46,140 nt of DNA from Kutzneria sp. 744 (lineage in GTDB: Bacteria > Actinomycetota > Actinomycetes > Mycobacteriales > Pseudonocardiaceae). Position 1 is the stretch's first letter, and each line of letters opens with the position of its first letter. Below, in pieces: positions 1-46,140 of this stretch. The notes below the pieces were generated by a model. It was not told the DNA's origin. It saw nothing but the letters and a program-made list of their open reading frames with translations, and ran no database searches. The DNA is taken from positions 4,407,931-4,454,070 of the forward strand of contig NZ_KK037166.1 of the NCBI RefSeq assembly GCF_000568255.1, written 5' to 3'. Position numbers and translations under genes: made by a program.

Positions 1-1094
1 TCGACCCCGCTGGCTGCGAGCAGTTCGGTCAGCAGGTCCTCGGGAGCGCGACCCCGGGCTCCCGAGTCACAGGCGCGCACGTACCACTGGCCGTCGGGGA
101 AATTCGGCCTGAGCCGGTGGGCCACCTTCACCGACAGAGCTGTCTTGCCGACCCCGGGCGACCCGGTCAGCGACACCACGGGCACCACGTCGTCACGGGC
201 CGCGGACACCAGGCCGTCGGCGATCTGCTCGGCCAGCTCGGTCCGCCCGACGAACCCGTCGACGTCGGCCGGCAACTGGCAGGCCACCTGCCACGACCGT
301 TCGGGAGCGGCCGCCGCCACGCGGTCCGCCGGCACGGTCGCGCCGAGATCGCCCGTGATGATCGCCTGGTTGAGCCCGGCGAGGTAGTCACCGGGGTCGA
401 TTCCCAGCTCGTCGCTGAGCAGCCTGCGCACGGAGCGGTACACCTCGAGCGACTCGCCCCGGCGGCCGCTGCGGTGCAGCGCGAGCATCAGTTGTCCCCA
501 TAATTTCTCACGAAGCGGATTCTCCGCGGTCGCGGCGCGCAGCTCCGGCACGATTTCCTCATGATTGCCCAGCTGCAACTGCACGTCGAACCGTCGTTCC
601 ACCGCACGCAGTCGCTGTTCGACCAGCCGCGGCACGTCGTGGCTGTGCAGAAAATCCGACGGAACATCAACAAGGGCCGGTCCTCGCCACAGCGACAGCG
701 CTTTGTCGAGCAGGACCGCCTCGGCCACCGGATCGGACTCGTCCCGCGCCCGGTCCACGAGCCCGAGAAAGCGCGTGAGATCGATTCGGTCGTCATCGAT
801 CTCCACGAAATACCCGGCGGGGCGCGTGTGGATCAACCGCGACGAATCAGCCTGCGGTTCACCCAGCGCCTGCCGCAGTCGCGTCACGTGCACCTGTAGT
901 GCGGCTTTGGCGCCGGCCGGCGGGCGGCCGTCCCACAGCCGCTCGATGAGCTCGTCGGTAGGCACGACCTGGTTGCTCCGCACCAGCAGCGAGGCCAGCA
1001 GGATGCGCTGCTTCGCCGCGGCCAATCGCCGCACGCTGCCGTTCTGAACAATTTCCAGTGGACCGAGCACGCTGAAACGCAGCGGTGGCGCCAT
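1..1094 (-). CDS. SARP/AfsR-type transcriptional regulator, C-terminus cut by window edge
   Basis: Start ATG at 1094 follows a GGTGAGG ribosome site; 364 codons are visible and the frame runs off the left edge. Residues about 5-95 form an OmpR-like winged helix (LWDGRPP, HVTRLRQALGE), about 100-245 the BTAD domain (ARFLGLVDRA-like start, LYRSVRRLLSDELGIDPG-like end), and a P-loop (GSPGVGKTAL, near residue 310) opens an NB-ARC ATPase. This is the AfsR layout, and a TPR tail would be expected outside the window. Family members bind direct heptamer repeats and activate secondary-metabolite genes. The target is unknown. No biosynthetic core genes lie beside it here, so its cluster may be to the left. 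Confidence 0.9.
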   Translation of the reverse strand, partial: MAPPLRFSVLGPLEIVQNGSVRRLAAAKQRILLASLLVRSNQVVPTDELIERLWDGRPPAGAKAALQVHVTRLRQALGEPQADSSRLIHTRPAGYFVEIDDDRIDLTRFLGLVDRARDESDPVAEAVLLDKALSLWRGPALVDVPSDFLHSHDVPRLVEQRLRAVERRFDVQLQLGNHEEIVPELRAATAENPLREKLWGQLMLALHRSGRRGESLEVYRSVRRLLSDELGIDPGDYLAGLNQAIITGDLGATVPADRVAAAAPERSWQVACQLPADVDGFVGRTELAEQIADGLVSAARDDVVPVVSLTGSPGVGKTALSVKVAHRLRPNFPDGQWYVRACDSGARGRAPEDLLTELLAASGV

Positions 1095-1409
1095 CCGCCT
1101 CACCGGCCGTCGCGACGGTCGCGTCCACGGTTTCCACACGCACCTTCATCAGCATCCACTGAATTGAACAGCACGCGATTTCCCCCGTTCGGTATGCCTA
1201 CCGCACGAACGCGGCGCACACCCGCTGCCGCGCGCACAGAACTGAATGGCGCGCGGCAGCAAGGTGGCAGCGTCGCCGGCGTCGATCACCAGACAGTGGT
1301 CGATACTACCGACATCGAACGAGTCCACGTCAAGAAGACGTCGAAAAGAAAAAGGGTGTTAGTAATAGTATCAGTACAAATTCGAGCCCGACGTCATCGA
1401 ATAAACCGG
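1095..1409. other. Intergenic region upstream of SARP gene, unusually AT-rich centre
   Basis: No gene seen in these 315 bases. The stretch 1335-1385 is much richer in A and T than the surroundings (runs of A and TAGTAATAGTATCAG). It separates the end of the MFS gene from the SARP start and probably holds the SARP promoter and a long leader. Confidence 0.5.
1303..1333 (-). promoter_or_regulatory. Possible sigma-70-type promoter of the SARP gene
   Basis: On the minus strand TTGACG (1333-1328) and TAGTAT (1308-1303) resemble -35 and -10 boxes, but the spacer is 19 nt, longer than ideal. It would leave a leader of about 200 nt before the ATG at 1094. Judged by eye only. Confidence 0.3.
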
Positions 1410-2645
1410 TCAGGCCGCCACGGCGTCCGGCCGCCGGGACCCGCGGGCCGCGCGCATGCTCAACGCCGCCGCGACCAGGGCCGCCGGGACCGTCAGCACG
1501 ACCGCGGCGACGGTCATGCCGGCCTGTTGCCCGGGGAAGCCGCCGACCAGCAGCACACCCGCCGCGGCGCCGACGTACATGATCGAATTGTTCCAGGACA
1601 CGGAGGTGGCGCGCTGCTCCGGCGCCGCCGTGGCGATCAAGGTCTGCTGGTCGGTGCCGAACGCGCCACTGGCCAGGAACCACAGCCCGATCGCGGCCAG
1701 CGCCAGCCACAGCGCCGAGCCCTGCACCGCCAGCACGATACCCACGCCGAGCAGCAGACACCACAGGCCGATCAGCGCCACACCGCTGCGCCCACGACGA
1801 CGGGCGCGGTCGCCGAGGCGGCCGGCCAGCAGCGAACCGAGCACGCTGCCGCCGCCGACCAGCAAACCGACGAACCCTCGCTGGTTCACCGTCAGACCGA
1901 AGCGCTCCTCGAGCAGCGCCCCGAGGAAGGAGTAGGCGCCAAGGTTGGCCGCCTGCAACAGCAACGTCACGGCCAGCGCGTGCCCGATGATCCCGTTGCG
2001 CCACACCGAGAACACGGCCCGCAGGGCCGCACCGGCCGAACCGACCACGGGCTTGGCCGTCGGACGCACCTGCAGGTGCAGGCCGAGCAGGGTCACCAGC
2101 GTGACGGCGCCGATCGCCAGGAAGGTCGCGTGCCATCCCAGGGCGCCGGCGATGAACGTGCCCACCGGCAGCCCGAGCACCTGGCCGCAGGAGAAGAACG
2201 CGAACCCCACGCCGATCGCGCGACCACGGGCCTCGGTCGTCGAGGACTCGGCCAGGTGCGCCCAGATCGACGGCCCGGCCATCGCGGCCCCGAGCCCGGC
2301 TGCGGCCCGCGCCACGATCAGCACCGTGAGGCTCGTGCCGATGCCGGCCACCGCGTTGCCCACCAAGAACAGGGCGGTGCCGGTGAGAATGCTGCGCCGC
2401 CGCCCGAACCGGTCGGACACGCCGCCCAGGAACGGCCCGGTGATCGCGTAGACGAGCACATACGCGGTGACCACGTTCGCCGCCGCCGTCTCGCTGACGC
2501 CGACGTCGCGGGCGATCGTCGGCAGCAGCGGTGAGATCAGGAACGCCTCCGTGCCCACCAGGAACAACACCAGGTACACCGCGAGAAAACGGCGCCAGCC
2601 GCTGCCCCGCTGCCCGGCGCGGGCGTGCGCCGTCACGTCGACCAT
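1410..2645 (-). CDS. MFS transporter, DHA1 drug-efflux type
   Basis: 411 residues with about 12 hydrophobic segments. Residues 20-60 hold the first helix pair (GTEAFLISPLLP) and DRFGRRR between helices 2 and 3 is the MFS signature loop. The second half has its own loop (GRLGDRARRR). Length and motifs fit AraJ/chloramphenicol-efflux-like proton antiporters that export small hydrophobic compounds. Start ATG at 2645 is preceded by GAGGAG at good spacing; the frame is open further upstream but without such a site. It is divergent from the luciferase-like oxidoreductase across a striking inverted repeat, so both may answer to one regulator. Substrate unknown. Confidence 0.85.
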   Translation of the reverse strand: MVDVTAHARAGQRGSGWRRFLAVYLVLFLVGTEAFLISPLLPTIARDVGVSETAAANVVTAYVLVYAITGPFLGGVSDRFGRRRSILTGTALFLVGNAVAGIGTSLTVLIVARAAAGLGAAMAGPSIWAHLAESSTTEARGRAIGVGFAFFSCGQVLGLPVGTFIAGALGWHATFLAIGAVTLVTLLGLHLQVRPTAKPVVGSAGAALRAVFSVWRNGIIGHALAVTLLLQAANLGAYSFLGALLEERFGLTVNQRGFVGLLVGGGSVLGSLLAGRLGDRARRRGRSGVALIGLWCLLLGVGIVLAVQGSALWLALAAIGLWFLASGAFGTDQQTLIATAAPEQRATSVSWNNSIMYVGAAAGVLLVGGFPGQQAGMTVAAVVLTVPAALVAAALSMRAARGSRRPDAVAA

Positions 2646-2663
2646 CCGATTTCTCCTCAGCCG

Positions 2664-2680
2664 TCGGGAATTCTTCCCGA
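2664..2680. repeat. Short perfect palindrome in the MFS leader
   Basis: TCGGGAA and TTCCCGA flank a 3-nt centre, only 18 bases upstream of the MFS start codon. It is a plausible small operator or a hairpin close to the ribosome site. Confidence 0.4.
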
Positions 2681-2725
2681 GGCCATCTTGGTGAGGATGC
2701 CGCGAGCCGACTAGTCCGCAGATTG

Positions 2726-2794
2726 TCCTGATACTTCTGCTCACAGGCTGACGGTCCGAGCTGGTGGGACAGCCTGTGAGTGTCGGTATCAGGA
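2726..2794. promoter_or_regulatory. Large two-part inverted repeat between divergent genes (candidate operator)
   Basis: The left half (2726-2750) is TCCTGATAC, five unmatched bases, CTCACAGGCTG. The right half (2770-2794) is its mirror: CAGCCTGTGAG, five unmatched bases, GTATCAGGA. Twenty of 25 positions per arm pair perfectly around a 19-bp centre, symmetric about base 2760. Its place between divergent promoters suggests a multi-site operator; a hairpin terminator is unlikely here. No matching local regulator is evident in the immediate neighbourhood. Confidence 0.65.
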
Positions 2795-2872
2795 GTCGTT
2801 GCTGCCTTGTAGCCGGCCGTGCGCGTCGGGCAGATTGGCGTTCATCACGCCGGGTCGGAGAAAGGACGCTCG

Positions 2873-3916
2873 ATGACCGACAGCGCATCTCGGGGACAGG
2901 GCCGCCAGTGGGGTGTCTGCGTGCCGTTGCCCGCTCTGACGTTGCGCGCGCACGGCCCGTTCGTCGCCAGACTGCCGGAGCTGGGGTTCACCGACGTGTG
3001 GACGGCGGAGGGCGGCGGGCTCGACGCGGTCACCCCGCTCGCGGCCAGCTCCGCCTGGGCCCCGTCGCTGCGGCTGGGCACCGGGATCATGCCGGTGTTC
3101 ACCCGGGGGCCGGCCGTCATCGCCCAGACCGCCGCCGCGCTGGCCGAACTGGCTCCCGGGCGGGTGGTCCTCGGCATCGGCTCCTCCGTGCCGGCTCATG
3201 TCACCGACATCAACGGGATCCCGCACACCAAGCCGCTCAGCCGCGTGCGGGACACGGTGCGCTTTCTCAAGCGGGTGCTGCGCGGCCAGCGCGTGGACGG
3301 CGACTTCGACACCTTCTCGCTCAACGGTTTCGAGCTGCCGGCCCCGCCCGCCGTGCCACCCCGGGTCATCGTCGGCGCACTGCGGCCGAAGATGCTCGAA
3401 CTGGCGTTCACCGAAGCGGACGGGGCGATCACCAACGTGCTCTCCGCCGACGATCTCGACCGGGTCCTGTCCTCAGTGCCGGTTCCCTTGACGGGCAAGG
3501 AGGTCGCCGTCAAGATCTTCGTCTGTCCCACCGCCGACGCCGCCTTCGCCCGTGCGCAGGGCCGACGGTTCCTCTCCTGGATCCTCAACCGCTCCGTCTA
3601 CCGCGCCTTCCATGAGTGGCTCGGCCGTGACGAGCTGGCTCCCATGCACCGCCGGTGGGACGCGGGCGACGTCGTCGGCGCGCAGGCCGGCCTGCCCGAC
3701 CAGGTCGTCGACGAGCTGTGGGTGCATGGCACGTTCGAGCAGTGCCGCCGCCGCATCGCCGAGTACATGCACCCGTCGGTGACCACGATCGTGCTCTATC
3801 TCGCCACCACGCCCGAGCTGCTGGACAACCGGATCTCGGTGGCCGACATCCTCGAGGAGCTGTCGCCGGCACGAATCGAGGCCCTACGTCACGTCGGCGT
3901 GACCCCGTCCACCTGA
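2873..3916 (+). CDS. Luciferase-like (LLM class) F420-dependent oxidoreductase
   Basis: 347 residues. The TIM-barrel LLM pattern is clear: an early GVCVPLPALTL strand, FTDVWTAEGGGLDAVTPLAA, then RLGTGIMPVFTRGPAVIAQTAA and GRVVLGIGSS, the usual cofactor-binding core. Such enzymes use F420 (or FMN) to reduce or oxidise diverse substrates. ATG 2873 was chosen because GGAG/AAAGG lies just upstream and similarity begins nearby; an in-frame GTG at 2819 is also open. It is divergent from the MFS exporter across the inverted repeat. The subfamily resembles mycobacterial F420-dependent oxidoreductases of unknown substrate. Confidence 0.88.
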   Translation: MTDSASRGQGRQWGVCVPLPALTLRAHGPFVARLPELGFTDVWTAEGGGLDAVTPLAASSAWAPSLRLGTGIMPVFTRGPAVIAQTAAALAELAPGRVVLGIGSSVPAHVTDINGIPHTKPLSRVRDTVRFLKRVLRGQRVDGDFDTFSLNGFELPAPPAVPPRVIVGALRPKMLELAFTEADGAITNVLSADDLDRVLSSVPVPLTGKEVAVKIFVCPTADAAFARAQGRRFLSWILNRSVYRAFHEWLGRDELAPMHRRWDAGDVVGAQAGLPDQVVDELWVHGTFEQCRRRIAEYMHPSVTTIVLYLATTPELLDNRISVADILEELSPARIEALRHVGVTPST

Positions 3917-4055
3917 GCCGGAGCCGCCGACCGACCGGCGTTGCTGGTCAGGGCGACCAGCCCGTCACCGGCCGGGTCCACAACGGACGCCTGGTCCTCG
4001 ACCAGCTCCGCCGCGGCGATTCCCTGATGGTGTGACGTGGGCGAGGATGGGCGGC

Positions 4056-4793
4056 ATGACACTGCCCGCCCTCCCCGAGGAGTCCTTCCGGCGCGTGCTC
4101 TGTGTCGTCGCGCATCCCGACGACATGGAGTACGGCACGTCCGCGGCCGTCGCCCGCTGGACCGCACGTGGCATCGAGGTCGGTTACCTCCTGCTCACGC
4201 GAGGCGAGGCCGGCATGCCGAACCCGCCCGAGGAGACGGCTCGGCTGCGGGTCGCCGAGCAGCGGGCCGCCTGCGCGGTCGTCGGCGTCAGTCACCTGAC
4301 CGTCCTCGAACACCCGGACGGCGTGCTCGTCTACGGCCTCGACCTGCGCCGGGACATCTGCCGCGAGATCCGTCGGTTCAAGCCCGACGTCGTGCTGGGC
4401 GGCAGTCACGAGGTCGAGACGCCATTCGGTTTCGACCAGGCCGACCATCGCGCGGCCGGGCTGGCGACCCTGGACGCGGTGCGCGACGCGGGCAACCGCT
4501 GGGTCTTCCCGGAGCAGATCGACGACGAGGGCCTCGAACCGCACTCCGCGCGCTGGTTCATCGTCACGGGGCTCGGCGGCTCGGCGACGCACGGCGTCGA
4601 GGTCACGGGCGAGCCGCTGCGCCGTGGCATAGCCTCGCTGGAGGCGCACGGCGCATACCTTGCCGCCCTGCCGAACCATCCCGCCCCCGCGGACTTCATC
4701 CCGACGTTCACCGCGATGGGCGGCAAAGCCCTGGGCGTCGAGCACGCCGTCCTGTTCCGCGCCCACGACCTCCAGGCGCCGCCGGAGTTCTGA
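4056..4793 (+). CDS. PIG-L family deacetylase (LmbE-like)
   Basis: 245 residues. VVAHPDDMEYG near residue 20 is the AHPDD zinc and catalytic motif of PIG-L/LmbE enzymes, and the later QADHRAAG supplies the third zinc-binding histidine. The family removes acetyl or acyl groups from amino sugars (MshB and Mca in mycothiol metabolism) or from glycopeptides. Length is nearer to generic LmbE proteins than to MshB/Mca. Start is uncertain: ATG 4056 has GAGGATGG upstream; GTG 4032 and ATG 4047 are in frame. It is followed after 14 nt by the SRPBCC gene, so the two are probably cotranscribed. Confidence 0.85.
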   Translation: MTLPALPEESFRRVLCVVAHPDDMEYGTSAAVARWTARGIEVGYLLLTRGEAGMPNPPEETARLRVAEQRAACAVVGVSHLTVLEHPDGVLVYGLDLRRDICREIRRFKPDVVLGGSHEVETPFGFDQADHRAAGLATLDAVRDAGNRWVFPEQIDDEGLEPHSARWFIVTGLGGSATHGVEVTGEPLRRGIASLEAHGAYLAALPNHPAPADFIPTFTAMGGKALGVEHAVLFRAHDLQAPPEF

Positions 4794-4807
4794 CGAGAGG
4801 CGAGGTC

Positions 4808-5353
4808 ATGACCGAGCACACCGTCCGGCCCACGCCCGCCGAGCGCACCGAACCGCGGCCCGGCGACGACATCGTCTCCCCGGCCGACGTCGTGATGGAC
4901 CGTGGCTTCACCGTCGACGCGCCGCCCGAGAGCGTGTGGCCGTGGCTGGTCCAGCTCGGCAAACGCCGCGCCGGCTGGTACTTCCCCCGCACCGTCGAGC
5001 GCTTCCTGCCTCCACGCCGCCGCGCGCTGCGCCGGCTCGACCCGCGCTGGACGACCCTGGCCGTCGGCGACGTCATCCCCGACTACGGCCGCGACGAGAC
5101 GTTCGAGGTGGCGGCGATCCGGCCGCCCCACACCCTGGTCTACACCTCGCGCCGCGGCCACACCCTGGTCAGTTGGTCGATCACCCTGCGCCCCTTGGAC
5201 ACCACCCGCACCCGGGTCCTCCTCCGCCTCCGGCTGGGCCCCGTGAAGCATCGCCGCCTCGCCGACACCCTCGGCGGGTTCTTCGACTTCGCCACCATCG
5301 CCGGCATGGCCGCCGGCCTCCGGGAACGCCTGGAGCCCCACGTACGTCCATAG
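4808..5353 (+). CDS. SRPBCC-fold small-molecule-binding protein
   Basis: 181 residues. GFTVDAPPESVWPWLVQLG near residues 35-55 is the typical opening of START/polyketide-cyclase-like SRPBCC proteins, with the later RRGHTLVSWSITLRPL strand pair and a C-terminal long helix. The fold makes a hydrophobic cavity; functions range from cyclases to binding proteins, so none is assigned. The start ATG follows GAGGCGAGG. It lies directly behind the PIG-L gene and meets the DHA2 exporter tail to tail with only 7 bases between stop codons. Confidence 0.8.
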   Translation: MTEHTVRPTPAERTEPRPGDDIVSPADVVMDRGFTVDAPPESVWPWLVQLGKRRAGWYFPRTVERFLPPRRRALRRLDPRWTTLAVGDVIPDYGRDETFEVAAIRPPHTLVYTSRRGHTLVSWSITLRPLDTTRTRVLLRLRLGPVKHRRLADTLGGFFDFATIAGMAAGLRERLEPHVRP

Positions 5354-5360
5354 TGGACTG

Positions 5361-6676
5361 TCAGTGCATGGCCAGCGGCACGGACCGGCCGTCACGAGCC
5401 AGAGCGCCCGCGGCCGTGGCGGCGACCAGCACGGCGACGGCCGTCCACAGCGCCGCTGAGAGGGACAGCGTCGTCGACATGACGGTCAGGGTGGCGATGC
5501 CCAGGACCAAGCCCAGTTGACGGGTGGTGGTGAGCGCGCCCGCGGCGGGGCCCCGGTGCTGTTCGGGGGCGGCGCTCATGGCCAGGTTTCCGCTGGGTGC
5601 GATGTAGGCGGTCATGCCCGCGCCGCACAACACCATGCCGGGCAGGAACCAGGCGTACGAGGCGGCGGTGACCACGGCGACCGTCAGGGCAGCCAGCCCA
5701 ATTGCTTGCAGGGCAAGGCCGACGGTGATGATCCGGCGGGCGTCGATCCGGTCGGACAGGGCGCCCACCACCGGGGCGATGAGAATCACCAGCCCGGTCC
5801 AGGGCAGGACGCGCAGGCCGGTGCTCAGCGGCGAGAAGCCCAGCGTCAGCTGGAAGTAGCGCAGCAGCAGGAAGATCGCGCCGAACAGGCCGGCGTACAT
5901 GAGCAGGCCGGCCAGGTTGGACATGGCGAAGACGGGCAGCCGCAGCAGCCGGATCGGGAAGGCCGGCGTGGGCGTGCGCAGTTCCCACCCGACGAAGGCG
6001 ATCAGCCCGAGGACGCCGGCGGCGAACGCGAGCGGGCTGGCCAGCAGCAGACCGGCCACGACGCCGAACAGGCCGGCGGCGGACAGCGCGACACCGATCA
6101 GGTCCAGCCGGACGGCCGTGCCGCGCCCTCGTCCAGCGCCCATCGGATGAGCGGCACCAGGACCACCCCCACCGGCACGTTGATCCAGAAGATCCACTGC
6201 CACGACAGGTTCTGCGTGATCGCCCCGCCCACGATCGGCGCCGCCACGATGGCGACGCCCTCCAGCGCACCGAGGGCCCCGATCGCGGCGCCGCGCCGTT
6301 TCGCCGACACCGCGGCGGTGACGATCGGCAGATTCAACGGCAGCACCAGTGCCTCACCGGAGCCTTGCAGGACCCGCATCACGATCAGGGCGTCGATCGA
6401 GCGCACCGACGCCGCGGCGGCGGACGCCAGCGTGAACATCGTCAGCCCGATCATGTACATCCGCCGTCGGCCGAATCTGGCGCCCAGCGCCGCCCCGGTC
6501 AGCAGCAGGGCCGCGTACGGCAGCGTGTAGGCAGTGACCACCCACGCCTGCCCTTCGACGCCGGCGTGCAGGTCGCGGCCGATCGCCGGCAACGCCGTCA
6601 GCACCACCAGGTTGTCCAGCGCCGACATGAAAAGGCCTGTCCCGCAACAGATGACCGCCCAGGCCGACCTCGTCAC
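5361..6676 (-). pseudogene. DHA2-type MFS drug exporter broken by one frameshift
   Basis: The N-terminal half (from GTG 6676) reads GLFMSALDNLVVLTALP and ARFGRRRMYMIGL, the classic DHA2 start and loop, until ALDEG near 6130, then hits a stop at 6098. The C-terminal half continues in another frame (TAVRLDLIGVALSAAG to the stop at 5361). Adding one C in GGGCGCGG at 6121-6130 joins both into about 438 residues, close to full length. So a 1-base deletion, or a sequencing error, inactivates it. The GTG start overlaps the stop of the acyltransferase by four bases, so the pair is translationally coupled and the exporter may have carried the acyltransferase product. Confidence 0.8.
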
Positions 6677-7359
6677 CGCTGCCACCGGCCACGGGTGTCC
6701 AGCAGCACGAAGAAGTCCGCCACCCCGAGCACCGTGTCGTGGCTCGGGGCGCCGCACACCATCGCGCCGATCCGCAGGTAGTGCCGCAGCGGCTGGGGGA
6801 TCTCCGCCTCGCCGTGCGTCTCGATGCCGTCGGATTGCCACGGCTGCAACGGAGTGACGCGCAACCGCGCCGGCGCCAGGTGCTCAGCGATGATCATCTT
6901 CTCGATGCTCGCCGCCGTCACGCCCCCGTCCTCGAGCGACACGAACGGCACTCCGGCGATCCACGTGCAGTCCATCTCACGGGCCAGCCGGAACACCGCC
7001 GTCGCGAGCATCGCCACGACGCCGCCGTCCCGATGGTCCGCCCGCACCCCGACCCGGCTGAGCTCCAGCATGGCCGGCCTGATCTCCCGCAGCGCCGACA
7101 GATCGAACCGCTTCGACGAGTACGTCCGCTCCCGCACGCCCGGCGGAAACACCCGACACGTCGCCACCACGTCCCCGCTGGCGTTCTCCCGCACGATCAG
7201 ATGCGTGCACAGCTCGTCGAACTCATCCCGGTCGAGCCCGTCCACCTCCGTGGGCAGCGCCATCCCGTACTGCACCGTCAGCAGGTCGCGCCGCAGCCGT
7301 TGCGCCGCCGCCACCTCTTCCGGATCCCTCGTCACGACCAGCGCGTACTTCGCCGCCAC
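6673..7359 (-). CDS. OlsB-like GNAT N-acyltransferase (Acetyltransf_5)
   Basis: 228 residues. LRRDLLTVQYG, then GLDRDEFDELCTHLIVRE and VVATCRVFPP match the N-terminal acyl-carrier-binding part of OlsB and hemolysin-like acyltransferases. ELSRVGVRADHRDGGV forms the central strand and IGAMVCGAP...GVADFFVLLD the conserved end. The relatives N-acylate ornithine using acyl-ACP, the first step to ornithine lipids. No OlsA-like O-acyltransferase is seen in the window, so the final product may be a simple N-acyl amino acid. Start is uncertain: GTG 7359 has GGGGGCGG upstream; GTG 7407 is also open. It is coupled by a 4-base overlap to the DHA2 exporter. Confidence 0.78.
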   Translation of the reverse strand: MAAKYALVVTRDPEEVAAAQRLRRDLLTVQYGMALPTEVDGLDRDEFDELCTHLIVRENASGDVVATCRVFPPGVRERTYSSKRFDLSALREIRPAMLELSRVGVRADHRDGGVVAMLATAVFRLAREMDCTWIAGVPFVSLEDGGVTAASIEKMIIAEHLAPARLRVTPLQPWQSDGIETHGEAEIPQPLRHYLRIGAMVCGAPSHDTVLGVADFFVLLDTRGRWQR

Positions 7360-7491
7360 TTTTCCGCCCCCAGCAGTCAGCCGATCACCGTCTCCCTTGA
7401 TCTTCACGGCCCACCACGCCCCCCGGTTTCGCCCCGCGGGCGAAAAACCGCGACACCCTGCCCGCCGTGCCGCCGCGAGGCCCGGAAAACA

Positions 7492-7503
7492 TTCTTCGAA
7501 GAA
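7492..7503. promoter_or_regulatory. 12-bp perfect palindrome between divergent genes
   Basis: TTCTTCGAAGAA lies between the acyltransferase (start 7359, minus) and the RibD_C gene (start 7597, plus). An operator for a dimeric regulator is possible; function not shown. Confidence 0.35.
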
Positions 7504-7596
7504 GTTCGGGCGGAGGTGTCGGATCGGGGCGGGGGTGTTCGTAGCAGGGGTGAGGCCGCCCGCAGGGGGCGGCGCCGAGGCGAAGGAACCGCGATC

Positions 7597-8211
7597 ATGA
7601 AGCTGACGACCATGACCCAGGTGACCCTTGACGGCGTGACGCAGGGCAACGGCGGCGCGTCGGACGAGGACCGCAGGAACGGGTTCGAGCGCGGCGGCTG
7701 GGCCCGGGGCGCGGGTGACGACGAGACCAGGGCGTTCATCGCGGAGACCTACCAGCGGGCCGAGGCGTTCCTGCTCGGACGGCGCACCTACGACCTGTTC
7801 GCCGGCTCCTGGGGATCGATCGACGAGTTGCGCGCGCACCCCGTCGGCGTGGCCCTGAACCGGGCCCCCAAGTACGTCGCCTCGACCACGCTCACCGCGC
7901 CGCGCTGGGAGAACACGACCGTTCTCGGCCGTGACCTCGCGGCGGCCGTGCGTGAGCTGAAGGCCAGGCCCGGGGGCGAGCTTCAGGTGCACGGCGGCGG
8001 CATCCTGACCCAGTGGCTGCTGGCCAACGACCTGGTCGACGAGATGACCCTGATGGTGATCCCGGTGGTGTTGGGCCAGGGCGCGCGGCTGTTTCCGCGC
8101 AACGGCCCGGATCTCACGCTCGACCTGGTCGAGTCGCGGGTCGACTCGAAGGGCGTGACGATCCAGGTCTACCGGCCGGCCGGTCGCCCGCGGTACTACA
8201 CGGCAGGCTGA
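7597..8211 (+). CDS. RibD C-terminal / dihydrofolate-reductase family protein
   Basis: 204 residues. MTQVTLDGVTQG at the start, FLLGRRTYDLFAGSW near residue 60, LQVHGGGILTQWLLANDLVDEM near 130 and IPVVLGQGARLF near 155 are the hallmarks of the RibD_C branch of the DHFR fold, which binds NADPH. These standalone actinobacterial proteins have no settled substrate. GAAGGA precedes the ATG. It is the first gene of a three-gene run with a DGPF protein and an ECF42 sigma factor, a recurrent association. Confidence 0.87.
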   Translation: MKLTTMTQVTLDGVTQGNGGASDEDRRNGFERGGWARGAGDDETRAFIAETYQRAEAFLLGRRTYDLFAGSWGSIDELRAHPVGVALNRAPKYVASTTLTAPRWENTTVLGRDLAAAVRELKARPGGELQVHGGGILTQWLLANDLVDEMTLMVIPVVLGQGARLFPRNGPDLTLDLVESRVDSKGVTIQVYRPAGRPRYYTAG

Positions 8212-8243
8212 CGTCCCACACACCCACAAGAGAGGATCTCCCC

Positions 8244-8573
8244 ATGCAGTACCTGCTTTCCGTGATCCACGATCAGGCCACACTCGCCGACCCGGACGAG
8301 GAGGCGGCGATCGACGTGTTCAACGAGCGGCTTCAGACCGAGGGCTACTGGGTCTTCGCCGGCGGCCTCGCCGCGCCCGACACGGCCACCGTCATCGACA
8401 ACCGCGGTGGGGAGGGAATGGTCACCGACGGTCCCTTTCTGGAGTCCAAGGAGTACCTCGCCGGCTTCTGGGTCATCGAGGCCGCCGACCTCGACATGGC
8501 GCTCGAACTCGCCGCCGCGGGGTCGAAAGCCTGCAATCGCAAGGTCGAGGTGCGGCCGTTCCTGGAGCCGTGA
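8244..8573 (+). CDS. YCII/DGPF-domain protein
   Basis: 109 residues of ferredoxin-like YCII fold. MQYLLSVIHDQ at the start, the middle MVTDGPFLESKEYLAGFWVIEA with the diagnostic DGPF motif and the end VEVRPF match the DGPF family. These proteins are linked with ECF42 sigma factors, and the gene indeed overlaps the sigma gene by four bases (GTGA), so both are made from one message. AGAGGAT precedes the ATG. The biochemical role of DGPF proteins is not firmly known; a partner or metabolic target of the sigma factor is inferred. Confidence 0.88.
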   Translation: MQYLLSVIHDQATLADPDEEAAIDVFNERLQTEGYWVFAGGLAAPDTATVIDNRGGEGMVTDGPFLESKEYLAGFWVIEAADLDMALELAAAGSKACNRKVEVRPFLEP

Positions 8574-9802
8574 CCGTGACCGACGTCCGCGAGGCGGTCA
8601 CCCGGGCCCACCACGAGGAGTGGGCCCGGGTGGTGGCCGCCCTGACCCGGCGCTTCGGCGACCTGGACATCGCCGAGGAGGCGGCGGCCGAGGCGTTCGC
8701 GACGGCCGTCGAGCGGTGGCCGGCCGACGGCGTGCCGCCCAATCCCGGCGCCTGGCTGACCACCACCGCCAACCGCAAGGCCATCGACCGGATCCGGCGG
8801 GAGAACAAGCGCGACGACAAGCACAAGGAGGCTCGGATGGTGTCCGACGACGACCCGCACGAGCCTCTCGGCGCCATCGACGACGACCGGCTCCGGCTGA
8901 TCTTCACCTGCTGTCACCCGGCGCTGGCGACGGAGGCCCGCCTGGCGCTGACGCTGCGTATGGTCGGCGGCCTGACCGTGCCGGAGATCGCCCGCGCCTT
9001 CCTGGTCGCCGAGAGTGCCATGGGGCAGCGGATCACCCGCGCGAAGGCCAAGATCAAGGCGGCCCGGATCCCCTATCGCGTGCCGTCGGCCGCGGATCTC
9101 CCGGCCCGCGTCTCCGGCGTGCTGACCGCGCTTTTCCTCGTGTTCAACGAGGGTTACCTGGCGACCGGCCCCGACACCGATCCGCTCCGCCACGACCTGA
9201 CGGCCGAGGCGATCCGGCTCACCCGCCTGATCCGCGCCCTGCTGCCGGACGACGGCGAGGTGGCCGGGCTGCTGGCGCTGATGCTGCTCACCGAGGCCCG
9301 CCGCACCGCCCGCGTCTCGGCCGGCGGCGAGCTGGTCGCCCTCGACGAGCAGGACCGCGGCGCCTGGGACACCGCGCTGATCGCCGAGGGCCACCGGCTG
9401 GTGCGCGAGCGCCTGGCCGCCGGGGTCGCCCCAGGTCCCTACCAGATCCTCGCCGCGATCAACGCCGTGCACACGTCCGCCCGCGACATCCGCGACACCG
9501 ACTGGTCACAGGTCCTCGCCCTCTACGACCAGCTCGTCCGCCTCGACTCCTCCCCCGTGGTCGCCCTCAACCGGGCCATCGCCCAGGCCGAACTCGACGG
9601 CCCGGAGGTCGCGCTGGCGGCCGTCGACCGCCTTGAGCCCAGGCTGGCCGGCTACCACCCGTACCACGCCACCCGCGCCGACCTGCTGCGTCGGCTGGGC
9701 CGTAGCCGGGAGTCGCGCGCGGCGTACGACAAAGCCATCGAACTGGCGGGCAACACCGCCGAGACCGCCTACCTGACCCGCCGCCGCGACCAGCTGGCGT
9801 AG
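8570..9802 (+). CDS. ECF42-type RNA polymerase sigma factor with C-terminal extension
   Basis: 410 residues, far longer than a simple ECF sigma factor. Residues about 10-85 are region 2 (RRFGDLDIAEEAAAEAFATAVERWP, then GAWLTTTANRKAIDRIRRE) and about 110-175 region 4 (RLALTLRMVGGLTVPEIARAFL, then MGQRITRAKAKI). FLVFNEGY opens the conserved C-terminal extension of TPR-like helices that ECF42 members carry in place of a separate anti-sigma factor. No anti-sigma gene is next to it, as expected. The GTG start overlaps the DGPF stop. It abuts the NB-ARC regulator tail to tail with three bases between stops. Confidence 0.9.
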   Translation: MTVTDVREAVTRAHHEEWARVVAALTRRFGDLDIAEEAAAEAFATAVERWPADGVPPNPGAWLTTTANRKAIDRIRRENKRDDKHKEARMVSDDDPHEPLGAIDDDRLRLIFTCCHPALATEARLALTLRMVGGLTVPEIARAFLVAESAMGQRITRAKAKIKAARIPYRVPSAADLPARVSGVLTALFLVFNEGYLATGPDTDPLRHDLTAEAIRLTRLIRALLPDDGEVAGLLALMLLTEARRTARVSAGGELVALDEQDRGAWDTALIAEGHRLVRERLAAGVAPGPYQILAAINAVHTSARDIRDTDWSQVLALYDQLVRLDSSPVVALNRAIAQAELDGPEVALAAVDRLEPRLAGYHPYHATRADLLRRLGRSRESRAAYDKAIELAGNTAETAYLTRRRDQLA

Positions 9803-9805
9803 GTC

Positions 9806-12110
9806 TCAGCTCGTCTGGGCTCGGTGCTCGGCCATGCGCGCGCGGAGGAGGTCGGCGTCCGGGTGGTGCAGGTCGTCGAGGATGGGCAGGGCCTGCTGCC
9901 AGACGCGATGAGCGGCTTGGACGTCGCCGCTGTCCTGGTGGGTGTTGCCGAGGCGGATCAGCGTGTCGGCCTGCGGATGGCGGCTGCCCAGCTTCTGGTA
10001 CAGGTCCAGGGCGTTCTGAAAGCAGGTGACGGCCTGCTCGTGCTCGCCGAGGTTGTGGTGGGCGTAGCCGAGGCTGTCCCAGGTGTCCGCCTCGCCGTGC
10101 CGGCTGCCCACCACACGGTGCAGTTCGAGCGCCTTGCCGCAGTGGCGCAGCGCGTCGACGTGCTGGCCCAGCTGGGTCTGCATCCAGCCGATCGCGTTCA
10201 GCGCGTCGGCCTGGCCCGCCTGGTGTCCAGCCTCGTGGAACAAGGCGTAGGCGGCCATGCCGTGCTCCAGCGCCTCCTCTTGGGCGCCCAGCGCGTGGGA
10301 CACGATGCCGAGGTTGTTGTAGCTGCGGGCCTGGCCGGTCAGGTCGCCGAGCTGCTTGTCCAGGGCGAGCGCGCGGTGCAGGCTGTCCTTCGCGTCGGGA
10401 TAACGACCGAGCCGCATGTACGCCCGGCCCAGCTCACGCAGGGACGACGCCTGCCCGTCCGGCTCACCCGAGCGTTCGGCCGCGGCGATCGCGACGACCT
10501 GGGCGGCGGCCATCTGTGTCCAGTGCCCGGCGCGCACGCAGAAGCTGGCGACGCTGTACGCGAGTTGCCAGGCGTGGGTGTCGAAGCCGGCGGCGGCGGC
10601 GAGGTCGATGGCCGCCGGGAACACCGGACGCTCGGCCGTGAACCACTGCCATGCCTGCTCGTCGTCGATGAGCTCGGCCATGGCGACACCCGGCTGCGGC
10701 TCGGCCAGGGACAGCTGGTCGTTGGGCGGGTTGAGCAGCAGCGCCGCGACGTGCGCGGTGTGCAGGTAGTGATCGAGCATGCGGTGCAGCGCTTCGCGGC
10801 GCGACTGCTCGGTCTCCTCCAGGTGGGCGTTGTCGGTCGAGTACGCCCGCAGCAGGTCGTGGTAAGCGAACCGGCCGGCGCTGGGTTCGGTGAGCAACTG
10901 CGCCCTGACCAGCTCGGACAGGGCCGCACGGGCCTGACCGCGTTCGGTTCCGACGAGGCTGGCGGCGGCGGGCACCGAGATGACCGGGCCCGGGTGCAGG
11001 CTCAGCAGCCGGAACATGCGAGCCGCCGCATCGCTCAGCGTCCGGTAGGACCAGGAGAACACGGCACTGAGGTCGACGCTGGCGTCCCCGATGTCCAAGG
11101 CGTGCAGGCGATCGCGGACATCACGCAGCTGCCCGGCCAGCTCGGTCAGCGACCGGGCGGGGGTGAGGGTGGCTCGCGCGGCGACGATGCTCAGCGCCAG
11201 CGGCAGGTGCGCGGACATTTCGAGCAGGTCGCTGACGGCCTGCGGTTCGGCGGCCAGCCGCTCCGGGCCCCCGGCTCGCCAGCAGGTCGTCGGCTTCGGC
11301 GGAGGTCATCAGGTCCAGGGCGATGGCCTGCGCGCCCTCGCTCACGATCAGGCCGCCGAGGTTGTCACGGCTGGTGATGACGGTCATGCACCGGGCCGTG
11401 CCCGGCAGCAGCGGCCGGACCTGGCTGGTGTCGCGGGCGTTGTCCAGCACCACGAGCACCCGCCGGTCGGCCAGCCGGGAGCGGTACAGCGCCGCCTGCT
11501 CGGCCAGGCCGGCCGGGATGCCCTGGGCCGGCACGCCGAGCGCGTCGAGGAAACCCCGGATCGCCTCGGCCGGCGGCACCGGCTGGCCGCTGGGGTCGAA
11601 ACCCCGGAGGTTGGCGTAGAGCTGCCCGTCGGGGAAACGGTCCGCGACCTGGTGCGACCAGTGCACGGCCAGGGCCGTCTTGCCGACGCCGGCGCTGCCG
11701 TTGATCGCCGCGATCACCACGGCGTCGTCCCGGTCGAGCAGGCTGGTGAGCTCTTTGAGCTGAGCTGTCCGGCCGGTGAAGCCCGCCACCGCGCAGGGCA
11801 GCTGCCGAGGCACCGGGATGCTGGGCCGGTCGTCGACCTGCGGGGCCGGGGGCGGTTCCGGGGGCGAGATCGGCGCGGGCGGGGCGACGGCGTTGCGCGC
11901 CGCCGCGAGCAGCTGTTCGCGGCGGCCCGGATCGAGTCCCAGGGCCTCGGCGAGCATGCCCACCGAGGACAGCCGCGGCTGTCGCCGGCCCGCCTCCAGC
12001 ACGCTGATCGAGTGGGCCGACACCCCCGAGCGGCCGGCCAGCTCGTCCTGCGTCCAGCCGACGGCAAGCCGACACTCACGCAGTAGCTCCCCAAAGGCAT
12101 CACTGCCCAT
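9806..12110 (-). pseudogene. XRE-NB-ARC-TPR regulator (AfsR-like without BTAD), frameshifted
   Basis: From ATG 12110 (GGGGGGCGGGA upstream) residues about 5-60 are an XRE helix-turn-helix (GWTQDELAGRSGVSAHSISVLEAG). FTGRTAQLKEL opens NB-ARC with P-loop GSAGVGKTAL near residue 137 and LVVLDNARD as Walker B. After DLLASR the frame breaks at 11264-11273 and similarity continues in another frame from SAHLPLALSIVAARA through a winged helix into TPR repeats (residues GRAYMRLGRYPDAKDSL, YNNLGIVSHALG and others) to 9806. The sequence there is two bases shorter than the usual SRLGPE codons would need. Restored, it would be about 767 residues. A real mutation and a sequencing error cannot be told apart here. 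Confidence 0.8.
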
Positions 12111-12219
12111 TCCCGCCCCCCGGACACGGTCAGCCGCCGGAGCGGCACAGGCCAGTCCGACCATTGTCGGTCAACGGGCCGCGCCGGTTCAACCGATTCG
12201 CGGAACTGGGCATGCCTGT

Positions 12220-12248
12220 GGGGCGCCGGTGCTGACCACCGGCGCCCC
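12220..12248 (-). terminator. GC-rich hairpin terminator after the I36-CHAP gene
   Basis: Perfect 11-bp arms GGGGCGCCGGT and ACCGGCGCCCC around a 7-nt loop, 22 bases past the stop of the secreted CHAP protein. No T-run follows, as is common in high-GC actinobacteria. Confidence 0.65.
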
Positions 12249-12270
12249 GAGGGGGTGATTCAGAGACCGA

Positions 12271-13092
12271 TCAGAAGTGGAGCATCCACTGGAAGTCGGC
12301 CTGGGCGTCGCTCACGTGCACGTTCTTGCGGGTGCCGTAGGCGAGCGGGTTGTTCCAGTTGTACTCCTCGACGTCGAACGAGCCGTCCGAGTGCACCGCG
12401 TTGACGTAGGCCACGTGGCCGACCTTGTGCACGTCGTTGACGGCGATGGAGCCCACCGTCGGGGTCTTGTTGACCGAGACGCCGACGCGGCGGGCGGCGT
12501 CGTCCCAGGTGCCGGCGTTGCCCCAGGTGGTGCCGCCATAGGAGTTGCTGAAGCTGGGCACGCCGAGCCGGCTGGCGATCCGGTAGGCCGCGAACGCGGT
12601 GCAGTTGTCCTGCGCGAAGCCGCGGGCGTTGCCGTCGTAGTCGTCGCGAGGAGTCTGCGTGCCGCCGCCACCACCGGTGACGAACTGGTGGCTGGCGTTG
12701 TTGTTCTTCAGCGTGGCGTCGAGGTTCGCCTTCGCGCCGGGGGCGATGGACTGGCTCGCCCCGCCGAAGTTGCTGTTGAAGTAGACCACCACGGTGGACG
12801 AGGAGCGGTTCCACACCGACGCCGCGTTGTTCTTCACGCACACGCCCTGACCGGCGCCGGCGCTCTTGAAATCGTAGCAGGACGGCTCGGTGGCGCCGAG
12901 GTCGCTGATCGAGCCGGTGAAGTCGGAGACCGAGCCGGCCTCGTTGCTGTTGTAGTAGTAGCAGAACTCCCCGCTGTCGCAGACCCCGTCGCGGCTCGCG
13001 GCGAACGCGGGCGCGGCGGTGACGGCCAGGGTGGGGACGGCCAGGGCAAGGGCGGTGCCGGCGACGGTCAGCATCGTGCGTACGTTTCTCAC
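12271..13092 (-). CDS. Secreted I36-type inhibitor-like plus CHAP amidase fusion protein
   Basis: 273 residues with a signal peptide (hydrophobic core after MRNVRTM, ending ALA-like before residue 32). Residues about 35-125 read SGEFCYYYNSNEAGSVSDF and CVKNNAASVWNRSS, a beta-gamma-crystallin-like peptidase inhibitor I36 domain. After a GGGGG linker, residues about 160-270 form a CHAP domain: DNCTAFAAYRIASRLG with the catalytic Cys, GTTWGNAGTWDDAA, then VGHVAYVNAVHSDGS with the catalytic His and VEEYNW. CHAP enzymes cut peptidoglycan amide bonds. Start GTG 13092 follows AAGGGAAAA. A terminator lies behind it. First of four adjacent secreted genes. Confidence 0.85.
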   Translation of the reverse strand: MRNVRTMLTVAGTALALAVPTLAVTAAPAFAASRDGVCDSGEFCYYYNSNEAGSVSDFTGSISDLGATEPSCYDFKSAGAGQGVCVKNNAASVWNRSSSTVVVYFNSNFGGASQSIAPGAKANLDATLKNNNASHQFVTGGGGGTQTPRDDYDGNARGFAQDNCTAFAAYRIASRLGVPSFSNSYGGTTWGNAGTWDDAARRVGVSVNKTPTVGSIAVNDVHKVGHVAYVNAVHSDGSFDVEEYNWNNPLAYGTRKNVHVSDAQADFQWMLHF

Positions 13093-13146
13093 GGTTTTCC
13101 CTTTTCGTGAAGTGTCAGCGGGTGGGGAGGACGTCCAGCGCGCCGG

Positions 13147-14016
13147 TCAGTGCGTGCGCTGGTAGTCCTCCCAGGTCTGGATCGCGATCCGGGGCCCGTC
13201 GTCGGCGCCGTGGTTGGCGAGACCGTTGAAGCCGAGGTAGTAGTCACCGATCTGGTTCTGGGCCTGGGTGGACAGGTCGGTGTCGTTGATCGCCGCGGCG
13301 TGGATGTGCCACGGCCAGTCGCCCTGGGTCGGGTTGCGGACCCAGGCGGCGAAGCCGACCTGGCGCAGGGCCTTGGCGACGGAGGTCTTGGTGGCGGCGG
13401 ACATGCCGTCGACGTTGACGTCCACGACACCGCCGCCGTCATGGGTGCCGGCCGAGGTCGGGTCGCCGCCGGGGTTGTAGGAACCCTGGTCGAGCTTGAG
13501 GGTCCGGCCCAGCAGGCGCTCGGCCTCGGTGAGCATCGCCTGGGTGCGGGTGTTGATGGTGTAGCCGTCGCGCTTGATCTTCGCGCCCGGTCCGATGACA
13601 CGGGAGACGGTGAACCGGCCCTGCCCGAGCGCGGTCAGCGAGCTCTGGCCGGGCAGCCCGTTCGCGGCCAGGCCGCTGTACCCGAGCGAACGCTGGAAGG
13701 CCGCGTACGCCGTGATGGTGGTGGTGCCGAAGTAGCCGTCGACCCACTTGGCGTCCAGCAGATTGCGGGCCTGGAGAGCCTTCTCCACGGCCAGCACGGA
13801 ATCGTGGGCGCCCGGGGTCTGCGTGCTGTCGGCGCGCCGCGGGTCGATCTGGGCCGCCAGGACGGTGGCTTCCATGTCGACGGCGGGCAGCGCGGCGGTG
13901 GTCTGGGCCGCGGGCACGGCCGAAGCCGGCGCCGCGGTCAACGCCAGGCAGCCCAGGGCGGCGACGGCCGCGAACAGCCCCGTGACGGTGCGCCGGGTCC
14001 TCGTTGTGGTGTTCAT
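13147..14016 (-). CDS. Secreted peptidoglycan-binding protein with M15-like peptidase domain
   Basis: 289 residues with a signal peptide (RRTVTGLFAAVAALGCLALTA core, ASA cleavage near residue 31). Residues about 70-135 are a peptidoglycan-binding type 1 domain (VDGYFGTTTITAYAAFQRSLGYSG). Residues about 170-270 resemble M15/hedgehog-type zinc peptidases: SAGTHDGGGVVDVNV gives His and Asp ligands and WPWHIHA the third ligand. So it likely trims cell-wall peptides outside the cell. ATG 14016 was preferred because GGAAAGAAG precedes it and the signal peptide then has normal length. Confidence 0.8.
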   Translation of the reverse strand: MNTTTRTRRTVTGLFAAVAALGCLALTAAPASAVPAAQTTAALPAVDMEATVLAAQIDPRRADSTQTPGAHDSVLAVEKALQARNLLDAKWVDGYFGTTTITAYAAFQRSLGYSGLAANGLPGQSSLTALGQGRFTVSRVIGPGAKIKRDGYTINTRTQAMLTEAERLLGRTLKLDQGSYNPGGDPTSAGTHDGGGVVDVNVDGMSAATKTSVAKALRQVGFAAWVRNPTQGDWPWHIHAAAINDTDLSTQAQNQIGDYYLGFNGLANHGADDGPRIAIQTWEDYQRTH

Positions 14017-14053
14017 GCGGAGCTTCTTTCCGTTCGTTCGAGGATCGGCCCGG

Positions 14054-14518
14054 TCAGCCGCACCGTTGGTCGGTCTTGCCGTCACTGTCGTAGGAGCCCC
14101 AAGCGAGGGTGCCCGTGGCGTAGGTGCACCGGCCGGGCCCGTAGAAACCGGGCGACCAGAGCTCCGCCTGGCGGGTGTCGACGGCGCTGTTGGCGACGGG
14201 GTTCGTCTCCACGCCGGGCGAATGAACCCAGATCTCGCCGACCACGATGGTGAAGGCGCCGGGGTGGCTGTCGCGGAAGGACTGCCAGACGTAGGCGTAG
14301 GCGAAGTTCTCCTGGCAGGACGGCGACCAGTACTGCTTGATGGACATGGCCGACTGCCCGTGCTCGTCGGGCACCACCTTGGTGCTGCCCACCTGATAAC
14401 GGTCGGAGCAGGAGGCGGCCGTGGCGGCCGATGCCGGCGCGGCCGCCGCGACGGCCGGGGTCACTGCGATGGCAAGCGCGGCCAGTCCGGCGGCGACGTG
14501 CGGAATCGAACGCTGCAT
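14054..14518 (-). CDS. Small secreted protein, DUF2690-like, paralogue A
   Basis: 154 residues with a signal peptide ending near ASA (residue 31). The mature part starts with CSDRYQVGST and contains SAMSIKQYWSPSCQENFAYAYVW, which recalls the DUF2690 core (lRYSpsC..aWar) but only loosely. Four Cys after the signal peptide suggest disulfides. It is clearly related to the next gene upstream (shared C-S, GST, KQY, C, N-AY-Y-W pattern), so a local duplication is likely. Function unknown; placed among secreted cell-wall enzymes. Confidence 0.75.
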   Translation of the reverse strand: MQRSIPHVAAGLAALAIAVTPAVAAAAPASAATAASCSDRYQVGSTKVVPDEHGQSAMSIKQYWSPSCQENFAYAYVWQSFRDSHPGAFTIVVGEIWVHSPGVETNPVANSAVDTRQAELWSPGFYGPGRCTYATGTLAWGSYDSDGKTDQRCG

Positions 14519-14555
14519 GGCTTTCTCGTTCTCCTGTGGGGGCGGGTTCGCCAGG

Positions 14556-14996
14556 TCAGCAGCGGACGTCGGTCACCGCGCGGGGGTCGCCCGGGTCCGG
14601 CCAGTCGCCGGTGCCGCTCCAGCCCAGGGCCTGGGTGCACTGCGACAGGGTGGAGGCGCCGAAGGACCAGATCTCGACGGGATTGGCCCTGGTGCCGCAG
14701 CTCTCGTCCTCCAGGGTGTGCCCGCCGTTGGTGACGATGGACGTGCAGACGCTCCAGCTGCTGTGGCTGGAGCGGTAGCCCTCCCACATGTACAGGTAGG
14801 CGTAGTTCTTGTTGCAGCCCTTGTACTGCTTCACCGAGGCCATGGTCTGGCCGCCGGCGGTGATGTACGCCGTGCTGCCGATCTGGGTGACGCTGGAGCA
14901 GCCGGAAGGAGTGGAGGCCTGCGCCGTTCCGGCGGCGCCCACGAGCACCGGCACCGCGAACGCCGCGACGGCGGCCATCTTGGCGATTTTGGACAT
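14556..14996 (-). CDS. Small secreted protein, DUF2690-like, paralogue B
   Basis: 146 residues. ATG 14996 with GAAGGG upstream starts a signal peptide (MAAVAAFAVPVLVGAAG, AQA cleavage near residue 27). The mature part, from TPSGCSSVTQIGST, shares MASVKQYKGCNKNYAYLYMWEGY with the neighbour and ends in a Cys, as does the relative's QRCG. Seven Cys in the mature part suggest a disulfide-rich fold. The frame stays open further upstream, but only this start gives a signal peptide. Unknown function. Confidence 0.75.
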   Translation of the reverse strand: MSKIAKMAAVAAFAVPVLVGAAGTAQASTPSGCSSVTQIGSTAYITAGGQTMASVKQYKGCNKNYAYLYMWEGYRSSHSSWSVCTSIVTNGGHTLEDESCGTRANPVEIWSFGASTLSQCTQALGWSGTGDWPDPGDPRAVTDVRC

Positions 14997-15218
14997 GGAG
15001 GTGCCCTTCGTTCTGGGAGCGGGGCTTTTCGCCGTCGGGGCGATGAGCTTCTGTCTGCCGGGGCCGGCCGTTCCTGGTCTCCCCTGCCGTTGAACAACAT
15101 CCTGTCCGCCCCGCGGCGGAACCTCCATGACGACAGGTTGACGTTCGCCTGGCGTTGGCCCTGCGCGACCGAACGCCGGGTCGACGCCCGGCGGCGCGGC
15201 GCCCGAAGTTCCGCCACG

Positions 15219-16661
15219 ATGTCAGCCATGACATCGCTGCAGCCCGCTGACACCGTCGCCCGATTTGTCCTTCGGGCGCGGCGGATCGGTGCTCACTCCC
15301 TGCTCCGAGACCCGGAGGCGCTGGCCCAGGCCGCCGACGAGGAGGTGTTCGAGTCACTCGCGGCGCGGGTTCGGCCACTGACCTCGAAGCAGGAGTCGAC
15401 CTTCTATCCGAAGGTCCTCAGCGCGATCCGGCGGCTGCTGGACGCCTCGTCGACGTCGACCGAACAGCGACTCGGCCGGCTCGGTGACCTGCGGGCGGCG
15501 TGGAAGGCGCTGAAGGTGGACGACACCGACGCGACCGGCCCGGTCACGGACTCAGAGCTGGCCGCCGGCTCCTCCTTCGGTGAGCGTCACCTCGCGGCGG
15601 TGAACGTCGTCTCGCGTGTCGCCGCCCTCACCATGGAGACCCTGCGCTTCATCGAGCAGCTGCGGGACGCCGGCGCCGTCACGGTCGACGAGCAGGCGTG
15701 GACGGCCGACGTCGTGCTGGCCCGTCCGGCCACCATGTACATCGCCCCACCGAACACCGAGATCTCTCCGCTGTCCGAGTCGTACGACGATCTCGACGCC
15801 CCCCAGGAGCCGCCGACCCGTCCCCGGATGCTCCACTCCGTCCCCGCCCACAAGCTCCGTATCGAGCTGAAGGCGTCCGACGGCTCGTCCATCGCCGTCT
15901 ACCATGCGACCGTCCTGGACGAGGTCGTCGAGGACAACGTCCGGACCTGGCATCTGATGGTCGACGACGGCGTCGTCCTCCACGTCGAGATGCGCAGCGA
16001 GGACGACGACACGATGGAGATGGCGGCGAAGGTGCTCACCGCCAACGAGGATCTTCGAATCGCCCACGCGGCGAGCACCCTGGAGCTGAAGCTGTGCCGT
16101 TCCGTGGTGTTGGTGTTCGGCGAACCGGGCCCGGATTCCGTCGGCATCCCCCTGCAGACGCCGGAGCCGGACAAGGTGCTCCGGCTTCGGGAGACCACGG
16201 AGTTGCTGGAGGACCTCATCGACCTCGAAGACGTGACCGGCCAGGAGATCGGTCAGGTCGTGCGGGGGATCCCCCTGCTCGACCGAGTGCGCATCCGTCA
16301 GACCAGGCTGCTCTGGGCCGGCCAGGTCGTGCAGTGGGACCGGGCCCTCGGTCAGCTGATCAGCCGCGAAGGCACGCCCCCACGCTGGGCCCCGGTCGAG
16401 CCGGCAGTCCTTGAGGTGGGCGGCCTGAAGATCCCGATGCCGGCAATCCGTCTCGGCCACCGGGACGCGACCTGGCACGACCACGGCCCCGCGCCCGAGT
16501 TCGGCCCGGACACCCGCCGCTTCACCGCCACCCTTCCCTCCAGCACCACCAGATTCCTCGCCTGGTCACCGCACACCCGAACGACCGAGCCCGACGACGT
16601 GCCGCAGGCCGGCGCCCCCTGGGGCCTCACCGGCATCGACGAAGCCACCTGCCCGTTCTGA
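15219..16661 (+). CDS. Protein of unknown function (480 residues)
   Basis: I do not recognise this family. The frame is open well upstream, but real coding probably begins at ATG 15219 or ATG 15228, since the upstream part is antisense to secreted gene B. No convincing ribosome site is seen. There is no signal peptide or membrane segment. The N-terminal 100 residues look helical (DPEALAQAADEEVFESLAARV), the middle (about 215-310) looks like mixed beta with YHATVLDEVVEDNVRTWHLM, and a charged helix (RETTELLEDLIDLEDV) follows. It is convergent with the SDR gene. The composition fits genuine coding. Confidence 0.65.
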   Translation: MSAMTSLQPADTVARFVLRARRIGAHSLLRDPEALAQAADEEVFESLAARVRPLTSKQESTFYPKVLSAIRRLLDASSTSTEQRLGRLGDLRAAWKALKVDDTDATGPVTDSELAAGSSFGERHLAAVNVVSRVAALTMETLRFIEQLRDAGAVTVDEQAWTADVVLARPATMYIAPPNTEISPLSESYDDLDAPQEPPTRPRMLHSVPAHKLRIELKASDGSSIAVYHATVLDEVVEDNVRTWHLMVDDGVVLHVEMRSEDDDTMEMAAKVLTANEDLRIAHAASTLELKLCRSVVLVFGEPGPDSVGIPLQTPEPDKVLRLRETTELLEDLIDLEDVTGQEIGQVVRGIPLLDRVRIRQTRLLWAGQVVQWDRALGQLISREGTPPRWAPVEPAVLEVGGLKIPMPAIRLGHRDATWHDHGPAPEFGPDTRRFTATLPSSTTRFLAWSPHTRTTEPDDVPQAGAPWGLTGIDEATCPF

Positions 16662-16716
16662 CGGGAACGCCCGACTCAGCCCTGGCCCCGAACTGGGATT
16701 CCGGCTGGCTGTCCCT

Positions 16717-17415
16717 TCAGGGAAGCTGCGGGTAGAGCGCCGAGACACCGCCGGCCAGTGCGGCCTGCGCCTGGCGGGAGGCGTCGTCCGCGACGATCTC
16801 GTAGGCGTCGTCGGCGAGGCCGTCGACGGCGATCCGGGCGATGTCGGCGGGGTCGGACTTGGGTGCGTCGACGGTGCGGATCATGTCGGTGTCCATGTAG
16901 CCGACGTGCAGCGCGGTCACGCGGATGCCCTGGCCGGCGAGTTGCAGGCGCAATGCGTTGGTGAGGGACCATTCCGCGGACTTGGCGGCGCAGTAGGCGC
17001 CGGCGTCCGGGAAGCTGACCCAGGACAGGCCGGACAGGACGTTGAGGATCGCGCCGCCGCCGTTGGCCGCGATCCGGGGTGCGAGGGCGCGGATGACCGA
17101 GAGGGTGCCGAGGTAGTGGGTGTCCATCTCCAGGCGGATGTCGGCCAGGTCGCCGGTGAGCAGGTCGGCGCCCGGGGGCGAGCCAGCGTTGTTGATCAGG
17201 ACGGTCACGTCGCCGGCGGCTTGGGCCGCCGCGGTGACGGAGGCGGGGTTGGTGATGTCGAGCGCGATCGGGGTGGCGCCGGGCAGGTCGACCTCGTCGG
17301 GGTTGCGGGCGCCGGCGTAGACGGTGGCGCCGCGACGAAGCAGTTCGGCGGCGAGTGCGCGGCCGAATCCCCGGTTGGCTCCGGTGACGAGGGCGGTGCT
17401 GCTGGTCAGGTCCAC
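16717..17415 (-). CDS. Short-chain dehydrogenase/reductase (SDR)
   Basis: 232 residues. TGANRGFG near residue 12 is the cofactor loop, VLINNAGS the NNAG motif, and AYCAAK (with the Ser in NVLSG) the catalytic Ser-Tyr-Lys set. Start GTG 17415 has AGGAGA at ideal spacing. It is the last gene of a run with another SDR and, further upstream, TetR; the 37-nt gap to the next SDR stop suggests one operon. NAD(P)-dependent redox of a small alcohol or ketone is expected. Substrate unknown. Confidence 0.88.
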   Translation of the reverse strand: MDLTSSTALVTGANRGFGRALAAELLRRGATVYAGARNPDEVDLPGATPIALDITNPASVTAAAQAAGDVTVLINNAGSPPGADLLTGDLADIRLEMDTHYLGTLSVIRALAPRIAANGGGAILNVLSGLSWVSFPDAGAYCAAKSAEWSLTNALRLQLAGQGIRVTALHVGYMDTDMIRTVDAPKSDPADIARIAVDGLADDAYEIVADDASRQAQAALAGGVSALYPQLP

Positions 17416-17452
17416 GGGAATCTCCTGAGGTGATGGGTGACCGAATCGGCGG

Positions 17453-18268
17453 TCAGACGGGCATCCGGTTGAATTTGCGGATCCCCTTGTCGAACGTTCC
17501 GGCGGGGGCGAGGCGGCGCAGCGTGCGCATCCGCCGGGCGAGCGGGCCGGCGGTGTAGCGCAGCTTCGGCTTGGGATCGGTGGCTGCCGCGACGACCACC
17601 TCGGCGACGACAGCCGGGTCATCACCGACCTTCATCGCCGCGGCGATCACCTCGTCGAAGACGCGCCGTCGCTGCGCGTACACAGCCAGGGGGGTGTCAG
17701 GCTGCGCGGCGTTGGTGTCGAAACCGGTCCTGGTGTAGGCGGGCTCGACGAGCAGCACCCGGACGCCGTGCTCGCGGACCTCGTGGTCCACAGACTCGGA
17801 GTAGCCCTCGATGGCGTGCTTCGCCGCGACGTAGAGGGCCATGTAGGGCTGGGGGACGAGCCCGAGAACGGACGAGATGTTGATGACGCGTCCGCTTCCT
17901 TGGGCTCGCATGTGCGGCAGGGCGGCCTTGGTCATGCGCATGACCCCGAAGACGTTGATGTCGAAGACATTCCTGGCCTGGGTCACGGAGTTTTCCTCGA
18001 CGGCGCCGGCCGAGCCGATACCGGCGTTGTTGACCAGGACGTCGATCCGGCCGAACCGGTCGATCACCTGCCGGACCGCGGTGTCGGCGGAGTGGTCGTC
18101 GGCGATGTCGAGGTCGAGGAAGGTCACGCCCGCGGGCGGGGTGAGTCCCCGGGTGTGCCGGCCGGTGCCGATCACCGCGAAGCCCGCTGTGGCGAGGGCG
18201 GTCGCCGTTGCCTTGCCGATGCCCGAGGAGGCGCCTGTCACGAGCGCGACCCGCTGGGTTGCAGCCAT
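17453..18268 (-). CDS. Short-chain dehydrogenase/reductase (SDR), classical
   Basis: 271 residues. TGASSGIGKATA near residue 12, DVLVNNAGIGSAG near 80, and S-Y-K as NISSVLG...ALYVAAKHA near 140-155 define a classical SDR. The C-terminal part (PKPKLRYTAGPLARRM) resembles the oxidoreductase branch often controlled by adjacent TetR genes. CAAGGAG precedes ATG 18268. It sits between the TetR gene and the second SDR on the same strand. Confidence 0.9.
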   Translation of the reverse strand: MAATQRVALVTGASSGIGKATATALATAGFAVIGTGRHTRGLTPPAGVTFLDLDIADDHSADTAVRQVIDRFGRIDVLVNNAGIGSAGAVEENSVTQARNVFDINVFGVMRMTKAALPHMRAQGSGRVINISSVLGLVPQPYMALYVAAKHAIEGYSESVDHEVREHGVRVLLVEPAYTRTGFDTNAAQPDTPLAVYAQRRRVFDEVIAAAMKVGDDPAVVAEVVVAAATDPKPKLRYTAGPLARRMRTLRRLAPAGTFDKGIRKFNRMPV

Positions 18269-18423
18269 CGCTGACTCCTTGTCCTGGTGAATTACGTCGG
18301 TTTGGATCGCCGCGCGGCAGAGCGCACGCGGGCATGACGGGTCCCCGGAGCGCGCTGGGGCGTCTGGTGAAGTTCGGTTGCCTGGAGCGATTCCTCGGCC
18401 AGGGCCCGCTGACGTGAGGCGGT

Positions 18424-19014
18424 TCAGCTGTGCTGTTCGTTGCCCAGCAAGGTAAAGGCGTTGTGGATGCCTTGTTCGAGTAGGTCGTCGGACAGTTGCC
18501 GGTCGGTCAGGGCGCGGGAGAGCTGCAGTGTCCCGGCCAGCATCGCGAGGAGACTGAGCGCCTTCACCCGGGCCGCGGGTGGATCGTCGGGGGCGATACG
18601 AGCGGCGATGCCGTCGATGACCAGCAGGACGCCGTCGGTGTAGGCCTGCCTGGTGGTGTCGGTGCAGCGCCCGATCTCGTCGAGCAGTGCGGCGTTGGGG
18701 CAGCCGTCGCCGGGGTTGTCGCGGTGCTCGGCCGACAGGTACCAGCGCACGATCTGGTGGAGTCCCGCCAGTCCGGGCTCTGCCTGCGCGACGACGTTCG
18801 CGTTGAGGGCCTGCAGCTGGTCGGCGATCGCGGTGGCGACGAGGTCGTCCTTGGACGTGAAGTGGGCGTAGAAGGCGCCGTTGGTCAGCCCGGCGTCCTT
18901 CATCAGCGTGGAGACTCCGGAGCCGTCGATGCCGTCTCGCTTGAGCCGGCGCCCGGCCGTCTCGATGATCCGCTGCCGGGTCTCCTGCTTGTGCTCGCCG
19001 CTGTAGCGCACCAT
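18424..19014 (-). CDS. TetR-family transcriptional repressor
   Basis: 196 residues. Residues about 10-60 are the TetR helix-turn-helix (TRQRIIETAGRRL, then GVSTLMKDAGLTNGAFYAHFTSKDDLV). The ligand domain follows and includes CPNAALLDEIGR, typical of the TetR C-terminal type that responds to small organic or electrophilic ligands. The gene lies between the alpha/beta hydrolase and the SDR pair on one strand and probably controls them and the divergent oxidoreductase. Confidence 0.9.
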   Translation of the reverse strand: MVRYSGEHKQETRQRIIETAGRRLKRDGIDGSGVSTLMKDAGLTNGAFYAHFTSKDDLVATAIADQLQALNANVVAQAEPGLAGLHQIVRWYLSAEHRDNPGDGCPNAALLDEIGRCTDTTRQAYTDGVLLVIDGIAARIAPDDPPAARVKALSLLAMLAGTLQLSRALTDRQLSDDLLEQGIHNAFTLLGNEQHS

Positions 19015-19080
19015 GCTTTCCTCGCCTCCGCCGGCCGATCATATGGTATTTCACTCGTAAGCCAATGGGCGGCCGCCGGA

Positions 19081-19953
19081 TCAACGTTCCCGGGCGAGGA
19101 ATTCGAGCGCCTTGGCGACGAACTCGCCGTGGTACTGGAAGATCCCTCCGTGCCCCGCGTCGGGGTAGATCACCAGTTCGCTGTCGGGCAGGCGCCGCGC
19201 CAGGTCGGCCGAGTTGGTGGTCGGCACCATCCGGTCGGCGTCGCCGTTCGCGACGAGCACGGGCTGGCGGATGGCGGACAGGTCGGCCGGTCGCGCCAGG
19301 CCCCAGCGGTGGATGGCCTTGAGCTGCGCACCGTAGGACCGCAGGGAGATCGTCTTGTCCCGGTTGACCTTGCGCTCCTTCAGCCGGGTCAGGAACTGCT
19401 TGCCGGCGCTGCGTCCGTTCGCGGTCCGGGTGAAGAACAGGAACTGCTTCGGGTCCTGCGCCGTGAGCAACCCCCGGAGAGTGTCCAGGTGCGAAATCCT
19501 GGTCACGTTCTTGATGCCCTCGCCGCCGGCCGGGCCGGTGCCCGCGATGATCAGCTTGCGGACGAGTCGGGGTTCGTCGGCGGCAATCAGCTGGGCAATC
19601 ATGCCGCCCATCGAGAAGCCGAGCAGGTCGACCTCGGGGAAACCCAGCGCCTTGATGAACGTGACGGCGTCGTTCGCCATGGCCTCGATGGTGTTCGGTG
19701 TCGAGCCGGTGGACGCGCCGACGCCGCGGTTGTCGAAGGTGATGACCCGGCGTGCCGCGGCGATGCCGTCGACGACACGGGGATCCCAGTTGTCCAAGGT
19801 CGCGGCCAGGTGGGTCAGGAAGACCACCGGGACGCCGGTGTCCGGGCCGAGCACGCGGTAGGCGAAATCCACGCCTCCGGCGGAAACCGTGCGGGTCGAT
19901 GTGTCCTGATAGGACGCCCGGGCGTCCTCTCGTGCTGCTTGCGGGTTGTTCAT
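19081..19953 (-). CDS. Alpha/beta-hydrolase fold enzyme
   Basis: 290 residues. LTHLAATLDNWDPRVVDG holds the oxyanion region, DLLGFSMGGMIAQ the nucleophile elbow with Ser (near residue 120), NGDADRMVP the acid and DAGHGGIFQ the catalytic His. The layout matches haloperoxidase/esterase-like hydrolases. GAGGAC precedes ATG 19953. It is divergent from the MDR oxidoreductase with 111 bases between and upstream of TetR on the same strand. Confidence 0.88.
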   Translation of the reverse strand: MNNPQAAREDARASYQDTSTRTVSAGGVDFAYRVLGPDTGVPVVFLTHLAATLDNWDPRVVDGIAAARRVITFDNRGVGASTGSTPNTIEAMANDAVTFIKALGFPEVDLLGFSMGGMIAQLIAADEPRLVRKLIIAGTGPAGGEGIKNVTRISHLDTLRGLLTAQDPKQFLFFTRTANGRSAGKQFLTRLKERKVNRDKTISLRSYGAQLKAIHRWGLARPADLSAIRQPVLVANGDADRMVPTTNSADLARRLPDSELVIYPDAGHGGIFQYHGEFVAKALEFLARER

Positions 19954-20000
19954 GGCTGTCCTCGTCTGTCGTTGGGGTCGCCGTCCGGCCGTGATTGCAG

Positions 20001-20010
20001 TATGGTCATA
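20001..20010. promoter_or_regulatory. Candidate operator/promoter element between divergent genes
   Basis: TATGGTCATA is a small palindrome (TATG, GT, CATA) in a short AT-rich patch. It may overlap the -10 region of the MDR gene and bind the nearby TetR. A TATGGTATT motif also lies just upstream of the TetR gene itself, near 19041-19050. Inspection only. Confidence 0.3.
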
Positions 20011-20064
20011 ATTCAATGGCCACCGCAAGTGGTCGGCTGAACGAGATGAGGAGAGCGGGAACAC

Positions 20065-21063
20065 ATGAAGGCATTCATCGTCGAGCGCTACCGCAAGGAC
20101 GGCCTGCGCGCCGCAGAGCTGCCGGAACCCCAGCTGGGCACCCATGACGTCCTGGTGAGCGTCCGCGCCGCCGGCGTCAACCCGCTGGACGCCAAGATCC
20201 GCGACGGCGACTTCAAGCTGATCCTGCGCTACCGTCCGCCGTTCGTGCTCGGGCACGACGTCGCCGGCGTCGTCACCCGCGTCGGATCCGCGGTGCGGAA
20301 GTTCAAGGCCGGCGACGAGGTCTACGCCCGTCCCCGGGATCACCGCATCGGGACGTTCGCCGAGCTCATCGCCATCCATCAGGACGACGTCGCCCTCAAG
20401 CCGGCCTCGCTGTCCATGGTGGAAGCGGCCGCCGTGCCGCTGGCCGGGCTCACCGCGTGGCAGGCCCTGGTCGAGCGCGCGAACGTGACGGCTGGGCAGA
20501 AGGTCCTCATCCACGCCGGTTCCGGTGGCGTGGGCACGATCGCGATCCAGCTGGCCAAGCACCTGGGTGCGACCGTCGCCACGACCACCAGCACATCGAA
20601 CGTCGAGTGGGTCAAGGCTCTCGGCACCGACCTGGTCATCGACTACAAGCACGAGGACTTCGCCGAGGTCCTGTCCGGCTACGACGTCGTTCTCGACCCG
20701 TTGGGCGGTACGAATCTGGCGAAGTCCTTGACCGTGCTCAAGCCCGGCGGCCTGGCGATCGGCATCGCCGGCCCGCCCGACCCCGCTTTCGCCCAGCAGA
20801 TCGGCGCCCCGGCCTTCCTTCGCGTGGCCATGACCCTGCTGAGCCGCCGCACCCGCCGCCAAGCGAAGCGGCTAGGCGTCCAGTACTCGTTCCTGTTCAT
20901 GCGGGCCGGCGGTTCGCAGCTGCAGGAGCTCGCCACCCTCATCGACGCCGGCCACCTGCGCCCGATCATCGACCGGGTGTTCCCGTTCGACGCGACGCTC
21001 GACGCCGTCGCCTACGTCGACCAGGGACGTGCCAAGGGCAAGGTCGTAGTGACCCTGGAGTAG
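20065..21063 (+). CDS. MDR-family NADP-dependent quinone oxidoreductase-like enzyme
   Basis: 332 residues. KAFIVERYRKDG at the start and VRAAGVNPLDAKIRDGDF and FVLGHDVAGVV form the GroES-like half; AGSGGVGTIAIQLAKHLGA is the Rossmann cofactor loop and NPLDAK and DPLGGTN fit the zinc-free quinone-oxidoreductase/ADH subgroup. AGGAGAG precedes the ATG. The gene is divergent from the alpha/beta hydrolase and is probably under the same TetR. Role: NADPH-dependent reduction of quinones or enals. Confidence 0.9.
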   Translation: MKAFIVERYRKDGLRAAELPEPQLGTHDVLVSVRAAGVNPLDAKIRDGDFKLILRYRPPFVLGHDVAGVVTRVGSAVRKFKAGDEVYARPRDHRIGTFAELIAIHQDDVALKPASLSMVEAAAVPLAGLTAWQALVERANVTAGQKVLIHAGSGGVGTIAIQLAKHLGATVATTTSTSNVEWVKALGTDLVIDYKHEDFAEVLSGYDVVLDPLGGTNLAKSLTVLKPGGLAIGIAGPPDPAFAQQIGAPAFLRVAMTLLSRRTRRQAKRLGVQYSFLFMRAGGSQLQELATLIDAGHLRPIIDRVFPFDATLDAVAYVDQGRAKGKVVVTLE

Positions 21064-21260
21064 CGCACAGGTGTTGCGGTCCGCGACCGTTCGGCATCCT
21101 GGTCCAGGCGTTGTCCTGGCGCCGGGGCGCGGACCACGGTCGAGGGCTGTTGACTCACCGGAGGCCGTGTCGGCGAGCGATGGATCGACCACACCAGGTT
21201 CCACTGACTGACCGCACCAACTAGTGCCCAGCACCACATCCACCACAGGATGAAAAAGGT

Positions 21261-21665
21261 TCAGGGCGCCAGCGCCTTCTGCTTGAGCAGCTCGTACTCG
21301 GCGCGGTCGATGGCGCCGCTGTCCAGGAGATCCTTGGCCTTGGCTATCTGGTCTGACGCGTGCCCGGTCGAGGACGCCGACTGGATGTAGCTCCCGAACC
21401 GAGCCTGCACCGCCTCCGCCTCGGCGCGGCGACGTTCGGCCATGTTGCCGCCCTGCACGACCAGGTAGGTGAGCACACCGATGAACGGCACCACGATGAC
21501 GAAGACCGTCCAGCCCGCCTTGCCCCAGCCGGAGATGTCCGAGCGGCGGAACAGGTCGGCGAAAATCACGATGAACAGCCAGAACCACATGATCCAGGCG
21601 AACAGGACGAACATCGTCCACAGCACGTCGAACAGTGGATACCCGCTGCCTTCGGCCAGCATCAT
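21261..21665 (-). CDS. PLDc_N/SHOCT membrane protein
   Basis: 134 residues. Two membrane helices (about 13-38, WTMFVLFAWIMWFWLFIVIFA, and 48-68, GWTVFVIVVPFIGVLTYLV) form a phospholipase_D-nuclease N-terminal (PLDc_N) module. The soluble end DQIAKAKDLLDSGAIDRAEYELLKQKAL is a SHOCT oligomerisation motif. Both modules are common in actinobacterial stress regions. Start may be ATG 21665 or the next codon. Function unproven. Confidence 0.85.
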   Translation of the reverse strand: MMLAEGSGYPLFDVLWTMFVLFAWIMWFWLFIVIFADLFRRSDISGWGKAGWTVFVIVVPFIGVLTYLVVQGGNMAERRRAEAEAVQARFGSYIQSASSTGHASDQIAKAKDLLDSGAIDRAEYELLKQKALAP

Positions 21666-21820
21666 GGCGTCTCCCGGAAAGCCCGTCGACGTGCGGTCGC
21701 ACGCCCGGGGCCAAGCTCCCGTGCACGCCGCGCCGCCACATCCCCCGCAACGGATGGACTATCGGGAATTACCATGGGTGGCAGGCCTTCCACGCAATTG
21801 CGGCCGGAGGGGAGGTGTGC

Positions 21821-22330
21821 GTGGCCCCGCCATCGCGGTGGCGTCCGACGCTCGTGGCCGCCGTCCGCCCGCTGCTGAGCACCGCCGGGCTCGTCGTCGT
21901 GTACTACCTGCTGCCGATGAACCGCCCGCTGACCGGATCGGCCTTCGCCCTGTTGGCGGTCGGACTGGTGGTCGTGATCGGCGTGGTCGTCTGGCAGGTC
22001 CGCGCGATCCTGCGCTCCGCGCATCCAGCGGCTCAGGGCGTCCAGGCGCTCGCGGTGATCATTCCGCTGTTCCTGCTGGTCTTCGCCTCCGTCTACTACC
22101 TGATGGCGCGCGATCTTCCCGGCAGCTTCAGTGAACCGCTGACCCGCACCGACGCGCTGTACTTCACCGTCACGGTGTTCGCCACAGTCGGATTCGGCGA
22201 CATCGTGGCGCTGACGGAGGCCGCCAGGATCGTTGTCACGACGCAGATGCTCGGCGATCTGCTCGTACTCGGCGTGCTGCTGCGGGTCATCCTCGATGCG
22301 GTGCAGCGCCGCCGGCAGGATCGGACCTGA
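21821..22330 (+). CDS. Potassium-channel family protein (2-pore-helix KcsA-like region)
   Basis: About 169 residues with four hydrophobic segments. The pore stretch DALYFTVTVFATVGFGDIVAL contains TVGFGD, the K+ selectivity filter. Segments before it (STAGLVVVYYLLP, LLAVGLVVVIGVVVW, LAVIIPLFLLVFASVYYLM) and after it (QMLGDLLVLGVLLRVI) complete a small channel. Start is uncertain: GTG 21821 has GGAGGGGAGG upstream, GTG 21815 is also possible. Its last 44 bases overlap antisense the tail of the neighbouring membrane pseudogene. Confidence 0.83.
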   Translation: MAPPSRWRPTLVAAVRPLLSTAGLVVVYYLLPMNRPLTGSAFALLAVGLVVVIGVVVWQVRAILRSAHPAAQGVQALAVIIPLFLLVFASVYYLMARDLPGSFSEPLTRTDALYFTVTVFATVGFGDIVALTEAARIVVTTQMLGDLLVLGVLLRVILDAVQRRRQDRT

Positions 22331-23487
22331 ACCTGCGACCCACCGCCGTCAGCAGCAGTTGGTACCCGGCGAGCACCACGACCACGACGAGCAGTCCGGC
22401 CCACGACGACAGCAGCAACGCCGCCAGCGCGGCGACCGCGACGCCGGCGATGCGGAGCAGGTCGACATGGGCGCGCACCCAGTCGGGACCACTGGCCAGC
22501 ACGCGGCCGGCGACCGGCCGCAGCTCTCGAAGAGTGATGGCGGCGCCTGCGCCAGCACCTGCGCCTTGACCACACGCGTCGACGCGGTGACGACGACTAC
22601 CCAGACCACCAGCCACAGCCCGAACTGGAGCACGGTCCGGCGCCGCCGCGGCGAGATCCACAGCGCGGTTGCCACTGTCACCACCGCGAGGGCGATCACG
22701 CCGTGAAGTCCCCGCTTCACCAGCAGGACCGCGTGCTGCAACCGCCGGAGTTCGTTGCCCCGCTACACGGTGAACTGGGCGAAGTTCGCCGGCAGCGTGA
22801 CGCCGAGGGCGTCCCCGATCCTCGCCCTGAGGTTCTGTGGGATCTCTCCGCCGGTCACCTCGGGCAGGTTGAGCTGGTGGCCGAACAGCGTCGGCAACCG
22901 CTGCGAGAGGTGGCGCAGCACCTGGTTGACGATGGGCAGCAGGTCGATGCGAATCTCGTCGCCCTGCGCCACGGCGACCTGGCTGGTCCACCAGCATGTC
23001 GACGGCCTGCTGGTGGACCAGCCGGTTGGCCTCGATCCACAAGGCCTGGAACTGGTCGGTTCGCGCCAACTGGTCGACGATGCGCCGCACGAAGTCGTGC
23101 AGCTGACCGGTGACCGGATGAACGCCGCCTGGCTCGGCAGGACCTCGGACAGCCGACGCGGCACGTCGAGCGCCTGAAAGACCTCGTCGGTCGCGTAGCT
23201 GGCGATGGCCGTGGCGACCTGCGGGTCCTTGGGCAGCGGCGCCGCCGTCTGCACCCAGTGGTCGGTGTCGAGCACGGTCCACGTCGCCCACACCCCACAA
23301 CGGTGCTGGCCACCACGCAGAAGGTGGCCAGCACGACCAGGATGGCCGTCGCACACCCGCGCGCGGCGGCTGTGAGCCGGCCACGCCGCTTCCTCGTGTC
23401 CAGCTCGGATCGCAGCGGAGCCACCTCGGCGCGCAGGCGTGCCAGTTCCTTCTCCGGCGAGCCGCCTGGCGACGGGGCGGCCCGCAC
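22287..23487 (-). pseudogene. Actinobacterial integral membrane protein, multiply broken
   Basis: Pieces of one protein sit in changing frames. They run from GTG 23487 (GAAGGAG upstream): a coiled start (EKELARLRAEVAPLRSELDTR) and a membrane helix; then TVLDTDHWVQTAAPLPKDPQV; GQLHDFVRRIVDQLARTDQFQALW; EIRIDLLPIVNQVLRHL; LVKRGLHGVIALAVVTVAT; and LLSSWAGLLVVVVVLAGY to the stop at 22287. This order matches a known actinobacterial membrane family (Trp-x-x-TDxxV extracellular part between helices). Frame breaks occur near 23300, 23120, 22990 and 22560, and an in-frame TAG at 22765-22763 interrupts it. So many lesions argue for true decay. Confidence 0.75.
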
Positions 23488-23502
23488 GGCGACGACTCCT
23501 TC

Positions 23503-23937
23503 TCAGCTGACCCTGCTGTGCTCGCCGATCGCGCTGACGCCGGTCGTCTCCTCGCGCACGTCCGTCCACCGGACGGTCAGCGCGTACAGCACCACGGTGT
23601 CGAGCGCGATCATCAGCAACGACCAGATCGGATAGGCGCCGATCCAGAACACCTGTGCCACGGCGTGCACGCCCACGATCACGATCGCCGCGACGCGCGC
23701 CGCGCTCTTGGCCGCCAGCAAGCCGAGCCCGGTGAGGATCAGCACCCCGCCGGAGATCAACAATCCCCATCCCCAGCCGGTCAGGTCGACCAGGTAGAAC
23801 TTGTCCTCGACCACGACGACCCGGCCGCGCTGTCCCAGCGCCACGAGGCCCTCGACGACATTGATCCCGCCGATCACCACGAGCATCGCGCTGGCGAAGA
23901 CCACCGAGCCGACCCACACCATCTTGTTCACCACCAT
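23503..23937 (-). CDS. Four-helix membrane protein, DUF7144-like
   Basis: 144 residues with four membrane helices (about 8-30, 52-75, 80-100 and 104-124). The pattern GINVVEGLVALGQRG ... GWGWGLLISGGVLILTGLGLL matches a small family of actinobacterial membrane proteins found near stress genes. AAGGGA precedes ATG 23937. It is followed after 15 nt by the decayed membrane protein, so they were one operon. Function unknown. Confidence 0.83.
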   Translation of the reverse strand: MVVNKMVWVGSVVFASAMLVVIGGINVVEGLVALGQRGRVVVVEDKFYLVDLTGWGWGLLISGGVLILTGLGLLAAKSAARVAAIVIVGVHAVAQVFWIGAYPIWSLLMIALDTVVLYALTVRWTDVREETTGVSAIGEHSRVS

Positions 23938-24034
23938 CTGTCGTCCCTTCTCGGGTAGCCGCGGTAGTTATCGGCAGACCCTCGCGCGGGCCGGCGGACC
24001 GGCGCTTCATCCGCCAGGGGTGAACCGACCGCTG

Positions 24035-24436
24035 CTACCGGGACTTTCCGCTCCCCTTGGCCTTCGGCCCCTCCGCCTCGAGTTCCGCCCTGGCCGCGAG
24101 CAGGTCCTGCCGCACGTCCTCGTCCAGGACCGGATAGCGGGGGGCGATCGTGATGAGGGTGTTCGCGATGGCGGCGGCCGCAGCCAGCCGCGCGAACCAC
24201 TGTCGGTCGGCGGGAACAACGTGCCACGGCGCCCAGTGCGTGCTGGTGTTGGAGAGCATCTCGGAGAAGGCATCCTGACAGTCGTCCCAGTGCTGGCGTT
24301 CCCGCGCGCGTCGGCGGCGGAGAACTTCCAGTTCCTCTCCGGGATCTCGATGCGCCGGAGGAACCGGCTCCGCTGCTCCTGCGACGAGATGTCGAGCAGC
24401 GGCTTGACGAAGTCGGTCCGAACCACCGAGCCGGCA
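24035..24436 (-). pseudogene. PPK2 family polyphosphate kinase, C-terminal remnant
   Basis: Only the last third of PPK2 is present. From about 24430, SVVRTDFVKPLLDISSQEQ matches the strand before the LID, then RFLRRIEIPERNWKFSAAD. A frame change near 24310 (two extra bases) leads to HWDDCQDAFSEMLSNTST and WHVVPADRQWFARLAAAAAI, and then to the Glu-rich end. The Walker A and B half is absent. PPK2 makes or uses polyphosphate with nucleotides; this copy cannot. It abuts a phosphatase fragment on the other strand. Confidence 0.75.
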
Positions 24437-24649
24437 CGGTTGCTGTCGCGCCACGCCCGCGCCGGCGCGCACCGCACGCGTGACGCCGCCGACGACTGGC
24501 GGGCACTCAGCCCGCTCGGCCGCACCCAGGGCGACGAGGCCGCCGAGCGCCTGCATGGGTTTCCCATCCTGCTCGTGCTGTCCAGCCCCGCACTCAGGTG
24601 CCGGCAGACCGTCGTTCCGCTGGCACGCACGTTGGCGGTGTCGCACAGC
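24437..24649 (+). pseudogene. SixA-like histidine phosphatase fragment
   Basis: In plus frame from 24437 RLLSRHARAG gives the RHG-type catalytic motif, then DDWRALSPLGRTQGDEAAERL and LVLSSPALRCRQTVVPLARTL match the phosphohistidine/histidine phosphatase superfamily (SixA). There is no start codon, and similarity stops near 24649, so C-terminal residues including the second His are missing. It overlaps the extended C-terminus of the P-type ATPase on the opposite strand. Confidence 0.65.
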
Positions 24650-27362
24650 GTTCCTGGTGGGCACCCGGTCCTGCGGTACCTGCGGCCGATGCGCCGGACC
24701 GACGGCGGAGCAGTGCCTTGTACAGCTCCGAAACCAGGATGATCGGGGCGGCGGCCACGACGCAGGCCAGCCACTGCCCGAGGTCGAGGCTGATGGTGTG
24801 CAGGATCTTCTGGAACAGACCGAACTCGGTGGCGAGCACGATCGCCGCCACCGACATCGCCGTGGTGACGCGGAAGCGCCGGTCGTCGAAGGTGTCCAGG
24901 CTGAACATCGACCGCTGCCCGCTCCTGATCGTGAACGAGAAGAACAACTCGGAGATCGAGAACGTGGTCAGCCCCATCGTGCGGGCGACGTCCAGACCGT
25001 GGGCGGCACCGGCCCACCAGATCACCAGGAGGGTGCTGGCGCCCAGCACGAGTCCGGCCACGCCCAACCAGGCGAGCACGCCGCGCGGGACGATGGGCTC
25101 GTCGGCCGGGCGGGGTGTGCCGAGCATGAGGCCGTCGGCTGGCTTGCCGGAGCCGAGGCCGATGGCCTGGAACATCTGGGTGGTGAAGTTCGCCCACAGC
25201 GTCTGCGTCGGCAGGAACGGGATCCCGGCGGCGAGATTGAGGATGCTCGCCCCGAGGAAGGTGACGACGAACCCGACCAGCGCGCCCATCTGGAAACGGA
25301 CGTACCTCGTGAGGTTGTCGTAGAGTCCGCGGCCCAACTCGACCGCCCTGACGATGGTGGAGAAATCGTCGTCGGTGATGATCATCGTGGCGGCCTCCTT
25401 GGAGACCTCCGTGCCGGTGATGCCCATCGCGATGCCGATGTCGGCCTTGCGGAGCGCGGGGGCGTCGTTCACCCCGTCGCCGGTCATGGCGACGACATCG
25501 CCCTTGCGTTGCAGCACCTCCACCAGCCTGACCTTGTGCTCCGGGGTGACCCGCGCGACGACACCGATGTCCTCGACCTGCTCGAGCGCCTCGTCGTCGC
25601 TGAGTGCGCCGAACTCGGCGCCCACCACGGCCCTGCCCTCGATGCCCAGCTCACGTGCGATCGCCTCGGCGGTCACCACGTGATCACCGGTGATCATCCG
25701 GACCCGGATGCCGGCCGACTTCGCGGTAGCGATCGCCTCCCTCGCATTCGGACGCGGCGGGTCGACGATGCCGACGAGCGCCAACAGGGTCAGGCCGTCG
25801 AGCAGGGCGAGCAGGTCGGCGTTCGGGTCGAACCCCACGTGGTCGAAGTCCTTGCGGGCGGTCGCGAGCACCCGCAGCCCCCGTTCGCCCAGCCGTCGGT
25901 TCTCGGCGAGGTAGCGGGCGCGGAAATCGTCGTCCACTGTGGTGGCGGCGCGGGCCAGCAGCCGGTCGGGTGCGCCCTTGACGAAGCAGCGCACGATGTC
26001 TTTGCCGGACTCGTCGGTCATCCGGTGGAAGGTCGCCATCAGCTTGTACGCGGCGTCGAACGGAACCTCGGCGATGCGCGGGAACCGTTCCCGGCTGGAC
26101 TTCGCGTCCAGGCCACCCTTCTCCGCCAGCACGACCAGCGCGCCCTCGGTCGGATCGCCAACCAGCTCGCCGTCGCTGACCACCGCGTCGGAGGCGAGCA
26201 CCATCGGCAGCAGGAACGGTTCGAGGTCGACCTCGGGCTGGCCGGCCACGTGCGTGATCCGGCCCCGCGTCGAGTACCCGGTACCTCCGACCGAGTACCG
26301 GCGGCCGGGGATGGCCAGCTCGACGGCGGTCATCTGGTTCAGCGTCATCGTTCCGGTCTTGTCCGAGTTGATCGCCGAGGTGCAGCCGAGGGTTTCGGTG
26401 GAGCGCAACTGCTTGACGATCGCGTGCTTGCCGGCCAGGGACTGGGTGCCCAGCGAGAGCAGCGTCGTGACGACCACGGGCAGGCCGGTGGGGATCGCGG
26501 CGATGGCGAACGCTGTCGCCGCGGTGAACACCGCGCTGAAGGGCAGTCCCCGGGTCAGGTTCACCACCACCGACAGCAGCAGCGCGATCCCCGCGATGAC
26601 CAGGATCTGGTTGGTCAGCCTGGCCAGCTGGCGGGTCAGCGGCGTCTGGACGCCCCGCTCCACGCACAGCATGCCGGAGATATGGCCGACTTCGGTCGTC
26701 ATCCCGGTCGCGGTCACGACGAACTCGCCCGCGCCCCTGGTGACGGCGGTGTTCAGGTACACCATGTCGGTGCGGTCGCCCAGATCCGTGTCGACCCGAT
26801 CCACCGGATCGACCCCTTTGACCACCGGGACGCTCTCGCCGGTGAGCGCGGACTCGTCGATCTCCAGCCTGGCCGCCCGCACGAGCCGGCCGTCCGCCGG
26901 CACCATGTCGCCCGCCTCGATCAGCACGAGGTCGCCGGGGACCAACTGGTCGGCCGGCAGCTCCACCAGGGTTCCGTCTCGCCGCACCCTGGCCACGGCG
27001 ATCGTCATCTTCTGCAGGGCCGCGACGGCCGCGACCGCCTTGCCCTCCTGATGTAGGCCGAGCACCGCGTTGAACAGCGTCAGCAACAGGAGCAGGGCGC
27101 CGGTCCCGTATTGCCGCAACGGGAACATGCTGCAGATCCCGGCGACCAGCAGCACGATCTGCATCGGGTCGGCGTACTGCCGGACGAAGGCGCGCGGCCA
27201 GGGTTGCCTGCGCTCCTCGGCGAATCGGTTGGGACCGAACACCTGCAGGCGTGCGGTCGCCTGCGCCGCGCTCAGGCCGTTGGCGCGGTCGACGCCCTCC
27301 GTCCGAAGCACGTCGGCGACCGAAAGCGTGTGGAACGGGGTGGACACCGTTCGCCTCGTCAT
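24594..27362 (-). CDS. P-type cation-transporting ATPase, P2-like, with altered ion-site residues
   Basis: 922 residues. Motifs in order: TGESVPV in the A domain, M4 IPTGLPV (near 288), DKTGTMTLNQ phosphorylation site (near 331), KGAPD nucleotide site, MITGDHVVTA and TGDGVNDAPALRKADIGIAM hinge (near 622), then six C-terminal helices. Ca2+-ATPases have PEGLP, N-x-x-E in M5 and NLVTD in M6; here the positions read PTGLP, LVGF and NFTTQ, so calcium is doubtful. AAGGAG precedes ATG 27362. The end after ALLRRRS (about 38 residues) runs antisense through the phosphatase remnant and is probably not native. Confidence 0.88.
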   Translation of the reverse strand: MTRRTVSTPFHTLSVADVLRTEGVDRANGLSAAQATARLQVFGPNRFAEERRQPWPRAFVRQYADPMQIVLLVAGICSMFPLRQYGTGALLLLLTLFNAVLGLHQEGKAVAAVAALQKMTIAVARVRRDGTLVELPADQLVPGDLVLIEAGDMVPADGRLVRAARLEIDESALTGESVPVVKGVDPVDRVDTDLGDRTDMVYLNTAVTRGAGEFVVTATGMTTEVGHISGMLCVERGVQTPLTRQLARLTNQILVIAGIALLLSVVVNLTRGLPFSAVFTAATAFAIAAIPTGLPVVVTTLLSLGTQSLAGKHAIVKQLRSTETLGCTSAINSDKTGTMTLNQMTAVELAIPGRRYSVGGTGYSTRGRITHVAGQPEVDLEPFLLPMVLASDAVVSDGELVGDPTEGALVVLAEKGGLDAKSSRERFPRIAEVPFDAAYKLMATFHRMTDESGKDIVRCFVKGAPDRLLARAATTVDDDFRARYLAENRRLGERGLRVLATARKDFDHVGFDPNADLLALLDGLTLLALVGIVDPPRPNAREAIATAKSAGIRVRMITGDHVVTAEAIARELGIEGRAVVGAEFGALSDDEALEQVEDIGVVARVTPEHKVRLVEVLQRKGDVVAMTGDGVNDAPALRKADIGIAMGITGTEVSKEAATMIITDDDFSTIVRAVELGRGLYDNLTRYVRFQMGALVGFVVTFLGASILNLAAGIPFLPTQTLWANFTTQMFQAIGLGSGKPADGLMLGTPRPADEPIVPRGVLAWLGVAGLVLGASTLLVIWWAGAAHGLDVARTMGLTTFSISELFFSFTIRSGQRSMFSLDTFDDRRFRVTTAMSVAAIVLATEFGLFQKILHTISLDLGQWLACVVAAAPIILVSELYKALLRRRSGASAAGTAGPGAHQERCATPPTCVPAERRSAGT

Positions 27363-27559
27363 CGGTGGTCTCCTTCCGGCCGCTGGCGCAGCAGCGAGCG
27401 TCCACTGCGGTTTGTGGCGAGTCTTCATCCGCGCAGGGTGAAGACCCTCGGCTGACGGTCAAGGTGGCCAAGGTCGGCACCGACGGCCTCAAGGCGTCCG
27501 TCCAGCAGGTGTGACGGACCTGCGGAACAATGAGCCACGCCCGGGGGTTGCCGCGCCGG

Positions 27560-28075
27560 CTACTGCGCCGCCGGGGTCGTGGCAGGCAGGGGTGTGCCGT
27601 GCAGCGCCGCCTGCAGGTCGGCCTCGGCCTGCTCGGACAGCGAGGACTTGAGCACGGTGCCGCCGAACTTGCTCATCGCGGCAACCGCCTTGTCCGGGGT
27701 CACCTTCTCGACAATGAGGAACAGCGCGGACGTCCCCGGTTTCAGCATTTCGCGCACCTGGTCCTGGAACTGCCTGCTGACGCTTGACTTCTCGACCCTT
27801 CCCAGCAGTGCGCCGAGCCCGCCGCCGACCGCCATTCCCAAGAACGGAACGAAGAACAGCAGGCCGAACAGCAGGCCCCAGAACATGCCCCACATCGCCC
27901 CGCCGGCCACCGCGTGGTGGCTGGTGGTCGTGTGGAACCTGCCCTGCTGGTCCCTGCTGACCACGGCGATCGCGTCCGGCTGGATGATGAGCTCCTCGGC
28001 GAGACACTGAGCCTCATGCGCGGCCAATGAGGCCGTGGTCTCGTCGGAGTATCCGATGGCCACCAAAGTCGCCAT
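27560..28075 (-). CDS. DUF1269-like membrane-associated protein
   Basis: 171 residues. ATLVAIGYSDETTASLA at the start, a glycine-rich hydrophobic middle (GGAMWGMFWGLLFGLLFFVP then GMAVGGGLGALLG, about 65-105), and ALFLIVEKVTPDKAVAAMSKFGGTVLKSSLS match DUF1269, a small membrane-associated family found with stress and dormancy genes. Start ATG 28075 was picked over the upstream ATG 28105 because the family begins there. Function not known. Confidence 0.87.
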   Translation of the reverse strand: MATLVAIGYSDETTASLAAHEAQCLAEELIIQPDAIAVVSRDQQGRFHTTTSHHAVAGGAMWGMFWGLLFGLLFFVPFLGMAVGGGLGALLGRVEKSSVSRQFQDQVREMLKPGTSALFLIVEKVTPDKAVAAMSKFGGTVLKSSLSEQAEADLQAALHGTPLPATTPAAQ

Positions 28076-28388
28076 GGCGTCCACTTCCTTTCGCTCCTCC
28101 CACATGGCACGGCTTGCGCCTCCATCTCAGCGAGCGAAGGAAGGGGCCGCTTCATCCCCCGGGCATGAGACGCCAAGGCAAGCTAATTGCCCGCTTCGGA
28201 CGAGTGAGTGTTGCTCAATCTCATCCGAAGGAGGTGGTGTGTGCGGCGGTCGCAGGGACAACGCTGGACTCGGCAAGGTACTCGACGCGGCCGCTGGTCT
28301 GAATTAACCACAACGATCAGGCGGGTGACTTGAGGTGCGTGCCGAGACTGCCGCGGTAGACGCGGCGACTCCCAGCGGAGATCCCCTG
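28076..28388. other. Intergenic region between DUF1269 gene and LAL regulator
   Basis: Contains the promoters for both divergent genes. Apart from the short leader-type frame at 28241-28333 listed separately, nothing else was recognised. Confidence 0.45.
28241..28333 (+). CDS. Possible 30-residue leader peptide ahead of the LAL regulator
   Basis: AAGGAGG at 28228-28234 is the strongest ribosome-site match in this region and lies 6 bases before GTG 28241. The frame encodes a very basic peptide (13 Arg in 30 residues) and ends just before the regulator. Another GTG frame in the same spot also exists (from 28236, ending 28302), so the true product is unclear. Confidence 0.3.
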   Translation: MRRSQGQRWTRQGTRRGRWSELTTTIRRVT

Positions 28389-30803
28389 ATGTCGGCGAAG
28401 CTGCGCGTGGCGGAGATCCGGTCCCGGGTCGTCGCGCGGCAGCGGCTTCTCGACCGCCTACGTCATGGGGCCCGAGGACCGCTCACACTCGTCAGCGCGC
28501 CGGCTGGCTCTGGCAAGACCGTTCTCGCCAGCTCGTGGGTGTCGGCCGGACTGGCGCCGGGCAGGGTCACCTGGATCACCCTGGACTCCGGGGACGACCG
28601 GCCGGGGATCTTCTGGACGTACGTGCTGGAAGGGTTGGCGCGCAGCGGAGTCCAGGTCGGTGCGGTCGATCGGCCGGCACGGGCCAAGGCGGTGGACCGC
28701 TCGCTGCTGATCCGCCTGTCTGCCTGCCTGTCCGAGCAACCAGAACCGTCCGTGCTGGTACTGGACAACGTCGAGAAATTGGGACACGGGCGGGTCGTCA
28801 GCGACATCGAATTCCTCATCCAGCACTCCTGCCCCCAGTTGCGTGTAGTGGCCATCAGCCGGATGGACCCGCCGCTTCCGCTGCACCGGTACCGGCTCTC
28901 GGGATGGGCCACCGAGATCCGGCTCGACGAGCTGGCCTTCACCGTTCCCGAGACGCAGGCACTGCTGGCCGAGCACGGCGCGCAACTGGCACAGGACAGC
29001 CTTGCGCTGCTGGCGGAGCGGACCGAGGGGTGGGCGGCCGGACTTCGCCTCGCGGCGATCTCGTTGCAGGACAGGTCACCCCAGGACGGTGAGCGGATCG
29101 TGCACCGCTTCGGCGGGGGCCGACGCGACGTGGCCGAGTATTTTCTCGCCGAGGTGCTGGACTTCCAGCCACCCGGCATCCGTGAGTTCATGCTCAGCAC
29201 GTGCGTGGTCGACACGCTGCGGCCCGAACTCGCCGACGAGCTCAGCGGCCGCGCGGACAGCGCGCGGGTCCTGCGGGCCCTGGCCAGCGCGAACGCGTTC
29301 GTGGAGCAGACCGACGACGGCGGCTTCCGTTACCACCCGCTCTTCCGCGACCTGCTGCGAGCCCAGCTCGACTACTGCGAGTCGAGTGAGAACCTCACGC
29401 GGCTGCACCGCAAGGCGGCGCGATGGCTGGTGGCCAAGGGACAGGTCGTCGTGGCGGCGGGCCACAGCGCGATGGCCGGGGACTGGAAGTGCGCGGCCAC
29501 GCTCGTCGTCGAGGAGTTGGCGATCGGCGGACTGCTGGCAGGCACGGATTCGCCCCCGTTCGCCCAGGTCTTCCAGGCCATGCCGGGCGATGTCGGTGGT
29601 CCACACGTGGCGATCCTGCGGGCCGCACTCGCGATGGCAGCCAAGGACGACGAAGCCTGCGCCTATCAGTTGTCGCGAGCACGGGAGTCGGTCGACAACG
29701 GTGCGCCCGAGGCAGGCACCCGGGCGGTCCGACTCTCCATCGCCGCCTTGGAAACGTTGCTGGCCGGGGCACGCGCCGACGTCGACCGGGTGGTCGCGGC
29801 GGCGGCCACGGTCGAGGAACTGGCAGCCGACGGCGAGGTGACGCCGGCGAATCTGCGTGCCGTCGTGGCGGCGAGCAAGGGGGGCGCCCTGCTGTGGGCG
29901 GGCGAACTCGAGGATGCCGAGGACACGCTCGTCGCTGCGGCTCAGTCCGCGGAGGCTGGTGGGCTGGATCGGCTGAGGGCGCACGCGCTGGGGCAACTCG
30001 CCCTGCTCAACGCGGTCCGGGGCCGACTGCGTCGGGCCACCAAGTTCGCGCGGTTGGCCAGCCGGCTGGTCGGTGAGGATCGGCCCCCAGCCGTCGACGC
30101 GGCGTTCGCCTGGATCTACGCCGACGAGTACGACGTCCCCCGTGCTCGACAGCACATGCGGGCGAACGCCGACCACGACGACCCGGTGGCCGCTGCCGCG
30201 CTGGCCGTCGTACGTGGCCGGCTGCTCCGCAGGTGTGTCGGGCTCACGACCGCGCCGTTGCCGCCCTGGCTGACCAGCGAGACGGAGATCCAGACGCTGG
30301 CGGCTCGGGTGAACCTGTGGCTGCGCAAGGCGTCCCAGGAGTTGGATCGGGGCAGGAACGACCTCGCCAGGCATGCGCTCGAGCAGGCGTTGCAGCTCGC
30401 GGCTCCGGAGAACCTGCGGCGCCCGATCGTCGAGGCACCGCCCCGGCTGCGGCGGTTCCTGCGACACGAGCAGGAACTCGTCAAGCGCCACCTCTGGCTG
30501 GGCAGCGCGATCGCTGGCACACCGACCATCCAGCCGGCCAGTGCGCCCGCCACGCTCATCGAGCCGCTGACCGACCGCGAGCACGAGGTCCTGTGCAACA
30601 TGGCCGCCCTGCTGTCCAATGACGAGATCGCGCAGAAGATGTTCGTGTCAGTTAACACGGTGAAGACTCACATACGTGGGATTCTGCGCAAGCTGTCCGC
30701 CAATCGCCGCAACGAAGCCATCCGGCGTGCCTGCGAGCTGGGCCTTCTCCGGGTGAGAGGTAACGGGACCTTTGCCGGGTCATCGAAGGTGATCGGAGTC
30801 TGA
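28389..30803 (+). CDS. LAL-type (MalT-like) LuxR-family regulator
   Basis: 804 residues. After RQRLLDRL an ATPase P-loop APAGSGKTVL (near residue 37) starts the STAND/NB-ARC-like domain, with VLVLDNVEKL as Walker B. A long helical repeat middle follows, and residues about 725-790 form the LuxR helix-turn-helix (PLTDREHEVLCNMAALLSN, EIAQKMFVSVNTVKTHIRGI). Size and layout are those of MalT/LAL activators, which sense a ligand and turn on nearby genes. Start ATG 28389 has GGAG at 8-nt spacing; GTG 28335 is also open. It faces away from the DUF1269 gene, and the stress-type genes around it are likely targets. Confidence 0.88.
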   Translation: MSAKLRVAEIRSRVVARQRLLDRLRHGARGPLTLVSAPAGSGKTVLASSWVSAGLAPGRVTWITLDSGDDRPGIFWTYVLEGLARSGVQVGAVDRPARAKAVDRSLLIRLSACLSEQPEPSVLVLDNVEKLGHGRVVSDIEFLIQHSCPQLRVVAISRMDPPLPLHRYRLSGWATEIRLDELAFTVPETQALLAEHGAQLAQDSLALLAERTEGWAAGLRLAAISLQDRSPQDGERIVHRFGGGRRDVAEYFLAEVLDFQPPGIREFMLSTCVVDTLRPELADELSGRADSARVLRALASANAFVEQTDDGGFRYHPLFRDLLRAQLDYCESSENLTRLHRKAARWLVAKGQVVVAAGHSAMAGDWKCAATLVVEELAIGGLLAGTDSPPFAQVFQAMPGDVGGPHVAILRAALAMAAKDDEACAYQLSRARESVDNGAPEAGTRAVRLSIAALETLLAGARADVDRVVAAAATVEELAADGEVTPANLRAVVAASKGGALLWAGELEDAEDTLVAAAQSAEAGGLDRLRAHALGQLALLNAVRGRLRRATKFARLASRLVGEDRPPAVDAAFAWIYADEYDVPRARQHMRANADHDDPVAAAALAVVRGRLLRRCVGLTTAPLPPWLTSETEIQTLAARVNLWLRKASQELDRGRNDLARHALEQALQLAAPENLRRPIVEAPPRLRRFLRHEQELVKRHLWLGSAIAGTPTIQPASAPATLIEPLTDREHEVLCNMAALLSNDEIAQKMFVSVNTVKTHIRGILRKLSANRRNEAIRRACELGLLRVRGNGTFAGSSKVIGV

Positions 30804-30810
30804 TGCCCGA

Positions 30811-30835
30811 GGTGGCCTGGTCCTGACCGGCCACC
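30811..30835 (+). terminator. Hairpin terminator of the LAL regulator gene
   Basis: GGTGGCCTGGT pairs with ACCGGCCACC around loop CCTG, with one bulged T, eight bases after the stop codon. Confidence 0.55.
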
Positions 30836-30978
30836 CGGCCATCTCGTGACCCGGACGCCGAATTCACTCAGGTTGACGACGTCCGGGGCCGGCTCGTCGG
30901 TCACCCTGTAGCCGGTCAACCTGCAAGTCCGACGGCGCCGACCTCGCCCCCGCGCGCACGCTTTCATCACCGATGAGC

Positions 30979-31150
30979 TCACACGTGGGGGATCTCGCGG
31001 TGCCGCCCGGTTCCGGTCAGGGACCGCCGGTTCATTACGGCACCGACCACGCTCGTCACGATCAGGATCACGGCCGCCGCGACATCGCCGACGAACTGCG
31101 CGATCCGGTGCACGGGAAGCAGCGCGGCGATCAATGCCGATGGACAGTCC
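30979..31150 (-). pseudogene. Remnant of a membrane protein C-terminus
   Basis: A minus-strand frame ending at 30979 reads SALIAALLPVHRIAQFVGDV and AAAVILIVTSVVGAVMNRR, a good membrane helix with well-biased codons, but has no start. A neighbouring frame upstream (LLVAPVLATAPHGL) may be its other half, split by a frameshift near 31145. The family is not recognised. Confidence 0.3.
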
Positions 31151-31400
31151 GTGCGGCGCGGTTGCCAACACCGGCGCTACCAGCAGTGTCCGTCTTCTGG
31201 GTGGTGTGCCGGGCGGGTCCAGTTCCCCGTTGCTCGTCAGGTAGTCGGTACCGGTAATGGTGTCGAGCCCATGTAATGACTGACTACTGCGCCGCCGACT
31301 GTTCGATGGCGGCGGCACGTACCTCGACGGAACGATGCAGCAGCCGATCAATCGACCAGACGCCGGACCCGAAGAAGACGACGAGCAGGAACGCCCAGCA

Positions 31401-31404
31401 GAAC
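31401..31404. repeat. Target-site duplication, left copy (GAAC)
   Basis: GAAC here and at 32960-32963 flanks the IS3-family element inside doxX. Confidence 0.75.
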
Positions 31405-31481
31405 CCTCTTTGCCAGGATCGTGTGAGACACCCCGTGTGAGCACGAGGGGTTCCTGACCAAGGGCGGGATCGGAGATCCTT

Positions 31482-31919
31482 GTGCCCGTGTCCACCCCCG
31501 CTGACGACCAGCCCACCCGCTCGACCCCGCCGGCCGACCCCGCACCGCGACCCACACGGCGGGCGTTCACCCCCGAGTACAAGCTGGCGATCGTCACCGA
31601 GTACGAGAACGCCCCCAACGGCGAGAAAGGCGCGATCCTCCGCAGGGAAGGCCTGTACTCCTCCCACGTCATCGAATGGACACGAGCCCGCGACGCCGGC
31701 GCCCTGACCACCGGACCCACAGACCCCGCCGCCCCTGCCCGGCGCCCCAAGAAGACAGCCGAGCAGATCGAGCTGGACAAACTCCGCCGCCGCAACGCAC
31801 AACTGGAAGCCGACCTCACCAAGACCCGACTCGCGCTGGACATCATGGGAAAAGCACACGCACTCTTGGAAGAACTCTCCGAGAGTGCGGACACCGACGA
31901 GCCGCCGACGACATCATGA
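31482..31919 (+). CDS. IS3-family transposase OrfA
   Basis: 145 residues. RAFTPEYKLAIVTEYENA and GAILRREGLYSSHVIEWTRA are the helix-turn-helix that binds the element's ends; TAEQIELDKLRRRNAQLEADL is the leucine-zipper coiled coil. GTG 31482 has GGAG 6 bases upstream. Its stop overlaps the orfB start (ATGA). Confidence 0.88.
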   Translation: MPVSTPADDQPTRSTPPADPAPRPTRRAFTPEYKLAIVTEYENAPNGEKGAILRREGLYSSHVIEWTRARDAGALTTGPTDPAAPARRPKKTAEQIELDKLRRRNAQLEADLTKTRLALDIMGKAHALLEELSESADTDEPPTTS

Positions 31920-32924
31920 CGACCGCGTTCACCGAGCTGCGCGACGCCCATACCTCGGTGCAGAAAGCCTGCGCGCTGACCGGCATTCCCCGCGCCACCC
32001 ACTATCGACGCGCCAGCCCGACAGGCCCGATGCACGGCCCATGGCTGCCCCGCACCCCACCGCCGGCGGCCTTGGCCGACGCCGAGCGGGCGGCCGTGCT
32101 CGCCCTGCTGACCAGCCCCGCCTACCGGGACCTGGCCATCCCCCAGGTCTGGGCCCGCGAGCTGGACGAAGGCCGCTACCACTGCTCGATCTCCACCATG
32201 TACCGGATCGCCCGCGCCGCCAGGCAGGTGTCCGAACGCCGCCGGCACGCCACCCACCCGCCCCGGGTCCGCCCGGAGCTGGTCGCCCGCGGCCCCAGCG
32301 AGGTGTGGTCCTGGGACATCACCGCGCTGAAAGGGCCCGCGAAGGGGATCTGGTACAAGTGCTACGTCATCCCTGGACATCTTCTCCCGGTACGTCACCG
32401 GTTGGCTGGTCGCCGCGGCCGAGGACGCGGTCGTGGCCAAGGACTTCCTCGCCGACGCGGTGCGCCGTAACGGCTGCGAGCCACACACGATCCACGCCGA
32501 CCGCGGCGGGGCGATGGTGTCCAAGCCGGTGTCCGAACTCCTGGTGGACCTGGGTGTCCTGCGGTCTCACTCCCGGCCGCGCACCTCGAACGACAACCCG
32601 TACTCCGAAGCGCAGTTCAAGACGATGAAGTACGTGCCGGACTTTCCCGACCGGTTCGGGTCACTGGCCGACGCCCGCGCGTTCTGCGAGGGTTTCTTCC
32701 TGGCCTACAACCATGAGCACCGGCATTCCGGAATCGGGATGCACACCCCGGCCTCGGTCCACTTCGGGACCGCGCAGCAGATCCGTGTCCAGCGGCAGGC
32801 CACGCTCAACCGGGCCTACGCCGCGCACCCTGAGCGCTTCGCCCGCCGGCCCCGCCCGCCCGTGCTGCCGGAGGTGGCCTGGATCAACCAGCCCGTCCAC
32901 CAACAGTCGCAACCAGCCTCGTAG
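31916..32924 (+). pseudogene. IS3-family transposase OrfB, frameshifted
   Basis: From ATG 31916 the N-terminal part reads SVQKACALTGIPRATHYRRA and then PSEVWSWDITALKGPAKGIWY with the first catalytic Asp. At CCC 32371-32373 one extra C shifts the frame; the rest (DIFSRYVTGWLVAAAEDAV, IHADRGGAMVSK with the second Asp, NPYSEAQFKTMKY with the Glu) continues to 32924. All three DDE residues exist but not in one frame. The element is probably immobile unless this base is a sequencing error. Confidence 0.82.
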
Positions 32925-32959
32925 GCCACAACAGTCTCAATTGGACTTGACAACTACCG

Positions 32960-32963
32960 GAAC
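32960..32963. repeat. Target-site duplication, right copy (GAAC)
   Basis: Partner of the GAAC at 31401-31404. Confidence 0.75.
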
Positions 32964-33778
32964 TGCACCGCCGCCTCACCGCCGTTCGCCAGCGGGAAGA
33001 ACGATCTCGGCAGGTGCACCGTGAAGTAGGCAAACGCCATCGACCCCGAGCACAGCAGTGCCGCACCCCTGGTGAACAACCCGATCAGCACCAGGCTGCC
33101 GGCCACCAACTGGATCACCGCCGCCCACCACCCGGGCCAGCTTCCGAACGCAAGGGCCTGTTGCTTGCCGCCGAGAACACCGAACAATGTTCCAGCGCCA
33201 TGAGAGACGAACAGCAAACCGAGAACGATCCGATACAGGGAGAGCACATAGTCTTTTCCTTGCCCGATGAGCCGCATGGCCCCTCCTCGACAGAGACGAA
33301 AGCCAACTGGTTGGAACGATTCCGACCTGACCTTCACGCCTCCTCCATATCCACCGACTTCGGCTGACTTGATGACTTCGGTTGACGCGAGGAGCGAGTG
33401 CGGCGGACATGCGCCTCTGACGCGATCGGGACAGGCAGTGCTCCGGTGGCCACAAGCGGGTCCAGACGTCGGTCACCGGCGCCGACCAGCAGATTCACGC
33501 GAGGCGTTCGCACTCGTTGATCAAGGCGGCGAACACCGATCGACGCTGATCCGCTCACGAGCGAGGTCTGCCCCAGGATGGCACGGCCGTGGCGGTCGGT
33601 TCTCCCAGGCCAGGAGGCGGATCCAACGTATTCGACAATCATGGATCTGAGGGGACCCCAGACCCTGACGCTGCCGGTGATCCAAGGACGGTCACCTGCG
33701 GAACTCAAGACACCACAGGAAAACCGCGGCCCGTTCGCTGTCGAAGACCGCTGTTCGGCGTGGTTCAGGGTCATCGGA

Positions 33779-33809
33779 CTCTCCAGACTCCCTCCAGACT
33801 CTCTCCAGC
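33779..33809. repeat. 11-bp tandem repeat at the IS256 insertion point
   Basis: CTCTCCAGACT, CCCTCCAGACT and CTCTCCAGC follow one another with an 11-bp period, and the third unit is the copied target. Confidence 0.6.
33801..33809. repeat. Target-site duplication of IS256 element, left copy
   Basis: CTCTCCAGC, perfect 9-bp match to 35271-35279. Confidence 0.85.
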
Positions 33810-35270
33810 GAGATTGTCCCGAGGTTCGTGGAACTTCGGTGGCGGCCCATGATCGTCAGGCTGCGGTCACACGCCCATCATGCCTCACAACACCGGCGGT
33901 TTCGGTCGCGACATGCCGTTCGAGCGCGACCCGTAGCGCGGGCAGGTGCAGATGCCCGTTGACACGGCGGAACTGCTTGCCAGCCTCGACCATGCCCGCA
34001 GCACACCAACGCAACGCCATCTTCCCGTCACGCCAGCGTTTCACGTTGCGGGCATGCTCGCGGCAGATAGAGATCATCGACTCGATGGCGTTGGTAGAGC
34101 GCAAGGTTCGCGCCAACGTCGGGGACACCTCTAGCCGTAGCACCGTCAGCGTCTCATCTAGCCCTTCGCGCACCGAAGCGGCCGCACCAGAATGTGTGCG
34201 GTCCAACTCCGCGGCCAGCGCCTCCAACTGAGCCTGAGCGGCCAGGGCACCCTCAGCGTGGTAGGCATCACGCATTCGACGCTGTACCACCGACTTCAGC
34301 TTCTCAGGCAGCTTGTCGACCACATTCCTGACCTTGTGTAGTTGACACCTCTGGATCACCGGATGATCAAAAACGTCCTTGATCGCGCGGTGCAGCGCCT
34401 TCGAGCCGTCGACCACCGCCAGGACCGGGCGGGTGACATCTAGACCCCGCTCCCGCAGACTCACGATCAACTCGGTCACCAAGGTGGCGTTCTCGGTCGA
34501 GCCCTCCACCAGCGCCAGCGGGTACTTGGTGCCGTCGATGCCGATCCCCAACGCCACGACGCAGCAGTGCTCGGCGAAATGCACCCCGTCGACCATGAAC
34601 GCCACCAGATCCAGTGTGGACAGATCAGCCGACAGCAGATCGGCCAACGCGGTCTCGGTCGCGGCCACGAACTTCCGCGACACCGCCGACTTACTGACCG
34701 CCGTAGCGGCGTCGGTGACCTGGGCACCCACCGGTTCCAGGCCGGCGGTGTAGCGGCGGGTCGACAGCCCGGCCAGCATCCTCTCCAGCGCCATCCGGCC
34801 CAGCACCTCGGTGTCGTTGACCGCCTCGTAGCTGGCCACCGGCAGCTCACCGGAGCCATCAGCCGCGCGCATCCGGGGTCGGGTAACCGGCACGCGCCGT
34901 CCGCCCAGGGGCACCGACCCTCGCTCGTGGCCGTGGCGCACTGCGGCCCGGTCCGGATCGTGCTGGCCCCGCGGCCCGCACATCGCGGTCACGTCCGCGT
35001 CCATCATCGCGGTCAACACCTGCATGCCAGCGCCCACCGCGAGCGCGAGCAGGCCCTCGCGCAGGTCGGCGGCGATCTCGTCCAGCGCGATACTGATCCG
35101 CTCGGGCACGGCGATCCGGGTCGAGTCGATCTCCGGTGTCTGGTACTGCTTATCCACGGCGGTCCCCTTGCTTGTCGGGTTGTCCTGGCAGACGCCCAAC
35201 ACCTACCTCATGGCAGGTCTCAGGCGGGGGACCGCCACCTCAGAACTTCCACGAGACCTGGGACAACCTC
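33810..35270 (-). mobile_element. IS256-family insertion sequence (1461 bp)
   Basis: Terminal inverted repeats begin GAGATTGTCCC on the left and GAGGTTGTCCC on the right (reverse strand), followed by TCGTGGAA-TTC in both, about 22 of 28 matching. Perfect 9-bp duplications flank it, and the transposase is intact, so the insertion is recent and may still be active. Confidence 0.9.
33856..35157 (-). CDS. IS256-family (mutator-type) transposase
   Basis: 433 residues from GTG 35157, which has AAGGGGA upstream; ATG 35202 is an alternative. DGVHFAEHCCVVALGIGIDG has the first Asp, VLAVVDGSKALHRAI the second, and RSTNAIESM the Glu of the DDE triad; C-x2-H (CQLHKVRNV) between them is the IS256 signature. 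Length is normal for the family and no lesion is seen. Confidence 0.92.
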   Translation of the reverse strand: MDKQYQTPEIDSTRIAVPERISIALDEIAADLREGLLALAVGAGMQVLTAMMDADVTAMCGPRGQHDPDRAAVRHGHERGSVPLGGRRVPVTRPRMRAADGSGELPVASYEAVNDTEVLGRMALERMLAGLSTRRYTAGLEPVGAQVTDAATAVSKSAVSRKFVAATETALADLLSADLSTLDLVAFMVDGVHFAEHCCVVALGIGIDGTKYPLALVEGSTENATLVTELIVSLRERGLDVTRPVLAVVDGSKALHRAIKDVFDHPVIQRCQLHKVRNVVDKLPEKLKSVVQRRMRDAYHAEGALAAQAQLEALAAELDRTHSGAAASVREGLDETLTVLRLEVSPTLARTLRSTNAIESMISICREHARNVKRWRDGKMALRWCAAGMVEAGKQFRRVNGHLHLPALRVALERHVATETAGVVRHDGRVTAA

Positions 35271-35279
35271 CTCTCCAGC
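35271..35279. repeat. Target-site duplication of IS256 element, right copy
   Basis: CTCTCCAGC, directly behind the right end of the element. Confidence 0.85.
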
Positions 35280-36387
35280 TCCAACCAGTGCGAGAACCGG
35301 ACATCCAGCAACGCGTCCCTTGTGTCGCAACATGCTCCGATGAGCGGTAACGCGACCCGAGACATGCCAGCCATCGCGGATGCGGGCGTCGTCCACGGAT
35401 CACACAGCCAGGCCAGGCCACCCGCACCCCTGTCGAGCAGAGCCCGACACCGACAGAGTGCCACTCCGTCGACAGCCACGGAGCCCGCATCAGCTGCCGC
35501 CCCAACCTGCGAGTGATGATCACGCCCCAGCCGCCGGCAGGATCTGCGGCTTGCCCTTGCCTAGCAGCACATCCTCGTCCTTGCCTCTGGCGCCTTCGTG
35601 GTCGTCGTCGTACGCCTCGTTGCACGGCGGGATGCCGGGTCACCTTCGGCTACCCGGCCGCCGCCTTGTCGAACGGGACCGACCGCACCAGGTCCACGGT
35701 GGAATGAGGTGATTTCGGCTGGCCGTGAGTCGTAGCTCCGACAGGATGTCGTGGGCGGCATCCACCATGGCCTGGGCGTCGGGTGACCCTCCAGCCTGCC
35801 GTCCAGTTGCCGGTGCGTCAGGAAATCGCCCTCGCCGTCCGGCCGGTCGTGATCCAGCCGCAGACCGTTCGGCTGTCCCGCGTGTGGGCCGATCAGGGCG
35901 TCGGCATGGCGCACGATCAGTAGCCTGGTGTGCCGAATTCCGTTTGACGACAACGAGTCCGGGCATCGCTCGGACTCGTTGCCCTCCGATCGCGATCCGC
36001 GCCTCGGCGGAGGCGATCACCCAACTCCGCCGCGATCGTCCGGGTGCCGGCCAAGCCTGGTCCGGGCGGATCAAACCTCGTTGCATGACAAAGCAATCAA
36101 GGTCATCGGAGTCACAGATGCCCCCGCGGGCGCGATGCTCCTCGCCGAGCCGCCGTTCGACGAACGCGGCCCTGCGCCGCTCGCCCGCCCCGACGGCGCG
36201 GCGCGTGGGTTGCTCGCCCGTCGCGGCGAATGCTCGTGCACGCGACGTTCGGCGCGGGTACGAAGGAATCAGCTCAGCTGCGCCGTTCAGGGGAGACCCA
36301 CATCGCCCGATCGGGTGGCATCCATCGCCGTTGTCTACTGTCCCCCACTACCTTCTGGCAAGTTGCATCCTGCATATCGCGTCGTAG

Positions 36388-36400
36388 CGGTCGTCGACCG
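36388..36400. promoter_or_regulatory. Palindrome upstream of first Crp gene (candidate operator)
   Basis: CGGTCG, T, CGACCG is perfect and lies 40 bases before the start codon. Autoregulation is possible. Confidence 0.35.
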
Positions 36401-36440
36401 GTGTCCCGTCCCCGTCGGCAGTGACTGGAGGGAGCGACAG

Positions 36441-37202
36441 ATGGACGACGCCAGGCCCGAGCATCGCCGCGCCGGGCTGGAGCAGGCAAGATTCGCGGCT
36501 TGTTGCCTGTCCGGCGGCGAGATCCCCGAGAACGTCGGCGACGTCGACTTCGGCGTGCTGTCGACGCTGGCCGCCCAGTTGTCGCTGCGGTCGCTGCGGC
36601 CCGGCGAGAAGCTGTGGCAGGCGCACCGACGCCCGTCGGCTGTCTGGATCATCCAGCACGGCCTGGTCGAGGTGGCCGTCGGGCGGGGCGCGCGCCGCCG
36701 GGTCGTGCAGACCGCCGGCGCCGGCGAGGTCGTCGGCATCGTTCAGCTGCTCGGCGGACTGGATGTGCCCTGCCAGGCACAGGCGGTGGACACCGTGTCG
36801 GTCCTGGAATGGCCGGCCAGCCTGTTCTTCGGCACGTTGCACCGGCGCCCCGCGCTGGCCCTGATGCTGCTGCCCACGCTGAGCAGACGCGTGACCGACG
36901 GCTGGGTGCGGCTCGCCTCGGTGGCGGTCAGCAGCCTCGAGGTCCGTGCGGCGCGCATCCTGCTGATCGAGGCGCGGGATGGCGTCGTCGCGTTGCCGCA
37001 GGACGTCGTCGCATCGATGATCGGCGCCTCCCGACAGGCGCTCAACCGCATCCTGCGCGGACTCCAGACGACCGGCGTCATCGAGCTGTCCTACCGGGCG
37101 ATCCGGATCCTCGACCGCGCCGCCCTGGTCCGGCTCGCCCAGCCCTTTCAGGACGAACCGGTCAGCGTGCTCGACAGCCGTCGCCGTGCGGAACCGAGAT
37201 AG
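36441..37202 (+). CDS. Crp/Fnr-family regulator, paralogue 1
   Basis: 253 residues. About 45-150 is the cyclic-nucleotide-binding-like beta barrel (LRPGEKLWQAHRRPSAVWIIQHG, GAGEVVGIVQLLGG), a long dimer helix follows, and residues about 190-240 form the winged helix (LPQDVVASMIGASRQALNRIL). The barrel lacks the PGE-S..R/T cAMP-contact pattern of Crp and there is no Fnr Cys cluster, so the signal is unknown. GGAGGG precedes the ATG. It ends facing a clear paralogue across a shared hairpin. Confidence 0.88.
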   Translation: MDDARPEHRRAGLEQARFAACCLSGGEIPENVGDVDFGVLSTLAAQLSLRSLRPGEKLWQAHRRPSAVWIIQHGLVEVAVGRGARRRVVQTAGAGEVVGIVQLLGGLDVPCQAQAVDTVSVLEWPASLFFGTLHRRPALALMLLPTLSRRVTDGWVRLASVAVSSLEVRAARILLIEARDGVVALPQDVVASMIGASRQALNRILRGLQTTGVIELSYRAIRILDRAALVRLAQPFQDEPVSVLDSRRRAEPR

Positions 37203-37231
37203 CCGCCCATTCTGCGCCCCGCGCGAGAAAG

Positions 37232-37268
37232 GCGCCCGGCCGGGCGGCTGAGCCACCCGGCCGGGCGC
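37232..37268. terminator. Bidirectional terminator between convergent Crp genes
   Basis: Perfect 13-bp arms GCGCCCGGCCGGG and CCCGGCCGGGCGC with an 11-nt loop, between stops at 37202 and 37273, four bases beyond the minus-strand stop. Confidence 0.85.
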
Positions 37269-37272
37269 GGCA

Positions 37273-38082
37273 TCAGCGGCCCGTGTGCAGCTGGCGTATC
37301 TGCGGCCCCCGCGACGGCTCGTGCCGTGCCGGTGCCGTCGTGGACTGGGCCAGGTCTTCGAGCCGGTCCCAGTCGAGCAGTTGGATCCTGCGGTACTGAA
37401 GCTCGATCGCCCGGTCCCGCTGGAAGTCCCCCAGCACGCGGTTGAGCGCCGGCCGCGACGCGCCGATCATCGACGCCAACGTCGCCTGCGAGACCGGCAC
37501 CACTCCGTCGCGTTCCTCCAGCAGCAGGATGCGCGCGGCACGAACCGCCAAGCTGCTGGCCAGCAAGGCCGACAGCCGAATCCGGCCGTCCACGACGCGG
37601 TCGGCCAGACCGTCCAGCAACAATCGCGCAAGCGCGGGATTCCGCTCCAGCTGAACGAGAAACCCGTGCGCCGGCCACAACAGCGCGGAAACATGGGTGG
37701 CGGCCTGCACGCGGCACGGGATCCAGCGGCCCGACACCAGCGGCGCGACGCCGAACGCCTCCCCGCGGCACAACGTCTGCACCACGCACCGGTTGGCGCC
37801 GACGCCGACGGCGACCTCCGCGATGCCGTCCTGGATGATCCATATGCCTGGCGACCACTGTCCGGGCGAGCACAGGTCCTCTCCGACGCGGAGTTGCCGA
37901 GCGCACAACTGTTCCGCGAGCGTCGACAGAACGGACCGCTCCGCACGTCGCGTGCCGCCGAGCGCGCGCACGGCGAATCGCGCGTTGGCCAGCGCGAACG
38001 GCACATTTCTCGGTGCGACGTGCCGGTCGTCGGGCGCATCCGGCGTCACCCGCGCAAGCCGATTCCCCACCACTTCGTCCAC
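37273..38082 (-). CDS. Crp/Fnr-family regulator, paralogue 2
   Basis: 269 residues from GTG 38082, preceded by GGAGGA; ATG 38148 is open but has no such site. WSPGIWIIQDGIAEVAVGVGANRCVVQT in the barrel and VSQATLASMIGASRPALNRVLGDFQ in the winged helix parallel the neighbour almost position by position, so the two arose by duplication. The recognition helices share MIGASR-ALNR, so they may bind similar sites. Sensory ligand unknown. Confidence 0.87.
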   Translation of the reverse strand: MDEVVGNRLARVTPDAPDDRHVAPRNVPFALANARFAVRALGGTRRAERSVLSTLAEQLCARQLRVGEDLCSPGQWSPGIWIIQDGIAEVAVGVGANRCVVQTLCRGEAFGVAPLVSGRWIPCRVQAATHVSALLWPAHGFLVQLERNPALARLLLDGLADRVVDGRIRLSALLASSLAVRAARILLLEERDGVVPVSQATLASMIGASRPALNRVLGDFQRDRAIELQYRRIQLLDWDRLEDLAQSTTAPARHEPSRGPQIRQLHTGR

Positions 38083-38468
38083 CCGTGTCCTCCAGAAGTT
38101 CCGGCCCCCAGGTCCGCGCACGGTATTTCCTGCGGCAGTTCGGTACACCGAATGCGGCGCACGAACATTGTCGGCGCAATAACCATTGGTGTACGAGTGC
38201 CGGATTCCCCATGGTCGTGGCGAAGTCGTCGGGTCGGAACAGACACTGTCATCCCGAGGACGATCTGCTCACCCGCAGTGGTCCGGCGACTTGATCTAGC
38301 CGTGTGGACCGGTAAATCTGGGCGTCGCCCGGTAGTTCCCGTTCTGGCCAGGCAATCGAGTTACCGAACTCCCGCAAGGACCGCTGATGCCCGCATCGAC
38401 CTCACCGGCCGCTTCTGCGTTCGCCCGTGTCCTGGCCCGTCAGCACTACGGCCCCGGGTCTGCGGCAA
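38083..38468. other. Region upstream of Crp paralogue 2
   Basis: Promoter side of the minus-strand Crp gene with the palindrome at 38139-38152. No gene seen up to the small ORF at 38469. Confidence 0.45.
38139..38152. promoter_or_regulatory. Palindrome upstream of Crp paralogue 2 (candidate operator)
   Basis: TTCGGT, AC, ACCGAA, 57 bases before the GTG. It shares CGGT...ACCG half-sites with the palindrome in front of paralogue 1. Confidence 0.4.
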
Positions 38469-38753
38469 ATGTCCGAATGCCATGCCGCGCTCCAGGCCGG
38501 GCTGCGCGAGACGGCCGCCGACCTGGCGCAGCAGCTGAGCCGCGGTTCCAGACCCAGCGAGCCGGCCGGTCGGCTCGGGGTGGCCATCGAGGAGGTGTTC
38601 GAGGTCCTTCAGATGAATCCAGCGCTGTGGCTGGTCACGTCAGGGGCCATGTCCGACCGTCATCCGCCCAGCGAAGCTGGATCCGCCGAGCCTCGTCGTA
38701 GCAGTGCGGACACGTCGGCCAGTACCACTCGTCCCGATTGGCTGGATGGCTGA
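38469..38753 (+). CDS. Possible small helical protein overlapping a convergent gene
   Basis: 94 residues. MSECHAALQAGLRETAADLAQQL then GRLGVAIEEVFEVLQMNPALWLV has good GC bias at third positions until about 38634, after which bias falls where the frame enters the antisense of the convergent gene. The true gene may end earlier by a frameshift. No clear ribosome site; GTG 38427 is also open. Family not recognised. Confidence 0.35.
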   Translation: MSECHAALQAGLRETAADLAQQLSRGSRPSEPAGRLGVAIEEVFEVLQMNPALWLVTSGAMSDRHPPSEAGSAEPRRSSADTSASTTRPDWLDG

Positions 38754-38886
38754 CGATGACCACGCCGCACAGCGCCGTCAGCTCGGTGCCCGGCCACGCG
38801 GGGTGTTCAGCGAGATAGCAGTGCCTCCGCAGGGCGGCGGGCTGCCAGGTGAAATGGGGCTGCAGCAGTTGTCCGCACGGGTTCAC
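38635..38886 (-). CDS. Small zinc-finger-like protein
   Basis: 83 residues. LTALCGVVIVSHPAN then DEWYWPTCPHCYDEARRI forms C-x(n)-C-x2-C, and RRHCYLAEHPAWPGTEL gives further Cys and His, as in small actinobacterial zinc-finger proteins. GTG 38886 overlaps the stop of the upstream gene by four bases (GTGA), so translation is coupled. Role unknown; a metal-binding accessory or DNA-associated protein is possible. Confidence 0.65.
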   Translation of the reverse strand: MNPCGQLLQPHFTWQPAALRRHCYLAEHPAWPGTELTALCGVVIVSHPANRDEWYWPTCPHCYDEARRIQLRWADDGRTWPLT

Positions 38887-39242
38887 AGCCGCACCTGCCG
38901 CAGGCAGGAGGAGCACAGCGGGCCGGGGCCGGGAAGTCGCATGCCCTCCACGGAAAGCACGGCCGCGCAGTACGCGACGACGTACGGGGGAGGGACGACG
39001 TACGGGGGAGGGACGAGCACGATGTGGCGAACGCGTCCGTCGTCAGTGCCGCTGGGACCGCCGTGTGCGGAGAAGACCTGAACTCCCTGGTGGTTCATCT
39101 CCAGTAATCGGGACCAGGCCCCGGTAGGTGCGGGATCGGCCGTGGTCCGTCGCGTGCGGGCCCGGGTTCGTATTTCGCGCGGGCCGTGGGTCAGTTGATC
39201 GATGGTGCGTCGCAGGGAGAGTTGACGGAGCCTTTTTCCCAT
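38883..39242 (-). CDS. Small Cys-motif protein coupled to the next gene
   Basis: About 119 residues. ATG 39242 (or the adjacent GTG 39245) lies about 10-13 bases behind GAGGAG. The N-terminus is basic (MGKRLRQLSLRRTIDQL); the C-terminus has VAYCAAVLSVEG and LCSSCLRQVRL, a C-x(n)-C-x2-C pattern like the coupled neighbour. The middle repeats VVPPPYVVPPPYVV because of an 18-bp tandem repeat. Start and function are uncertain, but the 4-base coupling to a related-looking gene supports it. Confidence 0.5.
   Translation of the reverse strand: MGKRLRQLSLRRTIDQLTHGPREIRTRARTRRTTADPAPTGAWSRLLEMNHQGVQVFSAHGGPSGTDDGRVRHIVLVPPPYVVPPPYVVAYCAAVLSVEGMRLPGPGPLCSSCLRQVRL
38971..39013. repeat. 18-bp tandem repeat inside the small Cys-motif gene
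   Basis: GACGACGTACGGGGGAGG occurs twice back to back and duplicates six codons (PPPYVV on the minus strand). Confidence 0.7.
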
Positions 39243-40284
39243 CACAGTCGGATCACTCCTCGTGACGTGCGGCTTTTCGTTGTACGCATTCGAGTCTGCG
39301 TGCCCGACGCGTCCTTTCAACCGTGTGGCCGCCCGCCAGGGGACGCAATGGTGCCTCATCGGACAGTGTTCGCCGTTCCATAACGGGCACACCCGTGGTG
39401 ATGCAATCGCCCGTTGCGGGGACCCGGCGCGCGCAGTACCCCGCTCGTCATGATCGGAGGCTCTGCCGGTGGACGACCCTGCGCCTGCCGTCGGCGCCCT
39501 TGATGCCACCGGCCCGGTGCTGAACGATCAGAGGCCATCGGACCAAGATCGAACACGCCGGAGGATCCATCGGTGTCGCCGACTCCGAACGGACCTCTCA
39601 GGCGTTCGGGGCGGTGACCATGAGTCCGGCTGTGTGTCTAGAGCGCCGGAGCTTGCCGGTAGGCCCCTCAGGCGGACGTTGACGGCGTGGCGGGCTGGGC
39701 ACGTTGGATTGCCTGGAGCTGGCGCGCGCGTCGCGGCCTGGTGGGGCCTCGGGTCAGGGGTGGCGAGTTGTTGACACCGTCGTCGAATTGTGAGGATTCC
39801 GCGTAATAGCCCCTCGCGCCGGGGTGTGGGCTGCGGCATTCTGTGAGTTGCTGTCCGACAGCACGAGGCTACCGCCGCAGCAAGTGGCTGTCGGGTGGTG
39901 CGAGTGCTGACCGCCGACGCGCAGCATGAGGCGCGAGTGGCCGGTGGTGTTCCGTTCCTCCACAGATCGACTCACCAGGGAGACCACCGCTGGTCGGCGC
40001 CCTGCTGGTGTGCAGGCAGCCGGTCCGGTTGCGCGTGGCCCCCCTCCGGGCCGGCTGTCGCCGGTTCACCGACGTCTCCGACCGGAGTGGATTGGTTGGG
40101 GTGGCCGGAGGACGCGGGCAGACTTCGGCTGACATTCCGTGGTCCAGGATGCGAGATCGCTGCGGAGGCAACCCGGCGAGGTCCGTCGAGTTGCCTTACC
40201 CGACCAGCGAAACACTTGGTCACCGCCTACGTGTCGGCTATTGGCGCGGTACGGGGACGGGCGTCGCGACGCGGGTGCGTGGCG
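39243..40284. other. Kilobase without identifiable genes
   Basis: Frames on both strands have weak third-position bias and no family resemblance. A 13-base palindrome GCTGTC-C-GACAGC lies near 39851-39863. It separates the small Cys-motif genes from the end of the AfsA operon, so it may be old junction DNA of an inserted cluster. Confidence 0.45.
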
Positions 40285-41559
40285 TCACCGGGCGTGCGCG
40301 ATCATGGTGAGACGGTCCGCGTGCACCACGACGCCTCGGGTGACCGGCCGGACCGGACCGGTCGGGCGCAGCCGCCATCGCCGGGCGATCGTGGCGACCT
40401 GCACCGCCATCTCCGTCAGTGCGAAACCCTCGCCGGGGCACTTGCGGACACCCGTGCTGAACGGCAGCGATCCGGCAAACGAGCGGTCCGGGTCGAACGT
40501 CTCCGGCCAGGAGAACCGGGAGGGGTCGTGGTGCAGTAGGTACGGGCTGACGGCGACGGTGCTGCCCGGCGGCAGCCGGACCGCGCCGAGGTCGACCTCG
40601 GTGGCGGCCTGGAGCAGGTTGATCCAGGCCGGGTACTTGCGCAGCGCCTCCATGATCACCGCATTGGTCACCGGGAGCGCGGCCACGCGGTCCACGGTGA
40701 CCCGCCCGTCGCCGAGGACGGTGTCCAGCTCGGCATGCAGTCGCGCCTCGACCTCGGGGTGTGCGCCGAGCTCGTGGCACACCCAGCCGACGGCGGCCGC
40801 GGGCGTGTCCACCCCGGCGACGAGCAGCCCGACCAGCTCGTCGACCGCCTCGTCGTCGCAGAGGCCGGCCTCGAACACCAGGGCGGACAGCAGATCCCCG
40901 GCGCCGGCGCCGGCGGCCCGGCGCTGCGCGACCACCGAGCGAAACACTCGACGCAGCCGGAAGGCGGCGGTGACGAAGCGCCGGTTGGCGGCGGTCGGCA
41001 GCTGCCGGAGGCGCCGCGGCAGTAGCAGCCGGCGCGGGATCTCGGCCAGCGCCACCGGCAGTGACCGGCGGATCTCGGCCACCGCGGCCGGTGCGAGGTC
41101 GGCGCCGAGCAAGGTCGTCGACAGGGTGGCGAGCGAGAGTTCGAACAGTTCGGCGTCGACGGCGATGCGGTCGCCGGGGCGCCAGGACCGGGCACGCTGG
41201 TCGGCGAGGTCCGCCATTGTCGGCACGTGCTGACGGATCCGGGCGGCACGCAGCGCGGGCGCCAGCTGACGCCTGCGCCGCAGGTGCTCCTCGCCGGCGA
41301 GCGTGGCAACGGCGCGGCCGAACATCGCCCGGACGGCATCGGAGACGTCGTCGCGGGTGAACTCGCCGGCGGCGCCGGTCAGCACCCGCTGGGTCAGCTC
41401 GGGGGTGGTGACGACGTAGGCCGGCACCCCGCCCAGGTGGATCCGGACCACCTCGCCGCGGTCACGCAACGACGTGACGAACCGTAGCGGCCGCCGCAGC
41501 AGCGGCAGGCCGTGGCCGATGACCGGCAGCCGACAGGGCATGGTGGTGACGGTGTTCAT
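40285..41559 (-). CDS. Cytochrome P450
   Basis: 424 residues. Motifs: GEEHLRRRRQLAPAL (C-helix), AGVDTPAAAVGW I-helix oxygen site, EALRKYP (E-x-x-R), ETFDPDRSF, and FSTGVRKCPGEGFAL with the heme Cys near residue 374. A soluble bacterial enzyme is expected, needing ferredoxin partners, which are not in this operon. The Pro after DT in the I helix departs slightly from the usual T-T/T-S. Last gene of the operon; GGAGGAAG precedes the ATG and its start overlaps the MMPL stop by four bases. Confidence 0.93.
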   Translation of the reverse strand: MNTVTTMPCRLPVIGHGLPLLRRPLRFVTSLRDRGEVVRIHLGGVPAYVVTTPELTQRVLTGAAGEFTRDDVSDAVRAMFGRAVATLAGEEHLRRRRQLAPALRAARIRQHVPTMADLADQRARSWRPGDRIAVDAELFELSLATLSTTLLGADLAPAAVAEIRRSLPVALAEIPRRLLLPRRLRQLPTAANRRFVTAAFRLRRVFRSVVAQRRAAGAGAGDLLSALVFEAGLCDDEAVDELVGLLVAGVDTPAAAVGWVCHELGAHPEVEARLHAELDTVLGDGRVTVDRVAALPVTNAVIMEALRKYPAWINLLQAATEVDLGAVRLPPGSTVAVSPYLLHHDPSRFSWPETFDPDRSFAGSLPFSTGVRKCPGEGFALTEMAVQVATIARRWRLRPTGPVRPVTRGVVVHADRLTMIAHAR

Positions 41560-43577
41560 CGCTGCTTCCTCCGGAAGGGGGTCCACCAGGTGATCCGTCC
41601 GAACAGGACCATCACGGACGGGACGAGCAGACAGCGGACGACGGTCGCGTCGACGGCGACCGCGAGGGCCGTTCCCAGGCCCAGCATCTTCATGTTGAGC
41701 ACGCCCGAGGTGCCGACCGCGACGAGCACGATGACGAGGATGGCTGCCGCCGCGGTGACGACCCGCGCGCTGCGGTCCAGCCCGACGGCCACGGCTTCCC
41801 GGCTGTCGCCGGTCCGGGCGTACTCCTCCTGGACCCGGGACTGCACGAGCAGGCCGTAGTCCATGGACAGCCCGAACGCCAGGCAGAACATGAGCACCGG
41901 CAGCGTGGTGTCGATGGCGCCGACCGGGGTGAACCCCAGCAGCCCGGACAGGTGGCCCTCCTGGAACACCCACACCACGGCCCCGAACGTGGCGGTCAGG
42001 CTCAGCGCGTTGAGCACCACGGTCTTGATCGGTAGCAGGACGGTCCCGGTCATCAGGAACACCAGCAGCAGCGTCGCCGCCGCGATGCACGCCAGCGCGT
42101 ACGGCAGGCGACTGCCGACAGCCGCCTGTGCGTCGACGAGTTCGGCGGCCTGGCCGGCCACTTGCAACGGGAGGCCCTGGGCGCGGATCGTGCGGACGAG
42201 GTCCTGGCTCGCGGGCGACACGGCGTCCTCGGACGTCTCAACAGCGAGGGCGCTGGTGTCGCCGACACGGCCGAGTTGCGCCACCGCCACGACCCCGGGC
42301 AGGCCCGCCAGCCGGGACACCACGTCCGATGCGGGGGCCGTGGTGAGCACGTCGATCCGGCCGTTGCCGGTGAAGTTGTCGCGGATCTCCTGCTGCACCA
42401 CACGGGCCGGCGCGTCGACCGGCAGCTGCCTGTCGTCGACCGAGCCGAAGCGGACGTCGCGGAACGGCAGCGCCGCCAGCACCAGCGGGGTCACCACCAG
42501 GACGGCGACCAGCGGTGCGAACCTGATGACCGTGCGCGTCCACTTTCGACTGTCCACTTCGGATGGCCTGCGGATACGGCCTGCCTCGACGCGGGCGCCG
42601 AGCACGGTCAGCGCCGCCGGCACGACCGTGAGCGCGGCGACCGCCGCGAGCAGCACGACGCTCACGCCGACGTATGCGAACGAGCGCAGGAAGCCCAGTG
42701 GGAACAGGAACAGGGTGCCGAGCGACACCGCGACGGTGGCCGCGGAGAACACGACAGTGCGGCCGGCCGTCAGCATCGCGCGGCGGACAGCGTCGGGACG
42801 CGGTCTCTCCTCACGGAACCGCCGCACGATGAACAACGCGTAGTCGATCGCGAGCCCGAGCCCGAGAGCGACGCTCAGCTCCTGGGCGAAGATCGAGAGA
42901 TCGGCGAACTCACTGACCGCCCGCAGCACGGCGCCGGTACCCAGCATGGCGATCGCGCCGACCACGAGCGGCAGCAACGCGGTGACCACGCTGCCGAACA
43001 CCAGGACGAGCACGACCAGCGTCAACGGCAGCGAAAGCAGTTCCGCGCGGGTCAGGTCGTCGGCGATCGTGTGACGCGCCTGGTCCGCCACCGCGGCCTG
43101 GCCGCCGGTGCGCACCAGCACGCTGCCGTGGCGGCCGTCGTAAGCGACAGCCAGCTGCGCGGACCGGTCGGCCGCCGCTAGTTCGGACCCGGTGATCCGG
43201 GCGGTGATCAACGCCTGCCGTCCATCGCGCGAGCGCAGCGCCGTCTCCCGGCCCAGCCAGTACGACGTGACGCCCGTGACGGACGTCTCGCCGGCCAGCC
43301 GCTTGGCGACGGCGGACCCGTCCGCGGCGCAGGCCGGTTCGTCCACACCGCGGGCGCAGTCCACGAGCAGGACGAGGTTCGGGTTGCTGGTGGGGAATTC
43401 CGTCGACAGCGTGCGGGCGGCCACCGACGAGGAAGCCGCCGGATCCGTCGCGCCCAGACCATGGAGCCGGTCAGCCACGTCGTGGCCGCAGGCGACGGAC
43501 AGGAGCAGGAACACCGCCGCGCCGGCGAGCACGGTGCGGGGCCGGGACACGGTGAGGTCGGCCAGACGGTTGAGCAA
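41556..43577 (-). CDS. MMPL/RND-type exporter
   Basis: 673 residues. One helix, an extracytoplasmic loop (SNPNLVLLVDCARGVDEPAC), five helices with GLGLAIDYALFIVRRFREE, a second loop, and five helices with FGLSMDYGLLVQSRVQEEY: the twofold MMPL plan with the conserved D-Y in helix 4 and helix 10 regions. The proton-driven pump probably moves lipid-like or polyketide products. Start is probably TTG 43577, 7 bases behind GGGAG; no ATG or GTG fits between the previous stop and the first helix. 17 bases follow the UbiA stop. Confidence 0.88.
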   Translation of the reverse strand: MLNRLADLTVSRPRTVLAGAAVFLLLSVACGHDVADRLHGLGATDPAASSSVAARTLSTEFPTSNPNLVLLVDCARGVDEPACAADGSAVAKRLAGETSVTGVTSYWLGRETALRSRDGRQALITARITGSELAAADRSAQLAVAYDGRHGSVLVRTGGQAAVADQARHTIADDLTRAELLSLPLTLVVLVLVFGSVVTALLPLVVGAIAMLGTGAVLRAVSEFADLSIFAQELSVALGLGLAIDYALFIVRRFREERPRPDAVRRAMLTAGRTVVFSAATVAVSLGTLFLFPLGFLRSFAYVGVSVVLLAAVAALTVVPAALTVLGARVEAGRIRRPSEVDSRKWTRTVIRFAPLVAVLVVTPLVLAALPFRDVRFGSVDDRQLPVDAPARVVQQEIRDNFTGNGRIDVLTTAPASDVVSRLAGLPGVVAVAQLGRVGDTSALAVETSEDAVSPASQDLVRTIRAQGLPLQVAGQAAELVDAQAAVGSRLPYALACIAAATLLLVFLMTGTVLLPIKTVVLNALSLTATFGAVVWVFQEGHLSGLLGFTPVGAIDTTLPVLMFCLAFGLSMDYGLLVQSRVQEEYARTGDSREAVAVGLDRSARVVTAAAAILVIVLVAVGTSGVLNMKMLGLGTALAVAVDATVVRCLLVPSVMVLFGRITWWTPFRRKQR

Positions 43578-43594
43578 GGCGATGCTCCCGGACG

Positions 43595-44431
43595 TCAGCG
43601 GAGCCCGTAGGCGATGAGGGACAGGTAGCTGAGCAGCACGAAGGCCATGGCCGCGGCCAGCGGCCAGGACTCGCTGGCACCGGCGAAGAACCGCCGGGCC
43701 GCGAGGACGGGCGGCGCGAGCAGCACGACGAACCACGTCGTGGTGAGCTGCATGATGAGCACGACCGCGGCTACGGCCCAGCACAGCGTCACCATGCCGC
43801 TCAGCGTCGGGCCGAGCGCCACCGAGTACAGCCGTTCCCCGGCGTCGCCATGCCACCGCGTCTTGCGGGCGAATTCGAAGTGCAGGAACACGCAGGCGAA
43901 GACGAGCACCACTGGCACCACCCGCCAGTCCACAGAGGCGGTCGACGACAGGTAGAGGTAGCAGCTGATCAGCAGTTGCACGGGATAGCTGACCGCGAGG
44001 CTCAGCAGCAGCCCGTCTCGCACGGCCGGGAATCGGCGCTCCACCGCGGACAGCGCGAGTCCGTAGCCGAGAACCAGCAGCGCGAGGTTGACCGAGACCA
44101 CCGAGATCGGCGCATTGAGCGCGAGGACGCACACGATGATCAGCGCCATTGCCGTCTCCAGCTCGCCGACGCTGATCGCGCCCGTCACCAGGGGGCGGTC
44201 CGGATGGTGCACGCGGTCGTAGTCGAGGTCCTTCCGCTCGTCGAGCATCCGGAGGAACAGCAGGCTGAGCACGACGCTCGCGGCGCGGGCGACCGTGGCC
44301 GGCGACGGCCGCCAGTGATCGCCGGCCACCGCCTCAAGCGCGAACGTCCACAGCACGCCATAGCTGACATAGACGTGCGGGCGGAACCGCGCCAGCACGA
44401 AGCGCCCCAACCGGAGCGTGAACATGGTCAT
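43595..44431 (-). CDS. UbiA-family membrane prenyltransferase
   Basis: 278 residues, about eight membrane helices. LRMLDERKDLDYDRVHHPDRPLV contains the first Asp-rich motif (D-x3-D-x-D-x-D type) that binds Mg-diphosphate. The second region EFARKTRWHGDAGERLYSVALG matches the typical E-x2-RK...E/D...YS-x-x-LG sequence. UbiA proteins attach isoprenyl chains to aromatic or other acceptors in the membrane. ATG 44431 overlaps the nitroreductase stop (ATGA). The acceptor is unknown; the AfsA product is one option. Confidence 0.87.
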   Translation of the reverse strand: MTMFTLRLGRFVLARFRPHVYVSYGVLWTFALEAVAGDHWRPSPATVARAASVVLSLLFLRMLDERKDLDYDRVHHPDRPLVTGAISVGELETAMALIIVCVLALNAPISVVSVNLALLVLGYGLALSAVERRFPAVRDGLLLSLAVSYPVQLLISCYLYLSSTASVDWRVVPVVLVFACVFLHFEFARKTRWHGDAGERLYSVALGPTLSGMVTLCWAVAAVVLIMQLTTTWFVVLLAPPVLAARRFFAGASESWPLAAAMAFVLLSYLSLIAYGLR

Positions 44432-45030
44432 CCGCGCCTCCAGCGGTTCCAGCTGGTGACCTCGGTGACCGGCCGCCGGGGCGCCGGCCCGAACCAGCGC
44501 TTGGCGTAGGCGACGGGTATCAGGCACCCCTGGGTCACCTCGTCGTACGGGATGCCGAGCAGGTCGGCGACCTCCCGCTCGTACACCAGGTGCACGGTGG
44601 TGAACGCGGTGGCGAGGCCTCGTGCCCGCGCGGCGAGCATGAAGCTCCAGACCGCCGGGTACAGCGAGCCGTAGCGGCTCGCGGTCCGTGCCGGGTGCTC
44701 GGTCGGCGAGTGCCGGCCCTGGATGCACGGGAGCAGCAGCACGGGCACGCGTTCGAGGTTCTGCGCCAGAAACCGGGCGGAGTCGGTGTCCGCCGTCCGT
44801 GCTGCCTGGTCCAGGTACGCCACGGAGGCGGCGCGGTAGCAGTCGGCGATCGTCTGTTTCAGACCTGGGTCGTCGATCCCGACGAACCGCCAGTCCTGTC
44901 TGTTCCCGCCGGTCGGCGCCTGCACCGCCATCCGGAGGCAACGCTCGACGACGTCCCGCGTGACCGGCCGGCGCAGATCGACGCCGCGGCGCACGGCGCG
45001 GGTGGTGGTGAGCGCCTCGTCGATCAGCAT
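44428..45030 (-). CDS. Nitroreductase-family flavoprotein
   Basis: 200 residues. TTRAVRRGVDLRRPVTRDVVERCLR then APTGGNRQDWRFV is the FMN-binding start of the nitroreductase fold; SRYGSLYPAVWSFMLAARARGLAT and GIPYDEVTQGCLIPVAYAK complete it. Members reduce nitro groups, quinones or enones, or act as oxidases. It overlaps AfsA by seven and UbiA by four bases, so it belongs to the pathway. It may do the NAD(P)H-dependent enone reduction that other butyrolactone loci give to different reductases (inference). Confidence 0.88.
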   Translation of the reverse strand: MLIDEALTTTRAVRRGVDLRRPVTRDVVERCLRMAVQAPTGGNRQDWRFVGIDDPGLKQTIADCYRAASVAYLDQAARTADTDSARFLAQNLERVPVLLLPCIQGRHSPTEHPARTASRYGSLYPAVWSFMLAARARGLATAFTTVHLVYEREVADLLGIPYDEVTQGCLIPVAYAKRWFGPAPRRPVTEVTSWNRWRRG

Positions 45031-46001
45031 GTGCGTCCCGCCAGGCCGTCGGCGTGCGGCGCGTCCACCGCCGTGGTCGGGAAGCTCAGCCGGAGCTGGG
45101 CGTCGGCAACGGTGCGGCCCGACTGGTCGATCCAACACCACGCCTCCACCTCACGGTCGGCGGCCATCATCTGGACCGCGCCCAGTCGGCAGTGGCACAC
45201 CGCCTCGGCACTGAGCTCGGCGAAGGCACTGAACCGACAGCGCAGCGCGGTCAGCAGGCCGGTGTCCAGGTTCGCGGAAACCGCGGCGCACGCCGTCGCC
45301 AGCTGGCGGAACGCCTCGACCAGCACCATCCCCGGCACATGGTCGACCGGGTGGTCGAACAGCGTCGGGTGCGCGGTGTCCACGACGACGGTGGCACGGG
45401 CGAAGCTGCCTTCGACGTGCGGCGGCCCGATCACCACATTGCGGTCGCACCTGCGTCCGACGACGGCGGCCGCGCATCTTGTTGGCGGCGGCACTGCGCG
45501 CGGCGGTTCGATCGTGCCACGCACCGGGGCCCATTCGCTTTCGGGCAGCCAGGAGAAGGCGAAGTCGGCGGTCAGCACGTGCCGGTCGTCGATCTCGACC
45601 CGGTGCCGGAGGTGCAGGCCGCACAGTCGCCCGTCGTGCGTGAAGCGCTGCACCACCCGACAGCGGAGGACGGCATCGCACGGTGTGTCGGTGACGGCGA
45701 TGGCCGCCGGATCAAGCAAGCGGAGCTCGAACTTTCGCAACAAGAACCGAGCCTCGGCGGGAACCCGGAAGCACTCGTGCGCCACGGCAAGGCACGCCTG
45801 GCGAGCTGCCTCCGCGAACGCGACCGGATCGTGGTGGCCGTTGTCGGAGTCCCCGTAGAACGCGTGCGACCTGGGCAGTTGGACACCGACGTCGATCCGC
45901 CCGCCGCCGTGGTCGAGCAGTGACGTCACGAACACCTCTGCAACCGATGCCCGGTGCACCAGCTCGCGGGGCACGGTTCGGGAGAACGTCAGCTTGTGCA
46001 T
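45024..46001 (-). CDS. AfsA-family (A-factor biosynthesis) hotdog enzyme
   Basis: 325 residues, two hotdog repeats. Repeat 1 (RSHAFYGDS...DPVAFAEAARQACLAVAHE, about 40-80) and repeat 2 (TLFDHPVDHVPGMVLVEAFRQ, about 212-235) hold the conserved AfsA/ScbA signature. AfsA joins a beta-ketoacyl thioester to dihydroxyacetone phosphate to start gamma-butyrolactone hormones or related furans. CGAGGAG precedes ATG 46001. It leads a coupled series of nitroreductase, UbiA, MMPL and P450 genes. No GBL receptor repressor is in the window; it may lie beyond the right edge. Confidence 0.92.
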   Translation of the reverse strand: MHKLTFSRTVPRELVHRASVAEVFVTSLLDHGGGRIDVGVQLPRSHAFYGDSDNGHHDPVAFAEAARQACLAVAHECFRVPAEARFLLRKFELRLLDPAAIAVTDTPCDAVLRCRVVQRFTHDGRLCGLHLRHRVEIDDRHVLTADFAFSWLPESEWAPVRGTIEPPRAVPPPTRCAAAVVGRRCDRNVVIGPPHVEGSFARATVVVDTAHPTLFDHPVDHVPGMVLVEAFRQLATACAAVSANLDTGLLTALRCRFSAFAELSAEAVCHCRLGAVQMMAADREVEAWCWIDQSGRTVADAQLRLSFPTTAVDAPHADGLAGRTC

Positions 46002-46140
46002 GCCGCTCCTCGCCTGGTGTCGACGGTCATCGGCAACACCGCGGATCCGACGACGATCACGCTCCACGGGTCGAGCCCGATGTCCTGCCGCCATGCCCAG
46101 AGCAGGAGTCCCGCGAGCGCCGCGCGCAGGTTCCCGTTCA
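45989..46140 (-). CDS. C-terminal end of an upstream operon gene, cut by window edge
   Basis: The last 50 codons of a minus-strand frame (LRAALAGLLLWAWRQDIGLDPW, then VIVVGSAVLPMTVDTRRG) end at 45989, 13 bases inside the AfsA gene. Hydrophobic character and overlap suggest a coupled gene upstream, maybe a membrane protein. Too short to classify. Confidence 0.45.
   Translation of the reverse strand, partial: NGNLRAALAGLLLWAWRQDIGLDPWSVIVVGSAVLPMTVDTRRGAACTS

What the first reader, a model, noticed from the sequence alone, without database searches (positions are those of the whole stretch)
40285..46140. Coupled AfsA-nitroreductase-UbiA-MMPL-P450 operon: candidate undescribed small-molecule pathway
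Five complete genes on one strand are joined by overlaps of 7, 4 and 4 bases and one 17-base gap, so they act as one unit. The AfsA hotdog signature is intact. Known AfsA loci (A-factor, SCB, methylenomycin furans) pair it with a reductase and a phosphatase; here it is paired with a UbiA membrane prenyltransferase, a P450, a nitroreductase and a lipid-type exporter. That suggests a prenylated or otherwise lipidated butenolide/furan, exported by MMPL. This is inference; I know of no matching described cluster but cannot search.
Basis: partly seen in the sequence, partly recalled or inferred. Interest (0 to 1): 0.85.

Follow-up and report, generated by a model that had tools for sequence, protein, structure and literature searches.

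The report
Salinipostin-like phosphate-lactone operon in Kutzneria
These five genes are the second half of a nine-gene operon, a variant of the known bacterial gene set behind salinipostins (small phosphate-bearing lactones), so the pathway class is known, but its enzyme line-up differs in ways that suggest how the unusual phosphate chemistry might work.

Summary
In detail: AfsA, nitroreductase, UbiA, MMPL and P450 genes, one strand, junctions as stated. The operon runs off the window: four more coupled genes lie upstream (NDK-like kinase, thioester-reductase-like SDR, nucleotidyltransferase, PEP-synthase/Rph-like dikinase), then a divergent PucR regulator. The nine genes recur at 76-85% identity in two other Kutzneria; the core recurs in 80 of 90 loci rows (74 distinct) from Streptomyces, Nocardia, Salinispora and other actinomycetes. 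In Salinispora it is a nine-gene, about 11 kb set with AfsA last, fitting the published spt (salinipostin) cluster. 'Undescribed' and 'prenylated' are not supported; best reading: a phosphotriester-type butyrolactone cluster. It is a variant: acyl-AMP ligase and ACP absent, MMPL and P450 added, an AfsA-nitroreductase pair where Salinispora has F420 LLM-AfsA. The two AfsA types are separate (one clade rejected, p 4e-5 and 0.0016), while the dikinases group together and UbiA allows it (p 0.43). The UbiA has an invariant Lys where the second Asp motif begins (75 of 75). Product and mechanism remain inferred.

The parts
45989..46140 (-). 3' end of an NDK-like gene (whole gene = L006:3920-4786, window-equivalent 45989-46855); overlaps the AfsA start by 13 bases. 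Further upstream, outside the window: SDR L006:4783-5751, nucleotidyltransferase L006:5748-7268, dikinase L006:7265-9772
   Evidence: Pfam NDK 31.6 bits on the unmasked N-terminal part; K33, N143, H146, D149 kept in at least 95% of 75 loci. 100 bases next to the window end are masked. Upstream genes.
45024..46001 (-). AfsA/ScbA-type gamma-butyrolactone synthase, two hotdog domains, 325 aa
   Evidence: Pfam AfsA 151.7 bits; NCBIfam ScbA_BarX 228.3 bits, cut-off 200; only AfsA gene found in this genome; E64, R67, E229, R232 kept in at least 95% of 75 loci
44428..45030 (-). Nitroreductase-family enzyme, 200 aa; proposed partner reductase of AfsA (butenolide C=C)
   Evidence: Pfam Nitroreductase 70.3 bits; between AfsA and UbiA in 36 of 75 core loci; never together with the LLM gene (0 of 5); role inferred
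43595..44431 (-). UbiA-like membrane protein, 278 aa; first Asp motif D64-x3-D68-x3-D72 kept, second Asp motif not kept (E186-x-A-R-K-T; K190 at the place of its first Asp)
   Evidence: Pfam UbiA 25.8 bits, under the cut-off; D64, D68, D72, E186, A188, R189, K190, T191 in 75 of 75 core loci, alignment with the genome's MenA-like protein; AlphaFold2 model almost all helix, pLDDT 95.4
41556..43577 (-). MMPL-family transporter, 673 aa (TTG start; a CTG start at 43598 is possible)
   Evidence: Pfam MMPL 198.7 bits; two G-x3-DY motifs at 241 and 569; found with the core only in the three own-type Kutzneria
40285..41559 (-). cytochrome P450, 424 aa, heme motif FSTGVRKCPG, ExxR, AGVDT
   Evidence: Pfam p450 176.8 bits; motifs; nearest solved chain 3dbg

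Best explanation
The locus is a spt-type (salinipostin/cyclipostin-class) gamma-butyrolactone cluster in which the phosphate is kept rather than removed. Proposed order: AfsA joins a beta-ketoacyl thioester to dihydroxyacetone phosphate to give a butenolide phosphate; the nitroreductase reduces its C=C; the thioester-reductase-like SDR makes a fatty alcohol; the Rph-like dikinase, the NDK-like kinase and the nucleotidyltransferase activate phosphate; the UbiA-like membrane protein joins the alkyl part to the lactone phosphate as a phospho- or alkyl-transferase rather than a prenyltransferase; closure on the enol oxygen gives the bicyclic triester; P450 trims the chain and MMPL exports. Shown: gene content, synteny, homology, active-site conservation. 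Inferred: every chemical step and the product.
For: Conserved core in 80 of 90 loci rows, 74 distinct plus own. Two Salinispora loci hold dikinase-AMP ligase-NT-ACP-SDR-NDK-UbiA-LLM-AfsA over about 11 kb; PMC7888443 lists spt, butyrolactone, salinipostin, 11.1 kb, RS20900-RS20940 (passage). In a quick tree the dikinases of both types lie together against 8 outgroup rows (support 100). No phosphatase family among the nine genes, as expected if the phosphate stays. Catalytic-type residues kept: dikinase H792, NDK N143-x2-H146. Nearest solved relatives: 5fbs/5hv1 for the dikinase, MxaA 4u7w for the SDR. One AfsA gene found in the genome and no ScbR-like receptor with one query.
Against: The AfsA is not in the Salinispora AfsA clade. 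Acyl-AMP ligase and ACP, present in the Salinispora cluster, are absent here. The reductase is of another family. In the UbiA tree some rows from smaller, related clusters (L057, L062, L064) stand with the non-Salinispora type to the exclusion of the Salinispora type (support 84), though one clade of all core UbiAs is not rejected (p 0.434). The role of each phosphate enzyme is a guess. I know of no product for this cluster in Kutzneria. The two papers on spt were not held, so their content is recalled apart from titles.
Confidence: 0.72

Rival explanations
1. Prenylated (or otherwise isoprenoid) butenolide or furan exported by MMPL: UbiA moves a prenyl group onto the AfsA product.
For: UbiA-family similarity, first Asp-rich motif intact; P450 nearest to terpene-type P450s (albaflavenone monooxygenase model 270 bits, under its cut-off of 700; 3dbg, deposited as putative cytochrome P450).
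Against: Second Asp-rich motif not kept: K190 in 75 of 75 at its first Asp, variable at its second; no prenyl-diphosphate synthase among the nine genes; four phosphate- and acyl-handling genes unexplained; same UbiA family in the Salinispora cluster, whose product class has alkyl esters.
Confidence: 0.08
2. Ordinary free gamma-butyrolactone signal cluster: AfsA plus reductase make an A-factor-like signal, the other genes only modify or recycle it.
For: AfsA passes the ScbA/BarX equivalog cut-off, while the Salinispora AfsA falls just under it (183.2 against 200); recalled: the spt cluster was reported to give both salinipostins and A-factor-like lactones.
Against: No phosphatase in the operon, no ScbR-like receptor found in this genome (0 matches at 1e-8 with one query); dikinase, NT, SDR, NDK and UbiA stand together in 75 distinct loci, which were, however, selected for holding them.
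Confidence: 0.12
3. Two neighbouring functions: the spt-type core ends with UbiA, and MMPL plus P450 serve another pathway but share the transcript.
For: MMPL is found with the core in only three Kutzneria; in Kutzneria sp. CA-103260 a transposase-like gene separates P450 from MMPL.
Against: Junctions as tight as the rest; P450 relatives (33-47% identical) lie 0.04-5.1 kb from UbiA in L028, L027, L074, L078, L097 and L057 and are the best match of their genome in these 6 of 6 (genomes chosen because the neighbour had been seen, L057 is not a full core locus); an MMPL 40% identical stands two genes from an AfsA gene on a Rhodococcus plasmid.
Confidence: 0.2

Closest known systems
spt (salinipostin) cluster of Salinispora
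   Same: Dikinase, nucleotidyltransferase, SDR, NDK, UbiA and an AfsA; no phosphatase among the nine window-operon genes or seen in the Salinispora set; same relative order of the first and middle genes.
   Different: Here: no acyl-AMP ligase or ACP; nitroreductase in place of the F420 LLM enzyme; AfsA from another clade and before UbiA; MMPL, P450 and a divergent PucR added. UbiA 42-44% identical.
spt-like clusters of Streptomyces without ligase and ACP (for example L036, S. bungoensis)
   Same: Short form, nitroreductase present in 22 of 23 such rows, same core.
   Different: Nitroreductase after UbiA in most (before it in L041, L052, L063); no MMPL found; UbiA 51-58% identical to the window's in the five short-form Streptomyces rows.
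spt-like clusters of Nocardia (for example L074, L097) and second Kutzneria type (L080, L095)
   Same: AfsA-NTR-UbiA order in these four; a related P450 near many of the Nocardia clusters.
   Different: Ligase and ACP present; P450 not in the operon, often on the other strand; MGT-type glycosyltransferase near some; no MMPL found.
ScbA/BarX gamma-butyrolactone signal loci
   Same: AfsA family.
   Different: The three fetched have ScbR-type receptor genes within about 3 kb (L116, L119, L121) and form their own AfsA clade.

Membership tests
spt-type (salinipostin) cluster | AfsA-family butyrolactone synthase in the cluster | tested here: met
spt-type (salinipostin) cluster | Dikinase, nucleotidyltransferase, SDR, NDK and UbiA homologues in conserved order | tested here: met
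   dikinases together in a quick tree; one clade of UbiAs not rejected, p 0.434
spt-type (salinipostin) cluster | AfsA of the same clade as the Salinispora AfsA | tested here: not met
   AU test rejects one clade: p 4.01e-5, 0.00155 with five long or odd rows left out after seeing the first tree; long-branch warnings in both
spt-type (salinipostin) cluster | Acyl-AMP ligase and acyl carrier protein | tested here: not met
   Absent in the own type; 49 of 75 loci have both, 26 neither, 0 only one
spt-type (salinipostin) cluster | F420-type LLM reductase next to AfsA | tested here: not met
   Nitroreductase instead; 5 of 80 rows have LLM, none of these has NTR
spt-type (salinipostin) cluster | Production of a bicyclic phosphotriester | not testable with these tools
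   Needs metabolite analysis
Classical AfsA/ScbA signal locus | ScbR/ArpA-type receptor gene | tested here: not met
   No match at 1e-8 in this genome with one ScbR query; none among the eleven genes scanned (nine of the operon, PucR, YcaO)
Classical AfsA/ScbA signal locus | Phosphatase gene for the butenolide phosphate | tested here: not met
   No phosphatase family among the nine genes; a phosphatase elsewhere in the genome was not looked for
UbiA prenyltransferase | First Asp-rich motif | tested here: met
   D64, D68, D72 in 75 of 75
UbiA prenyltransferase | Second Asp-rich motif DxxxD | tested here: not met
   KTRWH in the window protein against DIPTD in the genome's MenA-like protein L124; K190 in 75 of 75, position 194 variable (E 33, D 5) (remote alignment)
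UbiA prenyltransferase | UbiA fold | tested here: inconclusive
   Confident, almost all-helical model, Pfam score under cut-off, profile match to DGGGP synthase 6m31 over part of the first half only; fold comparison was switched off

The most novel reading that the evidence does not exclude
The cluster family is modular: a fixed phosphate-ester core (Rph-like dikinase, nucleotidyltransferase, SDR, NDK, UbiA) onto which different lactone-making cassettes have been fitted as units, AfsA with a nitroreductase in Kutzneria and many Nocardia and Streptomyces, an F420 LLM enzyme with an AfsA of another clade in Salinispora and Paractinoplanes. If so, the choice of reductase may set the ring-junction configuration and explain why cyclipostins (Streptomyces) and salinipostins (Salinispora) are opposite at that carbon, and the UbiA-like protein with E..RKT in place of the second Asp motif would be a new kind of UbiA enzyme, building a phosphate ester instead of moving a prenyl group.
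Probability: 0.3. Interest if true: 0.65.

Novelty: new variant of a known kind. Interest (0 to 1): 0.42.

Why it matters
How bacteria build the phosphotriester of salinipostins and cyclipostins is, as far as I recall, not resolved. The comparison here separates genes that stay together across the sampled loci (dikinase, nucleotidyltransferase, SDR, NDK, UbiA) from those that are lost or exchanged (ligase and ACP, reductase, AfsA type), which narrows the candidates for triester formation. It also shows that a product assignment by AfsA alone would misfile this locus as a plain butyrolactone signal, and by UbiA alone as a prenylation pathway.

Tried and rejected
Prenylation by UbiA: rejected as the main reading because the second Asp motif is not kept and no prenyl-diphosphate synthase is among the nine genes. 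UbiA-type terpene synthase: one literature search gave three papers, none on this by title and abstract start (listing only). A described cluster with AfsA + UbiA + nucleotidyltransferase: search returned 0 papers; the link to spt came from the Salinispora loci together with recall. Kutzneria + butyrolactone + AfsA: 0 papers. Further searches on salinipostin and its cluster gave listings and citing papers, not the cluster papers. GBL receptor: none found with one query. Simple vertical inheritance of the whole cluster: rejected for AfsA, not for UbiA. Structural comparison of the UbiA model: not possible. Known AfsA homologues MmfL and SrrX as tree rows: the two plasmid records are not held. 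The masked 100 bases in the NDK gene were left alone; only the unmasked N-terminal part was used as query. The adjoining YcaO cluster upstream was taken as separate because a divergent regulator lies between; this was not tested. The first UbiA motif alignment held rows in a wrong reading frame (L123, L126); it was redone without them, which corrected my first reading of which residue stands at the Asp.

Rows dropped: from the 90 loci rows, six (L022, L023, L024, L025, L026, L028) are the same places as L032, L033, L080, L095, L100, L093 and were dropped; ten lack part of the core (L029, L030, L031, L057, L062, L064, L065, L069, L082, L098; L065, L069 and L082 are on short contigs or at a contig end). 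The AfsA trees used chosen rows: 41 and 40, the latter without L114, L115, L027, L093 and L099 and with the second AfsA of L047 and L055 added. In one search the non-Salinispora AfsAs were not one clade (two changes; one in 21% of bootstrap trees); they were (97/95). The scan kept the best 80 of 137 relatives, so frequencies are biased to close relatives. Absence of small genes (ACP) or of NTR rests on tblastn at 1e-6.
Full report
1. The observation. The five genes are present on the minus strand as stated, with junctions of 7, 4, 17 (gap, TTG start for MMPL; a CTG start would give a 4-base overlap) and 4 bases. Pfam names four of them above the curated cut-off; the UbiA match is below it (25.8 against 34.2 bits). 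The AfsA passes the NCBIfam ScbA/BarX equivalog cut-off (228.3 against 200).

2. The operon continues beyond the window. The window is G000:C1:4407931-4454070 of a single-contig 11.65 Mb genome. Upstream of AfsA, on the same strand, lie an NDK-like gene (13-base overlap with AfsA), a male-sterility/thioester-reductase-type SDR, a nucleotidyltransferase and a PEP-synthase-like dikinase, these four joined to each other by 4-base overlaps. The dikinase has the ATP-binding and the mobile PEP-utiliser domain and no C-terminal pyruvate domain in Pfam; it passes the NCBIfam PEP synthase model PRK06241.2-2 (899 against 883 bits) and resembles rifamycin phosphotransferase and prodigiosin ligase models below their cut-offs. 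Its nearest solved chains are 5fbs and 5hv1-5hv3, deposited as phosphoenolpyruvate synthase; that these are rifampin phosphotransferases is recalled. A divergent PucR-type regulator follows, then a YcaO gene. One hundred bases of the NDK gene next to the window end are masked.

3. Relatives. A search of 150 related genomes with UbiA found matches in 10, the own one included. In a draw of 397 genomes of the order, 11 have a UbiA match at 1e-30, the own genome included. A scan of named genomes with the UbiA alignment gave 137 relatives, the best 80 kept, in Kutzneria, Streptomyces, Streptantibioticus, Nocardia, Rhodococcus, Paractinoplanes, Salinispora, Antrihabitans and Allosalinactinospora. 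Of 90 loci rows, 80 hold the full core of dikinase, nucleotidyltransferase, SDR, NDK, AfsA and UbiA; six rows are duplicates, leaving 74 distinct plus the own locus, 75.

4. Link to a characterised cluster. In two Salinispora loci (L106, L094) the set is dikinase, acyl-AMP ligase, nucleotidyltransferase, ACP, SDR, NDK, UbiA, LLM oxidoreductase, AfsA: nine genes over about 11 kb with AfsA last (families checked for L106). PMC7888443 lists in a table, seen as a passage, 'spt, butyrolactone, Salinipostin, RS20900-RS20940, 11.1 kb' for S. tropica; nine locus tags at steps of five would fit that range. I did not compare with the S. tropica genome itself. The papers on the cluster (Kudo 2020, ACS Chem Biol 15:3253; Creamer 2021, Microb Genom 7:000568) are not held; I saw their titles in reference lists. 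Recalled, not read: that spt9 is the AfsA gene, that the cluster yields salinipostins and A-factor-like lactones, and that homologous clusters are widespread in actinomycetes. The compounds are bicyclic enol phosphates thought to be related to A-factor-type lactones; salinipostin F and cyclipostin T carry C15 and C16 phosphate esters (PMC6681047, passages).

5. What is fixed and what varies. Ligase and ACP occur together or not at all: 49 of 75 both, 26 neither, and the long/short state needs four changes on the UbiA tree (quick tree). The reductase varies: a nitroreductase is found in 55 of the 75, the F420-type LLM gene in 5, neither in 15; no locus has both. Gene order: AfsA-NTR-UbiA 36, AfsA-UbiA-NTR 17 (plus 2 with a second AfsA), AfsA-UbiA without reductase 15, UbiA-AfsA with LLM 5. 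The AfsA of the LLM type does not join the AfsA of the other type: one clade of all is rejected at p 4.01e-5 and, with five rows left out after the first tree was seen, at 0.00155. The non-LLM AfsAs are one clade at 97/95 but not. The tool warns of long branches in both trees. The dikinases of both types together are separated from eight outgroup rows with support 100, in a quick tree with a long-branch warning at that join. In the UbiA tree the outgroup rows are not one side of a branch, and three of them (L057, L062, L064) stand with the non-LLM rows apart from the LLM rows (support 84); one clade of all core UbiAs is not rejected (p 0.434). The simplest reading is that the lactone-forming pair, AfsA with its reductase, was exchanged as a unit; an early split of the whole cluster is not fully excluded by the UbiA data.

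6. Own type. MMPL with the core is found only in the three Kutzneria. The P450 has relatives near core or related clusters: 0.04 to 5.1 kb from UbiA in L028, L027, L074, L078, L097 and L057, and in the six genomes concerned (G109, G096, G447, G448, G449, G450) this copy is the best match of the genome. These genomes were chosen because a neighbour had been seen; L057 is not a full core locus; in G144, with a core cluster but no such neighbour, the best match is elsewhere. In Kutzneria sp. CA-103260 a transposase-like gene lies between MMPL and P450.

7. UbiA. The first motif is DERKDLDYD. At the place of the second motif the family has E-F-A-R-K-T: in the alignment with the genome's MenA-like protein (L124, DIPTD), K190 stands at the first Asp and position 194 at the second. 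D64, D68, D72, E186, A188, R189, K190 and T191 are the same in 75 of 75 core loci; position 194 varies (E 33, R 13, D 5 among others). The AlphaFold2 model is almost all helix with pLDDT 95.4; a fold comparison could not be run. A prenyl-diphosphate substrate is therefore unlikely but not excluded.

8. Mechanism. Established chemistry of AfsA (recalled): condensation of a beta-ketoacyl thioester with dihydroxyacetone phosphate to a butenolide phosphate. In salinipostins the phosphate sits on the carbon that carries it in that substrate (my reading of the structure), so a pathway without a phosphatase is expected; none is among the nine genes. Two new P-O bonds are needed, and the core holds three phosphate-type enzymes, two with the expected active-site histidines (dikinase H792, NDK H146), and one membrane protein. 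The SDR resembles the thioester reductase of MxaA (4u7w, 2.7e-9) and may supply the fatty alcohol. Which enzyme does which step is not shown. Cyclipostins/cyclophostin and salinipostins are opposite at the ring-junction carbon (PMC11095149, PMC6681047, passages); that the reductase type decides this is a proposal, since no NTR-type locus here is tied to a known cyclipostin producer.

9. Signal role. One AfsA gene was found in the genome and no ScbR-like receptor at 1e-8 with one query, so a classical autoregulator circuit is not evident. Against this reading of difference: the window AfsA scores above the ScbA/BarX equivalog cut-off and the Salinispora AfsA below it (183.2).

10. Verdict. Known class, new variant.

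Noticed in passing
L006:11808-20000 and onward (genome 4461807-4471988), upstream of the operon: YcaO cyclodehydratase (SagD type) and large proteins that by eye look like lantibiotic dehydratases: a RiPP-type cluster beside the operon.
   Followed up: partly
L022:6202-7488 (+): Transposase-like (TnpB/OrfB-like by eye) gene between MMPL and P450 in Kutzneria sp. CA-103260.
   Followed up: no
L114:4529-11207 (S. clavuligerus pSCL4); also L057, L062, L064, L098: A smaller relative: in L114 an AfsA-related protein, isoprenylcysteine-methyltransferase-like protein, dikinase, UbiA and an oxidoreductase, without NDK and nucleotidyltransferase. The dikinase-UbiA pair is common to all five loci; product unknown.
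   Followed up: partly
L115:5354-14933 (Rhodococcus fascians pFiD188): AfsA gene with MMPL transporter, alpha/beta hydrolase, HAD phosphatase and oxidoreductases: another AfsA-MMPL neighbourhood.
   Followed up: partly
L047:13983-14990 and L055:13830-14822: A second AfsA gene 2.3-2.5 kb past the cluster in two Streptomyces.
   Followed up: partly
L046, L048, L050, L051, L054, L076 (Streptomyces), L068, L027 and seven Nocardia loci (L087, L088, L093, L101, L107, L109, L111): 15 of 75 core loci have neither nitroreductase nor LLM by tblastn; what reduces the butenolide there is unknown.
   Followed up: no
window 31482-32924: Pieces that look like a transposase by eye.
   Followed up: no
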